A stretch of 62,070 nt of DNA from positions 1 through 62,070 of the forward strand of contig CAIQHF010000040.1 in the NCBI GenBank assembly GCA_903871605.1, read 5' to 3'. The translations under genes and the position numbers were made by a program. This stretch comes from an uncultured Sphingomonadaceae bacterium. GTDB lineage: Bacteria > Pseudomonadota > Alphaproteobacteria > Sphingomonadales > Sphingomonadaceae. The notes beneath the pieces were generated by a model, which made no database searches, had not been told where the DNA came from, and saw only the letters and a list, made by a program, of their open reading frames with translations. This document shows, piece after piece, positions 1 through 62,070 of the stretch. Positions within the stretch are counted from its first letter, which is position 1. Each line of letters begins with the position of its first letter.

Positions 1-147
1 CCGCCCGCCGCCGCACCGGTGGCGCTGCCCGCCGATGTCGCCGCCGCTATGGCGGTGGTGGCGCGCTTCCAGGCGTCGCAGGCCGCGCTCCAGCCGGCCG
101 TGGCATCCGCCGAGGCGCCGACGCAGATCGCCGCGATCCAGCATTGA
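1..147 (+). CDS. C-terminal end of an unidentified protein (5' truncated by window)
   Basis: The first 48 codons of the window are open in frame 1 and end with TGA at 145-147. The visible tail is rich in Ala, Pro and Gln and ends in ...IAAIQH. No domain can be recognised in so short a piece. In related genomes a CorC/hemolysin-like or ybeY-type gene often precedes lnt, but nothing in this tail identifies either. The reading frame is supported by G/C-ending codons and by the strong inverted repeat that follows the stop. The gene begins outside the window. Confidence 0.55.
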   Translation, partial: PPAAAPVALPADVAAAMAVVARFQASQAALQPAVASAEAPTQIAAIQH

Positions 148-156
148 CCGCGTGAC

Positions 157-207
157 CATCCTCCCTCGGCGCCGTCCCGGATGACGGCGCGGTGACGAGG
201 GAGGATG
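157..207. terminator. Large inverted repeat between the truncated gene and lnt
   Basis: Two nested perfect arms are visible: 157-168 pairs with 196-207 (12 bp), and 169-176 pairs with 183-190 (8 bp, 6-base loop), with a 5-base bulge at 191-195. It follows the stop at 147 and precedes the lnt start at 239. It could end transcription of the upstream gene or be a solitary palindromic repeat. There is no T-tract, so intrinsic termination is not proven. Confidence 0.5.
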
Positions 208-238
208 ACAGCGCGCTCCGAGCAGGATAGCGGGCCGC

Positions 239-1795
239 ATGGCTCCGCTCCTCTCCGCATTGCTGCTCGGCATCCTCTCGGCGTTCGGCTTCGCGCCGAT
301 GGGGCTGTGGCCGCTGACGCTGCTCGCCTTCGCCTTCCTCTATCTGTTGCTGTCGAAAGCGGAGACGCTGCGGCGGGCGGCGGCGATCGGCTGGCTGTTC
401 GGGCTCGGCGACTTCGTGCTCGGGCTCGACTGGATCGCCAAGGCGTTCACCTATCAGGCGGCGATTCCCGCCTGGCTGGGCTGGGTCGCGGTGGTCGCGC
501 TGTCGCTCTATCTCGCGGTCTTCCCGATGCTCGCCACCGCCTCGGCGTGGTGGGCGACGCGGCGCGTGCGCGGCGGCGCGGTCAGCCTGACGCTGTTCCT
601 CGGCGCGAGCTGGGCGGCGAGCGAGTGGCTGCGCGGCACGATCTTCACGGGCTTCCCGTGGAATCCGGTGTCGGTGACGATCATCGACCTGCCCTTCGCG
701 CTGGTCGCGCGCACCGTCGGCACCTATGCGCTGTCGGGGCTGGTCGTCGCCTCGACCGGCTTCGTGCTGATCCTCGCGACGCGCCCGCGCGAGGCGCTGA
801 CCCGCCGCACGATCCTGTCGGCGGCCAACATCCCCGCGCTGATCGGTCTGGCGATCCTGGTCGGGCTCTACACGACGCCCGCGCTGCTCCAGCGCTTCTC
901 GCCGCCCGCGCCGCCGTCGATGCCGAGCGGCCCCGTCGCGCAGGTCGTCCAGCCCGATATCGGCCAGGGCGAGCGCTGGTCGCCGCAGCTGATGCAACGC
1001 CACCTCACCCGCCTCCAGGCGCTCTCCGGCGCGCCGGGCGCCAGCCCGCGGCTGGTGCTGTGGCCCGAATCGGCGATCGAGGGCGACGTCCAGGAGGATC
1101 CCGCGGCGCGCATCCAGCTCGCCGCGATGCTGGGGCCGCACGACGTGCTGCTCGGCGGCGGCGAGGCGGCGATCCGCAACGCGGCGGGCGAGGAGATCGC
1201 GGCGCGCAACGCGATCTTCGCGATCGGCGCGGGGGGTGCGCTGCTCGGCCGCTACGACAAGGCGCATCTCGTCCCCTACGGCGAATATCTGCCGATGCGC
1301 CCGATCCTCTCGCGGATCGGGATCGCGCGGCTCGTCCCCGGCGACATCGACTTCCTGCCCGGCCCCGGCCCGCAGACGATGACGCTGCCGGGCTTCGGCA
1401 AGGTCGGGCTGCAGCTCTGCTACGAGATGGTGTTCTCAGGCCATGTCGTCGACGAATCGAACCGCCCCGCCTTCGTGTTCAACCCGTCCAACGACGCGTG
1501 GTTCGGCCGCTCCGGCCCGCCGCAGCATCTCGCCCAGGCGCGGCTGCGCGCGATCGAGGAGGGGATGCCCGTCGTCCGCGCCACCCCGACGGGGATTTCC
1601 GCGATCGTCGATGCCGACGGGCGCGTGCTCAAGTCGCTGCCGCAGGGATCGATGGGGATGATGGCGCTGCCGCTTCCGACCGCACTGCCCGCCACGCTCT
1701 TCGCGCATCTCGGCAACTGGGCGGTGCTGCTGATAGCGCTGCTTCTCGGGGGGCTGGCATTTGCCGCTAGGACATATAAAGAGAGCTTTATATAA
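239..1795 (+). CDS. lnt: Apolipoprotein N-acyltransferase
   Basis: The 518-residue product is the inner-membrane enzyme that adds the third acyl chain to the N-terminal cysteine of lipoproteins. The N-terminal half (about 1-200) is a run of hydrophobic segments beginning [20 protein letters not shown]. The C-terminal half (about 230-480) is a nitrilase-like periplasmic domain containing WPESAIEG (catalytic Glu), the Lys in [15 protein letters not shown], and LQLCYEMVF (catalytic Cys), which is the expected Glu-Lys-Cys triad. A last hydrophobic segment follows. Length fits the family. The ATG at 239 gives the standard N-terminus. metK begins 49 bases after the stop in the same direction; lnt next to metK is common in sphingomonads. 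The last codons run through the hairpin at 1774-1793. Confidence 0.95.
1774..1793 (+). promoter_or_regulatory. Hairpin at the lnt stop / metK leader
   Basis: Bases 1774-1781 and 1786-1793 are perfect reverse complements (8 bp, AGAG loop) and are A/T-rich in a GC-rich region. An alternative weak pairing joins 1780-1784 with 1801-1805. The element lies 52 bases before the metK ATG and covers the lnt stop. It could be a terminator/attenuator, a processing site or part of a metK leader. I could not match it to a known SAM riboswitch consensus. Confidence 0.35.
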
Positions 1796-1844
1796 GGTTT
1801 TCTCTAAGTCCGATTTCAGCTCCTATCGAGGGACCGTCGAGCCG

Positions 1845-3044
1845 ATGCGCAGCGAATATCTCTTCACCTCCGAGTCCGTGTCCGAAGGCCATCCCGACAA
1901 GGTCGCCGACCAGATCAGCGACTCGATCGTCGACCTGTTCCTCGGCAAGGACCCGCAGGCGCGCATCGCGTGCGAGACGCTGACCACGACCAACATGGTG
2001 GTGATCGCCGGCGAGATTCGCGGCGAGGGCATCATGGACACCGCGGGCAACTGGGCGCCCGGCGTCGAGCAGGAGATCGAGGACACGATCCGCGCGACGG
2101 TCAAGCGGATCGGCTACGAGCAGTCGGGCTTCCACTGGAACACGTTCAGCTTCTCGAACAACCTCCACCCGCAGTCCGCGCACATCGCGATGGGCGTCGA
2201 CGAGAGCGGCAACAAGGACGAGGGCGCGGGCGACCAGGGCATCATGTTCGGCTACGCGACCGACGAGACCCCGGGGCTGATGCCCGCGACGCTCTACTAC
2301 AGCCACAAGATCCTCGAGCGCATGGCCGCCGACCGCCATTCGGGCGCCGCGCCCTTCCTCGAGCCCGACGCCAAGAGCCAGGTCACGCTGCAATATGAGA
2401 ACGAAAAGCCGGTGCGCGCGACCGCGCTGGTCGTCTCGACGCAGCATTCGGCCGAGCTCAGCAACGAGGCCGGCCAGGCCAAGCTGCGCGACTACGTCAA
2501 GGGCGTGTTCGCCGACGTGCTCCCCGACGGCTGGCTGCCTGCCGACGACAAGATCTACGTCAACCCGACCGGGCTGTTCGAGATCGGCGGCCCCGACGGC
2601 GACGCGGGCGTCACCGGCCGCAAGATCATCGTCGACACCTATGGCGGTGCCGCCCCGCACGGCGGCGGCGCCTTCTCGGGGAAAGACCCGACCAAGGTCG
2701 ATCGCTCGGCGGCCTATGTGGCGCGCTATCTCGCCAAGAACGTCGTCGCCGCGGGTCTGGCGACGCGCTGCACGATCCAGCTCAGCTACGCGATCGGCAT
2801 CGCCGAGCCGCTGTCGGTCTATGTCGACACGCACGGCACCGGCACCGTTCCCGAGGCCAAGCTGGAAGAGGTGCTGCCCAAGCTGGTCCGGCTGACCCCC
2901 AAGGGCATTCGCGAGCATCTCAAGCTCAACAAGCCGATCTACCAGAAGACCGCGAGCTACGGCCATTTCGGCCGCGACGCCGAGGGCGACTTCTTCTCGT
3001 GGGAGAAGACCGACCTGGTCGACGCGCTCAAGGCCGCGGTCTGA
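1845..3044 (+). CDS. metK: S-adenosylmethionine synthase
   Basis: The cytoplasmic enzyme makes S-adenosylmethionine from methionine and ATP. The 399-residue product starts [20 protein letters not shown] and carries the hallmark [15 protein letters not shown]-site segment near residue 17, the [12 protein letters not shown] motif near 130, and the [19 protein letters not shown] phosphate-binding segment near 275. Length is typical. An upstream TTG at 1761 keeps the frame open, but those 28 residues match no part of the family and overlap lnt, so the ATG at 1845 is chosen. A stem at 3058-3083 follows the gene. Confidence 0.97.
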
Positions 3045-3057
3045 TCGACGGCGGCGT

Positions 3058-3083
3058 CCGGTGCGGCCAGGCGGTCGCACCGG
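3058..3083 (+). terminator. Stem-loop after metK
   Basis: An 8-bp perfect stem (3058-3065 with 3076-3083) closes a 10-base loop 14 bases after the metK stop, and a short T run occurs at 3097-3100. A plausible but not canonical intrinsic terminator for metK. Confidence 0.4.
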
Positions 3084-3236
3084 GCGCGCCGATCGATTTT
3101 GCCGAAAAACTGATCCAGCTTGTTTCCGCCCGGCGGGGGCGGCGCTAGTCTCGCGCGCGACGAAGACGCTGTGTGCAGGCAGCGGGCGAGTCGCGGTACG
3201 TGCGTGCGTTGAGCCTGCCCGAGCGGAGCAACCCCG

Positions 3237-3410
3237 ATGCACTATCGTCTCTATGCGCTGAGCGAGCGCAACGGCAGGATCGTGAGCGCGCAGGACATCG
3301 TCGCCGACAATGACGACGCGGCGATCGAAGTCGGCCGCGCGGCGCTGGCGCAGCGCCCGTTCGAACTATGGTGCGAGACGCGGCGGGTGTTCACCTGCGC
3401 GAAGGCGTAG
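3237..3410 (+). CDS. Small conserved-looking protein, function unknown
   Basis: An open frame of 57 codons starts at the ATG at 3237 and ends with TAG at 3408-3410. The product begins MHYRLYALSERNGRIVSA and ends with WCETRRVFTCAKA. The composition (balanced charges, one central acidic stretch DNDDAAIE, Trp/Cys near the end) and codon use look like a real protein. I recall similar short YRLYAL-type proteins in sphingomonads, but no function is known to me. It has no signal peptide or membrane segment. No strong ribosome binding site is visible upstream (AACCCCG), so translation is likely but not certain. Confidence 0.6.
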   Translation: MHYRLYALSERNGRIVSAQDIVADNDDAAIEVGRAALAQRPFELWCETRRVFTCAKA

Positions 3411-3454
3411 CGGGAGGCGGCGGCGGCTTCGTTTGCCGACGATCGCCACGAGCC

Positions 3455-3534
3455 GTCATCGCGAGGCGGAAGGCGCCGTCACGGTCCAGCCCCGAGCGCC
3501 GACTTGGACTGCTTCGCTTCGCTCGCAATGACGG
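3455..3534. repeat. Palindromic intergenic repeat (type CGTCATCGCGAGG)
   Basis: Imperfect inverted repeat. The left arm CGTCATCGCGAGGCG is answered at the right by CGCTTCGCTCGCAATGACG. This is the familiar extragenic repeat that reads as non-coding on both strands. The stretch 3411-3883 contains no gene I can support; it holds this repeat, the next one and about 180 bases of unassigned sequence. Confidence 0.75.
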
Positions 3535-3614
3535 GCGTCGATGATAGGGCAAGGTTCATTCCGCCAGTCCGCGCCGGGATGGCGGGACTGGGCCACGACC
3601 GCAGTCTTGTTCTT

Positions 3615-3704
3615 CGTCATCCCGGACTTGATCCGGGATCCATATGCGCAGCCTTGCTCTTCCGGGCGCTGCGTGTCTGGATCCTGACCTTCGTCAGGAT
3701 GACG
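3615..3704. repeat. Palindromic intergenic repeat (type CGTCATCCCGGACTTGATCC)
   Basis: The left arm is CGTCATCCCGGACTTGATCC and the right arm ends CCTTCGTCAGGATGACG. The same family occurs at 35430-35529, 51901-51990, 58937-59066 and 59818-59945, always between genes. Confidence 0.8.
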
Positions 3705-3883
3705 GAAAGTGGTGGATTTCGCCCAGTCCGGCTTCGCGGATACACGGTGTCTGACCGACGGTCTGGTCCCGCCGTCCTGCCGACTGCTCACGACCAGAGC
3801 CGGTCGTTCGATCTTCGCCAATCAGCGTCCGGTCGCACCGAAAGCGGTCGTTGCGGTGAAGTTTAGCGAACACCAATTCCGGA

Positions 3884-5881
3884 TCAGACGAACTTCGCGA
3901 TCCGTTCGAACGCCTGCTCAAACCGCGCCAGCGTGTTTTCAACCGGCTTGCCCTTGCCGGTCAGCATTGCTGGGTGCTGAAGCAGATACATCGACGGATC
4001 GAAGTGACTGTAGTCCGGGATTTCAGCGGGCAGAACGCGGAAATATGCCTCCGCCTTCTTCACGAGGCGGGTCGTGTTAGCGTCAGCGGCCTCAAGCTTT
4101 TCGACGGTCAGCTCGTGCCCGTCCTTAAGGCCGTAGGTCTTGTTGATGAGATCAACGAACAGTGCGGGATCGAAGAAGTCCTCAATGTCGGCCTCGTCCT
4201 TTCCCGCGATCTCCGTCGCGAGGATTATGCGCTCCCCATCGAGGAGCGCGGCCTTGTGGAGATCTTCCAGCTTCTTCTTCTGACCGCGCTCGAAATCCGT
4301 GAGGACGGCTATATTGAGTTTGTTGCCGTAGAAGAGGCGGACGAAGGGTAGGATCTTGTCGATGCCGCCCGATGGGCAAATAGCCCACTGCGGCGATAGA
4401 TGCTTTCGGCCCGCGGCTTTGAGCACCGCAGATGCTGCCTGAAGGTAGAGAATGTCGCTCGGCCCTTCGACAAGCAAGGTGTTCTTTCCGATGACGAGGG
4501 TTTGCGTCACCTCGAATCCCATCGCGCCGAAGATCGGGAAGTTCGTCTGTGGATCAGTGGTCAGCACGTCCGATCGGATCTTGGTACCGATCGACTTCTT
4601 CCGATCACGCGCATCGCGAATCACAACATCCTCGACCGTGCGGACACACGCTAGGTCGTTCGGCGGCACCATGAACGGCGAGTGTGTCGTCCAGATCAGC
4701 TGATGGTTTGGCGCAATCTCCTCAGCAAAGTAGCGGAGCAGGTCAAGCTGGGCGGTTCCGTGGAGCGTGAGGCCAGGCTCGTCGAGCAGCAGGATCACGT
4801 TGCCGTGGCTCTTCTTGATTTGAGCGAACTTGACCAGGAAGGAGAAGAACCAGATAAATCCCGCCGACCGCTCCGAGAAGGGGACGGTAACACCATGGAG
4901 ATTGTTCTCCACCCGGGCCCTCGCCACCGGGCCCGAGTTGAAGGGAGCCGGGTCGCCGGATTTGCCCTCAGACAGGACGACCTTGATCTTGAGTTCGTCA
5001 TTTTGCGTCCAGTAGTCAAATATCTGGTTAGTTATTCGTAGAGCGGCTGCTTCGCACTTCGCGTTCAGCTCCTCGAACTGCGTGGTCGCAACGAGTTCCT
5101 CAAGCGTGGTTCCGGCATATTCGAGAAAGTCGAGGAAGACGCGATCGCCGCTATCCATTTCGACGCCCTGCTGCTTATCCGCATTCAATTTGTTGATCGA
5201 GAGCTGACCGCTCATGCGGTCCCAGTGCGAGAAGTACATGAACTTCGGCATCCGTTTTGACAGGATGTCGATCGCCCGCAGCGTGGCCCGTTGTTCCCGA
5301 AACTTTCCAATTATCGCAAACAGCGCGTCCTGCGGCGGCGTGCGTGCAGATAACGCCGCCAATGCTTCGTGGGCTTTGGCCGTGGTGCGCGCCTCGCTTA
5401 GCACGGCTTTATCGTCTACACTGAGCCCGGATTTAGAAACCAAATGAGCGAGCGCCTTGTCCTCGTCGATAGAAAAGGTCCAGCTCGACCCTGTCTGTTC
5501 GTAGGTCTTGGAGATTTCGAATCTCGTATCCTGAAGGACACCATCGCCGAGCTCCATCTCGACTGCCCTCACGTCGGCTGCCTCGAGCATCCAGGTTGCT
5601 GTCATTACTTCTGCCTCCTCCCCGCCGTGGATGCTCGCGTACTCCGACAGATGCTGCCGCGGGTAGTTGGTGATCTTGTTGTATTGGGTGAAACCCGGCT
5701 CCGTCGAGCGCAGGCCTTCCAGTGCCTTCAGGAATGCTGACTTACCCGCCTCGTTCTTGCCTACCAAACAGGTGGACTGGCCGATATCTACAACGTTGGA
5801 ATCCAAAATATTCCGATAGTTTGTAGCATGCGCGGCAACTAGCTTCACGACCTTACCCTTCAGCGCTGCGGCGCCAGCCAT
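3884..5881 (-). CDS. OLD-family ATPase with C-terminal TOPRIM nuclease domain
   Basis: The product (665 residues from the ATG at 5881) has an N-terminal SMC/RecF-like ATPase with Walker A GKNEAGKSA (about 41-48) and Walker B VILLLDEPG (about 365-373), followed by TTHSP. A TOPRIM domain follows, with LLVEGPSDILYL (acidic Glu, about 470) and VLTDFERG (about 525). This is the OLD (overcoming lysogenization defect) layout, known for phage-defence nucleases. No UvrD-like helicase is adjacent, so it is not Gabija. The start is uncertain: the frame is open to ATG 5923 and TTG 5968, and none has a clear Shine-Dalgarno. The gene is more A+T-rich than its neighbours and sits between repeats and a broken antitoxin gene, which suggests transfer. 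Bases 5969-6250 upstream hold nothing I recognise. Confidence 0.85.
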   Translation of the reverse strand: MAGAAALKGKVVKLVAAHATNYRNILDSNVVDIGQSTCLVGKNEAGKSAFLKALEGLRSTEPGFTQYNKITNYPRQHLSEYASIHGGEEAEVMTATWMLEAADVRAVEMELGDGVLQDTRFEISKTYEQTGSSWTFSIDEDKALAHLVSKSGLSVDDKAVLSEARTTAKAHEALAALSARTPPQDALFAIIGKFREQRATLRAIDILSKRMPKFMYFSHWDRMSGQLSINKLNADKQQGVEMDSGDRVFLDFLEYAGTTLEELVATTQFEELNAKCEAAALRITNQIFDYWTQNDELKIKVVLSEGKSGDPAPFNSGPVARARVENNLHGVTVPFSERSAGFIWFFSFLVKFAQIKKSHGNVILLLDEPGLTLHGTAQLDLLRYFAEEIAPNHQLIWTTHSPFMVPPNDLACVRTVEDVVIRDARDRKKSIGTKIRSDVLTTDPQTNFPIFGAMGFEVTQTLVIGKNTLLVEGPSDILYLQAASAVLKAAGRKHLSPQWAICPSGGIDKILPFVRLFYGNKLNIAVLTDFERGQKKKLEDLHKAALLDGERIILATEIAGKDEADIEDFFDPALFVDLINKTYGLKDGHELTVEKLEAADANTTRLVKKAEAYFRVLPAEIPDYSHFDPSMYLLQHPAMLTGKGKPVENTLARFEQAFERIAKFV

Positions 5882-6250
5882 CAAAGTTGAGAGACGCCAA
5901 TCGAAAATGAAGATGAACCGCATTTTTGGACAAATCAAGAACAGATAAGCGTTTCGCAGCTGGCCCAATGTATGTCATTCTGCCATGCTTGCTAGCTGGC
6001 GCTAAATGTCCGCATATTACATGAGCTGCCGTGCACCCTATCGCTCTGAGCCGCAGATTTGTCCCAATGCAGGCTGTCTCCCCGGTTGCTTAGGGTCCCT
6101 CCGGAACGGCCGCTTCCGTGCTCGCTGATCGGCGCCTTCCACGAGACGCAATGGGGCGGCTACCGCCACAGTAGAGATAGAACCCGCTGGCGCGGATGGC
6201 GTCCATCGCCATACGGTCGGCGTCTTTACCCTACAGATGGCGGGATACCG

Positions 6251-6474
6251 TCACCTTTGGGCCAGACGATCGTATATCTGGTCGGCCTCGCCCCTTTCTA
6301 TGAAGCGCGCGAACGGATCGTCGAACGGGTCCGCCGCCGCGCGGCGCGGGTGAGCGCGACCTGGCCCTGCTCGATCCGATCGGCGATCTGGTCGCCATGC
6401 TCGCGCCCGGGCGCTGCGCGCACCGCCCGCGGGATCGTGGTCTGCGCCTTGCTGCCGATGCGCGAGAGGATCAT
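6251..6474 (-). pseudogene. Frameshifted AbrB/MazE-type antitoxin (SpoVT-AbrB fold)
   Basis: From the ATG at 6474 the minus strand reads MILSRIGSKAQTTIPRAV, the classic start of an AbrB/SpoVT-type swapped-hairpin antitoxin, through GDQIADRIEQGQVALTR. The frame is then lost and closes at 6298. The neighbouring frame continues with the family's usual tail, AADPFDDPFARFIERGEADQ, to a TGA at 6251-6253. The total length of 224 bases is one short of 75 codons, so a single-base deletion in the GC-rich run near 6330-6345 explains the break. No partner toxin was recognised downstream. A sequencing error could mimic this. Confidence 0.7.
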
Positions 6475-6585
6475 GCCGCGCGCGTGAGAAAATCCCTCAC
6501 CCGGCGCAAGCCTCGCCCTTCGCTTGCCGATCCGCCTCGCCCTCCCCATCTCGACCCTGCTCCAGCGGAGCCCCTTGCCCCACCC

Positions 6586-6600
6586 GAACAAATCTGGAAC
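6586..6600 (+). promoter_or_regulatory. LexA (SOS) box upstream of uvrA
   Basis: GAAC at 6586-6589 and GAAC at 6597-6600 are separated by exactly seven bases, the direct-repeat LexA operator of Alphaproteobacteria. It ends 10 bases before the uvrA ATG at 6611, as expected for SOS control of uvrA, and it supports that start over an in-frame ATG at 6524. Confidence 0.85.
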
Positions 6601-6610
6601 AAACCGCTTC

Positions 6611-9667
<3,057 letters not shown>

Positions 9668-9669
9668 AT

Positions 9670-10695
9670 ATGTCTGGAGCACAGAATCAGCATTATGTGC
9701 CAAAGTTTATACTTCGCCAGTTTCTGTGCGATGCTGACAACGAGAGAGTATCGGTCTACGATAAGCACACTGAAAAGCGCTTCATCACATCAATAAAGAA
9801 CGTGATGGCCGAACGTCGATTTAACGATTTTGATTTTGACGAAGACTACATCGTTTCATTCGAAGGGATTGCTTGCGGTATTGAGGATATGATCCTTCCG
9901 GTCTACCGCAAGGTTTTGCAAACGAGAACACTGCCCAGCGATCCGGAGGGCATAGCTTCACTCGCCTTTTTTATCGCGTTTCAATTCGTACGCACCCGAG
10001 CACATCGAGAAAAGATGGCCCTATTCGAGTCCGCATTGAAGGAGAAACTCGAAACGATCGGTGGCAGATTGGAGGATATCAAGGGATATAAACCTTCTGA
10101 TGAAAACGATTTAAAACGGAGACACCTTCTTTCATTAAAGGAAGATGTCCATAGTTTTGCTTTGATTATTTCATTAAAAGAGTTTAGGTTATTCTCCTCT
10201 CCACCTGGCCGTTCATTTTATCTGGGCGACCATCCCGTCTCACTTCATAACTCGAATGATTTTGGACCGTATGGAAACATCGGATTAGCTGTTCCCGGTA
10301 TCGAAATCTACATGCCATTATCGGCCGACTTAATGCTCGGGGCGTGGTGCCCTTCCATTATGAATGGTTTGGAGAACTCCCTTAGAGAGTCCAAGAATGA
10401 ACGCGACAAAGCTATGGTTTCAGCTCTCGTGTCAGGCAGATTTACTATTCAACAGGCTACCTCCCTCGCCGAGGAGCTAAGGCCCCATTATGAAAAGGCA
10501 GAAAGGGATTTAAGTCTTCTAAAAGCCCTTGAGGCTATTCCTACCGACGAAGAGAACATGGACTTCGCCAACTCTCTGCAGACAATGTACGCTTCTCGCT
10601 ATGTAATCAGCAAGGAGAATGATTTCAATCTGGCTATCAGGCACAATTCTGAGTTTCCGAAATTTCGAAGAGGAATGCAGCCGAGGTTTGATTGA
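9670..10695 (+). CDS. DUF4238 domain-containing protein
   Basis: The 341-residue product begins MSGAQNQHYVPKFILRQFLC; the QHYVPKFILRxF segment is the signature start of DUF4238 proteins, whose function is unknown. A central stretch around residues 180-205 (FYLGDHPVSLHN) and MPLSADLMLGAWCP also fit the family. There is no signal peptide or membrane segment. Codon use is strikingly different from the neighbours, with many A/T-ending codons and TTTGAT/AAA/TTA runs, so the gene was probably acquired recently. It starts 2 bases after the uvrA stop and could be read from the uvrA transcript and so be SOS-responsive, which is inference. DUF4238 genes are often found in variable regions; a defence role is possible but unproven. 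Confidence 0.85.
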   Translation: MSGAQNQHYVPKFILRQFLCDADNERVSVYDKHTEKRFITSIKNVMAERRFNDFDFDEDYIVSFEGIACGIEDMILPVYRKVLQTRTLPSDPEGIASLAFFIAFQFVRTRAHREKMALFESALKEKLETIGGRLEDIKGYKPSDENDLKRRHLLSLKEDVHSFALIISLKEFRLFSSPPGRSFYLGDHPVSLHNSNDFGPYGNIGLAVPGIEIYMPLSADLMLGAWCPSIMNGLENSLRESKNERDKAMVSALVSGRFTIQQATSLAEELRPHYEKAERDLSLLKALEAIPTDEENMDFANSLQTMYASRYVISKENDFNLAIRHNSEFPKFRRGMQPRFD

Positions 10696-10842
10696 GGCGT
10701 CACGTAGTGCCTCAACCCTTTAACACCGCCTGCTCATCCTGAGCCTGTCGAGCATACAATTTTCGGAGGGATGATACAGAGCTATCGACGGGTTACAGAC
10801 GAACGGCGGCATGAGGGTCGCGCGCTCCTGTTAGCCAGCCCC

Positions 10843-10943
10843 TCACACCCCACCGCCTTTAACGCCGCGTCGATCCGCCCCTGCCAGCCCGGCCCGTCCG
10901 CGCGAAAAGCGTCGAGCCGGTCGAGATCGAGGCGCAACGTCAC
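10843..10943 (-). pseudogene. Remnant of a brnA (DUF4415) 3' end
   Basis: On the minus strand this reads VTLRLDLDRLDAF then RADGPGWQGRIDAALKAV. It is nearly identical to the tail of the intact brnA at 11434-11535 (VTLRLDPDVLDRF then RADGPGWQGRINAALRKAV). The copy has lost the codons after the Val-Gly and has no start of its own. It begins exactly where the ParE gene ends, so the two modules appear joined by recombination within a toxin-antitoxin cluster. Confidence 0.75.
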
Positions 10944-11215
10944 ACCTCCGTATCCCGCGCGCCATGCCGGATGCGCAGGATGATCACCCGCTCCGCCTCC
11001 ACTCGATAGCGCAGCACATAGGGCCAGACGATCGTCAGTTCGCGCCGCCCCTCACCTGCGTCACGACCGCGCTCCGGAAAGTCAGCGAGGCTGTCCGCCA
11101 GCGCGATCAGCCGCGCGGCGAGACGCTGCGCCGCCGCTGGATTGAACGCGGAGATATAGTCGGCAATGGCATCGAGGTTGGCGACTGCATCGTCGGTCCA
11201 CTCGATGCGGCGCAC
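10940..11215 (-). CDS. parE: ParE/RelE-family toxin
   Basis: The 91-residue product starts with GTG at 11215 and reads MRRIEWTDDAVANLDAIADYI, with the usual AAAQRLAARL helix, the FPERGRD turn, RELTIVWPYVLRYRV and the terminal VIILRIRHGARD strand. All are marks of the ParE/RelE fold. ParE proteins poison DNA gyrase and are neutralised by a partner encoded just upstream. Here the antitoxin stop lies one base before the toxin start, so the two are co-transcribed. The last codons abut the brnA remnant, so the final residues (DTEV) may not be ancestral. Confidence 0.88.
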   Translation of the reverse strand: MRRIEWTDDAVANLDAIADYISAFNPAAAQRLAARLIALADSLADFPERGRDAGEGRRELTIVWPYVLRYRVEAERVIILRIRHGARDTEV

Positions 11216-11216
11216 C

Positions 11217-11393
11217 TCAGTCGCCGATGCGCGGCCGCGGCAGAGGCTTGCCGCTTCCCCACGACCCGAGCCAGCGCTTCACCGCGCCGTGCGACACGGT
11301 GCGGCCGGCCGACGCGTTCGCGTCGGCGCGGGCGTCAGCCTGCGCCTCGGCCTGCGCGTCGCGCGTGTCGAAGAGGTCGTGGTCGGCTTTCAT
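11217..11393 (-). CDS. Antitoxin of the ParE module
   Basis: A 58-codon frame from ATG 11393 to TGA 11217-11219 encodes a protein starting MKADHDLFDTRDAQAEAQAD, with an Ala/Asp-rich helix and then SHGAVKRWLGSWGSGKPLPRPRIGD. The last part, V(S/A)HxAVxRWLxSWG..LPxPxIG, is the usual C-terminus of alphaproteobacterial ParE partners, which clamps the toxin. It is directly upstream of parE with a one-base gap. It is likely to autoregulate the pair with the toxin, as is usual for such modules. Confidence 0.85.
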   Translation of the reverse strand: MKADHDLFDTRDAQAEAQADARADANASAGRTVSHGAVKRWLGSWGSGKPLPRPRIGD

Positions 11394-11433
11394 CGCGCGA
11401 CGCTATCATGCCGGGCGCGGCGGGCAAAGCGCC

Positions 11434-11730
11434 TCACAACCCCACCGCCTTGCGCAACGCCGCGTTGATCCGCCCCTGCCAGCCCGGCCCGTCCGCGCGG
11501 AAGCGGTCGAGCACGTCGGGGTCGAGGCGCAACGTCACCTGGCGCTTGCTTGCCGTACCCAGCGGCGGGCGGCCGCGCACCACGCCGTTCGGCCCGAGAT
11601 AGCACGTCGCCGGGCGGATCACCTTGCCGCCGATCGCGAACTCCGCGACCTCGAACATCTCGTCGGTCCATTCCGGCGCGTCGTCAGGATCAACCCAACC
11701 GCTGTCGGTACTGTGCTTGTTCTCGGTCAT
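11434..11730 (-). CDS. brnA: BrnA-type antitoxin (DUF4415)
   Basis: The 98-residue product starts MTENKHSTDSGWVDPDDAPE and ends with a ribbon-helix-helix-like VTLRLDPDVLDRFRADGPGW then QGRINAALRKAVGL, the DUF4415/BrnA signature. BrnA binds BrnT and the operon promoter. It follows brnT; the start at 11730 lies 41 bases inside brnT, a longer overlap than usual, which points to translational coupling. The WTDEMFEVAEFAIGGKVIRP segment links the two halves. A second partial copy of its 3' end lies at 10843-10943. Confidence 0.9.
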   Translation of the reverse strand: MTENKHSTDSGWVDPDDAPEWTDEMFEVAEFAIGGKVIRPATCYLGPNGVVRGRPPLGTASKRQVTLRLDPDVLDRFRADGPGWQGRINAALRKAVGL

Positions 11731-11962
11731 TGCACGTCCTCATCGAAATGATGTGGCGTCCGTCGCTTGTCTTCGCCCAGACCAGCATGACCAAACGCTC
11801 GGCAAGCAGCCCATATGTCTGGAACCGGTCCTCTGGATAGGCAAACCGCGTATCTTGCTGCGTGAACGTCGGACCATCGAACACGCGCGCCGCATCCGCG
11901 AAATCGAGACCGCGGTTCGCCAGCGTCAGCGCGCGCTTGATAGGATCGAAGCTGATCTCCAT
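11690..11962 (-). CDS. brnT: BrnT-type toxin (DUF497)
   Basis: The 90-residue product reads MEISFDPIKRALTLANRGLD then FADAARVFDG, followed by YPEDRFQTYGLLAERLVMLVWAK and IISMRTCNDREQAQY. The xFDxxKxxxNxxxHGxxFxxAxxVF pattern and the IIS(M/A)R tail are typical of BrnT, an RNase toxin with a RelE-like fold. The usual His of KHGI is replaced by Arg (ANRGLD), a mild deviation. The ATG at 11962 directly follows the TAA of a small Cys-containing ORF (11963-12142), so three genes may form one operon with brnA. Confidence 0.88.
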   Translation of the reverse strand: MEISFDPIKRALTLANRGLDFADAARVFDGPTFTQQDTRFAYPEDRFQTYGLLAERLVMLVWAKTSDGRHIISMRTCNDREQAQYRQRLG

Positions 11963-12142
11963 TTATGGCGTTACGTTATTCGAGTCAATCGGGTCGATCT
12001 CGACCTCCTCCAGTCCGCGCCAGCATTCGCAGGTCTGGCAGAAGCCGTCGTCGAACACCTGCCGCAGCAGCCACGCCTGCTTCTCGAGGTCCGGGTCCGC
12101 CGGGCATCCCGCGAGACATCGCTGCTCCCGCACCAGCCGCAT
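11963..12142 (-). CDS. Small cysteine-containing ORF directly upstream of brnT
   Basis: A 59-codon frame starts at ATG 12142 and ends with TAA at 11963-11965, immediately next to the brnT ATG. The product begins MRLVREQRCLAGCPADPD and contains DDGFCQTCECWRGLEEVEID. Five cysteines in CxxxC and CxxCxC spacing suggest a small metal-binding or disulfide protein. Composition is more protein-like than the overlapping frame from ATG 12159, although that frame has the better Shine-Dalgarno (GAGGAGG five bases before its ATG). A frameshift near 12143-12150 could join the two. No function is recognised. Confidence 0.45.
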   Translation of the reverse strand: MRLVREQRCLAGCPADPDLEKQAWLLRQVFDDGFCQTCECWRGLEEVEIDPIDSNNVTP

Positions 12143-12202
12143 GCGAATGGGATGGGCATGTCGTCCTCCTCGCGTCGATCGCGGTCACGTCAGTGCGTTT
12201 GA

Positions 12203-12305
12203 GCCCCTCCCCTTCAGGGGAGGGGTTGGGGTGGGGCGTCTCCGCAGACGCCGCGCCCGATAGCGAGGCCCCACCCCCGGCCCCTCCCCTAAAGGGGCGG
12301 GGTGG
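12203..12305. repeat. Palindromic intergenic repeat (type CCCCTCCCCTTCAGGGGAGG)
   Basis: Left hairpin CCCCTCCCC-TTCA-GGGGAGGGG and right hairpin CCCCTCCCCT-AAA-GGGGCGGGG enclose GGGTGGGGC / GCCCCACCC arms. It belongs to the same general class as the unit inside uvrA. The stretch 12160-12488 has no other feature I can support, apart from the possible promoter side of the small operon to its left. Confidence 0.75.
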
Positions 12306-12488
12306 ACCGAACCGTCGGGCGATTTCGCCGCCTGTCGTCGCATCGCCGCCAAAACCACTTCGGTCCAGAGACTCATCGCGATCCCCCTCGATCGGATCGT
12401 ATCATGAGAACAAAGCCGGATCGAAACCATTTTCCTACACGCGCCGATCGTGTCATATGGGTTAGCCCTGCAGCCCAGGAGCAACCCC

Positions 12489-13025
12489 ATGGCCACCGAC
12501 ATCACCCCCGCCCCGCCGCTCGCCGACGCCGCCGCCGCCCCGCCCGACGCCGCGCCCTCCCCCGAGACCCGCGCGCTCGCGCAGCGGCACGACGGGATCA
12601 CCCCCGATCGGCAGCGCGTCTTCCTCGAGGCGCTCGCCGCGACGGGCAGCGTCGCCGAGGCGGCGCGGCAGGCGGGGGCGTCGCGGCAGGCCTTCTACGC
12701 CTGTCGCAACCGCGATGCCGGGCGCGACTTCGGCACCGCCTGGGATCATGCGCTGTCGCTCGCCACCGAGCAGCTGTGCGACGTCGCCTATGAGCGCGCG
12801 CTCTACGGCGTCGAGGAGCCGGTCTTCTATCATGGCGAGCAGATCGGCACGCGGCGGCGCTATAACGACCGGCTGCTGATGATGCTGCTGCGCGTGCGCG
12901 GCGGGGTCGACTATGCGACGCTCTCCGAACAGCGCGCCTGGATGGGGGTGACGGTCACCCCCGCGCCGAGCTTCGAGCGGCGGGTCAGGCGGCTCGGCGG
13001 GCGGCGGCGGACGCGCGGCGGCTGA
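12489..13025 (+). CDS. HTH protein resembling phage terminase small subunit N-terminus
   Basis: The 178-residue product (ATG 12489; the frame is open from TTG 12450) has an Ala/Pro-rich head and then TPDRQRVFLEALAATGSVAE followed by AARQAGASRQAFYACRNRD. This is a helix-turn-helix of the type seen in phage terminase small subunits and related DNA-binding proteins. The region after it, ALYGVEEPVFYHGEQIGTRRRYNDRLLMMLLRVR, is characteristic of a family frequent in sphingomonads and of unknown role. The tail is Arg-rich. No large terminase or other phage gene is nearby, so this may be a stand-alone gene or a prophage relic. It converges with the CAP-protein gene. Confidence 0.65.
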   Translation: MATDITPAPPLADAAAAPPDAAPSPETRALAQRHDGITPDRQRVFLEALAATGSVAEAARQAGASRQAFYACRNRDAGRDFGTAWDHALSLATEQLCDVAYERALYGVEEPVFYHGEQIGTRRRYNDRLLMMLLRVRGGVDYATLSEQRAWMGVTVTPAPSFERRVRRLGGRRRTRGG

Positions 13026-13169
13026 GGCGTGGCGGGCGTCAATTTCGTCATGCGATGCGCGGCGCCCGAAGGTATTTCGCGGGGCGCCGGATCGGGGGGC
13101 CAGGCCGCTGGAATCGCTGGGGAATGCGCCGCGGGCGCGGTCGTTTTCGCGATCCCCTGCAAGCCCCGC

Positions 13170-13688
13170 TCAATAGACGCGGTCGCCGATATAATTGCCC
13201 GCAGGGGCGTAGCGGCAGATCAGATAGAGGTCGCCGCCGCCCGATGCGGTCGCGCAGCCGACCTGTCGCGTGCCGCGCCACACCATCTGGGTGTAATGGC
13301 CGACATCCTCCCAATTGCCCGTCCGGCTGTCCGCGCCGAACGCGCCGCCGGTCAGATGGCGCTTCTCGTCCGCCCACATCATCCCCAGCGCCGCGGGCGA
13401 ATAATAGCCCGCCGTGCCCATTGCGAGATTCTCCCCCTCGTCCCCGCGCGAGGCCTCCGAACTATGGTCGAGCTCACCCATCTGGACAAGCTGGCGGGCA
13501 TAGGCGGCGGCGTCCGCGGCGAGCCGGTCGCTCCACGCGAGCGGTGGCACATGGACGAGCGCGCGTTCGCGATTGTGGATGGCGAGCATCTGCGTGGGCA
13601 GCGACAGCGCGCGCGGATCCTGCCCCGAGAGCGAGAGGCCCGACGCCATGACGAGCGCGAGCAAGGCGTGAGAAGCAACGGAGAACAT
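13170..13688 (-). CDS. Secreted CAP-domain (SCP/PR-1-like) protein
   Basis: The 172-residue product begins with a signal peptide (MFSVASHALLALVMASGLSLSG) followed by a CAP domain: MLAIHNRERALVHVPPLAWS, an EGENLAMG segment, GHYTQMVWRGTRQVGCA and LYLICRYAPAGNYIG. These are the four CAP signatures, including the conserved His and Glu that form the central cavity. CAP proteins are exported and bind lipids or act as enzymes in a few cases; the role here is unknown. The gene stands alone, convergent with the HTH gene, and its 5' flank 13689-13880 carries no other gene. Confidence 0.9.
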   Translation of the reverse strand: MFSVASHALLALVMASGLSLSGQDPRALSLPTQMLAIHNRERALVHVPPLAWSDRLAADAAAYARQLVQMGELDHSSEASRGDEGENLAMGTAGYYSPAALGMMWADEKRHLTGGAFGADSRTGNWEDVGHYTQMVWRGTRQVGCATASGGGDLYLICRYAPAGNYIGDRVY

Positions 13689-13880
13689 CGCAATTTCCAG
13701 TACGCGGATCTTGGTTCCTGCGACCGGACCATGCGCGCCGAGATTTTACGATAAGGTTTATTAACGCGTCAGGGGATTTGCTGATCGGGATAGCCGCAGC
13801 ATCGGATCGCCGGCCGGACGACATGGCCGGACCGGCGGGCCTGGGGTACCGATCCGGTTCGCCGGGCGCGGACACGACAA

Positions 13881-13909
13881 ACCCCGCGACGGACGAGCCG
13901 GCGCGGGGT
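13881..13909 (-). terminator. Stem-loop terminator of the small secreted protein gene
   Basis: ACCCCGCG (13881-13888) and CGCGGGGT (13902-13909) form a perfect 8-bp stem. On the minus strand it is followed by TTTG, 27 bases after the stop of the gene at 13936. A plausible intrinsic terminator with a weak T-tract. Confidence 0.55.
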
Positions 13910-13935
13910 CTGCAGATCGCCCGGGGGCGCGGCGC

Positions 13936-14265
13936 TTAGTTGGCGGCGAGCGTCGCGGCCATCGTGCCGCCGGCGGGGACTTCGCTGGCGAGGCGGCTCG
14001 CGGTCTCGGGCGAGACGGTGAACGACACCGTGCTGACGCCGATGCGGCCGTCGACGCGGGTGCCGCGGACGCGCAGGTTGAACGCGTCGCCGGTGCTGTC
14101 GACCGTGCCGCGGAGCACGACGACACCATCGGCGCGGCGCGTCGCGGCATAGCTATATTGGTCGCCGTCCTGCGTGAAATGCTGCAGCGGCGCGGCGATC
14201 GCCGGCGCGGCGACCGTGGCGAGCGGCGCGACGGCGAGAAGAGCGGAGGCGATGAAAAGGCGCAT
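13936..14265 (-). CDS. Small secreted protein, function unknown
   Basis: The 109-residue product from ATG 14265 has a signal peptide (MRLFIASALLAVAPLATVAAPAIAA, cleavage after AxA) and a short beta-rich mature part with QYSYAATRRADGVVVLRGTV and RVDGRIGVSTVSFTVSPETA. GGGAG lies about eight bases before this ATG; the frame upstream is open but matches nothing. No cysteines or metal motifs are present. I do not recognise the family. It is probably periplasmic. It has its own terminator-like stem downstream. Confidence 0.75.
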   Translation of the reverse strand: MRLFIASALLAVAPLATVAAPAIAAPLQHFTQDGDQYSYAATRRADGVVVLRGTVDSTGDAFNLRVRGTRVDGRIGVSTVSFTVSPETASRLASEVPAGGTMAATLAAN

Positions 14266-14410
14266 GATGCACTCCCGATGCGGCCACTCGAGGCCGAGGT
14301 TCGTTTGACGAGCCCCAGGATAGTTGTGCAGTGCAGCAAGGCAAATGCGCAGTCTTCCGGCGCAGATGCGCGCGGTGCAATCGCACCGCAACATGATCAT
14401 CGACGCCGCT

Positions 14411-14435
14411 GCCGCGCCCTGAAGACGGGCGCGGC
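14411..14435 (-). terminator. Stem-loop after the fumarase gene
   Basis: GCCGCGCCC (14411-14419) pairs perfectly with GGGCGCGGC (14427-14435) around a 7-base loop, 13 bases after the stop of the fumarase gene on the minus strand. There is no T-tract. Confidence 0.45.
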
Positions 14436-14448
14436 GGCGGCACGATGG

Positions 14449-15969
14449 CTAGATGGCCTCGAGCAGCTTCTCGCGCGCGATCTTCTCGCGCCACACCAAC
14501 GGCCCCGTCTGATGCACGCTCTCGCCGGTCGCATCGACCGCGACGGTCACCGGCATGTCGACGACGTCGAACTCGTAGATCGCCTCCATCCCGAGATCGG
14601 CGAAGCCGACGACCTTCGAGGCCTTGATCGCGCGGCTGACGAGATAGGCGGCGCCGCCCACCGCCATCAGATAGGCCGACTTGGCCTCCTTGATCGCGGC
14701 GATCGCGGTCGGGCCCCGCTCGGCCTTGCCGACCATCGCGAGCAGGCCCTGGTCGAGCATCATCTTGGTGAACTTGTCCATGCGGGTCGCGGTGGTGGGG
14801 CCGGCGGGGCCGACCACCTCACCCGCGACCGGATCGACCGGGCCGACATAATAGATGGTGCGACCGCGGAAGCTGACCGGCAGCTCCTCGCCGCGGGCGA
14901 GCATGTCGGCGATGCGCTTGTGCGCGGCATCGCGGCCGGTGAGCATCTTGCCGTTGAGCAGCAGCCGGTCGCCCGGCTTCCAGCTCGCCACCACCTCGGG
15001 GGTCAGCGTGTCGAGATCGACGCGGATCGATTCCTTCGAGGGCTTCCACTCGACCTTGGGCCAATCCTCGAGCTTGGGCGTCTCGAGGAAGGCGGGTCCC
15101 GATCCATCGAGCGTGAAGTGGGCGTGACGCGTCGCGGCGCAATTGGGGATCATCGCGATCGGCAGCGAGGCGGCGTGGGTCGGCCAGGTCTCGATCTTGA
15201 CGTCGAGCACGGTGGCAAGGCCGCCCAGCCCCTGCGCGCCGATGCCCAGCGCATTGACCTTGTCGTGAAGCTCGATGCGCAGCTTCTCGATGTCGGTCGC
15301 AGGGCCGCGGGCCTTGAGCTCGGCCATGTCGATGTCGCCCATCAGCGATTCCTTGGCGAGCTTCATCGCCTGCTCGGCGGTGCCGCCGATGCCGATGCCG
15401 AGCATGCCGGGCGGGCACCAGCCCGCGCCCATTTTGGGCAGCTGCTCGAGCACCCAGTCGACGACACTGTCGGACGGGTTGAGCATCGCGAACTTGGACT
15501 TATTCTCCGATCCGCCGCCCTTGGCCGCGACGGTGACCTCGACATGGTCACCCGGCACCATCTCGACATTGACGACCGACGGCGTGTTGTCCTTGGTGTT
15601 GACGCGGCCGAAGATCGGCGGCGAGACGATCGAGGCGCGCAGCCGGTTCTCAGGGAAGAGATAGGCGCGGCGCACGCCCTCGTCGATCACCGCTTGCAAT
15701 GACCGGGCGGACTCGAGCTGGCAGTTCTGCCCCCATTTGACGAACACGGTGACGATGCCGGTATCCTGGCAGATCGGGCGATGCCCCTCCGCGCACATCC
15801 GCGAATTGGTGAGGATCTGCGCGATCGCATCCTTGGCGGCGGGCGCCTGCTCGGCCTCATAGGCACGGCCCAGCGCCCGGATATAGTCCATCGGATGGAA
15901 GTAGGAGATGAACTGCAGCGCGTCGGCGACGCTCTCGATCAGGTCGGCTTCGCGGATCAGGGTGGTCAT
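14449..15969 (-). CDS. fumA: Class I (iron-sulfur) fumarate hydratase
   Basis: The 506-residue cytoplasmic enzyme converts fumarate and malate in the TCA cycle. The alpha-part contains ICQDTGIVTVFVKWG (Cys67) and CPPGMLGIGIGGTAEQAM (Cys about 184), and IPNCAATRH gives a third Cys near 275. The spacing matches the three 4Fe-4S ligands of E. coli FumA. The C-terminal beta-part includes LNGKMLTGRDAAHKRI and VGPAGPTTATRMDKF. Fusion of both parts in one chain is normal for this class. The symbol is used in the broad sense. The gene is transcribed alone; the next gene upstream (MFS) starts 1.2 kb away and also runs leftward, ending 34 bases before this start. Confidence 0.95.
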   Translation of the reverse strand: MTTLIREADLIESVADALQFISYFHPMDYIRALGRAYEAEQAPAAKDAIAQILTNSRMCAEGHRPICQDTGIVTVFVKWGQNCQLESARSLQAVIDEGVRRAYLFPENRLRASIVSPPIFGRVNTKDNTPSVVNVEMVPGDHVEVTVAAKGGGSENKSKFAMLNPSDSVVDWVLEQLPKMGAGWCPPGMLGIGIGGTAEQAMKLAKESLMGDIDMAELKARGPATDIEKLRIELHDKVNALGIGAQGLGGLATVLDVKIETWPTHAASLPIAMIPNCAATRHAHFTLDGSGPAFLETPKLEDWPKVEWKPSKESIRVDLDTLTPEVVASWKPGDRLLLNGKMLTGRDAAHKRIADMLARGEELPVSFRGRTIYYVGPVDPVAGEVVGPAGPTTATRMDKFTKMMLDQGLLAMVGKAERGPTAIAAIKEAKSAYLMAVGGAAYLVSRAIKASKVVGFADLGMEAIYEFDVVDMPVTVAVDATGESVHQTGPLVWREKIAREKLLEAI

Positions 15970-16002
15970 GGGGCGTCCCGCTGGTGGAGGTTTGAGCGTG
16001 CC

Positions 16003-17223
16003 TTAATCGCCTGTGCGGCGACGGCCAAGGCGTCCGCCGAGAAATTCGGTGGCGAAGATCAGCAGCACCACGATGCCCATCGCCGCACTCAGCAGCATCG
16101 TCCCGCGCCAGCCGCCGGCATGATAGGCGATGCTCGCCGCGATGCCCCCCATCGACCCGAACAGGAAGATGATCGTCATATAGACCGCATTGACGCGCCC
16201 GCGATCCTCGCCGGGCAGCGAGAAGATCACGCGCTGGCCGAGCACCTGGTTAAGCTGCGTCGCGCCGTCGAGGCCGATCGCGAAGACCACCAGCCCGACC
16301 AGCGACCCGGCCGCTCCCGCCCAGCCCGCGAGCAGACTGGCAGCGATCATGACCAGCATGGCGGCACCCGTTCCGGCGCGGATGTGGCCGCGGTCGCCGA
16401 GCCGGCCGGCGATCGGCGCAACCAGCGCGCCCGCCGCCCCCGCCAGCGCGAAGCCGGCGATACCGGTCTGGCTGAATCCGAAGCGGCCGGCGAGTTCGAG
16501 CGGGACCGCGGTCCAGAAGATCGTGAAAATGGTGAAGACGAAGCCATGATAGATCGAGCGGCGCTGCAGCGCCCGCTCGCGCATCAGCAGCTGCCCCATC
16601 GAGCGCAGGATCCGCGCATAGCTTTCGCCGCTCGTGGGCCGGCGTTCGGGCAGCACGCGCGCAAGCCACAGCGCGAGCAGCAGCATCAATGCCGCGGCGA
16701 CGCCGAATACGGCGCGCCATCCCGCGATCTCTGCGATGATGCTCGCCACTGGCCGCGACAGCATGATCCCCGCAAGCAGTCCCGACATGACGTTGCCGAT
16801 CGTCCGCCCGCGCGTTTCGGCGGGCGCCAGCGATGCGGCGAACGGCACCACCATATGGACGCCCGCCGAGGTCACCCCGACGAGCGCCGATGCGGCGAGA
16901 AAGGCCGCCGCGCCGGGCACCAGCGCGAGCATGACCAGCGCCACCGCGGTCAGCACCAGCGTCGCGACGATCAGGCGGCGATTCTCGAGACGGTCGGCAA
17001 GCGGCACGATGAAGAGCAGGCCGAACGCATAGCCGAGTTGGGTCAACGTGACGATCAGCCCGGCGGCGCCCGGCGCCATGTGCAGTTCGGGCGCGATCAG
17101 CCCGATCAGCGGCTGCGCATAATAGATGTTGGCTACCATCGCGCCGCACGCGAGCGCGCAGGCGAAGCTGACCATGGGCGATATTCCCTCGCCACGGTCG
17201 GGAGCAGCCACTCGGTCGTGCAT
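16003..17223 (-). CDS. MFS transporter
   Basis: The 406-residue inner-membrane protein (ATG 17223) has about 12 hydrophobic segments. The first is MVSFACALACGAMVANIYYA followed by QPLIGLIAPEL, with the loop-2/3 motif PLADRLENRR typical of the major facilitator superfamily. The NIYYAQPLI segment resembles YnfM/AraJ-type sugar or drug efflux carriers. The substrate is not predictable. The open frame extends far upstream, but those residues are a shadow of the oppositely oriented YbjQ-like gene. The gene ends 33 bases before the fumarase start and may be co-transcribed with it; its 5' side faces the divergent gene at 17347. Confidence 0.9.
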   Translation of the reverse strand: MHDRVAAPDRGEGISPMVSFACALACGAMVANIYYAQPLIGLIAPELHMAPGAAGLIVTLTQLGYAFGLLFIVPLADRLENRRLIVATLVLTAVALVMLALVPGAAAFLAASALVGVTSAGVHMVVPFAASLAPAETRGRTIGNVMSGLLAGIMLSRPVASIIAEIAGWRAVFGVAAALMLLLALWLARVLPERRPTSGESYARILRSMGQLLMRERALQRRSIYHGFVFTIFTIFWTAVPLELAGRFGFSQTGIAGFALAGAAGALVAPIAGRLGDRGHIRAGTGAAMLVMIAASLLAGWAGAAGSLVGLVVFAIGLDGATQLNQVLGQRVIFSLPGEDRGRVNAVYMTIIFLFGSMGGIAASIAYHAGGWRGTMLLSAAMGIVVLLIFATEFLGGRLGRRRTGD

Positions 17224-17346
17224 GGTCGGTTCTCTCTGCTGCGCCGCGGCATAAATAGGACATGGCGTAGATTTTACGAGCCGGAAACCGGGCTGACAGC
17301 GATGCACGGTGCGGCTAGCATCGGCATATTTGGCGAGGATCGGCGT

Positions 17347-18315
17347 ATGGGGTTGTTTTCGCGAGCATCGACCACGCCGCGGCAGCGTGCAGAACATGCG
17401 GCGCGCGCCGCCGCCTGGGAGGAAGCGCTCGCCCGCCAGGTGCTGCCGCCCTTTGTGGTCGACCGGCTGCAGGCTGCCGCGATCGGCAAGCAACCGTGGG
17501 TCGCGACGATGACGCCCGCCGAACTGCTGCTCGCGAAAAGCCACGGCGTAAAGCCGATCGCCACCGTCTCGGGCACCTGCTGGTTCCACTATGGCTGGAG
17601 CTGGACCGAGGGACACGAGGAGGGCTGGCATCATGCGCTGAACCGCATCCGCCGCGAAGCGACGGCCTGCGGCGCCAACGCGATCGTCGACGTGCGGATG
17701 CGCACGCTGCGGCACAGCTTCGGCCCGAGCATGGATTTCACGCTGATCGGCACCGCGATCCGCGTCGAGGGCCTGAAGCCGAGCCCCGATCCGGTCGTCG
17801 CCACCGTCCCCGCGCTCGAGTTCGTGCGGCTGCTCGAAATGGGGATCGTGCCGACCGGGATCGCGGTCGGCGCGCGCTACGATTGGCTCGGCGGCGGCTT
17901 GGGTTACAATGGCTGGGGCAGCTCCAATGCCTGGGGTGGCCGCCAGACGCAGTGGCAGAGCAGCGTCTTTGCAGGCAACCAGCCGCTTACCGAGCTTGGC
18001 ACCTTCTGGGAGGGCATTCGTCGCCAGGCGCATGCGGCGCTGCGCGCCAATGCCGCGACGATGGGCAATGGCGTGCTCGCACACACCCATTTTGGCGAGA
18101 TCCTCAAGCAGGAACGCGACAAGCAGCCGCCGGCCTATCTCGGCCGCCATATCGTCGTCGGCACGGTCGTCGACACACCGCGCGGCGCGGGCGTGCCGCA
18201 CGGCGTCGAGCCGGTGATTGACATGCGCGACGGTCCGTCGCCGCTCCAGCGCAGCGGCGAAGTCCGCCACGCCGTCTACGACACCGATACATCCGAGCAG
18301 GAAGGCAGCATCTGA
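17347..18315 (+). CDS. YbjQ-like (heavy-metal-binding fold) protein
   Basis: The 322-residue product (ATG 17347, with GAGG eight bases upstream; ATG 17302 is an alternative) contains IATVSGTCWFHYGWSWTEG then RREATACGANAIVDVRM and FTLIGTAIRV. That is the pattern of YbjQ-type domains (A..GANAIVgVr ... GTA(I/V)). A second, weaker repeat follows around residues 170-260 (MGIVPTGIAVGARYDWLGGG ... ANAATMGNGVLA). No signal peptide or membrane segment is present. The name 'heavy-metal-binding' comes from the family description and is not evidence of metal binding here. The stop overlaps the start of the next, similar gene by one base, so the two form an operon and arose from related units. Confidence 0.75.
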   Translation: MGLFSRASTTPRQRAEHAARAAAWEEALARQVLPPFVVDRLQAAAIGKQPWVATMTPAELLLAKSHGVKPIATVSGTCWFHYGWSWTEGHEEGWHHALNRIRREATACGANAIVDVRMRTLRHSFGPSMDFTLIGTAIRVEGLKPSPDPVVATVPALEFVRLLEMGIVPTGIAVGARYDWLGGGLGYNGWGSSNAWGGRQTQWQSSVFAGNQPLTELGTFWEGIRRQAHAALRANAATMGNGVLAHTHFGEILKQERDKQPPAYLGRHIVVGTVVDTPRGAGVPHGVEPVIDMRDGPSPLQRSGEVRHAVYDTDTSEQEGSI

Positions 18316-19139
18316 TGAGCGACGCGCATGGACAGGCGATTCCCGAACATGCGCTGCAGCGCCTCGCCGGGCTTCGCCGCGAAGGACATCCCGGCGGCAT
18401 CTTCACGTCGGACTTTTCGGTCAATGAATTCCTGCTGGTGCGCAAGGCCGGGTTCGAGCCGGTCGGGCTCTGCGTCGGCTCGTGCATCTATCATCTCGGC
18501 TTCCAGTTCGCGGGCTGGTCGGCGAACCAAGAGATGGATGTGCTCTCGACCGCGATGTACGAGGCGCGCGCCCTGGCGATGGAGCGGATGCGGCTCGAGG
18601 CTGCGCAAATGGGCGCGGACGGCATCGTCGGCGTGCGGCTGACGGTCAAGCGGCTCGAGTGGGACGCGAAGATCCTCGAATTCGTCGCGATCGGCACGGG
18701 GGTCGTTCATGCCAAGGGGCATCAAGGGTTCAAGGGACCGAATGAGCAACCCTTCACGTCGGCGCTGACGGGGCAGGATTTCTGGACACTGCTCGCCGCA
18801 GGCTATCGCCCGCTCGAAATGGTGATGGGCAGCTGCGTCTATCACGTCGCGCGGCGTGGACCGCTGGCGACGCTGGGCAGCGTCGGTCAGAATGTCGAGC
18901 TCACCAATTTCAGCCTCGCGCTCTACGAGGCGCGCGAGATCGCGATGGAACGGATGCAGACCGAGGCTGCGCAGGCGGGCGCCGAGGGCGTTGTCGGGGC
19001 CGATCTCCACGAGGGCAGCCATAATTGGTCGCCGCATGTCATCGAATTCTTCGCGATCGGCACCGCGGTACTGCCGATCGAGGGGCACGAAGCGGACGAT
19101 ATTCCCGATCCCAAGCTGGTGCTTTCGGTAAACAGCTGA
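18315..19139 (+). CDS. Tandem YbjQ-like domain protein
   Basis: The 274-residue product has two copies of a YbjQ-like unit. The first copy (about 30-140) has LVRKAGFEPVGLCVGSCIYH, EARALAMERMRLEAAQMGAD and ILEFVAIGTGV. The second (about 155-260) has LLAAGYRPLEMVMGSCVYHV, EAREIAMERMQTEAAQAGAE and VIEFFAIGTAV. The matching GSC(I/V)YH and E(A)xxIAMERM blocks show an internal duplication. Its ATG shares an A with the TGA of the previous gene. No membrane segments are seen. The two proteins probably assemble together, as YbjQ-like proteins form rings; function is unknown. Confidence 0.8.
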   Translation: MSDAHGQAIPEHALQRLAGLRREGHPGGIFTSDFSVNEFLLVRKAGFEPVGLCVGSCIYHLGFQFAGWSANQEMDVLSTAMYEARALAMERMRLEAAQMGADGIVGVRLTVKRLEWDAKILEFVAIGTGVVHAKGHQGFKGPNEQPFTSALTGQDFWTLLAAGYRPLEMVMGSCVYHVARRGPLATLGSVGQNVELTNFSLALYEAREIAMERMQTEAAQAGAEGVVGADLHEGSHNWSPHVIEFFAIGTAVLPIEGHEADDIPDPKLVLSVNS

Positions 19140-19393
19140 AAACGCTCTCGATTGCCGGTGGGTGCCGTGCCGCCCCTTGTCCGGGCCGGGCCGCCTTCGC
19201 CCGCGCATGATGGTCGGGTCACATCGACGATCTCGTCGAGCCCTCAATCGATCGGCGCCGGCCTCGCGTCGCCATCTACGACGAACCGAGAAGCACCGGC
19301 AAAAAGGCCGGTGGCGCGGCCAAATGGGTCAACATTTTATTCCGTATTCGGCAAGACCATCGCAGGATTTTGTCACACTGCCGTAATGGACAC

Positions 19394-19421
19394 TTGATCG
19401 ACCCGCTCAAAAGTCTAGATA
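19394..19421 (+). promoter_or_regulatory. Candidate sigma-70-type promoter of mucR
   Basis: TTGATC (19394-19399) and TAGATA (19416-19421) are separated by 16 bases and lie 61 bases before the mucR GTG. The flank 19330-19395 is unusually A/T-rich (AACATTTTATTCCGTATTC). MucR proteins bind A/T-rich promoter DNA including their own, so autoregulation is plausible. The rest of 19140-19393 holds a CACCGGC/GCCGGTG hairpin near 19291-19310 and no gene. Confidence 0.5.
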
Positions 19422-19482
19422 CGCGGCGCGTGTGGCGCGGCTCGCCGGTAGCCGCCGAAACTTGCCCGATGGAGAAGCCGTG

Positions 19483-20028
19483 GTGACCGAAGAGTTGAAC
19501 AACGAACTGTTGAGCCTGACCGCCGACATCGTCGCCGCGCACGTCGCCAATAATCGAGTCGCGACAAACGAGGTCGCCGATCTCATCTCTCAGGTCCATT
19601 CGGCGCTATCCGGTCTGGGCACGCCCGTAAAGACCGAAGAGCCCGAGCCCCAGCCGGCGGTTCCCGTTCGTTCGTCGATCAAGCATGATTACATCGTGTG
19701 TCTCGAGGACGGCAAGAAGCTCAAGATGCTCAAGCGCTATCTGCGCACCAACTACAGCATGACGCCCGATGAATATCGCACCAAGTGGAAGTTGCCGCGC
19801 GACTATCCGATGGTCGCGCCTGCCTATGCGGAGCAGCGCCGCGGCCTCGCGCAGGCGATCGGGCTCGGCCGCAAGAAGGCCGATGTGCCGGCCGAGGCAA
19901 CCGCGGCCGGCAAGCCCGCGCGCGCCAAGGCCGTGAAGGCCGCCAAGCCAGCCAAGGATCCGGCCACGCCGCCTCGCCCGCGCGGCCGCCCGCCCAAGGT
20001 GAAGCAGGACGCGCCCGTCGAGGCTTGA
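19483..20028 (+). CDS. mucR: MucR/Ros-family transcriptional regulator with C-terminal AT-hook-like tail
   Basis: The 181-residue product starts with GTG 19483 (GGAG upstream) and has the MucR oligomerisation region (LLSLTADIVAAHVANNRVA) followed by DYIVCLEDGKKLKMLKRYL and MTPDEYRTKWKLPRDYPMVA then YAEQRRGLAQAIGLGRK. The zinc-finger positions of Ros/MucR are changed: Cys73 is kept, the second ligand is Asp76, and the two His positions carry Tyr86 and Asn90/Tyr91. It may therefore fold without zinc. After residue 130 comes a Lys/Ala-rich linker ending in PRPRGRPPKVK, an AT-hook-like motif. MucR proteins are global silencers of virulence, exopolysaccharide and cell-cycle genes in Alphaproteobacteria. 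It precedes rpiA by 13 bases and may be co-transcribed with it. Confidence 0.93.
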   Translation: MTEELNNELLSLTADIVAAHVANNRVATNEVADLISQVHSALSGLGTPVKTEEPEPQPAVPVRSSIKHDYIVCLEDGKKLKMLKRYLRTNYSMTPDEYRTKWKLPRDYPMVAPAYAEQRRGLAQAIGLGRKKADVPAEATAAGKPARAKAVKAAKPAKDPATPPRPRGRPPKVKQDAPVEA

Positions 20029-20041
20029 TATAGCCACGGTC

Positions 20042-20737
20042 ATGGCGACCGGTACCGCGACAGACAGAGCCAAACGCGAGGCCGCCGAGGCTGCCGTTGC
20101 CGAGATCGCGAGCGGGATGCTCGTCGGCCTCGGCACCGGCAGTACGGCGGCCTTCGCCATTGCCGCGCTCGGCCGTCGCGTCCGCGAAGGGTTGCAGGTC
20201 ACCGCGGTCGGCACCTCGCTTGCCACCGAGGCGGCGGCGCGCGCCGCCGGAATCGCGATGCTCGACTTCGCCGACGTCGCACATACCGATCTTGTCATCG
20301 ACGGTGCCGACGAGATCGATCCGGCGTTCCGCGCGATCAAGGGCGGCGGCGGCGCGATGCTCCGCGAGAAGATCGTCGCCACCTCCGCTGCGCGGATGAT
20401 CTGCATCGTCGATTCCGGCAAGACCGTCGCGACGCTCGGGACGCGCCCGCTGCCGATCGAGGTACTTCCCTTCGCGCGCAACTTCGTGTCGGACGCGGTG
20501 CGTGCGCTGGGCGGCGAGCCGATCGTCCGCATGATGCCCGATGGAACGCCGGTACTCAGCGACCAGGCTAACCTGCTGATCGATTGTCGTTTCGGCCCCA
20601 TAACCGATCCAGCTGGTTTGGCATCGGCATTGACAGCGGTGCCGGGAATGCTCGGCCATGGGCTTTTCCTGACCGAGATCGACGCGCTGTTCGTTGGACG
20701 CGACGAAGGGACCGCGCGACTCGAACGGCGCAATTAA
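20042..20737 (+). CDS. rpiA: Ribose-5-phosphate isomerase A
   Basis: The 231-residue cytoplasmic enzyme interconverts ribose 5-phosphate and ribulose 5-phosphate in the non-oxidative pentose phosphate pathway. Diagnostic segments are VGLGTGSTAAFAI (phosphate loop, about 29-41), DLVIDGADEIDPAF (catalytic Asp, about 84-97), IKGGGGAMLREKIVA (about 99-113) and GHGLFLTEIDALFVG at the C-terminus. Length matches the family. It begins 13 bases after mucR and is followed by a 91-base gap before tkt. Confidence 0.96.
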   Translation: MATGTATDRAKREAAEAAVAEIASGMLVGLGTGSTAAFAIAALGRRVREGLQVTAVGTSLATEAAARAAGIAMLDFADVAHTDLVIDGADEIDPAFRAIKGGGGAMLREKIVATSAARMICIVDSGKTVATLGTRPLPIEVLPFARNFVSDAVRALGGEPIVRMMPDGTPVLSDQANLLIDCRFGPITDPAGLASALTAVPGMLGHGLFLTEIDALFVGRDEGTARLERRN

Positions 20738-20828
20738 ACCTGCTGCAAAGCGGAACCGGCCTTGCATCGGGCCGTTGCACGCGGCAGATCGCGCTTGTCT
20801 TTCCAGCGCGTCTTCCGGGGATTAACCG

Positions 20829-22919
20829 ATGAGCGATACCGATACCGTCACCCGTCCTTCCCACCAGGTGACGGAGGACGGCTCGATCGACCGGCTCGCC
20901 ATCGACACCATCCGGACGCTGGCGATGGATGCCGTGCAAAAGGCCAATAGCGGCCATCCCGGCACACCAATGTCGCTGGCGCCGATTGCCGAGACATTGT
21001 GGACCAAATATCTCCGGTTCGACCCCAAGGCGCCGCTATGGCCCAACCGCGACCGCTTCATCCTGTCGTGCGGCCACGCCTCGATGCTGCTCTATTCGCT
21101 GCTCCACCTCTCGGGCACGATCGAGGTCGACGAGCATGGCAAGCCGACGGGTGAGCCCGCGGTGAGCCTCGACGACATCAAGCAGTTCCGCCAGCTCTCG
21201 TCCAAGACGCCCGGCCACCCCGAATATCGCGACACCACCGGCGTCGAGACGACGACGGGCCCGCTCGGCGCGGGCTGCGGCAATTCGGTCGGCTTCGCGA
21301 TCGCCGAGCGTTGGCTCGCGGCGCATTTCAACAAGCCCGGCTTCGACATCTTCGACCACGACACCTACGTCTTTTCGTCCGACGGCGACATGATGGAAGG
21401 CGTCGCCTCCGAGGCGGCGTCGATCGCGGGCCATCTCAAGCTCGCCAACCTCTGCTGGGTCTATGACTCGAACGACATCACGATCGAGGGCGACACCAAC
21501 CTCGCCTTCGACGAAAATGTCATCGAGCGCTTCAAGGCCTATGGCTGGCACACCATCCTCATCGATGACGCCGAGGACACCGCCGCCTTCGCCAAGGCGA
21601 TCGAGGAGTTCAAGGCGACCACCGACAGGCCGACCTTCATTGAGGTCCGCTCGGTGATCGGCATCGGCTTCCCGACGCGCGCCGGCACGCACAAGGCGCA
21701 TTCCGATGCGCCCGGCGAGGAGGAGATCCGCGGCGCCAAGAAGAGCTATGGCTGGCCCGAGGACGCGCAGTTCCGCGTGCCGCCGGAAGCCAAGGCGCAT
21801 TTCGAGCAGGCGATCGGCCGCAACACGAAGGCGCGTGAAGACTGGGAGACGCTGGTCGGCGAGTATCGCACCAAATTTCCCAAGCTCGGCCAGGAGCTCG
21901 ATACGATGCTCGCGGGCGATCTGCCCGAGGGCTGGGACGCCGCGCTCCCGCATTTCGACGCCGACGCCAAGGGCATGGCCAGCCGCGAGGCAAGCGGCAA
22001 GGTGCTCAACGCGATCGCGCCCGCCGTCCCCTGGCTGGTCGGCGGTGCCGCCGATCTCTCGCCCTCGACCAAGACCGACGTCAAGGACGCCGGCTCATTT
22101 GAGGCGGGCAGCTATGACGGCCGCAACATGCACTTCGGCATTCGCGAGCACGGCATGGGCGCCGCCGCCAACGGCATGGCGCTGAGCTATCTGCGCTCCT
22201 ACACCGGCACCTTCTTCGTTTTCTCGGATTACATGCGACCGACGCTGCGGCTCGCGGCGATCATGCAGATCCCGACGATCTTCGTGTTCACGCACGACTC
22301 GATCGGCGTCGGCGAGGACGGCCCCACCCACCAGCCGATCGAGCAGCTCGCCTCGCTGCGCGCCGTCCCCGGGCTCGACACGATCCGCCCCGGCGACGCC
22401 AACGAAACCGCTTTTGCGTGGAAGGCAGCGCTCGATGCGCAGAAGACGCCGAGCGTGCTGGTCTTCTCGCGCCAGCCGATGCCGACGCTCGACCGCACCA
22501 AGTATAATTCGGCTGAAGGGCTGCTCAAGGGCGGATACGTTGTGACGAAGGATGAGGGCGAGCCCGACGTCATCCTGATCGCCACCGGCACCGAACTCGG
22601 GCTCGCGGTCGCGGCCGCCGAGAAGCTCAAGGAAGGCGGCACCAATGCGCGCGTCGTCTCGCTGCCGAGCTTCCATCGCTTCGAGGTGCAGGACAAGGCC
22701 TATAAGGACAGCGTGCTGCCGCCGTCGGTACGCGCCCGTGTCGCGATCGAGATGGGCAGCGAGTTTGGCTGGGACCGCTATGTCGGCTTCGACGGCGAGA
22801 CGATCACCATGTCGACCTTCGGCGCCTCGGCCCCGATCGCCAAGCTTGCGGACAAATTCGGCTTCAGCGTCGACAATGTCATTAAGGTGGCACGCGACGT
22901 GATCGAAAGGACCAAATGA
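20829..22919 (+). CDS. tkt: Transketolase
   Basis: The 696-residue thiamine-diphosphate enzyme transfers two-carbon units between sugar phosphates. It shows ANSGHPGTPMSLAPI (about 38-52), the TPP/metal motif SSDGDMMEGVASEAASIAGH (about 182-201), the pyrimidine-domain segment GIREHGMGAAANGMALSYLR, HDSIGVGEDGPTHQP and SVLVFSRQ. Length and order are standard. GGGGATTAACCG precedes the ATG. The stop overlaps the next gene's start by four bases, so it is translationally coupled to tal-pgi. Confidence 0.97.
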   Translation: MSDTDTVTRPSHQVTEDGSIDRLAIDTIRTLAMDAVQKANSGHPGTPMSLAPIAETLWTKYLRFDPKAPLWPNRDRFILSCGHASMLLYSLLHLSGTIEVDEHGKPTGEPAVSLDDIKQFRQLSSKTPGHPEYRDTTGVETTTGPLGAGCGNSVGFAIAERWLAAHFNKPGFDIFDHDTYVFSSDGDMMEGVASEAASIAGHLKLANLCWVYDSNDITIEGDTNLAFDENVIERFKAYGWHTILIDDAEDTAAFAKAIEEFKATTDRPTFIEVRSVIGIGFPTRAGTHKAHSDAPGEEEIRGAKKSYGWPEDAQFRVPPEAKAHFEQAIGRNTKAREDWETLVGEYRTKFPKLGQELDTMLAGDLPEGWDAALPHFDADAKGMASREASGKVLNAIAPAVPWLVGGAADLSPSTKTDVKDAGSFEAGSYDGRNMHFGIREHGMGAAANGMALSYLRSYTGTFFVFSDYMRPTLRLAAIMQIPTIFVFTHDSIGVGEDGPTHQPIEQLASLRAVPGLDTIRPGDANETAFAWKAALDAQKTPSVLVFSRQPMPTLDRTKYNSAEGLLKGGYVVTKDEGEPDVILIATGTELGLAVAAAEKLKEGGTNARVVSLPSFHRFEVQDKAYKDSVLPPSVRARVAIEMGSEFGWDRYVGFDGETITMSTFGASAPIAKLADKFGFSVDNVIKVARDVIERTK

Positions 22920-25792
22920 TGAGCGACCCGATCGACGCAATCGCCGACCGCGCGGACCAGAAGGACGATGGACCTGTGACCAACCGACTGCACGCGCTCG
23001 AAAATGCCGGACAAGCGGTCTGGCTCGATTTCGTCGATCGCACATTCATGGCGGGGGGCGGCCTCAAGCGGCTCGTCGAGGACGACGGCCTGACCGGCGT
23101 CACCTCCAATCCCTCGATCTTCGAAAAGGCGATCGGCCATAGCGACGCCTATGACGAGCAGCTCGAGAAGGACATCGACGAGGCCGACGCCACCGTCGAG
23201 ACCAGCTACGAGATGCTCGCGATCAAGGACATTCAGGACGCCTGCGATACGCTGGCACCGGTGTACGAGAAGCTCGACGGCAAGGATGGCTACGTCTCGA
23301 TCGAGGTCTCGCCCTATCTCGCGATGGCGACCGACGACACGATCGCGGCCGCGCGCCGGCTGTGGAAGACGGTCGACCGCAAGAATCTGATGGTCAAGAT
23401 CCCGGGCACCAAGCCCGGCCTGCCCGCGATTCAGATGGCGATCGAGGACGGCATCAACATCAACGTCACGCTGCTGTTCGCGGTCGATGCGTACAAGGCG
23501 GTGCTCGAAGCCTATATTTCCGGACTAGAGGCGCGCGTTGCCAAGGGTGAGCCGGTCGACAAAATCGCCTCGGTCGCGAGCTTCTTCGTCAGCCGGATCG
23601 ACGGCGTGATCGACAAGAAGATCGACGAGAAGATCAAGGCGGGCGGCGACGACGTCGACGCGCTCAAGGCGATCCGCGGCAAGGTCGCGATCGCCAACGC
23701 CAAGATCGCCTATCAGCATTATCTCGAGGTCAGCGCCTCTGCGCGCTGGCAGGCGCTCGCCGAGAAGGGCGCGATGCCGCAGCGGCTGCTGTGGGCGTCG
23801 ACCGGCACCAAGGATCCGAGCTATTCGGACGTCCTCTATGTCGAGACGCTGATCGGCCGCGACACCGTCAACACGATGCCGCCCAAGACGATGGACGCGT
23901 TCCGTGATCATGGCGAGACCGCCGAAGCGATCACGGCCGATATAGACGGCGCGAAAAGGGTGCTGAGCGAAGCCGACCGCCTCGGTCTCGATCTCCCCGG
24001 CGTCACCGCGCAACTCGTCGAGGACGGGGTGCGCAGCTTCGCCGACGCCGCGGACTCGCTATATGGCGCGGTTGCCGACAAGCGCGCGCAATTCCTCGGC
24101 AAGAAGCTCGACACGATGACCGTCGACCTGCCCGACGATCTTGCCGCGGCGGTCAAGAACATGATCGAGCGTGCGCGCAAAGAAGGCTGGTCGCGCAAGC
24201 TGTGGGCGCACGATGCCTCGATGTGGACCGGCAAGGACGAGGGCAAATGGCTTGGCTGGCTCGCCGCCGCCAAGGGCGAGCAGGTCGACGGAGCGAAGCT
24301 CGCAGCGCTCACCCAGGAGGCCAAGCAATATAAGGACGTCGTCCTGCTCGGCATGGGCGGCTCCAGCCTCGGGCCCGAGGTGATCGGGCGCATCCTGGGG
24401 TCGGCATCGGGTTCGCCCAAGCTGCACGCGCTCGACAGCACCGATCCGGGCCAGGTCGCGACCGTGGCCGACGCGATCGACCCGGCCAACACGCTGTTCA
24501 TCGTCTCGTCCAAATCGGGCTCGACGATGGAGCCCGAACTGTTGCGCGCCTATTTCTTCGCGCGTGTCGAGCAGGCGCTCGGCGAAGGCAAGGCGGGCGG
24601 ACGCTTCGTCGCGGTCACCGATCCCGGCTCGAAGCTCGAGAAGACCGCGAAGGAAGACGGCTTTGCGCACATCTTCTACGGTGATCCGGCAATTGGTGGC
24701 CGTTATTCGGTGCTCTCGGCATTCGGCATGGTGCCCGCCGCCGCGATCGGCATCGACACGCCCAAATGGTTCGAGCGGATCAAGACGATGGTCAATTCGG
24801 TCGGCCCCGACGCGCCGCCCGCCTCGAACCCGGGCGTCACCTTCGGCGCGATCATCGGCACCGCCGCGGTCAACGGCCGCGACAAGCTGACGCTGGTCCC
24901 CTCCCCGACCTTGAAGCCGTTCGGCTCATGGCTCGAGCAACTGCTGGCCGAATCCACCGGCAAGCAGGGCAAGGGCATCGTCCCCGTCGATCTCGAGCCA
25001 CTCGGCGATCCGTCGGTCTATGGCGACGATCGGCTGTTCGTGCATCTCCACCTCGAGGGCGACGAGATGAGCGACGATCACGCCAAGCTCGATGCGCTGA
25101 AAGCCGCCGGGCAGCCGATCGTCACGATCGTGCTGCAGACCAAGGAGGACATCGGCCAGGAGTTCGTCCGCTGGGAGGTCGCGACCGCGGTCGCGGGTGC
25201 GGTGATCGGGATCGACCCGTTCGACCAGCCCGACGTCGAGGACGCCAAGATCCAGACGCGCCAGCTGATCGACAAATATGAGCAGTCGGGCCAGCTCGAA
25301 CCCGAGACCGCCTTCTACGAGGATGGCGACTTCGCCTTCTTTGCGCCGACCGCGATCGAGGGTTCGGATGCGACCGCGATCCTGAAGGCGCATTTCGGCA
25401 CCGCCAAGCCCAAGGATTATGCGGGTTTCCTCGTCTATTGCGAGCGCAACGAAGCGCATGAGGCGGCGATCGAGGCGATGCGCGTCAAGGTCCGCGACAC
25501 GCACACGATCGCGACGGTCGCCGGCTTCGGCCCGCGCTTCCTCCACTCGACGGGCCAGGCCTATAAGGGTGGTCCCAAGGAAGGCATCTTCCTCGAGATC
25601 ACCCGCGAGCCCAGCCAGGACATCGCGATCCCGGGCAAGCGGGCGAGCTTCGGCACGGTGCAGGTGGCGCAGGCGCGCGGCGATCTCGACGTGCTCGCCT
25701 CGCGCGGGCAGCGCGTGCTGCGCGTCCACCTCAAGGACGAAAAGACCGGGCTCGAAGCGCTCGGTCGGGCGTTGGACGCCGCGACCATCTAA
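22916..25792 (+). CDS. tal-pgi: Bifunctional transaldolase / glucose-6-phosphate isomerase
   Basis: The 958-residue product joins two enzymes. Residues about 20-370 are transaldolase: FVDRTFMAGGGLKRLVEDDG, GVTSNPSIFEKAIG, and LMVKIPGTKPG with the Schiff-base Lys near 161. Residues about 400-950 are phosphoglucose isomerase: LLGMGGSSLGPEVIGRILGS (about 479-498), IVSSKSGSTMEPELL (SIS sugar-phosphate site), GGRYSVLSAFGMVPAAAIG, and near the end GFGPRFLHSTGQAYKGGP. Such tal-pgi fusions are known in several bacterial groups including sphingomonads. The start is ATG 22916 or ATG 22919, both overlapping the tkt stop. It links the pentose phosphate pathway to glucose 6-phosphate. Confidence 0.96.
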   Translation: MMSDPIDAIADRADQKDDGPVTNRLHALENAGQAVWLDFVDRTFMAGGGLKRLVEDDGLTGVTSNPSIFEKAIGHSDAYDEQLEKDIDEADATVETSYEMLAIKDIQDACDTLAPVYEKLDGKDGYVSIEVSPYLAMATDDTIAAARRLWKTVDRKNLMVKIPGTKPGLPAIQMAIEDGININVTLLFAVDAYKAVLEAYISGLEARVAKGEPVDKIASVASFFVSRIDGVIDKKIDEKIKAGGDDVDALKAIRGKVAIANAKIAYQHYLEVSASARWQALAEKGAMPQRLLWASTGTKDPSYSDVLYVETLIGRDTVNTMPPKTMDAFRDHGETAEAITADIDGAKRVLSEADRLGLDLPGVTAQLVEDGVRSFADAADSLYGAVADKRAQFLGKKLDTMTVDLPDDLAAAVKNMIERARKEGWSRKLWAHDASMWTGKDEGKWLGWLAAAKGEQVDGAKLAALTQEAKQYKDVVLLGMGGSSLGPEVIGRILGSASGSPKLHALDSTDPGQVATVADAIDPANTLFIVSSKSGSTMEPELLRAYFFARVEQALGEGKAGGRFVAVTDPGSKLEKTAKEDGFAHIFYGDPAIGGRYSVLSAFGMVPAAAIGIDTPKWFERIKTMVNSVGPDAPPASNPGVTFGAIIGTAAVNGRDKLTLVPSPTLKPFGSWLEQLLAESTGKQGKGIVPVDLEPLGDPSVYGDDRLFVHLHLEGDEMSDDHAKLDALKAAGQPIVTIVLQTKEDIGQEFVRWEVATAVAGAVIGIDPFDQPDVEDAKIQTRQLIDKYEQSGQLEPETAFYEDGDFAFFAPTAIEGSDATAILKAHFGTAKPKDYAGFLVYCERNEAHEAAIEAMRVKVRDTHTIATVAGFGPRFLHSTGQAYKGGPKEGIFLEITREPSQDIAIPGKRASFGTVQVAQARGDLDVLASRGQRVLRVHLKDEKTGLEALGRALDAATI

Positions 25793-25816
25793 TTTCTGAG
25801 ACAGGAACGCAACGAC

Positions 25817-26794
25817 ATGCAGATCGCAATGATCGGCCTCGGCCGTATGGGTGCGGGTATCGCCAACCGCCTGATGAAGCATGGCCATGAGGTCGTGGCG
25901 TTCGACCAGGATCCGAAGGCAGTTGCCAAGGTGGCCGAAAACGGGGCGATCGGCGTACCCGCGCTCGCCGACGTGATCGGCAAGATGGCGACGCCGCGCC
26001 ACATCTGGGTGATGCTGCCCGCGGGCAAGATCACCGAGGACACGGTCGAGACGCTGTCGGGCCTGCTCGACAAGGGCGACACGATCATCGACGGCGGCAA
26101 TACCTTCTACAAGGACGACATCCGCCGTTCGAAGGCGCTGGCCGAGAAGGGCATCGACTATGTCGACGTCGGCACCTCGGGCGGCGTCTGGGGCCTCGAG
26201 CGCGGCTTCTGCATGATGATCGGCGGTCCCAAGGACGTCGTCGAGCGGCTCGACCCGATCTTCGACGCGCTCGCCCCGGGCCTGGGCACCATCCCGCGCA
26301 CGATCGGCCGCGAGGGCGATGCGATCGCCGCCGAGCGCGGCTATATCCATGCGGGCACCGCTGGCGCGGGCCACTTCGTCAAGATGGTCCACAACGGCAT
26401 CGAATATGGCCTGATGGCGGCCTATGCCGAGGGCTTCGACGTGCTCAAGACCAAGAACAGCGACAAGCTGCCCGAGGACGAGCGTTTCGATCTCTACCTG
26501 CCCGACATTGCCGAGGTCTGGCGCCGCGGTTCGGTCATCTCGTCGTGGCTGCTCGATCTGGCGGCCGACGCGCTCTACGAGAATCACGATCTCACCGATT
26601 ATAGCGGCGTGGTCGCGGATTCGGGCGAGGGTCACTGGACCGTCGAGGCCGCGATGGAAGAGGCAGTGCCGGCCTATGTGCTCTCGGCCGCGCTGTTCGC
26701 GCGCTACCGTTCGCGCAGCGACAACACGTTCGGTGACAAGCTGCTTTCGGCGATGCGCCACGGCTTTGGCGGGCATGTGGAGATTCCGCAATAA
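25817..26794 (+). CDS. gnd: 6-phosphogluconate dehydrogenase (decarboxylating), short NAD-type
   Basis: The 325-residue enzyme makes ribulose 5-phosphate and CO2 from 6-phosphogluconate. It has the dinucleotide motif [15 protein letters not shown] (about 5-19), the substrate-site [32 protein letters not shown] and [12 protein letters not shown] (catalytic Lys/His-Asn). At 325 residues it is the short (GntZ-like) form, often NAD-dependent, not the 470-residue NADP form; cofactor choice is inferred from length only. It lies 24 bases after tal-pgi and its TAA overlaps the zwf ATG by one base. Confidence 0.93.
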
Positions 26795-28272
26795 TGCCGG
26801 ACCGCAAGACCGTCGCGGCGGGCGATCCCGCCCCGCCCGCGACGTTGGTGATCTTCGGCGGCGCAGGGGACCTCTCGCGCCGCCTGCTGACGCCCGCCCT
26901 GGTCAACCTCACGCGCGACGGGCTGATCGGCGACGCGCTCGACATCGTCGTCGTCAGCCGCGGTGCCGACGAGGGCATCCAGACGCAGCTCGAGGAACAT
27001 CTCGATCTGGGCGACCGGGCGATCAAGGCGGCATGGGCCAGGCGGCGCAAGCGCGTCTCCTACGTCCAGGGCGATTTCGACGACGCGCAGACCTATGCCG
27101 ATCTCGCCAAGCGGATGGCGGACGAAGCCAATGTCGCCTTCTATCTCGCCACCTCGGCGAGCTTCTTCGGCACGATCGCCGAGCAGCTCGCCAAGGCGGG
27201 CATGCTCGAACAAAAGCGCGGCTTCCGCCGCCTCGTCGTCGAGAAGCCGTTCGGCCATGATCTCGCCTCCGCCAAGGCGCTCAACAAGACGCTGCTCGGC
27301 GTGATGGACGAGACGCAGATCTACCGGATCGACCATTTCCTCGGCAAGGAAACGGTGCAGAACATCATGGTTGCGCGCTTCGGCAATGCATTCATGGAAG
27401 CGGTGTGGAACAGCCGCTACGTCGATCATGTCGAGATCACCGCGGCCGAGACGGTCGACGTCGGTACGCGCGGCGCCTTCTACGATGCGACCGGCGCGAT
27501 GCGCGACATGGTCCCCAACCACCTGTTCCAGCTGCTCGCGATGGTCGGCATGGAGCCGCCGAACAGTTTCGGCGCGGAAGCCGTGCGCAACGAGAAGGCC
27601 AAGCTGCTCGACGCGGTGCGCGTGCCCACCGCGGCGGAAGCGCGCAAGCAGGCGGTTCGCGGGCGCTATACGGCGGGCTCGGCGGGAGGCCGGAAGGTCG
27701 GCGCCTATCTGCAGGCGGAGGACGTCGCCAAGGACAGCAAGACCGAGACCTATGTCGCGCTCAAGCTGCTCGTCGACAGCTGGCGCTGGGCGGGCGTGCC
27801 CTTCTATCTGCGCACCGGCAAGGCGCTTGCCGCACGCGACACCGAGATCGTGATCCAATTCAAGCGCAACGCGCTCGCCATGTTCCGCAACGCCGACATC
27901 GCCAAGATCCCGCCCAACAAGCTGATCATCCAGATCCAGCCCAACGAGGGAATCGATCTGCAGTTCGTCGCTAAAAAGCCCGGGCCGGTGGTCGATACCG
28001 CCGAGGTATCGATGGACTTCCGCTACAAGGATGCGTTCGATCTCGGTCAGCGCACCGGCTACGAGACGTTGCTCTACGACGTGCTGATCGGCGACCAGTC
28101 GCTGTTCCAGCGCGCCGACATGGTCGAGCGCGGCTGGGCGATCGTGCAGCCGATCCTGCGCCAGTGGGCGAAGGACGGCGCGCCCGAAGATTATGAACCC
28201 GGCTCCGCCGGACCGGCGAGCGCCGACGCACTGATGGCAAGGGACGATCGCACATGGCATCCGATAGATTGA
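26794..28272 (+). CDS. zwf: Glucose-6-phosphate dehydrogenase
   Basis: The 492-residue enzyme oxidises glucose 6-phosphate to 6-phosphogluconolactone and feeds both the Entner-Doudoroff and pentose phosphate pathways. The coenzyme motif FGGAGDLSRRLLTPALVNL lies at about 22-40, the active-site RIDHFLGKETVQNIMVARFG near 175-194, and LVVEKPFGHDL before it. The ATG shares a base with the gnd stop. The last 19 bases overlap the next gene (HAD phosphatase). A lactonase (pgl) gene would be expected near here and is not seen. Confidence 0.97.
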   Translation: MPDRKTVAAGDPAPPATLVIFGGAGDLSRRLLTPALVNLTRDGLIGDALDIVVVSRGADEGIQTQLEEHLDLGDRAIKAAWARRRKRVSYVQGDFDDAQTYADLAKRMADEANVAFYLATSASFFGTIAEQLAKAGMLEQKRGFRRLVVEKPFGHDLASAKALNKTLLGVMDETQIYRIDHFLGKETVQNIMVARFGNAFMEAVWNSRYVDHVEITAAETVDVGTRGAFYDATGAMRDMVPNHLFQLLAMVGMEPPNSFGAEAVRNEKAKLLDAVRVPTAAEARKQAVRGRYTAGSAGGRKVGAYLQAEDVAKDSKTETYVALKLLVDSWRWAGVPFYLRTGKALAARDTEIVIQFKRNALAMFRNADIAKIPPNKLIIQIQPNEGIDLQFVAKKPGPVVDTAEVSMDFRYKDAFDLGQRTGYETLLYDVLIGDQSLFQRADMVERGWAIVQPILRQWAKDGAPEDYEPGSAGPASADALMARDDRTWHPID

Positions 28273-29096
28273 GCGACCATCCGATCCGCCTTCTGGTCTC
28301 GGATGTCGACGGCACGCTCGTCCGCAAGGACAAGAGTCTCGCCGAAGCGACGGTCGACGCGGCGCACCGGCTGATCAAGGCGAGCCTGACGATGACGCTG
28401 ATCAGCGCGCGGCCGCCGTCCGGCATCCTCCCCATCGCCAAGGCGCTTGGGCTGACCGCGCCGCTCGGCGCGTTCAACGGCGGCACGCTGGTGATGCCGT
28501 CGGGCGATATCCTGACGGCGCGCCATCTGTCGGCGGAGGCCAGCCGCAGCGCGATCGAGATCGTTCGCGCGAGTGGCGCCACCACCTGGGCGTTTGCCGA
28601 CGGCAACTGGTTCGCCACTGACGACACCAATCCGCACGTCCCGCACGAGCGTCGCGCGGCGATGGTCGAACCGATCGTCACCGAGGATTTCGAGGCGCTG
28701 CATGGCCGGATCGACAAGATCGTCGGGGTCAGCGACGATGTCGCCCTGATCGCCAAGCTCCAGTCCGACGCGCAGGCGGCGCTCGGCGAGAATGCCGAGG
28801 TGTCCTGCTCGCAGACCTATTATTGCGACATCACGCACCCGCTCGCCAACAAGGGCGACGGCATCATCGCGCTGTGCGCGGCGATCGACATCCCGCTGAG
28901 CGAGACGGTCGCGATCGGCGACATGCCCAACGACATCCCGATGCTCAAGCGCGCCGCGGTCGCGATCGCGATGGGCCAGGCGCCGGCCGAGGTGAAGGCC
29001 GAGGCCGACTGGGTCAGCGCGTCGAACGACGACGACGGCGTCGCCAAGGCGATCGACCGCATCCTGCTGCCCGAAGTGGCGAAGCATCGGCTCTGA
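28254..29096 (+). CDS. HAD-superfamily (Cof-type) sugar-phosphatase-like hydrolase
   Basis: The 280-residue protein has HAD motif I LLVSDVDGTLVRKDKSL (nucleophile Asp, about 14-30), motif II LISARP, a C2-type cap (about 85-190), and motif IV VAIGDMPNDIPMLKRAAVAIAMGQAP (about 222-247). This is the Cof/type IIB family, which dephosphorylates sugar phosphates or cofactors. It overlaps zwf by 19 bases and precedes glk, which places it inside the glucose-6-phosphate block. A role in sugar-phosphate clean-up or as a lactonase substitute can only be guessed. Confidence 0.88.
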   Translation: MASDRLSDHPIRLLVSDVDGTLVRKDKSLAEATVDAAHRLIKASLTMTLISARPPSGILPIAKALGLTAPLGAFNGGTLVMPSGDILTARHLSAEASRSAIEIVRASGATTWAFADGNWFATDDTNPHVPHERRAAMVEPIVTEDFEALHGRIDKIVGVSDDVALIAKLQSDAQAALGENAEVSCSQTYYCDITHPLANKGDGIIALCAAIDIPLSETVAIGDMPNDIPMLKRAAVAIAMGQAPAEVKAEADWVSASNDDDGVAKAIDRILLPEVAKHRL

Positions 29097-29207
29097 TCAT
29101 CATGGTCCGGCTCGAACATGGCAAGCGCTGTCATCGCGCGCCGCGCGATGCTACAGCGCGTGATCGCGGCATAATCCGCGCGATGCGGAGCCCGCCAGGA
29201 GAGGCGC

Positions 29208-30185
29208 ATGACTGAACTTGTTACGGTGGACATCGGCGGCACGAATGCGCGCTTCGCGCTCGCGACCGTCGGCGACGACCACTCGATCGAACTCGGCGAG
29301 GTCGTGACGCTCGCCACCCACGCCTATGCCAGTCTGCGCAGCGCCTGGGAGGCCTTTGCCGACAAGATCGGCCGGCCGCTTCCGAAGGACGGCGCCATCT
29401 CGTTCGCCGGGCCGATCGGCGGCGACGTGCTCAAGCTCACCAACAGCCCCTGGGTCGTGCGCCCGGCGTTGATCCCCTCGGCGCTCGGGCTCGACCGCTT
29501 CGAGATCGTCAACGATTTCGGGGCGATCGGCTATGCGGTCGGGCATTTGAAGCCCGAGCATCTGCTCCATCTGTGCGGCCCCGACGAGCCCTTCGCGAGC
29601 GAAGGCACGATCAGCATCGTCGGGCCAGGTACGGGGCTCGGCGTCGCGCAGCTCCACCGCCACGCCGGCCAGGTGCTGGTGATCGAGACCGAGGGCGGGC
29701 ACATCGACTTCGCGCCGCTCGACAAGCTCGAGGACCAGATACTCCAGCGGCTGCGCACCCGCTATCGCCGGGTGTCGATCGAGCGGGTCGTGTCGGGGCC
29801 GGGGCTCGCCAACATCTACGAGGCGCTTGCCGCGATCGAAGGCCGCACCGTGCCGGTCGGCGACGACAGCCAGCTCTGGAAGGCGGCGCTCGGCGGATCG
29901 GACGTGCTCGCCTCGGCCGCGCTCGATCGTTTCTGCCTGTCGCTGGGCGCGGTCGCCGGCGACCTCGCGCTCGCGCACGGCGCCTGGGCGGGTACCGTGA
30001 TCGCCGGCGGCGTCGGCGTGCGGATCAAGGATCACCTGCCGCAATCGGGCTTCGCCGGGCGCTACATCCTCAAGGGCCGCTTCGAGGCGCGGATGGCGAC
30101 CATCCCGGTCAAGCTCATCACCTACGAGCAGCCCGGTCTGCTCGGCGCAGCCGCCGCATTCGTCGAGCGGCATCTCAAATCCTGA
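29208..30185 (+). CDS. glk: Glucokinase (bacterial Glk family)
   Basis: The 325-residue enzyme phosphorylates glucose with ATP. The N-terminal phosphate loop VDIGGTNARFALATV (about 6-20), ISFAGPIGGDVLKLTNSPWVV, the catalytic FEIVNDFGAIGYAV (about 98-111) and GPGTGLGVAQL plus TEGGHIDFAPLD are typical of the ROK-independent Glk family. GGAGAGGCGC precedes the ATG. It is the last sugar gene of the block and supplies glucose 6-phosphate to zwf and pgi. Confidence 0.96.
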   Translation: MTELVTVDIGGTNARFALATVGDDHSIELGEVVTLATHAYASLRSAWEAFADKIGRPLPKDGAISFAGPIGGDVLKLTNSPWVVRPALIPSALGLDRFEIVNDFGAIGYAVGHLKPEHLLHLCGPDEPFASEGTISIVGPGTGLGVAQLHRHAGQVLVIETEGGHIDFAPLDKLEDQILQRLRTRYRRVSIERVVSGPGLANIYEALAAIEGRTVPVGDDSQLWKAALGGSDVLASAALDRFCLSLGAVAGDLALAHGAWAGTVIAGGVGVRIKDHLPQSGFAGRYILKGRFEARMATIPVKLITYEQPGLLGAAAAFVERHLKS

Positions 30186-30243
30186 GGCTTGGCGGCGCGG
30201 CATCGCGCTTTGCCACGCCGGTCGCTTCGCGTAAGGGGTCGGC

Positions 30244-31506
30244 GTGGACGCAATGAGTACCCCCGAGCAGATGGCGCCGCACGTCGTCGTCGCCAGCCCG
30301 CACGCGGGCATCGGCTTTCGCGAATTCGTCGGCATGATCGCGGCGATGATGGCGATGATGGCGCTTGGCATCGACACGATGCTGCCGGCATTGCCAGCGA
30401 TCGGGCATTCGCTGGGCGTCGCCGACGAGAATGAACGGCAGTGGATCATCACCTCGTTCGTGCTCGGCTTCGGCATCGCGACGATCTTCTACGGCCCGCT
30501 ATCCGATCGTTATGGGCGCAAGCGGCTCATGCTCGGCGGCATGGCCGGCTATGCGGTCTGCTGCGTCGGCATTGCGTTCGCCCCGAGCTTTACCTCGCTG
30601 CTCACGCTGCGCGTCCTGCAGGGCGCCGCGATCGCGGCGACGCGTGTGGTCGCGACCTCGATGGTGCGCGACTGCTATGGTGGCCGCCAGATGGCGCGCG
30701 TGATGTCGCTGGCGATGATGATCTTCCTCGCGGTGCCCGTGCTCGCGCCGTCGATCGGGCAGATCATCATGCTGGTCTTCCCGTGGCAGGGGCTGTTCCT
30801 GGCGCTCGGGGCCTTCGCGGCGACCGTGTTCACCTGGATCGCGCTGAGGCTGCCCGAAACGCTCCATCCCGATTACCGCAGGCCGATCGAGGCGAGGACG
30901 GTTTTGCTCGGCTTCAAGATCGCGCTGACGACGCGTCAGGCATGCGGCTACATGCTCGTCCAGGCGCTGCTCCAGGGCTCCCTGCTCGGCTTCATCAGCT
31001 CGATCGAGCAGGTGTTTGCCGATGTCTTCCACGCTCCCCGGCTGATGCCGCCCGTATTCGCGCTGATCGCGGGCGCGATGGGGGTGGCATCGCTGCTCAA
31101 CTCGCGGCTCGTCGAGCGGCTCGGGACGCGCCGGCTGGGCCACGCGGCGATCGTCACCATGACCATCGCCGAGATCGTCCACCTTCTCGTCGTGCTGGGC
31201 GGCGGCGAGTCGATCTGGACCTTCGGGCTGTTCCAGGCGATCGCCATGTTCAGCTTCGGCCTGTCGGCGGGCAATTTCAGCGCCATCGCGATGGAGCCGC
31301 TCGCCTCGCTCGCCGGCACCGCGGCGTCGGTTCAGGGCTTCGTCATGATGGTCGGCGGCTCGATCATCGGTACGTTGATCGGCCAGCAGTTTAACGGCAC
31401 GACGCTGCCGATGACCGCGGGCTTCGTGCTCGCCGGGAGCATCGGCATCCTGATCATCCTGTGGACCGACCGCGGCCGGATGTTCCACCCGCAAATGGGC
31501 AGCTGA
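30244..31506 (+). CDS. Bcr/CflA-family MFS drug exporter
   Basis: The 420-residue inner-membrane protein has 12 predicted segments. IDTMLPALPAIGHSLGV then FVLGFGIATIFYGPLSDRYG followed by RKRLMLGGM is the Bcr/CflA signature, with MFS motif A (GPLSDRYGRKR) around residues 82-92. RVLQGAAIAATRVVATSMVRD is motif C-like. GTG 30244 has AAGGGG five bases upstream and is preferred over ATG 30253. These carriers export drugs or small metabolites by proton antiport; the substrate is unknown. It follows glk by 58 bases and converges with the BKD operon. Confidence 0.9.
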   Translation: MDAMSTPEQMAPHVVVASPHAGIGFREFVGMIAAMMAMMALGIDTMLPALPAIGHSLGVADENERQWIITSFVLGFGIATIFYGPLSDRYGRKRLMLGGMAGYAVCCVGIAFAPSFTSLLTLRVLQGAAIAATRVVATSMVRDCYGGRQMARVMSLAMMIFLAVPVLAPSIGQIIMLVFPWQGLFLALGAFAATVFTWIALRLPETLHPDYRRPIEARTVLLGFKIALTTRQACGYMLVQALLQGSLLGFISSIEQVFADVFHAPRLMPPVFALIAGAMGVASLLNSRLVERLGTRRLGHAAIVTMTIAEIVHLLVVLGGGESIWTFGLFQAIAMFSFGLSAGNFSAIAMEPLASLAGTAASVQGFVMMVGGSIIGTLIGQQFNGTTLPMTAGFVLAGSIGILIILWTDRGRMFHPQMGS

Positions 31507-31510
31507 CGGA

Positions 31511-32848
31511 TCAGTCCGCGAACAGCAGCGCGGGCACCTCGATCAGCCGCCTGACCGCCTGGATGAATTTCGCCGCGTCCATCCCGTCGACGACGCGGTG
31601 ATCGAAGGAGGAGGACAGGTTCATGCACTTGCGCACCTCAATCCGGCCTTCGACCACCACCGGCCGCTCGACGATGCGATTGACCCCGACGATCGCGACC
31701 TCGGGACGGTTGATCACCGGCGTCGAGACGATCCCGCCGAGTGCGCCGAGCGAGGTCAGCGTGATCGTCGACCCCGACAATTCCTCGCGCTTCGCCTTGC
31801 CGCGGCGCGTCGCGTCGGCGAGGCGGACGATCTCGGCGGCGAGGCCCCAGACGTCGAAGCGCTGCGCATCGCGGATCACGGGCACGGACAGCCCTGCGTC
31901 GGTCTGCGTCGCCATGCCGAGATGCACCGCGCCGTAGCGGCTGACGATGTTCGCCTCGTCGTCGTAACGCGCGTTGACCATCGGGAAATCGGCCGCGGCC
32001 TTGATCATCGCGCGGATCAGGAAGGGCAGCATGGTGAGCTTTGGCCGCTCGCCACGCGCTGCGTTCATCGCCTGGCGCAGCGCCTCGACGGCGGTGACGT
32101 CGCACTCCTCGACATAGGCGAAATGCGGAATGCGACGCTTGGCCTCGGCCATGTTCTCGGCGATGCGGCGACGCAGGCCGGTGACCTTGATCTCCTCGAT
32201 AGTGTCGTCGGTCGACGTGATCGGGGCGCGGGCGGGCGCAGACGCGGTCTGGGTGCCGCCCTGATATCTGAGGAAAGCATCGAGATCGGCGTGGCGGATG
32301 CGATCGCCGACGGCGGGCTTGATGTCGGCGAGATCGACGCCAAGATCCTTGGCGCGCTGGCGCACGGCGGGAGAGGCAAGCGGCTTGCGCGCGGGCGCTC
32401 CGTGCGAGGCGGCGGCCTCACTACCGTTCGTGCCGAGCGCAGTTGAAGCTCGCGGCTCAGGCGATGCGCTCGCAGCCCGTCCTTCGGCAGGCTCAGGGCG
32501 AACGGGGATGGATGGGGCGGGCGTCACTGCCATGTCGGCGGGCGGCGTCGCATCCGCCGCCTCGGGTCCGTCGCCCAGCGCCGAAGCGGTTTCTCCGCCA
32601 AGCTCCGCTTCGGTCTCGAACACCACCAGCGTCGATCCGATCGGAATCTGGTCGCCGACCGCGCCCGCGATCTCGATCACGCGGCCCGTGACCGGCGCCG
32701 CCATCTCGACGGTCGCCTTGTCGGTCATCATATCGGCGACGGGCTGATCCTCCTCGACCATGTCGCCGACCTTGATGTGCCAGCCGACGATCTCGGCCTC
32801 GGCAATGCCTTCGCCGATGTCGGGGAGGCGGAAGTTCACGCGAGCCAT
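31511..32848 (-). CDS. bkdB: Branched-chain 2-oxoacid dehydrogenase E2 (lipoamide acyltransferase)
   Basis: The 445-residue core protein of the complex has a lipoyl domain with the lipoylated Lys44 in MMTDKATVEMAAP, a peripheral-subunit-binding domain ASPAVRQRAKDLGVDLADI (about 155-190) and the acyltransferase domain ending SSSFDHRVVDGMDAAKFI, with the catalytic HRVVDG. The linker between lipoyl and binding domains (about residues 115-142, PVRPEPAEGRAASASPEP...) is encoded by a palindromic repeat at 32424-32506. It transfers acyl groups to CoA after branched-chain amino acid breakdown. It is the last gene of the operon, 4 bases after the E1beta stop. No E3 gene is in the window. Confidence 0.95.
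   Translation of the reverse strand: MARVNFRLPDIGEGIAEAEIVGWHIKVGDMVEEDQPVADMMTDKATVEMAAPVTGRVIEIAGAVGDQIPIGSTLVVFETEAELGGETASALGDGPEAADATPPADMAVTPAPSIPVRPEPAEGRAASASPEPRASTALGTNGSEAAASHGAPARKPLASPAVRQRAKDLGVDLADIKPAVGDRIRHADLDAFLRYQGGTQTASAPARAPITSTDDTIEEIKVTGLRRRIAENMAEAKRRIPHFAYVEECDVTAVEALRQAMNAARGERPKLTMLPFLIRAMIKAAADFPMVNARYDDEANIVSRYGAVHLGMATQTDAGLSVPVIRDAQRFDVWGLAAEIVRLADATRRGKAKREELSGSTITLTSLGALGGIVSTPVINRPEVAIVGVNRIVERPVVVEGRIEVRKCMNLSSSFDHRVVDGMDAAKFIQAVRRLIEVPALLFAD
32424..32506. repeat. REP-like repeat inside the bkdB linker
   Basis: CCGTTCGTGCCGAGCG at the left and GGCAGGCTCAGGGCGAACGG at the right form the ends of an imperfect inverted repeat. The left 16 bases recur exactly in the intergenic copy at 52687-52767. 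It stays in frame with bkdB and is translated as part of the flexible linker. Confidence 0.8.
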
Positions 32849-32852
32849 GCGA

Positions 32853-33866
32853 TCAATCCTTCATCACGCGCTTGAGCGCTTCGCCGATGCGTACGGGACC
32901 CGGGAAATAGGCCCATTCGAGGCTGTGGGGGTAAGGCGTGTCCCAGCCGGTGACGCGCTCGATCGGCGCTTCGAGATGGTGGAAGCAGCGCTCCTGCACC
33001 TGCGCCGACAGTTCGGCACCGAAACCGCTGGTGCGCGTCGCCTCGTGGACGATCAGGCATCGCCCGGTCTTCTCGACCGACGCTACGATCGTGTCGATGT
33101 CGAGCGGCACGAGCGTGCGCAGGTCGATCACCTCGGCGTCGACGCCGGCCTCCTCGACCACGCCGAGCGCGACATGCACCATCGTGCCGTAGCACAGCAG
33201 CGTCACCGCCTCGCCCGCGCGGACGATCGCGGCCTTGCCGAGCGGGACGGTATAATGGCCCTCGGGCACCTCGGACGAGCCATGTTTGGACCAGGGCGAG
33301 ACCGGACGGTCGTAATGGCCGTCGAACGGGCCGTTATAGATGCGCTTGGGCTCGAAGAAGAGCACCGGATCGGGATCCTCGATCGCGGCGATCAGCAGCC
33401 CCTTGGCATCATAGGGATTGGAGGGGATCACCGTCTTGAGCCCCGAGACGTGCGTGAAAATGCCCTCGGGCGACTGCGAGTGCGTCTGGCCGCCGAAAAT
33501 GCCGCCGCCAAACGGGCTGCGCACCGTGATCGGGCAAGTGAACTCGCCGCCCGAGCGATAGCGCAGCCGCGCCGCCTCCGAGACGAGCTGGTCCATCCCC
33601 GGATAGATATAGTCGGCAAACTGGATCTCGGGGACCGGCCGCAGCCCATAGGCCGCCATGCCGACCGCGACGCCGATGATCCCGCATTCGTTGATCGGCG
33701 CATCGAAGCAGCGCGTCTTGCCATATTTCTTCTGCAGGCCCGCGGTCGCGCGGAATACGCCGCCGAAATAGCCGACATCCTCGCCCATCACCATCACGTC
33801 GGGATCGCGTTCCATCGCGACGTCCATCGCGCTGTTGATCGCCTGGATCATGTTCATGCGGGTCAT
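32853..33866 (-). CDS. bkdA2: Branched-chain 2-oxoacid dehydrogenase E1 beta subunit
   Basis: The 337-residue subunit starts MTRMNMIQAINSAMDVAMER and shows VMGEDVGYFGGVFRATAGLQ, CGIIGVAVGMAAYGLRPVPE, FADYIYPGMDQLVSEAARLR and SPFGGGIFGGQTHSQSPEG. The last is the usual pattern of BKD-type E1beta rather than pyruvate-type. With E1alpha it binds thiamine diphosphate and decarboxylates branched 2-oxoacids. It ends 4 bases before bkdB. It is separated from E1alpha by 133 bases that hold a palindromic repeat, which is unusual inside an operon and may lower or stabilise downstream mRNA. Confidence 0.95.
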   Translation of the reverse strand: MTRMNMIQAINSAMDVAMERDPDVMVMGEDVGYFGGVFRATAGLQKKYGKTRCFDAPINECGIIGVAVGMAAYGLRPVPEIQFADYIYPGMDQLVSEAARLRYRSGGEFTCPITVRSPFGGGIFGGQTHSQSPEGIFTHVSGLKTVIPSNPYDAKGLLIAAIEDPDPVLFFEPKRIYNGPFDGHYDRPVSPWSKHGSSEVPEGHYTVPLGKAAIVRAGEAVTLLCYGTMVHVALGVVEEAGVDAEVIDLRTLVPLDIDTIVASVEKTGRCLIVHEATRTSGFGAELSAQVQERCFHHLEAPIERVTGWDTPYPHSLEWAYFPGPVRIGEALKRVMKD

Positions 33867-33879
33867 CGAAGCGACTCCC

Positions 33880-33989
33880 GTTCCCCGGCGAAGGCCGGGG
33901 CCCAGCCAGACAAGACATGCACGCGGCAGCGGGCGCCGCGCTGCCGCGCGGCAATGTGATCAGGCTGGGCCCCGGCCTTCGCCGGAGAA
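33880..33989. repeat. Palindromic repeat between bkdA1 and bkdA2 (type GTTCCCCGGCGAAGGCCGGG)
   Basis: GTTCCCCGGCGAAGGCCGGG at 33880 and its complement CCCCGGCCTTCGCCGGAGAAC ending at 33989 enclose a GC-rich centre. Related units lie at 42295-42330 and 54377-54457. Its position inside an operon could affect transcript ends. Confidence 0.8.
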
Positions 33990-33999
33990 CAATAAGACA

Positions 34000-35271
34000 T
34001 CATACGCCCGCCACCCGTCGTTCCTCGGCCATCCAGTCGCTCTGTTCCTTGAGATGCTGCGGCATCGTCTCGAACACATCCTCGAAGATCGTCTCGAAGC
34101 CGTGGTTGAACGCGGTGCCCGAGAGCACGCCCTGCTTCTCGGCCTCGCGCCCGGCGTCGCGGACCTGCGCCACGAGCTCCGTCCGGAGCGCATCGTGCCG
34201 CGCGTCGTCCCATTCGCCGAGCGCGATCAGGTGCGTCTTGAGCCGCGCGATCGGGTCGCCGAGCGGAAAGTGCAGCGCCTCGTCGGCGGGGCGATAGGCG
34301 CCCGGATCGTCCGAGGTCGAATGCGCCTCGACGCGGTAGGTGAAATGCTCGATCAGCGTCGCCCCGTGGTTGGTCCGCGCGCGCTCCGCCGCCCATTCGG
34401 TCGCGGCATAGACCGCGAGCGGGTCATTGCCGTCGACCCTCAGCGCAGCGATGCCATAGCCCAGCCCGCGCGCGGCGAAGGTGGTCGATTCGCCGCCGGC
34501 GAAGCCCGCGAAGGACGAGATCGCCCACTGATTGTTGACGATGTTGAGGATCACCGGCGCACGGAACACGCTCGCAAACGTGCAGGCGGCGTGAAAGTCG
34601 CCCTCCGCCGTGGTCCCCTCGCCCACCCAACTCGCCGCGATCCGCGTGTCGCCCTTGGCCGCGCTCGCCATCGCCCAGCCGACCGCCTGCGGATATTGCG
34701 TGCCGAGATTGCCTGAGACGGAGAAGAAGCCGGCATCCTTGGCCGAATACATGATCGGCAGCTGGCGGCCCTTGAGCCGGTCGCCGGCGTTCGAATAGAC
34801 CTGGCACATCATGTCGACCAGCGACCAATCCCGCGCGATCAGCAGCCCCTGCTGGCGATAGGAGGGAAAGCACATATCGTCGCGGTCGAGCGCCTCGGCG
34901 GCGGCGACCGCGACCGCCTCCTCGCCGGTGCACTTCATGTAGAAGCTGGTCTTGCCCTGGCGCTGCGCGCGGAACATGCGGTCATCGTAGATGCGGGTGA
35001 GCATCATGCCGCGCAGGATGCGGAGCAGGCGATCCGTCGACAGTCGAGGATTCCACTCGCCGACCGCACTGCCGTCGGCGTCGAGCACGCGGATCAACGT
35101 ATAGGGGAGGTCCCGCATCGTTGCCGGATCGGCATCGACCGGCGGCCGCGCGACGCTTCCTGCCGCGGGAAACACCATGTCGTCAAACGACACCGTGTCG
35201 CCGGGCCGATATTTCGGCTCGGGAACGTGCAGCGTCAACGGCCGGAGATTGCGGCCCGCCTCGTCGACCAT
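34000..35271 (-). CDS. bkdA1: Branched-chain 2-oxoacid dehydrogenase E1 alpha subunit
   Basis: The 423-residue subunit has a BKD-type N-terminal extension (LHVPEPKYRPGDTVSFDD), the substrate loop RQGKTSFYMKCTGEEAVAVA, FPSYRQQGLLIARDW, and the thiamine-diphosphate motif SWVGEGTTAEGDFHAACTFA ... ILNIVNNQWAISS (about 215-255). The phospho-loop EAHSTSDDPGAYRP is also present. AGGAGG lies seven bases before the ATG. It is the first gene of the operon; an upstream dyad at 35373-35388 may be its operator. Confidence 0.95.
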   Translation of the reverse strand: MVDEAGRNLRPLTLHVPEPKYRPGDTVSFDDMVFPAAGSVARPPVDADPATMRDLPYTLIRVLDADGSAVGEWNPRLSTDRLLRILRGMMLTRIYDDRMFRAQRQGKTSFYMKCTGEEAVAVAAAEALDRDDMCFPSYRQQGLLIARDWSLVDMMCQVYSNAGDRLKGRQLPIMYSAKDAGFFSVSGNLGTQYPQAVGWAMASAAKGDTRIAASWVGEGTTAEGDFHAACTFASVFRAPVILNIVNNQWAISSFAGFAGGESTTFAARGLGYGIAALRVDGNDPLAVYAATEWAAERARTNHGATLIEHFTYRVEAHSTSDDPGAYRPADEALHFPLGDPIARLKTHLIALGEWDDARHDALRTELVAQVRDAGREAEKQGVLSGTAFNHGFETIFEDVFETMPQHLKEQSDWMAEERRVAGV

Positions 35272-35372
35272 CCTGATCCTCCTCTCGGGTTCGCAGGACG
35301 GAAACGCCGCGCGACCCTTTCCCGCTCCCTAGCGGCGATCGCGGGGGCGGGGAAGAGGGCAACGTAACGATA

Positions 35373-35388
35373 TTGTGCGACCGCGCAA
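35373..35388. promoter_or_regulatory. Dyad upstream of the BKD operon
   Basis: TTGTGC (35373-35378) and GCGCAA (35383-35388) form an inverted repeat with one mismatch around GACC, about 100 bases upstream of the bkdA1 start. It is a candidate operator for a dimeric regulator. No regulator gene is adjacent. Confidence 0.3.
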
Positions 35389-35429
35389 CATGGTTGCTAG
35401 GCAGCGTCGACGCCAATCAGCCTTGTCAC

Positions 35430-35529
35430 AGCATGACCCCGCCATTCCCTCGATGGCGGGAATCCATACACGCAGCGTTCGACCGAGGGGCGCCGCGTGT
35501 ATGGATCCCGGATCGAGTCCGGGATGACG
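35430..35529. repeat. Palindromic intergenic repeat
   Basis: GCATGACCCCGCCATTCCCT at the left and GGATCGAGTCCGGGATGACG at the right, with TCCATACACG / CGTGTATGGA arms inside. It lies in the gap between bkdA1 and the outer membrane channel gene and resembles the unit at 3615-3704. Confidence 0.75.
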
Positions 35530-35553
35530 AAGAAGAAGAAATGCGCAGGGCTG

Positions 35554-37083
35554 CTACGGCTTCGAGACGCCCTGCAGCGAGGGATTGCGCGCCTGCGCGC
35601 CGGGCGAGGCATAGGCGATCGGCGACGCATTCTCCCAGCCACCACCCAACGCCTTGAACAACGAGACCTGCGCGTCGGCGACCGTCGTGTCGGACTGTGC
35701 CAGCGCCTCGCGCGCCGACGCCAGATTCTGCTGCGACACGAGCAGGTTGAGGAAATTGTCGCGGCCGGTATCGAAGCGGATCCGCGACAGTTTCTCGGCA
35801 TCCGCCGCCGCCGCCTCGGCGCGCGACAGCGCGGCGTTCTGGTCGAGCGCCGCGGCATAGCGCGCCAGCGCCTGCTCGGATTCCTTGAGCGCGGTCAGGA
35901 TCGTGCCCTGAAACGCGGCGAGCGAGCCTTCGGCGGTGCCCCGCGCCTGGTGGATCTGCGCCTCGGCGACCGCGATGTTGGGGAAGCTCCACGAGATCAG
36001 CGGCCCCAGCGAGTAGCTGAACGACGCCGACTTGCCGATATTGCCGATCTTGGGCGCACCCAGCGTCGCCGAACCCGCGAGCGTCACCGACGGGAACAGC
36101 GCCGCGGTCGCGATGCCGATCCGCGCGGTGTCGCCGGCAAGCGTGCGTTCGGCTTGGCGGACGTCCGGCCGGCGCGCGAGCAGCGCGGCACCGTCGCCGA
36201 TCGGAATGGTCGTCCGGACCTTGGGCACGGTGCGGCACTGCGCGGCGGTGCCGTCCACCTCGGCGGGGGTGCGCCCGGTCAGCGCCGCCAACGCATAAAG
36301 CTGCGCGCGGCGCTCGCCCTCGAGCTGCGGCACCTGCGCATTGGCCTGCTCGACCAGCACGGCGGCCTGATCGACGTCACGGCGCGTGCCGCGCCCGGCG
36401 TCGAGCAGCCGTTGCGTCAGGTCGCGCGTATCGCCCTCGAGCTTGGCGGTCTGGCGCGCGACGTCGGCCTGCGCGGCATAGCCGCAGGCGTCGGCATAGC
36501 TCTGCGCGACCTGCGCCGCGATCGAGATGCGCGCGCCGTCGAGCGCCGCCTTGGCGGCCTCGGTATCGGCACGCGCCGCCTCGATCGAGCGGCTGACGCG
36601 GCCGAACAGGTCGACCTCGTAGCTCGCATCGAACCCGGCCTGATAATAGTTGAAGTCATAATGGCTGGGGCCGGCGGCGGCTCCGCTCACCACCCCCGTC
36701 CCGGCGCCGCTCGACAGCGAATCCGTACCCACGCGCTCGCGGGTATAGCCTGCCGAGGTGGTCGTGCTGGGCAGCCGGCCCGCTTTCTGCTCGGACAGCA
36801 CGGCACGCGCCCGGTGCAGGTTGGCGGCCGCCTGGCGGATGTCGGTATTATAGGCGAAGGCGTCCGCGATCAGCCGGTCGAGCGCCGGATCGTCGTACAT
36901 CTCCCACCATTTGTCGGGCAATGGCTGGCCGGAGAGCATGGTGCTGGCCTGCCCCTCGGCAAAGGGCTGCTTCGCCTCGGGCAAGACGGTCGGCACATGA
37001 TAATTGGGGCCGACCGCGCACCCTGCGAGCGCAACCGCAGGGAGGAGCGCCAAGGCGGCGCGAAGCCTGCGCGACGGCATCAT
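35554..37083 (-). CDS. RND-efflux outer membrane lipoprotein channel (NodT/OprM family)
   Basis: The product (509 residues from ATG 37083; ATG 37080 is next) has a lipoprotein signal with lipobox LAGC (ALLPAVALAGCAVGPNYHVP), then paired coiled-coil repeats typical of the TolC/OprM fold, including WWEMYDDPALDRLIADA (the common 'W...DP.L..L' start) and LLARRPDVRQAERTLAGDTA followed by RIGIATAALFPSVTL in the second half. It forms the trimeric outer-membrane duct of the efflux pump. The ATG lies in the ATGA overlap with the pump gene, so it is translationally coupled. It is the last gene of the operon. Confidence 0.93.
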   Translation of the reverse strand: MMPSRRLRAALALLPAVALAGCAVGPNYHVPTVLPEAKQPFAEGQASTMLSGQPLPDKWWEMYDDPALDRLIADAFAYNTDIRQAAANLHRARAVLSEQKAGRLPSTTTSAGYTRERVGTDSLSSGAGTGVVSGAAAGPSHYDFNYYQAGFDASYEVDLFGRVSRSIEAARADTEAAKAALDGARISIAAQVAQSYADACGYAAQADVARQTAKLEGDTRDLTQRLLDAGRGTRRDVDQAAVLVEQANAQVPQLEGERRAQLYALAALTGRTPAEVDGTAAQCRTVPKVRTTIPIGDGAALLARRPDVRQAERTLAGDTARIGIATAALFPSVTLAGSATLGAPKIGNIGKSASFSYSLGPLISWSFPNIAVAEAQIHQARGTAEGSLAAFQGTILTALKESEQALARYAAALDQNAALSRAEAAAADAEKLSRIRFDTGRDNFLNLLVSQQNLASAREALAQSDTTVADAQVSLFKALGGGWENASPIAYASPGAQARNPSLQGVSKP

Positions 37084-40000
37084 GCCACCTCTCCTTCGGC
37101 GAGCGGATCGCCGGGGCGGCGCTTGCGGCGCAGCCTGCGCGTCCATTCGGTGGTGCGCTCGCCCGCCATCTTGGTGATCACGTAGAAGCTCGGGGTGAAC
37201 AGCAGGCCGAACAGCGTCACGCCGATCATCCCGAAGAACACCGCGACGCCGAGCGCCTCGCGCATCTCGTAGCCGGGCCCGCGCGACAGCACCAGCGGCA
37301 GCACGCCGAGGATGAACGCGATCGACGTCATCAGGATCGGGCGGAGCCGCTGATGCGCGGCGCGCTCGGCGGCCTCGCGGTGGGTCAGCCCCTCATCCTC
37401 GCCCTGGCGGGCGAACTCGACGATCAGGATCGCATTCTTGGCGGCGAGCCCGATCAGCACGACCAGGCCGATCTGGGTGAGCACATTATTGTCCATCCCC
37501 ATGATGTCGACGCCGACGATCGCGGCGAGCAGGCACATCGGCACGATCAGGATCACCGCGAGCGGCAACACGATCGATTCATATTGCGCGGCGAGCAGCA
37601 GGAAGACGAACAGCACCGCCAGCCCGAACACATAGATGCCCGTATTGCCCGCCTGCTGCTGCTGGAACGCCAGATCGGTCCATTCGTAGCTCATCCCCTT
37701 GGGCAGGATCTTGGCGGCGAGCCCCGCCATCGTCTTGAGCGACTGGCCCGACGAATAGCCCTTCGCGGCGTCGCCCTGGAGCTCGGCCGAGGGATAGAGG
37801 TTGTAGCGCACGACGCGGTAAGGGCCCGTGTCGTTCTGGACGTTGAGCACCGAGCCGAGCGGCACCATCGCACCCGACGCCGAGCGGGTTCTGAGCGACT
37901 CAATGTCCGAAGTCTGCTGGCGGAAGCGCGCATCGGCCTGCGCTGTCACGCGCCAGGTGCGGCCGAGATAGTTGAAGTCGTTGATGTAGGTCGAGCCGAG
38001 ATAGGTGCCGAGCGCGGAGAACACGCTGGTCACCGGCACGCCGAGCTGCTCGGCATGTTCGCGATCGACATTGGCGGTCAGACGCGGCGTGCGCGTGTTG
38101 AAGGTGGTGAAGGCGGAGGTAATGCCCTCGGCCTGATTGGCCGCCATCATCATTCCCATCGCCGCCTTGGCGAGCGCGGGATAACCGAGCCCGTTGCGGT
38201 CCTCGATCTCCATCTTCCAGCCGCCGCCGGTGCCGATGCCCTGGACGGGCGGCGGCGGGATGACGAGGATCGCGCCCTCGGTCAGCTTGGCGAAGGTCTT
38301 GCGCAGGATGCCTGCATAGTCGTTGGCATCGACGCGCTTGCCGTCGACCTTGTCCTTGTGCGTGACGAAGATCACGCCGGCGTTGGGCGCCGTGGTGAAG
38401 GTGGCGCCATCGAAGCCGGCGAACGCCACGCTGTCCTGCGTGTCGGCGATCGTCTTGGTCAGCCCGATCGCCTTGCGCATGAACGCGCTGGTGCGCTCGA
38501 GGCTGGTGCCCGGCGGCATCTGGACGGCATTGATCAGATAGCCCTGATCCTGCGCGGGGATGAACCCGGTCGGTGTCACGGTGAAGCGCCAGCCGGCGAG
38601 CAGGATCAGGCAGACATAGGCGATGCCGACCAGCGCGAGCCGGCGCAGGAACTTGCCGGTCAGCTTGCCGTAGCGATCCGAAAGCCGGTCGAACGTGGAA
38701 TTGAAGCCGTTGGCGAAGCGCCGGGGATAGCCGCGCGGACCGGCGGGCACCGCGGCGTCGCGGTGGCGCGGCTTGAGCAGGATCGCGGCAAGCGCGGGCG
38801 ACAGCGTCAGCGAGACGAATGCCGAGCAGGCGGTCGCCGACACGATGGTCAGCGCGAACTGCTTGTAGAACTGGCCCGAAATGCCCGGAATGAACGCGGT
38901 CGGGATGAACACGCCGCACAGCACGAGCATGATCGCAATGAGCGCGCCGGAGACCTCGTCCATCGTCTTGTGCGCGGCCTCGCGGGCAGTCAGCCCCTCT
39001 TCCTCCATCAGTCGCTCGACATTCTCGATCACGACGATCGCGTCGTCGACGACGATGCCGATCGCGAGCACGAGACCGAACAGCGAGAGCGAGTTGAGGC
39101 TGAACCCGAAGGCATCCATCGCCGCGAAGCTGCCGACCAGCGAGATCGGGATGGCGATGATCGGGATGATCGCCGCGCGCCAGCTCTGCAGGAACAGCAG
39201 CACCACCAGCGCGACGAGGATCAGCGCCTCGACCAGCGTGTGCTTCACCTCCTTGATCGACTCCGAGATATAGTCGGTCGGGTGATAGGGGATCGCGTAA
39301 TCCATCCCCGGCGGGAAGCTCTTCTTCATGTCCGCGAGCGCGGCATGGATCGCATCCGCTGCGGCAAGCGCGTTGGTGCCGGGCAGCTGCGTGATGCCGA
39401 GCACGATCGCGGGTTCGCCGTTGACATAGGCGTTGGTGGTATAGTCCTGCGCGCCGAGCTCGATCCGCGCGATGTCGTGAAGCCGGGTCAGGCCACCATC
39501 GTCGCGGCGCTTGAGCACGATATCGCCGAATTCCTCGGGCGTGGTCAGCCGGCCCATCGTCTGGATGCCGAGCTGGAAGGCATTGCCCTTGGTGCCGAAC
39601 GGCGGGGCGCCGATCGATCCGGCGGCGACCTGCGCATTCTGGCCCTGGATCGCGGTGATCACTTCATCGACGGTCAGGTTGCGTGCAGCGGCCTGATCGG
39701 GATCGATCCAGATCCGCATCGAATAGTCGCGCGCGCCGATCTCGCGGACGTCGCCGACGCCGATGATGCGCTTGATCCGGTCCTCGACCTGGATGCCGAC
39801 ATAGTTGGAGATATATTGCTGATCGAGCGAATGATCGGGCGAACTGAACGCCACCGCCATCAGGAAGTTGGGCGACGCCTTGCGCACCGTGACGCCGATG
39901 TTGCGCGTTTCCTCAGGCAGACGCGGCTCAGCCTCGGACACGCGGTTCTGGACGAGCACCTGCGCATTGTTGACGTCGGTGCCGAGCCCGAAGCTCACCG

Positions 40001-40277
40001 TGATCGTCAACGTGCCGTCGCCGATCGACGACGACGACATATAGATCATCTTCTCGACGCCGTTGATCTGCTCCTCGAGCGGGACCGCGACCGTCTCGGC
40101 CATCGTCTCGGCGGTGGCGCCGGGATAGCTCGCCGTCACCGTCACCGTCGGCGGCGCGATTTCGGGATATTGGCCGACGGGAAGCGAGGGATAGGCGACG
40201 AGGCCGACGATCACGATCAGGATCGACAGCACCGCCGCAAAGATCGGCCGCTCGATGAAGAAATGGGGGAAGCGCAT
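37080..40277 (-). CDS. RND multidrug efflux permease (HAE1/AcrB-MexB family)
   Basis: The 1065-residue inner-membrane pump begins MRFPHFFIERPIFAAVLSIL and has 12 membrane segments with two large periplasmic loops. TM4 carries the proton-relay pair in LAIGIVVDDAIVVIENVERL (about 400-420). SYPGATAETMAETVAVPLEE and GAAAKNAILIVEFA-like sequence (VLIGLAAKNAILIVEFARQG, TM10) are hallmark HAE1 segments. It lies 10 bases after the adaptor gene and overlaps the channel gene by four bases. Substrates are likely hydrophobic drugs or bile-salt-like compounds by family, but not shown here. Confidence 0.96.
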   Translation of the reverse strand: MRFPHFFIERPIFAAVLSILIVIVGLVAYPSLPVGQYPEIAPPTVTVTASYPGATAETMAETVAVPLEEQINGVEKMIYMSSSSIGDGTLTITVSFGLGTDVNNAQVLVQNRVSEAEPRLPEETRNIGVTVRKASPNFLMAVAFSSPDHSLDQQYISNYVGIQVEDRIKRIIGVGDVREIGARDYSMRIWIDPDQAAARNLTVDEVITAIQGQNAQVAAGSIGAPPFGTKGNAFQLGIQTMGRLTTPEEFGDIVLKRRDDGGLTRLHDIARIELGAQDYTTNAYVNGEPAIVLGITQLPGTNALAAADAIHAALADMKKSFPPGMDYAIPYHPTDYISESIKEVKHTLVEALILVALVVLLFLQSWRAAIIPIIAIPISLVGSFAAMDAFGFSLNSLSLFGLVLAIGIVVDDAIVVIENVERLMEEEGLTAREAAHKTMDEVSGALIAIMLVLCGVFIPTAFIPGISGQFYKQFALTIVSATACSAFVSLTLSPALAAILLKPRHRDAAVPAGPRGYPRRFANGFNSTFDRLSDRYGKLTGKFLRRLALVGIAYVCLILLAGWRFTVTPTGFIPAQDQGYLINAVQMPPGTSLERTSAFMRKAIGLTKTIADTQDSVAFAGFDGATFTTAPNAGVIFVTHKDKVDGKRVDANDYAGILRKTFAKLTEGAILVIPPPPVQGIGTGGGWKMEIEDRNGLGYPALAKAAMGMMMAANQAEGITSAFTTFNTRTPRLTANVDREHAEQLGVPVTSVFSALGTYLGSTYINDFNYLGRTWRVTAQADARFRQQTSDIESLRTRSASGAMVPLGSVLNVQNDTGPYRVVRYNLYPSAELQGDAAKGYSSGQSLKTMAGLAAKILPKGMSYEWTDLAFQQQQAGNTGIYVFGLAVLFVFLLLAAQYESIVLPLAVILIVPMCLLAAIVGVDIMGMDNNVLTQIGLVVLIGLAAKNAILIVEFARQGEDEGLTHREAAERAAHQRLRPILMTSIAFILGVLPLVLSRGPGYEMREALGVAVFFGMIGVTLFGLLFTPSFYVITKMAGERTTEWTRRLRRKRRPGDPLAEGEVA

Positions 40278-40287
40278 CTGCGTCCGA

Positions 40288-41490
40288 TCAGTTCGCCGAG
40301 CCGGATACCGAGGCGGTCGAGGCCTGCGGCACCGTCACCGAGGTCGTCGACGGTCCGGCATCCTGCGAGCGCGGCTTGATCACGATCTTGGTCGCGTCGA
40401 CCTGCGCACCCGGCTGGAGCATCGCCAGCCCGTCGAGCACGACCAGATCGGTCGGCGCCAGCCCGCTGCGGATCGCGCGAAGGCCCATCACCTCGGGTCC
40501 GGTCTCGACGACGCGCGTCGCGACCTTGTTGTCGCGGCCGAGCACAAACACCGTCTTGCGCGCCTGGTCGGTCACGACCGCCTCGTCGGGGACGAGCAGC
40601 GCGCGATAATTGCCCGATCCGAGCAGGCGCGCGCGGCCGAACATGCCGGGGGTGAGGAAATGATTGGGATTGGGCACGACGGCATGCGCCTGGATCGTGC
40701 CCGAGCCGGGATCGATCGCATTGTCGACGAACGCCATCCGGCCGTGATGCGGATAGTCGGTCTCGTCGGCGAGCTGGATGTCGACCGGGTTCTGCGCGGT
40801 ACGCGACGAGCCGCGCTGGCCCTTCTGCGCCTCGCGCTGATATTTCAGGTAGAAGCTCTCGGCACCGTCGAAGGTGAACCAGATCGGATCGAGCGAGACC
40901 ACCGTGGTGAGCAGCGTGGTTTGCGCAGTCACCTGATCGCCGAGCGACACGCGCCGGCTCGAGACGCGCCCCGAAACCGGCGAGTAGACGGTGGTGAAGG
41001 ACAAGTTGAGCCGCGCATTGTCGGCATTGGCGATCGCCGCCTGCAGGCTGGCGCGATCGGTCCGCACCGTCGCCTGGTCGTTCTCGAGCTCCTCCTTGCT
41101 GACCGCCTGAACGGCGACGAGCTTGGCCGAACGCTCGGCGACCGAAGTGGCGTTGGCGAGCGACGCCCGCGCGCTCGCGACCTGCGCCTGCGCCTGCTCG
41201 AGCGTCGCGCGATAGGGGCGCGGATCGATGATGAACAGCGGCTGGCCCTGCCGCACGTCCTGCCCGTCCTTGAACAGGATCTGGGTCACGACACCATTGA
41301 CGCGCGCGCTCAGATTGACCGACTGCGGCGCCTGGAAGCGCCCGATATACTCGTCCCAATCGACCACGTCGCGCGCCAGCGGCTGCCCCACCGAAACATG
41401 CGGTGGCGGCGGCGCCGGCGGCTTCTGCGCGCCTTTCGAGCATCCGGTCATAACGGCGAGCGCAACACAGGCTGCGACGGTACGGGTCAT
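40288..41490 (-). CDS. RND efflux periplasmic adaptor (membrane fusion protein)
   Basis: The 400-residue product (ATG 41490, GAGGGG six bases upstream) has a lipoprotein signal (MTRTVAACVALAVMTGCSKG), the lipoyl-like hairpin entry RFQAPQSVNLSARVNGVV, a coiled-coil hairpin (TLEQAQAQVASARASLANAT ... KLVAVQAVSKEELENDQATV), the lipoyl exit FTTVYSPVSGRVSSRRVSLG, and the beta-barrel segment VVPNPNHFLTPGMFGRARLL. It connects pump and channel in the periplasm. It is first in the operon; a TACCGATCGGTA dyad lies about 65 bases upstream. Confidence 0.95.
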   Translation of the reverse strand: MTRTVAACVALAVMTGCSKGAQKPPAPPPPHVSVGQPLARDVVDWDEYIGRFQAPQSVNLSARVNGVVTQILFKDGQDVRQGQPLFIIDPRPYRATLEQAQAQVASARASLANATSVAERSAKLVAVQAVSKEELENDQATVRTDRASLQAAIANADNARLNLSFTTVYSPVSGRVSSRRVSLGDQVTAQTTLLTTVVSLDPIWFTFDGAESFYLKYQREAQKGQRGSSRTAQNPVDIQLADETDYPHHGRMAFVDNAIDPGSGTIQAHAVVPNPNHFLTPGMFGRARLLGSGNYRALLVPDEAVVTDQARKTVFVLGRDNKVATRVVETGPEVMGLRAIRSGLAPTDLVVLDGLAMLQPGAQVDATKIVIKPRSQDAGPSTTSVTVPQASTASVSGSAN

Positions 41491-41552
41491 CCGATTCCCC
41501 TCTATTGCGGCGCAGCAATAAACCCTGGTCGGGCCGGCGCAAGTCTTTTTCT

Positions 41553-41564
41553 TACCGATCGGTA
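41553..41564. promoter_or_regulatory. Palindromic operator between the RND operon and eda
   Basis: TACCGATCGGTA at 41553-41564 is a perfect 12-base palindrome in an otherwise short divergent region (41491-41677). TetR-family regulators of RND pumps often bind such ACCGATCGGT-type sites. No tetR gene is adjacent, so the regulator would act from elsewhere. Confidence 0.5.
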
Positions 41565-41677
41565 GCAAAATCGCCGGACGCCCATTACCATAAATCCATG
41601 TTGGCGGCTTGGCTAGCACCTCTTCCGCCGGGCCGATGACAGCGTTAGGCAGGCAGGACGATTCGAAGGAGATGCAG

Positions 41678-42292
41678 GTGGCCGATGTCGATGCCCTGAT
41701 GCGCAAGGCGCCGGTGATTCCGGTGCTGGTGATCGACCGGATCGAGGATGCGGTGCCGATCGCGGAGGCGCTGGTCGCCGGCGGCCTGCCGCTGCTCGAG
41801 GTGACGTTGCGTACCCCCGTCGCGCTCGAAGCGATCCGCGCGATGGCGCAGGTGCCCGGGGCGATCGTCGGCGCAGGCACCGTGCTGAGCGACCGCCAGC
41901 TTGGCGAGGCGCAGGCGGCGGGCGCGACCTTCATCGTCTCGCCGGGGCTGACCGCGCCGCTCGCCAAGGCCGCGGCGGCGGCGGACATCGACTTTCTCCC
42001 CGGCGTCGCCAATGCGGCGGACATCATGGCCGGGCTCGATCTCGGGCTGAACCGGTTCAAATTCTTTCCGGCCGAAGCGATCGGCGGGCTGAAGGCGCTC
42101 AAAGCCTATGCCGCGGTGTTCCGCGACGTGCGCTTCTGCCCGACCGGCGGGATCAGCGCCGAGACCGCGCCATTATGGCTCGCCGAACCCGCCGTGCTGT
42201 GCGTCGGCGGCAGCTGGCTGGTGCCGTCGGGCACGATCGACGAGGCGGCGATCCGGGTGCGCGCCGAGGCGGCGGCCAAGCTCCGCAGCTAG
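41678..42292 (+). CDS. eda: KDPG/KHG aldolase (Entner-Doudoroff)
   Basis: The roughly 204-residue enzyme cleaves 2-keto-3-deoxy-6-phosphogluconate to pyruvate and glyceraldehyde 3-phosphate. APVIPVLVIDRIEDAVPIAE, LPLLEVTLRTPVALEAI (Glu general base), VGAGTVLSDRQLGEAQAAGA, FIVSPGL and RFKFFPAEAIGGLKALKAYA (Schiff-base Lys) are all present. GTG 41678 is chosen because AAGGAG lies six bases upstream; ATG 41636, ATG 41672 and TTG 41609 are in frame. It is unlinked to zwf/glk (11 kb away) and to any edd gene in this window. Confidence 0.94.
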   Translation: MADVDALMRKAPVIPVLVIDRIEDAVPIAEALVAGGLPLLEVTLRTPVALEAIRAMAQVPGAIVGAGTVLSDRQLGEAQAAGATFIVSPGLTAPLAKAAAAADIDFLPGVANAADIMAGLDLGLNRFKFFPAEAIGGLKALKAYAAVFRDVRFCPTGGISAETAPLWLAEPAVLCVGGSWLVPSGTIDEAAIRVRAEAAAKLRS

Positions 42293-42294
42293 CT

Positions 42295-42330
42295 GTTCCC
42301 CGGCGAAGGCCGAGGCCAGGCCCGGGCCGC
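42295..42330. repeat. Partial copy of the TTCCCCGGCGAAGGCC repeat
   Basis: One arm (TTCCCCGGCGAAGGCCGAGG) of the repeat seen at 33880-33989 follows eda; the second arm is decayed (GGCCGGTTTCCGCGGTCGCC near 42353). It may serve as a terminator between the convergent eda and permease genes. Confidence 0.55.
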
Positions 42331-42379
42331 GCGGCGCTCGATACGACAGGCAGGGCCGGTTTCCGCGGTCGCCGGTCGA

Positions 42380-43786
42380 CTATCCCGCCACGCTCCGCTG
42401 CCGCGCATAGGCGACATACACCAGCAGCCCGAACGCGTTCCACGCGAAGAAGCGCAGCTGCGTGCCGAGCGGCAGGTTCCAGAACAGGTAGAGGCATCCC
42501 GCGATCGCGACGAAGCCGACGAGCGGCGCCAGCGGCGCGCGGAAGGCGCGCGCGCGATCGGGCGCGCGGCGACGCAGGATCAGCATCGAGGCGCCGACCG
42601 CGACGAACGCGCACAGCGTCCCCGCATTGGCGAGCGCGGCGATCTCGGCGAGCGGCAGGAAGGCGGCGATCCCCGCCACGATCACCGCGGTGCCGATCGT
42701 CACCGCCACCGGTACGCCGCTGCGTGGGCTGACACGCCCCAGCCGCGCGGGCAGCAGCCGGTCGCGCGCCATCACGAAGAAGATCCGCGTCTGCCCGAAG
42801 AGGAAGGCGAGGATCACCGTCGGCAGCGCGACCACCGCGACCGCGCCGAAGATCCGCGCGGTGGTGAATGCGCCGATCGTGCGCAGCACCAGCGCGAGCG
42901 GCTCGGCCGATTGCGCGAATTGCGCGACGGGCACCGCGCCGATCGCGCAGGCGGCGACCGCGACATAGATGATCACGCAGGCGAGCATCGATCCGACGAT
43001 CCCGATAGTCACGTCGCGCCCCGGGTCGCGCGCCTCTTCCGCCGCGGTCGAGACCGCATCGAAGCCGTAGAAGGCGAAGAAGATGATCGACGAGGCCGCC
43101 ATCACCCCCTGCTTCACGCCGTCGGGCCCGGCATGCTGGAAGAAGCCGAACGGCATGAACGGATGGAAGTTGGCGGCCTTGAACGCCGGCAGCGTCACCG
43201 CGACGAACAGAGCAAGCGCGGCGATCTTGGCGGCCACCAGGCACGCGTTGAGCGTCGCCGATTCGCGCGTGCCGACGAGCAGCAGCCCCGCGACCACCGC
43301 GATGATCCCGATCGCGGGAAGGTTGATCACCCCACCCGGCTCATAGGGGCCGGTCGCGAGCGCCTTGGGGATGGTCCAGCCGATGCCGTCCATGAAGCCC
43401 GTGAAATAGCCCGACCAGCCGACCGCCACCGTCGAGCAGACCACCGAATATTCGAGGATCAGGCTCCAGCCGACGATCCAAGCGATCGTCTCGCCGATCG
43501 CGACGTAGGAATAGGTGTAGGCGCTGCCCGATTGCGGGATCAGCGTCGCGAGCTCGGCATAGGCGAGCGCGGCGGCGGCACAGACCACGCCCGCGATTAG
43601 GAAGGAGAGCAGCACGCCGGGGCCGGCGAGCGCGGCGCCGACCCCGGTCAGCGTCAATATCCCCGTCCCGACGATCGCGCCGACGCCGAGCGCCATCAGA
43701 TGCGGCCAGCCGAGCGTCCGCTGCAGTGCATGCGCGCCGTGCGATGGTGCCAGCTCGATCGGCTTGCGCGGGCCCCAGATGCTCAT
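42380..43786 (-). CDS. APC-family amino acid permease
   Basis: The 468-residue product (ATG 43786; the frame is open further upstream) is an inner-membrane protein with about 12-14 segments. It starts MSIWGPRKPIELAPSHGAHA then LQRTLGWPHLMALGVGAIVG and TGILTLTGVGAALAGPGVLL. The TM1 GVGAIVGTGI motif and SGSAYTYSYVAIGETIAWIV in TM3 are typical of the cationic-amino-acid-transporter branch of the APC superfamily. It probably imports amino acids; the substrate is unassigned. It converges with eda and is transcribed alone. Confidence 0.92.
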   Translation of the reverse strand: MSIWGPRKPIELAPSHGAHALQRTLGWPHLMALGVGAIVGTGILTLTGVGAALAGPGVLLSFLIAGVVCAAAALAYAELATLIPQSGSAYTYSYVAIGETIAWIVGWSLILEYSVVCSTVAVGWSGYFTGFMDGIGWTIPKALATGPYEPGGVINLPAIGIIAVVAGLLLVGTRESATLNACLVAAKIAALALFVAVTLPAFKAANFHPFMPFGFFQHAGPDGVKQGVMAASSIIFFAFYGFDAVSTAAEEARDPGRDVTIGIVGSMLACVIIYVAVAACAIGAVPVAQFAQSAEPLALVLRTIGAFTTARIFGAVAVVALPTVILAFLFGQTRIFFVMARDRLLPARLGRVSPRSGVPVAVTIGTAVIVAGIAAFLPLAEIAALANAGTLCAFVAVGASMLILRRRAPDRARAFRAPLAPLVGFVAIAGCLYLFWNLPLGTQLRFFAWNAFGLLVYVAYARQRSVAG

Positions 43787-43928
43787 CGCGGCGTCTCGAC
43801 GGCGATGATGGCGGAAGGATGTGTCCCGAACATATGGTCTGTCATGCGCGCAAGCGTGACAGACCAAATCGGGCATTGGAAGAGCCTAAGCGGGAACGCG
43901 TCGCATGCGCGCGCCCCCGCTCATGCGC

Positions 43929-44198
43929 TCAGCGATAGCGCCAGCCGCCGTGCCAGCGATCGCGATGCCACCAATAGCGGCGGCCGTCCCAATAGCCGCG
44001 ATGCGGATAGAAAGTGCCGACGACCAGCCCGCCGCCGGGTCCGACCACGACCGGACCTGGACCGGGGCCATAATTGGGGCGACAATGGCCATAGGGCCCG
44101 CGATGGCCGCCGGGGCCGCAACCCTGCGCGGCATCCGCCGACGACACCGCCGCAAACGCAATGCCGGCACCAAGCGCGGCAAGCACGAGCTTCTTCAT
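43929..44198 (-). CDS. Small secreted Gly/Pro/His/Trp-rich protein
   Basis: The 89-residue product (ATG 44198, GAGAGG upstream) has a clear signal peptide MKKLVLAALGAGIAFAAVSS with cleavage after ADA, then a mature part with GCGPGGHRGPYGHCRP (two Cys), a Gly/Pro-rich middle and a C-terminus of aromatic and basic residues (YWWHRDRWHGGWRYR). Such short proteins are frequent in Alphaproteobacteria and are often annotated GCG_CRPN-like; the repeated GCG...CRP fits. They are thought to be periplasmic or surface proteins without known function. It is monocistronic. Confidence 0.8.
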   Translation of the reverse strand: MKKLVLAALGAGIAFAAVSSADAAQGCGPGGHRGPYGHCRPNYGPGPGPVVVGPGGGLVVGTFYPHRGYWDGRRYWWHRDRWHGGWRYR

Positions 44199-44355
44199 CT
44201 CAGCCTCTCTTTCCAACATCGTCCGATGAGGCGGCGCCGCATCGGATCGTTACGCGACGCGGCGCTGACTGCGCCCGCGTGGGGGTGAAACGACGGCGGG
44301 GCGAAACGTATCCGGCGCGACAGCGCGCCCATCCATCCCTCGCAATCGAGGGCGT

Positions 44356-46095
44356 TCACTCCTCGTCGGGATAGGGGCCCTTGCCGCCGCTCGCGATGAA
44401 GCGGTCGGTCATCCGGTCGACCTCGCTCATCGGCACCGAGCCGAGCGCGAGCACCGCATCGTGGAAGGCGCGGATGTTGAACCTGGCGCCGAGCGCCGTC
44501 TCCGCGCGCGCGCGATTATCGCGGATCGTCTTCTCGCCGAGATAATAGCTGAGCGCCTGTCCCGGCCAGGAGATATAGCGATCGACCTCGTTGGCGATCT
44601 CGTGATCGGACAGCGCGGTATTGTCGTGGAGGAAGGCGATCGCCTGCGCGCGCGTCCAGCCGTCGTGGTGGATGCCGGTATCGACGACGAGCCGCGCCGC
44701 GCGCCACATCTGGTAGGAGAGCATCCCGAAGCGGTCATAGGGCGTCTCGTACATGCCCATCTCGTCGCCGAGCCGCTCGCAATAGAGCGCCCAGCCCTCG
44801 CCATAGGCCGAGATATAGCCGGACGAGCGGAATTCGGGCTGGTCCTTGTGCTCGGCGGCGAGCGGGATCTGGAAGGCGTGGCCAGGCGCGCTCTCGTGCA
44901 GCGTCAGCGCGGTGAACTGGTAGAGCGGGCGGCTCGGCAGATCATAGGTGTTGACCAGATAGACGCCGTCGCCGCCGCGTCCCGAGGTATAGAAGGGCGC
45001 GATCGCCGGCGGCACCGGCACGATCGCGAAGCGCTTGCGCGGCAGATGGCCGAACCAGGTCGACGATTTGGCGTCGAAGCGCTTGGCGGTCCATGCCGCA
45101 TCCTTGAGCAACTCGTCCGGGGTCTTGGCGTAGAAGCGCGGGTCGCTGCGCAGGAAGGTCAGGAAGGCGGGAAACTCGCCCTTGAAGCCGACCTGGCGCA
45201 TCACCGCGAGCATCTCGGCATGGATCGAGGCGACCTCGTGGAGGCCGATCGCATGGATCTGGTCGGGGGTGAGATCGAGCGTGGTGAACTCGGCGATCTT
45301 GCTCTTGTAATAGGCGACGCCGTCGGGCTGCTTCTCGGCGGCGAGCACCGGATTGGCGTGCGGCACATAATCGTCGCGCCAATAGGTCAGCAGCTTGGCA
45401 TAGGACGGCACGACCGTCGCCAGGATCGCCGTTCGCGCCTCGGCGCGCAGCTGCGCCTGGCGCGCGGCGGGAATGGTGTTCGGCATCGTCTTGAACGGCG
45501 CCCAGAAGCCGGTCTCCTCCGCCGACTTCGCATTGGCGATCATCGCGATCGACTGGTCGCGGCCCTCGAGCGTCACCTGCGGGGGGGTGAATCCGCGCGC
45601 CTCGCCGGCCTTCATATTGGCGATCTGCTGGGCGAAATAGCGCGGCACTTCGGAGAGTTCGGAGAGATAGTTGCGATATTCCTGTTCGGAACGCAGCGGC
45701 TTCTCGTCCAACCCTGCAAGATCGCCCCAGAAGCTCGAATCCGAATTGGCGGGCTTCTGCCACTCCATGAAGCGTTGCCCGGCGAGTAAGGCATCGATCT
45801 GCCCCTTGTAGACCGCATAGTTGATCTGATTGTCGGGCGAGAGCGCGTCGCGCGGGATCGCCGCCAGCTGCGCCTCGACCTGGGTCCACATCGCGGTGCG
45901 CAGCGCCTGCGCGGCGGGCGAGACGTCGGCGAGGTGCGGGCTCATGATGCGATCCTGCCCCTCGCCCTCGGGCTCGGCGAAGCTGTTCAGACGCCAGCGA
46001 TATTCGGCGGTGTAGACATCCTTGAAGCGGGCGTTCCAGTCGGCCGGGGCGGCGGCGATCAGCAGGGGCAGCAACAGCAGGGCGACGCGACGCAT
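44356..46095 (-). CDS. DUF885 metallopeptidase-like exported protein
   Basis: The 579-residue product (ATG 46095) has a signal peptide (MRRVALLLLPLLIAAAPADW) and a DUF885 domain covering the rest. The zinc-type motif ALTLHESAPGHAFQIPLAAE (HExxxGH, about residue 395), the downstream Glu in YGEGWALYCERLGDEMG, and QMWRAARLVVDTGIHHDGW with LSYYLGEKTI are the usual DUF885 blocks. These proteins look like M32/M3-type carboxypeptidases or dipeptidases; activity is rarely tested. It starts 42 bases after the regulator gene of the peptide operon, in the same direction, so it may be the last gene of that operon. Confidence 0.88.
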   Translation of the reverse strand: MRRVALLLLPLLIAAAPADWNARFKDVYTAEYRWRLNSFAEPEGEGQDRIMSPHLADVSPAAQALRTAMWTQVEAQLAAIPRDALSPDNQINYAVYKGQIDALLAGQRFMEWQKPANSDSSFWGDLAGLDEKPLRSEQEYRNYLSELSEVPRYFAQQIANMKAGEARGFTPPQVTLEGRDQSIAMIANAKSAEETGFWAPFKTMPNTIPAARQAQLRAEARTAILATVVPSYAKLLTYWRDDYVPHANPVLAAEKQPDGVAYYKSKIAEFTTLDLTPDQIHAIGLHEVASIHAEMLAVMRQVGFKGEFPAFLTFLRSDPRFYAKTPDELLKDAAWTAKRFDAKSSTWFGHLPRKRFAIVPVPPAIAPFYTSGRGGDGVYLVNTYDLPSRPLYQFTALTLHESAPGHAFQIPLAAEHKDQPEFRSSGYISAYGEGWALYCERLGDEMGMYETPYDRFGMLSYQMWRAARLVVDTGIHHDGWTRAQAIAFLHDNTALSDHEIANEVDRYISWPGQALSYYLGEKTIRDNRARAETALGARFNIRAFHDAVLALGSVPMSEVDRMTDRFIASGGKGPYPDEE

Positions 46096-46137
46096 GGGCG
46101 AACTCCGGACGGACAGGCGCACACCCTGCCGGGCGGA

Positions 46138-46773
46138 TCAGCGCACCGCAACCGCCGTCTCGGACAACATATAGCCGCTGCCGACGGTGTGGATCAGCGG
46201 ACGGGCGAAACCATGGTCGACCTTGGCGCGCAACCGCGAGACCGTGACCGCGACGATGTTGGTGCCCGGATCGAACTGCCGCCGCCAGACCGCGCCGAGC
46301 AGCGCCATCCGCTCGACCGGCCGCCCTCGCGCGCTCGCCAATGCCGCGAGCAGCGCGAATTCGCGCGGATGGAGCGGCAAGGGCCTGCCCGCGCGCTCGG
46401 CCGCGCGCGCGAGGCGATCGATGCGCAGATCGGCGCATTCGATCGGCGGCATGCGTCGCAGCCGGACGAGCGCGCGCAGCCGCGCGGCAAGCTCGACCGG
46501 GTCGGCGGGGGCCGCCACCACGTCGGCCGCTCCCGCATCGAGCAGCCGGGCGCGATCGATCGCGTCACCGGGACCGTCGACGATGACGATCGGTGTCGCG
46601 CGCTCGACCGAAGCGAGCAGCGCCGGCAGATCGCGGGCTTCGGCGAGCAGCGCATCGATCGCGGGAGCGTCGCCGCCGCTGCCGCCGACGACGACGATGC
46701 CCTCCCGAGCCAGCGCCGCCGCCAGCTCCGCCCCCGCCGCCCCCCGGCAATCCGCCACCCGCACGCACGACAT
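46138..46773 (-). CDS. Orphan OmpR/PhoB-type regulator with degenerate receiver
   Basis: The 211-residue product (ATG 46773) ends in a winged-helix DNA-binding domain: LPLHPREFALLAALASARGR then MALLGAVWRR, IVAVTVSRLRAKVDHG and LIHTVGSGYML, a clear OmpR/PhoB family match. The N-terminal 110 residues have receiver-like layout (LLDAGAADVVAAPADPVELA resembles the alpha4-beta5 end), but the usual KP(F) lysine is replaced by Ala, and I see no acidic pair or phospho-acceptor Asp in place. It is probably phosphorylation-independent. No histidine kinase is nearby. It starts 7 bases after the B protein gene and is likely co-transcribed with the small peptide. Confidence 0.85.
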   Translation of the reverse strand: MSCVRVADCRGAAGAELAAALAREGIVVVGGSGGDAPAIDALLAEARDLPALLASVERATPIVIVDGPGDAIDRARLLDAGAADVVAAPADPVELAARLRALVRLRRMPPIECADLRIDRLARAAERAGRPLPLHPREFALLAALASARGRPVERMALLGAVWRRQFDPGTNIVAVTVSRLRAKVDHGFARPLIHTVGSGYMLSETAVAVR

Positions 46774-46780
46774 CGGCGGA

Positions 46781-47740
46781 TCATGCCGGAATCGGATGCG
46801 ACTCCAACCGCTTATGCGTCCATTCCGGTGTCCGCTGCCCGGCCCAGCGCAGCACCGCCGGCGCCTCGGCCAGCACATGCGCGGCGCCCGCCGAGACGAA
46901 GCGATCGCCGCGCCGTGCCGCCGCCTCGAGAATCGCCATCCGAGCCGCCGCCCCCTCCGCCGCGCCCGCCAGCGCGCGCACCGCGGCGAAACGGATACGA
47001 TCGACCGGGTGGCGCGCGGCGATATGGTGCAGCAGATCGGCGCCGTTTCCGCCGCCGAGATGCGCGGCGAGTGGCAGCAACCCTTCGATCGCGGTGACGT
47101 TGAGCAGCCCCGCTATCCGCCCCGCATCGGTATCGAAGCGATATTGGTTGCGCCACGGCTCGCGGCCGCTCGCCTCCATCAGGTTGAGCGTCACCGAAAA
47201 GGCGCGCGGCGGCCGCTGCGCATGGACATCGCGGTGCGCGCGGTAGAGCAGCATCGTGCCCGGCTCGAGCCGCCTGCGCCCGAGCGCACGCAGCGCCACC
47301 GCTTCGCCCACGTGCCCGAGCGGCAGCGCGTCGACCTCCCAATAGTCGCTCTCATAGCCGGGGCCGTGGTGGCCGATCGTGAGAAAGGAGAAATTATGGT
47401 CGTGCGGCAGATCGTAGAAGAAGGCGCGCCGCCCGCTCGCGCGCAGCACCGCATCTGTCTCCGCCGGCCACAGATTGGCGCGCAGCAGCCAGTTGCCGAC
47501 GCCCTGGCTGAGCATCATCACCGGCGGGCCATAGACGCCCGGCGCGTCGTCGCAGCGCTTGAGCGCCGCCACCGCGATGTCGCCGAGAAAGCCGCGATCG
47601 GCCGACAGCGCGGCGAGGATCGGCGCGGCGGCGTCCCATGCCGCCGCGTCCTCGGAATCGAAGCCGATCGCGACCAGCCGGTCGATCGCCGCTTCGAGCC
47701 CGATCGGCGGCGGCGAACCGGGATCGATCAGGCGCGGCAA
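46781..47740 (-). CDS. Cupin-like histidine-rich protein with HEAT-like tail ('B' of the peptide operon)
   Basis: The product (319 residues from TTG 47740; start uncertain, no ATG available) has a central region FFYDLPHDHNFSFLTIGHHG, DYWEVD, then RRRLEPGTMLLYRAHRDVHA and FSVTLNLM. Histidines at about 113, 115, 124, 125, 169 and 173 and Glu135 could form a 2-His/Glu metal site in a beta-barrel; this is inference. The last 110 residues are Ala/Leu helical repeats (RIRFAAVRALAGAAEG). It shares the arrangement and many positions with the preceding gene's product (for example RRRL.xG then helical tail), so the two are paralogues. The gene overlaps the upstream stop by 13 bases. I do not know a characterised family. 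Confidence 0.75.
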   Translation of the reverse strand: MPRLIDPGSPPPIGLEAAIDRLVAIGFDSEDAAAWDAAAPILAALSADRGFLGDIAVAALKRCDDAPGVYGPPVMMLSQGVGNWLLRANLWPAETDAVLRASGRRAFFYDLPHDHNFSFLTIGHHGPGYESDYWEVDALPLGHVGEAVALRALGRRRLEPGTMLLYRAHRDVHAQRPPRAFSVTLNLMEASGREPWRNQYRFDTDAGRIAGLLNVTAIEGLLPLAAHLGGGNGADLLHHIAARHPVDRIRFAAVRALAGAAEGAAARMAILEAAARRGDRFVSAGAAHVLAEAPAVLRWAGQRTPEWTHKRLESHPIPA

Positions 47741-48663
47741 GCGACCGGCCCCGCGATCAGCGCGATCGTCTCCGCCGCCAGCGCGCGTAGCTCGGCATCG
47801 CTGTCGCGCGCCGCGATCTCGGCGAGCCGCGCCGCTGCGGCGTCGGCATCGAGCGCGAGCCATTCGCGCATCGCATGCCAGCGGACATGCGGCTCGGGCG
47901 CACGGCTCGCCACCTCGAACGCGCAGCCGTCATGGCGCCCGATCGCGCCGAGCAGGCTCGTCAGCATTTCGGCACGCGAGGCGCGTTCGCTCGCCGCGCT
48001 CGTCGCGCGCAGCGCCAGCGTCGCGCGATCATATTCGCAGGCGGTCGGCGCTGCGCCCGCGAAGATGGTCGCATGGAGCAGCACCATGTCGCGCCGCGCA
48101 TGATCGACAAGAAAGCTCGTGCGCGCATCCAATTCGAGGAGCTCGCCATCGCCCAGCCGGCGTCTCCCGATCGGCACGCACGCCGTCATCGGCGCACCCC
48201 CGCGCCACCCGCCCCGCCACAGCGACAGCGTCGCGCCGCCGCCATCGAGCACCCGGATCAGCGTCATGGCGCCGGTGAAGCCGATCGATCCGCCGCCGCC
48301 GCGCCGTTTGTGCGCCGCGAGCCGATCGAGCGCGCCGACCCCCAACACGACCGCGGCATGGCGCCCCCGATAGAGCGTCAGCCCCGCCTGCACCGCGCTC
48401 CGCACGGGAAGCAGCGGCGGGTCGAACAGCGGATCGCGTGCCACCTCGGCGATCAGGGCCACGACCACGCCGCTCACCCAGCCGGCATCCGCGAGCACCG
48501 GGCGGAGCAGCGCGGCCACCGCCCCCGCATCGGGCTGGTCGAGCGCATCGAGCGACGCCGCCAGCGTCTCGAGGGGCGTCCCGGCGCGCCACCGTGCCGC
48601 GAAGTCGGCGATCGCGGCGCGCCGCCCTGCCGACCGGACCTGGCTGGCAAGCGCCTGATCCAT
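47728..48663 (-). CDS. Paralogue of the cupin-like protein lacking its histidines ('A' of the peptide operon)
   Basis: The 311-residue product (ATG 48663) aligns by eye with the next gene's product in the core RRRLGDGELLELDARTSFLV ... TLALRATSA and in the helical tail EPHVRWHAMREWLALDADAA then AELRALAAETIALIAG. The histidine clusters of the partner are absent (LSLWRGGW and DARTSFLVDH in the matching places). The first 100 residues are helical (PLETLAASLDALDQPDAGAV). There is no signal peptide. The gene starts 6 bases after the small peptide gene and overlaps the next gene. An enzyme/pseudoenzyme pair is possible. Confidence 0.75.
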   Translation of the reverse strand: MDQALASQVRSAGRRAAIADFAARWRAGTPLETLAASLDALDQPDAGAVAALLRPVLADAGWVSGVVVALIAEVARDPLFDPPLLPVRSAVQAGLTLYRGRHAAVVLGVGALDRLAAHKRRGGGGSIGFTGAMTLIRVLDGGGATLSLWRGGWRGGAPMTACVPIGRRRLGDGELLELDARTSFLVDHARRDMVLLHATIFAGAAPTACEYDRATLALRATSAASERASRAEMLTSLLGAIGRHDGCAFEVASRAPEPHVRWHAMREWLALDADAAAARLAEIAARDSDAELRALAAETIALIAGPVACRA

Positions 48664-48669
48664 GCGCGT

Positions 48670-48828
48670 TCAGGCCTTGTAGGTCGCGAGCGCCACCGCG
48701 ATGCCGAAGCAGATCGAGCCGCCCACCTCGGCTTGCCGCATCGTGCCATATTGGCCGACCGGGCGTGCGAGCGCGGGAATGGCCGCGAGCGGCAGGCCGG
48801 CGCGGCGGCTCTTGTCGAAATCGTCCAT
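48670..48828 (-). CDS. 52-residue peptide, first gene of the operon
   Basis: ATG 48828 is preceded by a strong Shine-Dalgarno (GGGGAGA, seven bases away) and the frame ends with TGA at 48670-48672. The product starts MDDFDKSRRAGLPLAAIPAL, continues ARPVGQYGTMRQAEVGG and ends SICFGIAVALATYKA. The front is charged and helical; the back is a hydrophobic Gly/Ala/Ile/Val stretch with one Cys40 and a Tyr-Lys-Ala end. It could be a precursor peptide with leader and core, a short membrane peptide or a signal. The tight spacing to two paralogous proteins and a regulator supports a real gene. No known RiPP class is matched. Confidence 0.75.
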   Translation of the reverse strand: MDDFDKSRRAGLPLAAIPALARPVGQYGTMRQAEVGGSICFGIAVALATYKA

Positions 48829-48886
48829 GATGCGTCTCCCCTTGGATCGACGCACAAAATTCAGCATCGCTCGCGCCCGAAGGGAA

Positions 48887-48902
48887 ATTACATGAGTGTA
48901 AT
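48887..48902. promoter_or_regulatory. Perfect dyad ATTACA-TGAG-TGTAAT upstream of the peptide operon
   Basis: ATTACA (48887-48892) and TGTAAT (48897-48902) are exact inverted repeats around TGAG, 59 bases upstream of the peptide ATG and 63 bases upstream of the divergent thioesterase gene. It is A/T-rich against a GC-rich background, so it is a good operator candidate, possibly for the orphan regulator of the operon. Confidence 0.55.
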
Positions 48903-48964
48903 CGCGTCGATCGACGCCGGCGGACGGCGTTGCGGGGCGCCTGCGTCCCGGCTATCGCGTCGCG

Positions 48965-49414
48965 ATGTCCGATGCCTTGCCCGCCTGGCCGCAGCAGCTT
49001 GATCCGCAGATGATCGCGCGCCTCGTCGCCGGGCTCGGCCATAGCGGCGCGCTGGGCACGCGCTTTATCGGTCATGGCGCGGATTGGGCCGAACTCGCGA
49101 TCGACTATCGCGAGGACCTGATCGGCGATGCCGAATCCGGCGTGCTCGCCTCCGGCCCGATCGTCGCGCTGATGGACATCGCGACCAGCCTGTCGGTGTG
49201 GATCAAGCGCGGCGCGTTCCGGCCGCAGGCGACGCTCGACCTGCGCATCGACTATCTGCGCGCGGCGACGCCCGGACGCACCGTGATCGGACGCGGCGAA
49301 TGCTACCGGCTGACGCGGCGCGTCGCCTTCGTCCGCGGGCAGGCGCATGACGGCGATCCCGCCGATCCGATCGCGCACGTCACCGGCACCTTCATGACGA
49401 CCGACGAGGGATGA
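48965..49414 (+). CDS. PaaI-type hot-dog thioesterase (first of a pair)
   Basis: The 149-residue product has a single hot-dog fold: LGTRFIGHGADWAELAIDYR, LASGPIVALMDIATSLSVWI (the helix start with conserved Gly/Asp of the PaaI group), ATLDLRIDYLRAATPGRTVI and VAFVRGQAHDGDPADPIAHV then TGTFM. Proteins of this group hydrolyse acyl-CoA thioesters. The substrate is unknown. It overlaps the next, similar gene by four bases; the two likely act as a heteromeric enzyme or a duplicated function. It diverges from the peptide operon. Confidence 0.88.
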   Translation: MSDALPAWPQQLDPQMIARLVAGLGHSGALGTRFIGHGADWAELAIDYREDLIGDAESGVLASGPIVALMDIATSLSVWIKRGAFRPQATLDLRIDYLRAATPGRTVIGRGECYRLTRRVAFVRGQAHDGDPADPIAHVTGTFMTTDEG

Positions 49415-49812
49415 GCGACAACCCCGCGCTGCTGCTGCCGCCCTATGGCGGGTTTCTGGGCATATTGACCGACCGCGACGCGGCCGGCGCGCTGCTGTTC
49501 CGGATGCCGTTCGGCTACCGCGTGGTCGGGCGACCGGGCTTCCTCCACGGCGGCGCGATCGCGGGGCTGCTCGAGATCGCCGCGGTCGGCACGCTGCGCG
49601 ACGCGCTCGCCGACGATCCGGGCGCGTCGGTCAAGCCGATCACGGTGACGGTCGACTTCATGCGCGGCGGGCGCGAGCGCGACACCTTCGCCGCGGCGCT
49701 GATCACCCGGCTCGGCGCGCGCATCGCCAATGTCGAGGCCTTCGCCTGGCAGGACGACCGCGACAAGCCGATCGCCGCGGCGCGAATGAACCTGATGGTG
49801 CGGCGGGGCTGA
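49411..49812 (+). CDS. PaaI-type hot-dog thioesterase (second of a pair)
   Basis: The 133-residue product also has one hot-dog domain: FRMPFGYRVVGRPGFLHGGA then IAGLLEIAAVGTL, with the active-site-like HGGAIAGLLE of PaaI proteins, and VKPITVTVDFMRGGRERDTF and ANVEAFAWQDDRDKPIAAAR. It keeps the HGG motif that its upstream neighbour lacks (the neighbour has ASG), so this may be the catalytic half. ATG lies in the overlap with the first gene's TGA. Confidence 0.88.
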   Translation: MSDNPALLLPPYGGFLGILTDRDAAGALLFRMPFGYRVVGRPGFLHGGAIAGLLEIAAVGTLRDALADDPGASVKPITVTVDFMRGGRERDTFAAALITRLGARIANVEAFAWQDDRDKPIAAARMNLMVRRG

Positions 49813-49814
49813 AA

Positions 49815-49958
49815 CCATCCTCCCCATCGCAGATGGGGAGGGGACCGCCAGCGAAGCGAGGGGTGGAGGGGCGGCGGTGGCACACCGCCGTCGCGGGCGG
49901 CGGCCGCTCCACAATCCTGCGGATGGTCCCCCTCCCCAAGCACTGCTTGGGGAGGATC
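49815..49958. repeat. Palindromic intergenic repeat (type CCATCCTCCCCATCGCAGAT)
   Basis: CCATCCTCCCC-ATCGCAGAT-GGGGAGG at the left and CCCTCCCC-AAGCACTGCTT-GGGGAGGATCG at the right form two hairpins around a GC-rich centre. It fills the gap between the convergent thioesterase and typA genes and may act as a bidirectional terminator. Confidence 0.75.
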
Positions 49959-49966
49959 GCTACGCC

Positions 49967-51805
49967 TTACGCCGCCGAGCGCTTCATCCGCTTGCGCTCG
50001 TTGGGATCGAGGAAGCGCTTGCGCAGCCGGATCGACTTGGGCGTCACCTCGACCATCTCGTCGTCGTCGATATAGGCGATCGCCTGCTCGAGCGTCGCGC
50101 GCTTGGGCGGGGTCAGCCGCACCTGATCGTCCTTGCCGCCCGAGGCGCGGAAGTTGGTCAGCGCCTTGGTCTTCATCGGGTTGACCTCGAGATCGTCGGG
50201 CTTGGCGTTCTCGCCGACGATCATGCCCTCGTAGAGCTGCTCGCCATGCCCCACGAACAGGATGCCGCGCTCCTCGAGCGGACCCAGCGCATAGGTGTTC
50301 GCCTCGCCCGCGCCGTTCGAGATCAGCACGCCGTTCTTGCGGCCCTCGATCTTGCCCTTGTGCGGACCGTATTTCTCGAACAGCCGGTTCATGATGCCGG
50401 TGCCGCGCGTGTCCGACAGGAACTCGCCATGATAGCCGATCATCCCGCGCGACGGCGCCGAGAAGGTGATCCGCGTCTTGCCGCCCACCGACGGACGCAT
50501 GTCGGTCATCTCGGCCTTGCGGATGTTCATCTTCTCGACGACGGTGCCCGAATATTCGTCGTCGACGTCGATGATGACGGTCTCGTACGGCTCGGTCTTG
50601 TTGCCCTGCTCGTCCTCGCCGAACAGCACGCGCGGACGCGAGATGCCGAGCTCGAAGCCCTCACGGCGCATCGTCTCGATCAGCACGCCCAGCTGCAACT
50701 CGCCGCGGCCGGCAACCTCGAAGCTGTCCTTGTCGGAGGCCTCGGTCACCTTGACGGCGACGTTCGATTCGGCCTCGCGGAACAGGCGGTCGCGGATCAT
50801 GCGGCTGGTCACCTTGCTGCCCTCGCGGCCCGCCATCGGCGAATCGTTGACCGCGAAACGCATCGACAGCGTCGGCGGATCGATCGGCTGCGCGTGCAGC
50901 GGCTCGGTGACGGTGACATCGGCAATGGTGTTGGCCACGGTCGCGACCGAGAGCCCGGCAAGGCTGATGATATCGCCCGCCTTGGCCTCGTCGACGGGCA
51001 CGCGGTCGAGCCCGTGGAACGACATGATCTTGGAGGCGCGGCCGGTCTCGACGATCTTGCCGTCATTGTCGAGCGCATGGATCGGCTGGTTGAGCTTGAC
51101 CGTGCCCGAATTGACCCGGCCGGTCAGGATGCGGCCGAGGAAGGGATCGCGGTCGAGCAGCGTCACCAGGAAGGTGAACGGCACGCCGGCGACTTCCACC
51201 GCGGGCGGCGGGACGTGCGAAACGATCGTCTCGAACATCGGGATCAGCGTGCCTTCGCGGCGATCCATGTCGGTCGAGGCATAGCCGTTGCGGCCCGATG
51301 CGTAGAGCACGGGGAAATCAAGCTGCTCGTCATTCGCGTCGAGGCTGACGAACAGGTCGAACACCTCGTCGAGCACTTCCTGGATGCGCGCATCGGGGCG
51401 GTCGACCTTGTTGACCACGACGATGGGCTTGAGGCCCAGCGCCAGCGCCTTGCCGGTGACGAACTTGGTCTGCGGCATCGCGCCTTCGGACGAATCGACG
51501 AGCAGCACGACGCCGTCGACCATCGACAGGATGCGCTCGACTTCGCCGCCGAAGTCGGCGTGGCCGGGCGTGTCGACGATGTTGATACGGACGCTCTCGC
51601 CGCCGCCGGGCGGGGTCCAGTCGACCGAGGTCGGCTTGGCGAGAATCGTGATCCCGCGCTCTTTCTCGAGGTCGTTCGAATCCATCGCGCGCTCTTCGAT
51701 GCGCTGATTGTCGCGGAAGGTGCCGGACTGACGGAACAGCTGATCGACGAGTGTCGTCTTGCCGTGATCGACGTGGGCGATGATCGCCACGTTGCGGAGG
51801 CTCAT
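49967..51805 (-). CDS. typA: Ribosome-binding GTPase TypA/BipA
   Basis: The 612-residue translational GTPase (ATG 51805) starts [21 protein letters not shown]1 is HVDHGKTT, switch region RGITI, G3 DTPGHADF, G4 NKVDRPDA. The domain order is EF-G-like G, II, III, V, then the BipA-specific C-terminal domain ([20 protein letters not shown]). It binds the ribosome in the EF-G site and is needed under cold or other stress for ribosome assembly. The open frame upstream belongs to the shadow of the LysE gene. It is transcribed alone, with a repeat 161 bases upstream. Confidence 0.96.
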
Positions 51806-51900
51806 GTTTTCGGATCCTGTCGGAGTTTCAGCGCGCGCCCATAGCCGAGATGGCGCGCTGCAACAAGGGTGGGGGTGGATGGGCGCGGCATCCGTATCAT

Positions 51901-51990
51901 CGTCATCCTGACGAAGGTCAGGATCCAGACGCGCTGCGCCTGACGGAGAGGCGCCGCGCGTCTGGATCCCGAACCAAGTTCGGGATGACG
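51901..51990. repeat. Palindromic intergenic repeat
   Basis: CGTCATCCTGACGAAGGTCAGG at the left and CCCGAACCAAGTTCGGGATGACG at the right, with CCAGACGCG / CGCGTCTGG inside. Same family as 3615-3704. It separates the LysE-type gene from typA. Confidence 0.8.
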
Positions 51991-51999
51991 GCGGTGCGC

Positions 52000-52635
52000 C
52001 TACACCCGCGCCGCCAGCAGCCCCGCGCCGAAGGCGAAGAACAGCCCGCCCGTCGCGCGATCGAACAGCTTCTGCCGCGCGGGCGACGCGAGCCAGCGCG
52101 CCAGCCGGCGCCCTCCCGCCGCATAGGCGGCGTACCAGCTGCACTCGAGCAGCGCGAAGGTCGCGACGAGGATGCCGAACTGCGGCACCGCGGGCGCCGC
52201 GCGGCTGATGAATTGCGGGAAGAAGGCGGCGGCGAACAGGATCAGCTTGGGATTGGAGAGACCGGTGAGCAGCGCGTCGAGATAGAGCCGGTAGGCCGGC
52301 AGTCGCGGCCCCGCCGCCGGCATGTCGGGATCGAGCCCGGCTTCCGCCTTGCCCGCCCCGCGCCACGCCTTGACGCCGAGCCACACCAGATAGGCGGCGC
52401 CCGCATAGCGCACGACGTCGAACAATCGCGGCATCGCGAGCAGCAGCGCGCCCAGCCCCAGCGCCGAGGCGGTGACCGCGATCAGCACCGCGCTGAGGCA
52501 CCCCGCCATCGCCCACAGGCTGCGCGCGAAGCCGAAACGCACGCTGCGCGTCATGACATGCAGCATGTTCGGCCCCGGCGTCCCTGCGATCAGGAACACG
52601 GTCAGCGCGAACAACCACCAGCGATCCCACGTCAT
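52000..52635 (-). CDS. LysE/RhtB-family amino acid exporter
   Basis: The 211-residue inner-membrane protein has five to six hydrophobic segments and starts MTWDRWWLFALTVFLIAGTP followed by GPNMLHVMTRSVRFG. The TPGPN motif, the KAWRGAGKAE loop and LYLDALLTGLSNPKLILFAA then AFFPQF (NPK) are the signatures of the LysE/RhtB superfamily. Such proteins export amino acids such as homoserine, threonine or lysine; the substrate is not predictable. It is transcribed alone and ends next to a repeat. Confidence 0.93.
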   Translation of the reverse strand: MTWDRWWLFALTVFLIAGTPGPNMLHVMTRSVRFGFARSLWAMAGCLSAVLIAVTASALGLGALLLAMPRLFDVVRYAGAAYLVWLGVKAWRGAGKAEAGLDPDMPAAGPRLPAYRLYLDALLTGLSNPKLILFAAAFFPQFISRAAPAVPQFGILVATFALLECSWYAAYAAGGRRLARWLASPARQKLFDRATGGLFFAFGAGLLAARV

Positions 52636-52686
52636 GTACGTCCCCCAGTCGCCGGCGCCCTTAGATGATCGAGCGGATCATGAAAA

Positions 52687-52767
52687 CCGTTCGTGCCGAG
52701 CGAAGTCGAGGCACCGGGCGCCATCATGCAGGTCGTGGGTCCCTCGACTTCGCTCGGGACGAACGGA
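52687..52767. repeat. REP-like intergenic repeat (same core as inside bkdB)
   Basis: CCGTTCGTGCCGAGCGAAGT is answered by CTTCGCTCGGGACGAACGG at the right; GTCGAGG / CCTCGAC arms are included. The first 16 bases are identical to the unit in bkdB at 32424. It lies between the divergent LysE-type gene and phoD. A decayed piece (TCATCCTGAGCCTGTCGAGC) is also seen at 10734-10753. Confidence 0.75.
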
Positions 52768-52816
52768 GAGATGGCACTGCAACAGGACTGACACGCACCC
52801 CCGGTAGCGAGGCACC

Positions 52817-54370
52817 ATGACCCTCCTCGTCCCCTCGCGTCGGGCGCTGCTCGGCGGGCTCGCCGCGGCGCCCTTCCTCCTCACCGCCTCCGCCCGCGCC
52901 GCGGTGCCGTTCGCGGACTTTCCCTTCCCGCTCGGCGTCGCTGCCGGCGATGCCTCCACCGACGGCTTCGTTCTGTGGACCCGGCTCGCGCCGCGCCCGC
53001 TCGAGCCGCACGGCGGCATGCCGATGGCGTCCGTCCCGGTCGATTGGGAGGTGGCGAGCGACGAAAAATTCAAGCAGATCGTCCAGCACGGCACCGAGAC
53101 CGCCTGGCCCGAGCTCGCGCATTCGGTGCATGTCGAGCTCGCGGGACTGCTGCCCGACCGCCCCTATTGGTACCGCTTCAAATGCGCGGGCGACACCAGC
53201 ATCGCCGGCCGCGTCCAGACGCTGCCGCTGGCGGGCGCCGCGGTCGACACCGTCCGCTTCGCCGCTGTCGGCTGCCAGCATTTCGAGGAAGGCTGGTACA
53301 CCGCCTATCGCGATGTCGCCGCGCAACCGCTCGATTTTGTCTTCCACTATGGCGACTATATCTACGAAGGCCACGACAAGCGCCCGCACGACCTCGCCGG
53401 CCGGCCGGTGCCCGCGGTGCGGCTCTATTCGGGGCGCGAGCCCTACAGCCTCGACGATTACCGGCTGCGCTACGCCGACACCAAGCTCGATGCCGACTTG
53501 CAAGCGGCGCACGCCTCGACCGGCTGGTATTGCACCTATGACGACCACGAGGTGCAGAACAACTGGGCGTCGATCTGGGATCAGGACGGCAGCCCGCCCG
53601 AAATCTTCCTCTACCGCAGGCGCGCTGCGCTCCAGGCCTGGTACGAGCATATGCCGGTGCGCCGAACGACGCGGCCGACCGCCGACGGCGTCGTCGATTT
53701 CCGCCGCCGCGTCGATTACGGCCAGCTCGCGCGCTTCCATTATCCCAACACGCGGCTCTACCGCTCGGACCAGCCGTGCGGCGACAATTTCAAGCCCGAC
53801 TGCACCGAGCGCCACGCCGCCGGCCACGACATGCTCGACGCCGCGCAATGGCGCTGGCTCGAGGACGGTTTCCAGACCAGCCGCCAGCGCTGGAACCTAG
53901 TGCCCCAGCAGGTGATGGTCGCGATCCCCGATCGCCGCGATGCGGGTGCCTCGACGCCGATCTACAATATGGACAGCTGGGGCGGTTACCCCGCGGCGCA
54001 GGCGCATCTGCTCGACATCTTCGCCGACCACAAGCCGGGCAACATCGTCGTCGTCACCGGCGACGAGCATCGCAACTACGCCAACGATCTGCTCCGCGGC
54101 GACCGCGTGGTGGCGAGCGAGTTCGTCTCGACCTCGATTACCTCGCAGGGCGACGGCGCGGTCGAGAGCGACGCGGCGGCGATGCTCGCGCACAACCCGT
54201 TCATCAAATGGATCAACGACAAGCGCGGCTATGTGCTGTGCGAGGTGACCGCCGAGGCCTGCACCGGCCATTACCGCACCGTCGAGGCGGTGACCGTCCG
54301 CGACCGCCCGGTGACGACCGCGGCGAGCTGGGCGGTCGCGGCGGGGACGCCGGGGCTGGTGCGGGCCTAA
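52817..54370 (+). CDS. phoD: PhoD-family alkaline phosphatase/phosphodiesterase
   Basis: The 517-residue exported enzyme has a twin-arginine signal (SRRALLGGLAAAPFLLTASA). The N-terminal PhoD domain has FPLGVAAGDASTDGFVLWTR, and the metallophosphatase core has FAAVGCQHFEEGWYTAYRDV, FVFHYGDYIYEG, CTYDDHEVQNNW, WNLVPQQVMVAIP and IVVVTGDEHRNYAND. These supply the Fe/Ca ligands Asp, Tyr, Asn/Asp and His. PhoD releases phosphate from phosphodiesters, in the periplasm or outside the cell. No Pho box was recognised upstream. GAGG precedes the ATG. Confidence 0.95.
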   Translation: MTLLVPSRRALLGGLAAAPFLLTASARAAVPFADFPFPLGVAAGDASTDGFVLWTRLAPRPLEPHGGMPMASVPVDWEVASDEKFKQIVQHGTETAWPELAHSVHVELAGLLPDRPYWYRFKCAGDTSIAGRVQTLPLAGAAVDTVRFAAVGCQHFEEGWYTAYRDVAAQPLDFVFHYGDYIYEGHDKRPHDLAGRPVPAVRLYSGREPYSLDDYRLRYADTKLDADLQAAHASTGWYCTYDDHEVQNNWASIWDQDGSPPEIFLYRRRAALQAWYEHMPVRRTTRPTADGVVDFRRRVDYGQLARFHYPNTRLYRSDQPCGDNFKPDCTERHAAGHDMLDAAQWRWLEDGFQTSRQRWNLVPQQVMVAIPDRRDAGASTPIYNMDSWGGYPAAQAHLLDIFADHKPGNIVVVTGDEHRNYANDLLRGDRVVASEFVSTSITSQGDGAVESDAAAMLAHNPFIKWINDKRGYVLCEVTAEACTGHYRTVEAVTVRDRPVTTAASWAVAAGTPGLVRA

Positions 54371-54376
54371 GCTGAA

Positions 54377-54457
54377 CTGTTCCCCGGCGAAAGCCGGGGC
54401 CCAGAGTCTCACGCGCCGCGCTCGCAATCCTGGACCCCGGCGTTCGCCGGGGAACAG
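54377..54457. repeat. Palindromic repeat (type CTGTTCCCCGGCGAAAGCCG) between phoD and telA
   Basis: CTGTTCCCCGGCGAAAGCCG and CCCCGGCGTTCGCCGGGGAACAG are complementary ends of one unit, matching 33880-33989. The long stem right after phoD could also terminate its transcript. Confidence 0.8.
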
Positions 54458-54552
54458 CAGTGTGTCGCGCCGACCGCGCGAACCACCGTATCGCTTGAAT
54501 AGAACACCCTCCCCGTCCTATCTTCCCCCCCGAACCGCAGGACAGGACCAAG

Positions 54553-55761
54553 ATGGCGACCGAGACGAGCATCGATACCCCGATCGCGCTGACCCCGCCG
54601 CCCCCGGTCGCGCCAATCGCGCCCGCGCAGGCCGCCGGGCTCGTCCCGCTCGACGCGACGCAGAAGACCAAGCTCGACGAGAAGGTCGAGGGCTTCATCG
54701 CGACGCTGGTCGCGACCGACGCCAATTCGCCCGAGTTCGGCCGCCAGGTCGACCAGATCACCAATATGGGCCGGCGCGAGATCGCCGAGGCCGCGGGCCA
54801 TTCAAACCGCTTCCTCGATCGCCCCACCAAGGCGATGGACAAGGACAGCAATGTCGGCACCAACCTCGCCGAACTGCGCCGCACGATCGAGGATCTCGAT
54901 CCCGGCGCGAAGGGCAATCTGCTCGCCCCCAAGCGGCTGTTCGGGATCATCCCGTTCGGCTCGAAGATGCGCGACTATTTCGACGGCTATAAGTCGGCGC
55001 AGACGCACATCTCGTCGATCCTCCAGCATCTGGCCAGCGGCAAGGACGATCTGCTCAAGGACAATGCCGCGATCGACGTCGAGCGGCAGGCGCTGTGGGC
55101 CGCGATGGGCCGGCTCGAGCAGATGATCCACGTCGCGAAGACGCTCGACACGCGGCTCGAGGAGAAGGCAGCGGACCTCGACATCTCGGACCCCGCCAAG
55201 GCCAAGGCGATCCGCGAGACCGCGCTCTTCTACGTCCGTCAGCGCGTGCAGGATTTGCTCACACAGATGGCGGTGACCGTGCAGGGCTATCTCGCGCTCG
55301 ATCTGGTCAAGAAGAACAATGTCGAGCTGGTTAAGGGGGTCGACCGCGCCTCAACCACCACGGTCGCCGCGCTGCGCACCGCGGTCACCGTCGCGCAGGC
55401 GCTGACCGGGCAGAAGATGGTGCTCCAGCAGATCACCGCGCTCAACACGACCACCGCCAACATCATCGATTCCACCGGCGAGCTGCTGCGCACGCAGACC
55501 GCGCAGATTCACCAGCAGGCGGCTGCCTCGACGATCCCGATCGACACGCTCAAGCGCGCCTTCCAGAACATCTATACGACGATGGACGCGATCGACACGT
55601 TCAAGCTGCAGGCGCTCGACAATATGAAGTCGACGGTCAACCTGCTCACCGACGAGGTCGAGAAGTCGCGCGGCTATATCGCGCGCGCCGAGGGAGCCGC
55701 GCAGGGCCAGCTCGGATCGAATGGCTCGGGCAGCCGCGACGACGCGTTCAAGCTCGACTGA
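54553..55761 (+). CDS. telA: TelA/KlaA-type toxic anion resistance protein
   Basis: The 402-residue product has a Pro/Ala-rich head and then an almost fully helical TelA domain: VDQITNMGRREIAEAAGHSN, RLFGIIPFGSKMRDYFDGYK, ALWAAMGRLEQMIHVAKTLD, YLALDLVKKNNVELVKGVDR then ASTTTVAALRTAVTVAQAL, and a C-terminal coiled coil. TelA proteins were first linked to tellurite resistance and are thought to act on the envelope with XpaC-like partners; the molecular role is unclear. GGACC(A)AG precedes the ATG. The stop shares a base with the next gene's start, so the two are coupled. Confidence 0.92.
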   Translation: MATETSIDTPIALTPPPPVAPIAPAQAAGLVPLDATQKTKLDEKVEGFIATLVATDANSPEFGRQVDQITNMGRREIAEAAGHSNRFLDRPTKAMDKDSNVGTNLAELRRTIEDLDPGAKGNLLAPKRLFGIIPFGSKMRDYFDGYKSAQTHISSILQHLASGKDDLLKDNAAIDVERQALWAAMGRLEQMIHVAKTLDTRLEEKAADLDISDPAKAKAIRETALFYVRQRVQDLLTQMAVTVQGYLALDLVKKNNVELVKGVDRASTTTVAALRTAVTVAQALTGQKMVLQQITALNTTTANIIDSTGELLRTQTAQIHQQAAASTIPIDTLKRAFQNIYTTMDAIDTFKLQALDNMKSTVNLLTDEVEKSRGYIARAEGAAQGQLGSNGSGSRDDAFKLD

Positions 55762-56480
55762 TGGCGGGCTCCGACGACATCATCGAGCACGCCGCCGATT
55801 TCCTGCGGCGCATCTCGCCCGAGGGCCGCGCGATGGCGCGCCGCCGCCGCGAACGCCGCGCCGCCGCGTTCCGCCGGATCGCCAGGCGCATCGTGCTCGC
55901 CTGCGCGGCGATCCTCGGCGTCGCGCTCGCCTGGGGGTTCGTGATGGGTCCGATCGGGCCGTTCGGCTTCCTCGCGATGCTGATCGCGATGGCGCTGGCG
56001 GCGACCGCGATCGTGCTGTGGTCGGCGCAGCCCGCCCCCACCCCCGAGCGGCTCGCGACCAGCGACATCGCCGCGCTCCCCGCGCAGACCGAGGAGTGGC
56101 TCGAGAAGCAGCGTCCCGCGCTCCCCGCCCCCGCGCAGCGCCAGCTCGACCAGCTCGCGCTCAGCCTCGCCGCGATCGCGCCGCAGCTGGCGAGCATCGA
56201 CCCCAAGCTGCCCGAGGCGCTCGAGGCGCGGCGGCTGATCGCCGACGAGCTCCCCGATCTGATCCGCGGCTATCAGCGCGTGCCCCCGTCGCTGCGCCGC
56301 CAGCCGCTCAACGGCGGCCCCTCGCCCGACAAGCAGCTGAGCGACGGCCTGGGCACGATCGGCGAAGAGATCGCCCGCATGAACGCGCGGCTCGCCGACG
56401 ACGACCTCAAGGCGCTGGCGACGCAGAACCGGTTTCTGGAGATCAAGTATAAGGGCGATGGGGAGATGGGGGAGGATTAG
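55761..56480 (+). CDS. Membrane partner of TelA (XpaC-like)
   Basis: The 239-residue product has an Arg-rich N-terminus (GRAMARRRRERRAAAFRRIA), two adjacent membrane segments (about 42-58 and 62-88) and a helical cytoplasmic part with LPAPAQRQLDQLALSLAAIA, PQLASIDPKLPEALEARRLI and ADELPDLIRGYQRVPPSLRR. This layout and its position right after telA fit the XpaC-type proteins that travel with TelA. Sequence evidence for the family is moderate. The start ATG overlaps the telA TGA by one base. Confidence 0.7.
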   Translation: MAGSDDIIEHAADFLRRISPEGRAMARRRRERRAAAFRRIARRIVLACAAILGVALAWGFVMGPIGPFGFLAMLIAMALAATAIVLWSAQPAPTPERLATSDIAALPAQTEEWLEKQRPALPAPAQRQLDQLALSLAAIAPQLASIDPKLPEALEARRLIADELPDLIRGYQRVPPSLRRQPLNGGPSPDKQLSDGLGTIGEEIARMNARLADDDLKALATQNRFLEIKYKGDGEMGED

Positions 56481-56533
56481 GCAGTTTCAAAGCCTAGCCA
56501 CTGGTGTTATCGACGCATAGATACAACAGAACC

Positions 56534-57181
56534 CTATAAACATCCTAAACTTTTCAGCCCCTCAATAACGCGATCCTCAAACGCCTTAAACGACATAGAT
56601 TTCCGCAACATCACAAAGTTTTGTCTCTGAGCGATAGCCGGGTAGAGAGTTCCCACGGGTTCATCTCGACGCCGGCCGCGGGCGCTAGTGATCGCATTAC
56701 GCAGTGCGGCCTTAGGATCAAGAAGGCCTTCCGCCTCGCGTGCGCTACCGGGCAATCCAATGTCTCCCGGCGCTCCGCGGAAACCCAACGCTCCCATCAC
56801 GGCAGACGGATCGCATAGAAGCCAAGCCTCGGTCTCGTGTTTGGGCGCTACCGTTATGCATCTCCGCGGATCAACCCCACAAAGTGCATGCATAGCCTCG
56901 CAATAGGCGATTGAGCGCTGAGCAACGTTCTCTTGAAGCCCCCGACCCCCAGTGTCAGCGTGGATAAAAAGCAGGTGAAAGGCGTCCGCCGATTCGCAGG
57001 CTTCTTGTGCGACGCTCATGACATCTGCGCGCTTTAGAAGCAGCGCAGGCGACACCGGGATTGTCGAAGCGCGAATGCCATGAACCAGCAACAATTCGTC
57101 CATAAGTCTTGGGAACAGAACACCAAAATAGGCGGCGTCTGAGGTCCCTTCATACATCGCAGCCCAGCTTACATAGGTCAT
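56534..57181 (-). CDS. DUF4276-like (TOPRIM-type) partner of the AAA ATPase
   Basis: The 215-residue product begins MTYVSWAAMYEGTSDAAYFG with the acidic EGTSD (Glu11), and then LLFIHADTGGRGLQ (Asp76). This E...DxD-like pattern of a beta-alpha fold resembles TOPRIM domains and DUF4276 proteins. The middle CITVAPKHETEAWLLCD is the typical 'ETEAWL' stretch of DUF4276. It is the second gene of a pair: its ATG overlaps the ATPase stop by four bases. Codon use is more A/T-rich than in neighbours. By analogy with other ATPase + TOPRIM pairs it may be the effector nuclease of a defence system; no activity is shown. Confidence 0.75.
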   Translation of the reverse strand: MTYVSWAAMYEGTSDAAYFGVLFPRLMDELLLVHGIRASTIPVSPALLLKRADVMSVAQEACESADAFHLLFIHADTGGRGLQENVAQRSIAYCEAMHALCGVDPRRCITVAPKHETEAWLLCDPSAVMGALGFRGAPGDIGLPGSAREAEGLLDPKAALRNAITSARGRRRDEPVGTLYPAIAQRQNFVMLRKSMSFKAFEDRVIEGLKSLGCL

Positions 57182-58512
57182 GCCGCATCCGTAGTATGCT
57201 GAAGCATTCTTTCCACTTCTTGCCGTGTCAGATTTGTCTCGGGATTAAACAGGTCACCTTCCGAAAGAATGCCGGTACGCATCCGAGTCCGGATCGATCT
57301 CTGTTTTGCGGCCGTGTCGATATCCGTAACGCTATCCGCTGCAACGATCTCATTATCGTGAAGCGCGTTCATCACCTTGGGCGAGTGTGTATTGATTATC
57401 ACCTGAAATGACGGCAGTTGCGGATCAAGCGATACGCCAGCGGCCGCTCTCAGAAACTCTACGAGCATAGGAATGCGCCCCTCATGAACGCCGTTCTCGG
57501 GCTCTTCAAAGCACAAAACACCCCGCCTATCGGGATCGTTCAGCAGGGTTAGAAGAGCCAGGAGCCTTAGGGTTCCATCAGATATCACCCGAGAACTAAA
57601 AGCCAGATTTCCTGTGAACTCCACATTAAAAGAATATTGCCTCTGATTGGGATCATCAAGAACGTCAATGCTGCTTACCGAAGGTATTAACGACGATAAG
57701 TCTGCTGCAATATCCGAGAGTACGCCATCTGGTCGTTGCGACGTCGATGTCTCTTCCTTCAGTCTCGCCAAGACAGCAGACAAATTTGATGCGTCACGGC
57801 GCAGTTTCCGATCCTCAAAGCGATCATTAGCGGCCCTAGCCGCCTGCGGATTTATTTCTAGAAAGCGCATGTTTGATAATAAGTCTCTCAGCGCATATAA
57901 ATGGGGGAATTCAGCAGTGGTGATGGTTGAGAGCGCAGTCTTTGAAGCCTCTTTAAGTGACAGCTGCACAGGCCGACCATGTTTCTGGCGACCATCTTGG
58001 CGAACCAAGAGAACATCACCACCATCGTTGATTTTTATAAAGGGCGCTACCCGAGCATTATAACTGAGTTTTTGACTGTATAGGAAAATGGCTCGATCGT
58101 CTTTACGAGCGATCGGGGTGCAGCGTTCGTGTTGGACGTAAACCCCACGGACGATCCCGTTTTTGGACAAATTAACCCCGAGTGTAAGCTCGTATCGAAG
58201 ACGCTGCGCTGGCGTTTCGTATCTCGTACCGAACGCGTCGACCCCCGACCTGTCTAACATAACTTCTATTGCGAACGTTATTCTATCCGACAAACCAGAA
58301 TTTGTTTGGCGGAATAACTCAAGGGGCTCACCTCGCAAATCCTGCATCGCAGTGCGAATGTCGAATTGCGCTAGAAGCGATAAAAACCGGATCGCATCAA
58401 AAAGATTGGACTTCCCGCTAGCGTTCGGACCTACGATCGCGGAAAGGGGCTGCAAGTCCAGCGCGAACGACTCGAATGACTTGAATCCGTCGATTTCAAT
58501 TCGGGTTAGCAT
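57178..58512 (-). CDS. AAA (RecF/SMC-like) ATPase of a two-gene putative defence system
   Basis: The 444-residue product starts MLTRIEIDGFKSFESFALDL, with Walker A IVGPNASGKSNLFDAI (28-35) typical of AAA15/AAA21 ATPases. It also has SRVISDGTLRLLALLTLLND (signature region, about 300), Walker B GVLCFEEPENGVH (about 331-343) and IINTHSPKVMNAL (switch His, about 370). The C-terminal 60 residues are the usual end of this family. The gene is A/T-richer than the surroundings and forms a translationally coupled pair with a DUF4276-like gene. Such pairs are seen in defence islands and resemble the logic of PARIS or Septu, but the second gene differs. Confidence 0.85.
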   Translation of the reverse strand: MLTRIEIDGFKSFESFALDLQPLSAIVGPNASGKSNLFDAIRFLSLLAQFDIRTAMQDLRGEPLELFRQTNSGLSDRITFAIEVMLDRSGVDAFGTRYETPAQRLRYELTLGVNLSKNGIVRGVYVQHERCTPIARKDDRAIFLYSQKLSYNARVAPFIKINDGGDVLLVRQDGRQKHGRPVQLSLKEASKTALSTITTAEFPHLYALRDLLSNMRFLEINPQAARAANDRFEDRKLRRDASNLSAVLARLKEETSTSQRPDGVLSDIAADLSSLIPSVSSIDVLDDPNQRQYSFNVEFTGNLAFSSRVISDGTLRLLALLTLLNDPDRRGVLCFEEPENGVHEGRIPMLVEFLRAAAGVSLDPQLPSFQVIINTHSPKVMNALHDNEIVAADSVTDIDTAAKQRSIRTRMRTGILSEGDLFNPETNLTRQEVERMLQHTTDAA

Positions 58513-59137
58513 ACCGGGATGTTAGCCATTCTCACCAACGCACGCTAGGCGCTTAGACAAGCTTTACCGCTACAAAGTGCATTAACAAATACAACCAAGT
58601 GGGTTACACACCTCGCCGTCCACCCGCACCCCTGATCATGGCGCGAGCGGGCAAGGTCCGGGTTGAACCCCCGGGCGGCCGGGGCGAAGTCATCCGGTTT
58701 AGCCGAAGCTTCGCGACCATCATCAACGGCCAGCCCTGGCTCGCCGCCCCGTCGTACTGGGGCAGCCTCGTCAGGGTCCGCCACAATGCGGACCGCCTCG
58801 AAGCGTGTCTGCGCGGGGACAGATCGCCCCGCACCCCGGGTGCGCACGACAGGACGCGCCGGCCGCTATCCTTCTCTCCACAACCAAGGGCGGAGTCTGT
58901 CCGCACATCCTACAGGCGTCCGTCACGCGCCCGCCTCGTCATCCCGGACCCGATCCGGGATCCACGGAACGCGGCGCGCAAGGCGCAAGCGCGGCGCCGG
59001 ACGAGCAGCGCACCACCGGCCCGCCACGCCGCGCATATGGACGCCGACGTCGCCGTCAGAATGACGGGATAGCGGATGCGGCGCCAGGGCGGCGAACGCT
59101 TCGTCCGCCGCCCGTCAGCCGCAAGCCTCGCCAAGCC
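58513..59137. other. Gene-free stretch with many short hairpins
   Basis: No open frame here is convincing. Between 58640 and 58860 several perfect short stems occur: GCGAAG/CTTCGC (58683-58713), GTCCGC/GCGGAC (near 58777-58794) and GCGGGG/CCCCGC (near 58815-58834). The end, 58937-59066, is an intergenic repeat. A structured RNA or a decayed gene is possible. I could not match it to tmRNA, RNase P or SRP RNA. Confidence 0.35.
58937..59066. repeat. Palindromic intergenic repeat with a long centre
   Basis: CGTCATCCCGGACCCGATCC at the left and GTCGCCGTCAGAATGACG at the right. Same family as 3615-3704; the centre (GCGGCGCGCAAGGCG...) is longer and less symmetric. Confidence 0.65.
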
Positions 59138-59599
59138 TCACTTCTTGAAGGTGACGTCCATCCACGTCGAGGTATCGACGAAGCTGCGATATTTCTCGTA
59201 GCCCGCGATCGCGGCCTTGCCCGCCGCCTCGCTCATCGTCGCCATGATCTCCTTCTCGAGCATCTGGTCGCGCGCCTGGTCGGGCATCAGCGCGTCGGCG
59301 CTGACGTAATGCACCGCGATCACGACGTTGGGCATCCCCTTGGTGTAGCCATTCTTCACCGAGAAGCTGTAATCGTCGATCAGGCCGTGCTTCTTCATGA
59401 TGTCGAAGCCGGGCACCTCGCTCTGCTTGAGCCCGGTCAGATAATCGTCGACATGGTTGGGATCGACATCGACCTGGGTGATCATCCACACGCCCTTGCC
59501 ATAGCCGTAATCGACATATTCCTTGGCGTGCGCGCTGCTCGCGGCGAGAAGCGTGCCGGCGACGATAAGCGCCGACGCAATGCGGGTCTTGGTGGTCAT
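59138..59599 (-). CDS. Secreted protein of unknown function
   Basis: The 153-residue product has a signal peptide (MTTKTRIASALIVAGTLLAA, cleavage after AHA) and a mature domain with EYVDYGYGKGVWMITQVDVD then PNHVDDYLTGLKQSEVPGFD, and KNGYTKGMPNVVIAVHYVS. The alternation suggests an alpha/beta (ferredoxin-like dimeric) fold, but no family is recognised. It has no Cys and is probably periplasmic. The gene is monocistronic with repeats on both sides. Confidence 0.75.
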   Translation of the reverse strand: MTTKTRIASALIVAGTLLAASSAHAKEYVDYGYGKGVWMITQVDVDPNHVDDYLTGLKQSEVPGFDIMKKHGLIDDYSFSVKNGYTKGMPNVVIAVHYVSADALMPDQARDQMLEKEIMATMSEAAGKAAIAGYEKYRSFVDTSTWMDVTFKK

Positions 59600-59817
59600 G
59601 CTGTTTCCTTGGCCATCGCCGGACCGCGCGACGCGCGACGGCGGAACCGGCGCGCGGGCGGCAGGCTGTTCGAAAAGCGGAAGGACGCTACGGACTGCCG
59701 CCCGGGTCGCGAACGGCGCGACGGGGCTGGCGCGCGCAGCTTCGCACGACGCGGCGGATTGGCAAGGGAAAATGGCGGGGGCGAGACTGCGATCGGCAGC
59801 CTCGACGCGCTTCTCCT

Positions 59818-59945
59818 CGTCATCGCGGACCCGATCCGGAATCGATCAACGAGGCGCTCGACGCACATGCGCGGCGCCGACGATCGCAGCCTCGTCCAGC
59901 CGGCAGCTGCGCGGATGGATTCCGGCCTCCGTCAGGATGAGGCGA
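59818..59945. repeat. Decayed palindromic intergenic repeat
   Basis: CGTCATCGCGGACCCGATCCGG at the left and GGATTCCGGCCTCCGTCAGGATGA at the right are degenerate ends of the 3615-3704 type. The stretch 59600-59954 contains no gene I can support. Confidence 0.55.
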
Positions 59946-59954
59946 CGGGAGAGA

Positions 59955-59978
59955 CGGGGCGCCCTCTCGAGCGCCCCG
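59955..59978 (-). terminator. Stem-loop terminator after acnA
   Basis: CGGGGCGC (59955-59962) and GCGCCCCG (59971-59978) form an 8-bp perfect stem with an 8-base loop just after the acnA stop at 59985 on the minus strand; TCTCTCCC follows. A likely terminator. Confidence 0.6.
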
Positions 59979-59984
59979 CGCGTC

Positions 59985-62070
<2,086 letters not shown>

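Follow-up and report, generated by a model that had tools for sequence, protein, structure and literature searches.

The three-histidine thiol dioxygenases, among them cysteine dioxygenase and the plant cysteine oxidases, carry an H-x-H...H triad. PnpCD is a hydroquinone 1,2-dioxygenase and a two-cupin heterodimer, and enzymes of its type pair one active with one non-catalytic cupin chain; their substrate is a small molecule, and they are not known to have a HEAT-like C-terminus or a peptide gene. In peptide biosynthesis there is PbsQ of the pbs (biphenomycin-like) cluster, which is a cupin-like protein related to the JmjC protein BpmG and belongs to an MNIO/B12-radical-SAM pathway (PMC12257519).

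The locus that we discuss lies in a window of 62,070 nucleotides, the whole stretch of DNA analysed, from an uncultured Sphingomonadaceae bacterium. A sequence-only reading had claimed a tight operon of a short peptide, two paralogous proteins that we call A and B, and a winged-helix regulator (REG), and this is borne out, as every ORF is at its claimed position on the minus strand in a single tight unit. The precursor-like peptide of 52 aa (48670..48828), which has homologues upstream of A in relatives, starts with ATG, and the ribosome-binding site claimed for it is indeed present as AAGGGGAG (48836..48843, minus strand), with seven bases between it and the ATG at 48828. The frame stays open to an alternative ATG at 48867, which would give 65 aa, and the start at 48828 is preferred because the ribosome-binding site and the relatives favour it. 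A (311 aa, 47728..48663) starts six bases past the peptide stop and is overlapped for 13 bases by B (319 aa, 46781..47740), whose TTG start is credible because most relatives begin M-P-R or similar at that site. REG (211 aa, 46138..46773) follows seven bases past B, and a DUF885 peptidase-like gene has its ATG at 46095, 42 bases beyond REG.

An ORF of 52 codons is by itself unremarkable at such a G+C content, and it is conservation that carries the case for a genuine peptide. When 17,870 six-frame segments from 64 loci were searched with a profile built on 14 peptides, 57 loci (14 of which had themselves supplied the profile seeds) gave an on-site match at E <= 0.091, always on the coding strand and upstream of A, and the best off-site match, at E 1.3, ranks below all 57. 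With five further loci (L033, L044, L057, L068 and L085), for which peptides were assigned by eye or from weak matches, there is a homologous short peptide just upstream of A in 62 of the 64; L084 and L088 gave no confident call. The sequence-only reading had staked its case on the peptide being conserved beside A and B in relatives, and these counts show that it is. The relatives' peptides are under purifying selection, with dN/dS of 0.08-0.53 across 16 non-independent pairs. A peptide profile matches in all 8 cassette-bearing genomes tested, as against 1 of 18 B-lacking genomes (at E < 0.05), and that one (G119) holds the remnant of a decayed cassette with an A/B fragment left.

The peptide of the window has an AIPAL motif in its N-terminal half, then V-G-G-S-I-C and then a hydrophobic C-terminal stretch, and matches no Pfam or NCBIfam family. 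Across the family the motif [I/L]xx[I/L]PxL is conserved in the N-terminal half, and in the main group conservation is roughly equal in that half and in the C-terminal segment, which is unusual for leader-core precursors of antimicrobials. In the family comparison the C-terminal segments have no residue that every peptide shares, and the modified residue therefore cannot be named. Most of the peptides are acidic (the median net charge is -5), the median best 11-residue hydropathy is 2.2, and 55 of 68 have no cysteine; L070, in which the peptide start is doubtful, was left out of the peptide statistics.

With regard to B, there is an H-x-H...D-x-H signature in which H113, H115 and H173 are present in 62 of 62 aligned sequences (L049 and L087, with broken B genes, are omitted); D171, R87, W91 and Y166-R167 are also invariant, and D114 and V172 nearly so. 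The signature suggests a metal-binding cupin. In Pfam and NCBIfam B has nothing more than weak HEAT matches, and when PDB sequences were searched with the B profile no useful match came up (best E 0.24). The AlphaFold models of A (pLDDT 49) and of B (from three sequences, mean pLDDT 53) are poor because the input was limited to proteins of the window and related loci, and we treat the Foldseek lists from both as leads only. Cupins lead the list for B, with a non-significant best E of 0.028, and the putative assignment of B as a cupin is based on the motif together with this poor model.

Protein A has a helical N-terminus, a beta middle and a HEAT-like C-terminus that is also seen on B; its sole match in Pfam and NCBIfam is a weak one to HEAT_2, below cut-off. 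The claim that A and B are paralogous holds at the profile level (270 columns, P 3.6e-5, probability 71%) but not at that of BLASTP, where they are not recognisable as such (E 0.38), and by profile comparison A is a distant paralogue of B, visible at that level alone. In the alignment of A, with 49 rows after exclusion of 15 of the 64 loci for want of an A call or of a sure start, R261-W262 is invariant and there is no metal-ligand histidine column matching H113, H115 and H173 of B. A conserved C-[PR]-A at the C-terminus was set aside as a feature of A, being a by-product of the overlap with the start codon of B.

The genome searches covered Pseudomonadota, and a contig scan with one sequence gave two relatives. 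B is present in 97 of the 296 genomes of the order that were searched, about one third, and A in the same 97, including two (G097 and G215) with A and B on separate contigs, the A match of G215 being partial; two further genomes have weak partial matches to A. A genome of the same genus, G290, has no match to A, B or the peptide and no close homologue of REG, and retains both flanking genes, the start codons of DUF885 and of a hotdog thioesterase gene, TE1, being 164 bp apart. The DUF885 gene, which the sequence-only reading had included, is thus a neighbour and not part of the system, and we dropped it as a candidate, as it is beside the cassette in just 2 of 64 loci. The two divergent thioesterase genes, TE1 and TE2, were also dropped, since TE1 is found in 14 of the 18 B-lacking genomes tested (out of 199 such genomes in the sample), with TE2 adjoining it in 13 of those 14.

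REG is a winged-helix protein of the OmpR family (Pfam Trans_reg_C, E 2.9e-17); 44 NCBIfam regulator models match it, those displayed all below their own cut-offs. Its N-terminus is degenerate receiver-like and does not qualify as a functional phospho-receiver: the match to Response_reg (E 0.02 over 47 residues) is below the cut-off, and no segment with an acceptor Asp was seen by eye. There is no kinase gene in the cassette. A regulator does belong to the cassette here, as had been claimed, but not in general, as REG is immediately downstream of B in just 15 of 64 loci. In the peptide promoter region there is a candidate operator, ATTACACTCATGTAATT (48886..48902, minus strand), with a core inverted repeat TTACA-N4-TGTAA at 48888-48901 that occurs once in the whole 4.28 Mb genome. 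The peptide upstream regions of 59 loci have a motif in common that scores 22.5 bits in the best of three runs, as against 6.5 and 7.3 bits for shuffled controls in two single runs. A looser form of the operator pattern, run on 16 hand-chosen genomes, has exactly one match in 10 of the 15 that bear the cassette, each 237-282 bp from the A match, and no match in the other 5. Most loci without REG still carry the upstream motif, and hence a different regulator may read the site there. A CtrA- or CenR-type site was also considered for the operator; the CenR site is given as TGA-N8-TGA and differs (PMC9275681).

Outside the order the surroundings change. On a plasmid of Alteromonas stellipolaris the order is Yip1, HlyD-type adaptor, MacB ATPase and permease, two peptides, A, B, ABC ATPase and ABC-2 permease, and in a genome of another family (G795) it is adaptor, MacB ATPase and permease, three peptides, A, B and ABC ATPase. 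Export or immunity genes, with a second ABC transporter beside A-B, are present in L033 and L128, which have two and three diverged peptides respectively per A-B pair, and by sequence reading such genes are present in L129 too. In L130 and L132 the A-B pair has TIGR04511 peptide maturation dehydrogenases a few genes away, with matches above cut-off; NHLP-type peptides lie in the same vicinity, and pass the cut-off just in L132. L126, L127, L130 and L132 have unrelated short ORFs upstream of A; the peptide of L126 and L127, which had no match in family scans, has what we take to be a double-glycine-like leader, and in L129 and L131, 2 of the 11 loci from outside the order, no peptide was found upstream of A. 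The peptide-locus or RiPP setting proposed in the sequence-only reading is supported by such relatives, in which the unit adjoins ABC exporters and recognised RiPP genes.

We suggest, with a probability of about 0.6, that this is a RiPP-type cassette, in which a short precursor is served by a maturation complex of two proteins and has its own regulator. A, as a catalytically dead cupin/HEAT paralogue, would form a complex with B and hold the peptide through its conserved N-terminal half, and B, as a cupin-fold metalloenzyme with three invariant histidines and probably iron, would oxidise or otherwise alter residues within the hydrophobic C-terminal segment. Export of the trimmed product would fall to MacB-type ABC transporters, which some relatives encode alongside and which would be unlinked here, and REG, bound to the one operator ahead of the peptide, would set the output. 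As in other RiPP loci, a short precursor gene is co-conserved with putative maturation genes. The peptides share a motif in the N-terminal half and end in a hydrophobic stretch, but each of these is similar across the main group. Pfam and NCBIfam show no recognised RiPP enzyme in the window cassette, such an enzyme being usual for but not required of a new class, and no protease or exporter; export or immunity genes do not adjoin the cassette in the window. The Pfam scan at E <= 1 shows no PqqD-like RRE, an element that is not universal and easily missed when diverged. Because the main-group peptides are similar and the chromosomal setting is often shared, we think a signal or some other physiological role likelier than a fast-evolving antimicrobial.

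The short ORF might instead be a chance frame beside an ordinary enzyme pair that works without a peptide, for spurious frames are common at high G+C and 63 ORFs of at least 40 aa overlap the 8 kb examined. However this is already contradicted by conservation, and we give it hardly any credence, since the peptide is at the same place in nearly all loci, with every profile match there outranking all off-site segments, dN/dS is below 0.6 in 16 of 16 pairs and the upstream motif is shared. It is a more serious suggestion, if still an unlikely one, that A and B form an enzyme acting on another molecule and that the peptide is a small subunit of it, with a structural or regulatory role. The single copies of peptide, A and B in most loci, the similarity of both peptide halves across the main group and the lack of a transporter cluster beside the cassette in the listed Sphingomonadales loci would all fit a subunit, but L033 and L128 have several diverged peptides for each A-B pair, as substrates would, the unrelated short ORFs upstream of A in four loci are also substrate-like, and A-B adjoins MacB-type transporters or recognised RiPP genes.

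There is also the possibility, which we think quite improbable, that the peptide is a membrane-active toxin that A-B, with REG, neutralise or give immunity to. Its short length and hydrophobic C-terminal stretch would suit a toxin, the second ABC transporter of L033 and L128 could confer immunity, and the cassette is cleanly absent from G290. However the invariant metal-site signature of B is unlike an antitoxin, the peptides are mostly acidic, and three proteins and a regulator with a slowly evolving peptide are atypical of toxin-antitoxin pairs.

If the RiPP reading is true, there is a peptide pathway in about one third of the sampled genomes of a common order, and RiPP searches from known enzymes would miss it because A and B, weak HEAT repeats aside, fall outside the families of Pfam and NCBIfam. 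The four-gene unit has a built-in control in a close relative that lacks exactly the cassette, and with its single operator and several peptide variants it would allow direct tests of precursor, chemistry and function. Nothing describing a peptide-A-B system was found in the literature within our reach, which excludes most subscription papers, and terms for the system were not found in PMC12710340. It is a tentative proposal, to which we give somewhat less than an even chance, that this is the first example of an undescribed RiPP class, in which two HEAT-tailed cupin paralogues, one of them dead and the other metal-dependent, make up a heterodimeric maturase for hydrophobic-tailed peptides; it would form a self-contained chromosomal signalling circuit with one operator in Sphingomonadales, and multi-peptide clusters with exporters in other Proteobacteria.

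In comparison with known systems, PnpCD is the top Foldseek match of the A model (E 0.012, non-significant) and is also among the matches of B. A plant cysteine oxidase is the top match of the B model, again non-significant, but no thiol dioxygenase was matched in the search of PDB sequences with B, and most of the family peptides lack cysteine. The NHLP-related RiPP peptides (TIGR04509) with TIGR04511 dehydrogenases, found near A-B in L130 and L132, also have short hydrophobic C-terminal ends, but are a different precursor family, and there is no such dehydrogenase in the window cassette. The pbs cluster resembles our locus in having a short precursor with a cupin-like protein that there acts on it, and in the overlap of the cupin gene with its neighbour (PMC12257519). 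In that cluster, however, PbsQ is one of several enzymes, whereas here the cupin-like B and its presumed dead paralogue are the only candidate enzymes of the cassette.

The minus strand of the window carries a 52-codon open reading frame with a good ribosome-binding site (48670-48828), followed by A (47728-48663), B (46781-47740) and an OmpR-family winged-helix regulator, REG (46138-46773), and the spacings and overlaps listed for these genes in the sequence-only reading match the re-read ORFs. That reading also called A and B paralogous. BLASTP detects no similarity between the two, and profile-profile comparison aligns them over 270 columns (P 3.6e-5, probability 71%), so the term is correct, at long distance.

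B is present in 97 of the 296 genomes searched from the order, mostly as a single copy, and A in 99, these being the same 97 and two with weak partial matches. In G097 and G215 the genes are on separate contigs, the A match of G215 being partial. From 58 of the remaining 96 genomes the flanks of 60 loci were taken; together with the window, L033 (a plasmid of Alteromonas stellipolaris), L034 and L035 they make a set of 64 loci. A peptide profile built from 14 seeds and searched against 17,870 segments from this set gave an on-site match in 57 of the 64 loci (E <= 0.091), the first off-site match having an E-value of 1.3; in five further loci the peptide was called by eye or from a weak match, and in L084 and L088 none was called. 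The ratio of replacement to synonymous change is below one in each of the 16 peptide pairs that could be compared (dN/dS 0.08-0.53); these pairs have members in common, and the window peptide is in none of them. A second profile, used on whole genomes, matched on site in all eight cassette-bearing genomes, two of which had supplied profile rows, and at E < 0.05 in one of 18 genomes lacking B. The latter, G119, has a decayed cassette beside a LysA-like gene (L153, G119:C1:697500-704500), in which a peptide start is followed within about 0.5 kb by no more than a fragment matching A/B relatives, and is otherwise without A/B matches; thus no intact peptide was seen without A-B in these 8 and 18 genomes.

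Other cassettes also look decayed (L049, with B split into two ORFs; G187:C4:1018882-1019439; L129:8604-9026), and among decayed loci B is split or has three in-frame stops, or A is cut short. Loss of the system may therefore be frequent. Second A-B copies, each with its own short peptides, are found in L085 (G074:C3) and L086 (G145:C24), in a chromosomal setting unlike the main one, with YidC-like and YihA-like housekeeping genes recognised by eye as neighbours.

The peptides are of 36 to 58 residues with a median net charge of -5, most have [I/L]xx[I/L]PxL close to the N-terminus, and the most hydrophobic 11-residue stretch begins about two thirds along (n=68). The main group has a C-terminal segment resembling DDRxVVIMVYxYE. 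The window's group, which also includes those of L034, L045, L046, L051, the Alteromonas plasmid and L128, has V-[G/A]-[G/A]-x(1,2)-C and then a hydrophobic stretch.

With regard to the limits of the unit, the sample has one further genome of the window's genus, G290, and genome searches found in it no match to A, B or peptide. The start codons of TE1, a thioesterase gene, and the divergent peptidase-like gene DUF885 are 164 bp apart in G290 and 2,869 bp apart in the window, and thus peptide, A, B and REG are absent together. The two flanking proteins are 78% (TE1) and 82% (DUF885) identical between the genomes, and the closest REG-like protein of G290, at 41% identity, matches REG no more closely than does a paralogue from the genome of the window itself. 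The complete gene order of the window recurs in L034, which makes loss in G290 the simpler interpretation. REG follows B directly in 15 of the 64 loci, and DUF885 adjoins the cassette in two. The two tandem hotdog (4HBT) thioesterase genes (48965-49812), divergent from the cassette in many loci, adjoin it in 45 (TE1 cluster) and 38 (TE2) of the 64. Neither depends on the cassette, since 14 of the 18 B-lacking genomes have TE1, and in 13 of these TE2 is its neighbour.

A motif (consensus.ATTACAAt.TTTTAATTt) is shared by the 220-bp stretches that precede the peptide in 59 loci, a minority of the sites being poor. Its best score in three runs was 22.5 bits, and two single runs with shuffled sequences reached 6.5 and 7.3 bits. 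The window copy, at 48886-48902, is ATTACACTCATGTAATT; the 4.28 Mb genome has no second instance of its core, TTACA-N4-TGTAA. A looser pattern, TTACANNNNTKTAAYT, has exactly one match in ten of 15 cassette-bearing genomes, none in the other five and none in G290, while its reversed control has one match across all 16 genomes. All ten matches are on the peptide side of the A match and 237-282 bp away from its start. Two descriptions suit this candidate operator: an inverted repeat, or a pair of half-sites at a distance of 10 bp, which is what PMC9275681 gives as the spacing for OmpR-family sites. REG may act there, a link we only infer because the motif also occurs in loci without REG.

Among 398 sampled Pseudomonadota two matches fell outside the window's family; when the two families concerned were searched, 4 of 118 genomes in one and 6 of 119 in the other were positive, both centres counted. 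The Alteromonas plasmid and G795 (locus L128) have a common order of adaptor, MacB ATPase, MacB permease, peptides (two and three respectively), A, B, ABC ATPase and a further ORF, recognised as an ABC-2 permease in the plasmid only. Two tandem A-B pairs in L130 (7440-14293) and one pair in L132 (2831-8816) are a few genes from TIGR04511 dehydrogenases, which exceed the cut-off in both loci, and near NHLP-type peptides, which do so in L132 and fall below it in L130. A small ORF at L130:9502-9693 has the segment S-T-[LA]-F-I-F-A-A-[RQ]-[KR] twice, like two core repeats. Among 11 loci checked outside the order a short ORF precedes A in nine, four of which (L126, L127, L130 and L132) have ORFs unlike the peptide family, and L129 and L131 have none. 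Short ORFs upstream of A or nearby at L126:8363-8524 and L126:6238-6426, and their L127 counterparts, resemble by eye double-glycine and KLxLNKxKLxxL-type natural-product leaders; family scans of them gave no natural-product match. In a viral collection, L151 (3-884 and 1485-2600) has a B-family gene at a contig end adjoining an ORF that looks integrase-like by eye; the gene would be either cargo or part of the host DNA flanking a prophage.

Neither A nor B matches NCBIfam, and B of the window has no Pfam match. A has a single weak HEAT_2 match below cut-off, and 13 of 62 B proteins match HEAT_2 at E <= 0.1 (best 4.3e-5). Ten columns of B are invariant in all 62 (R87, W91, H113, H115, T121, Y166, R167, D171, H173 and S182); in A only R261, W262 and A296 are invariant, and the top histidine column is conserved in 27 of 49 aligned sequences. 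Both models are poor, and have a helical, beta, helical succession. Cupins feature strongly among the top entries of the two Foldseek lists, all with non-significant E-values: plant cysteine oxidases, ectoine synthase, SbzM and PnpCD for B, and PnpCD, cysteine dioxygenases and HppE for A, with unrelated chains, TGF-beta included, mixed among the matches. We infer that B is an active cupin and A a dead one.

The best role we can suggest for the peptide is that of a substrate, with A-B as its maturase, because there are multiple diverged peptides per A-B pair, because unrelated short ORFs occupy the same position in other loci, and because transporters and recognised RiPP genes are nearby. Our literature searches found no paper on a peptide-A-B system. 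A cupin-like protein able to hydroxylate a RiPP precursor is known in PbsQ, as described in PMC12257519.
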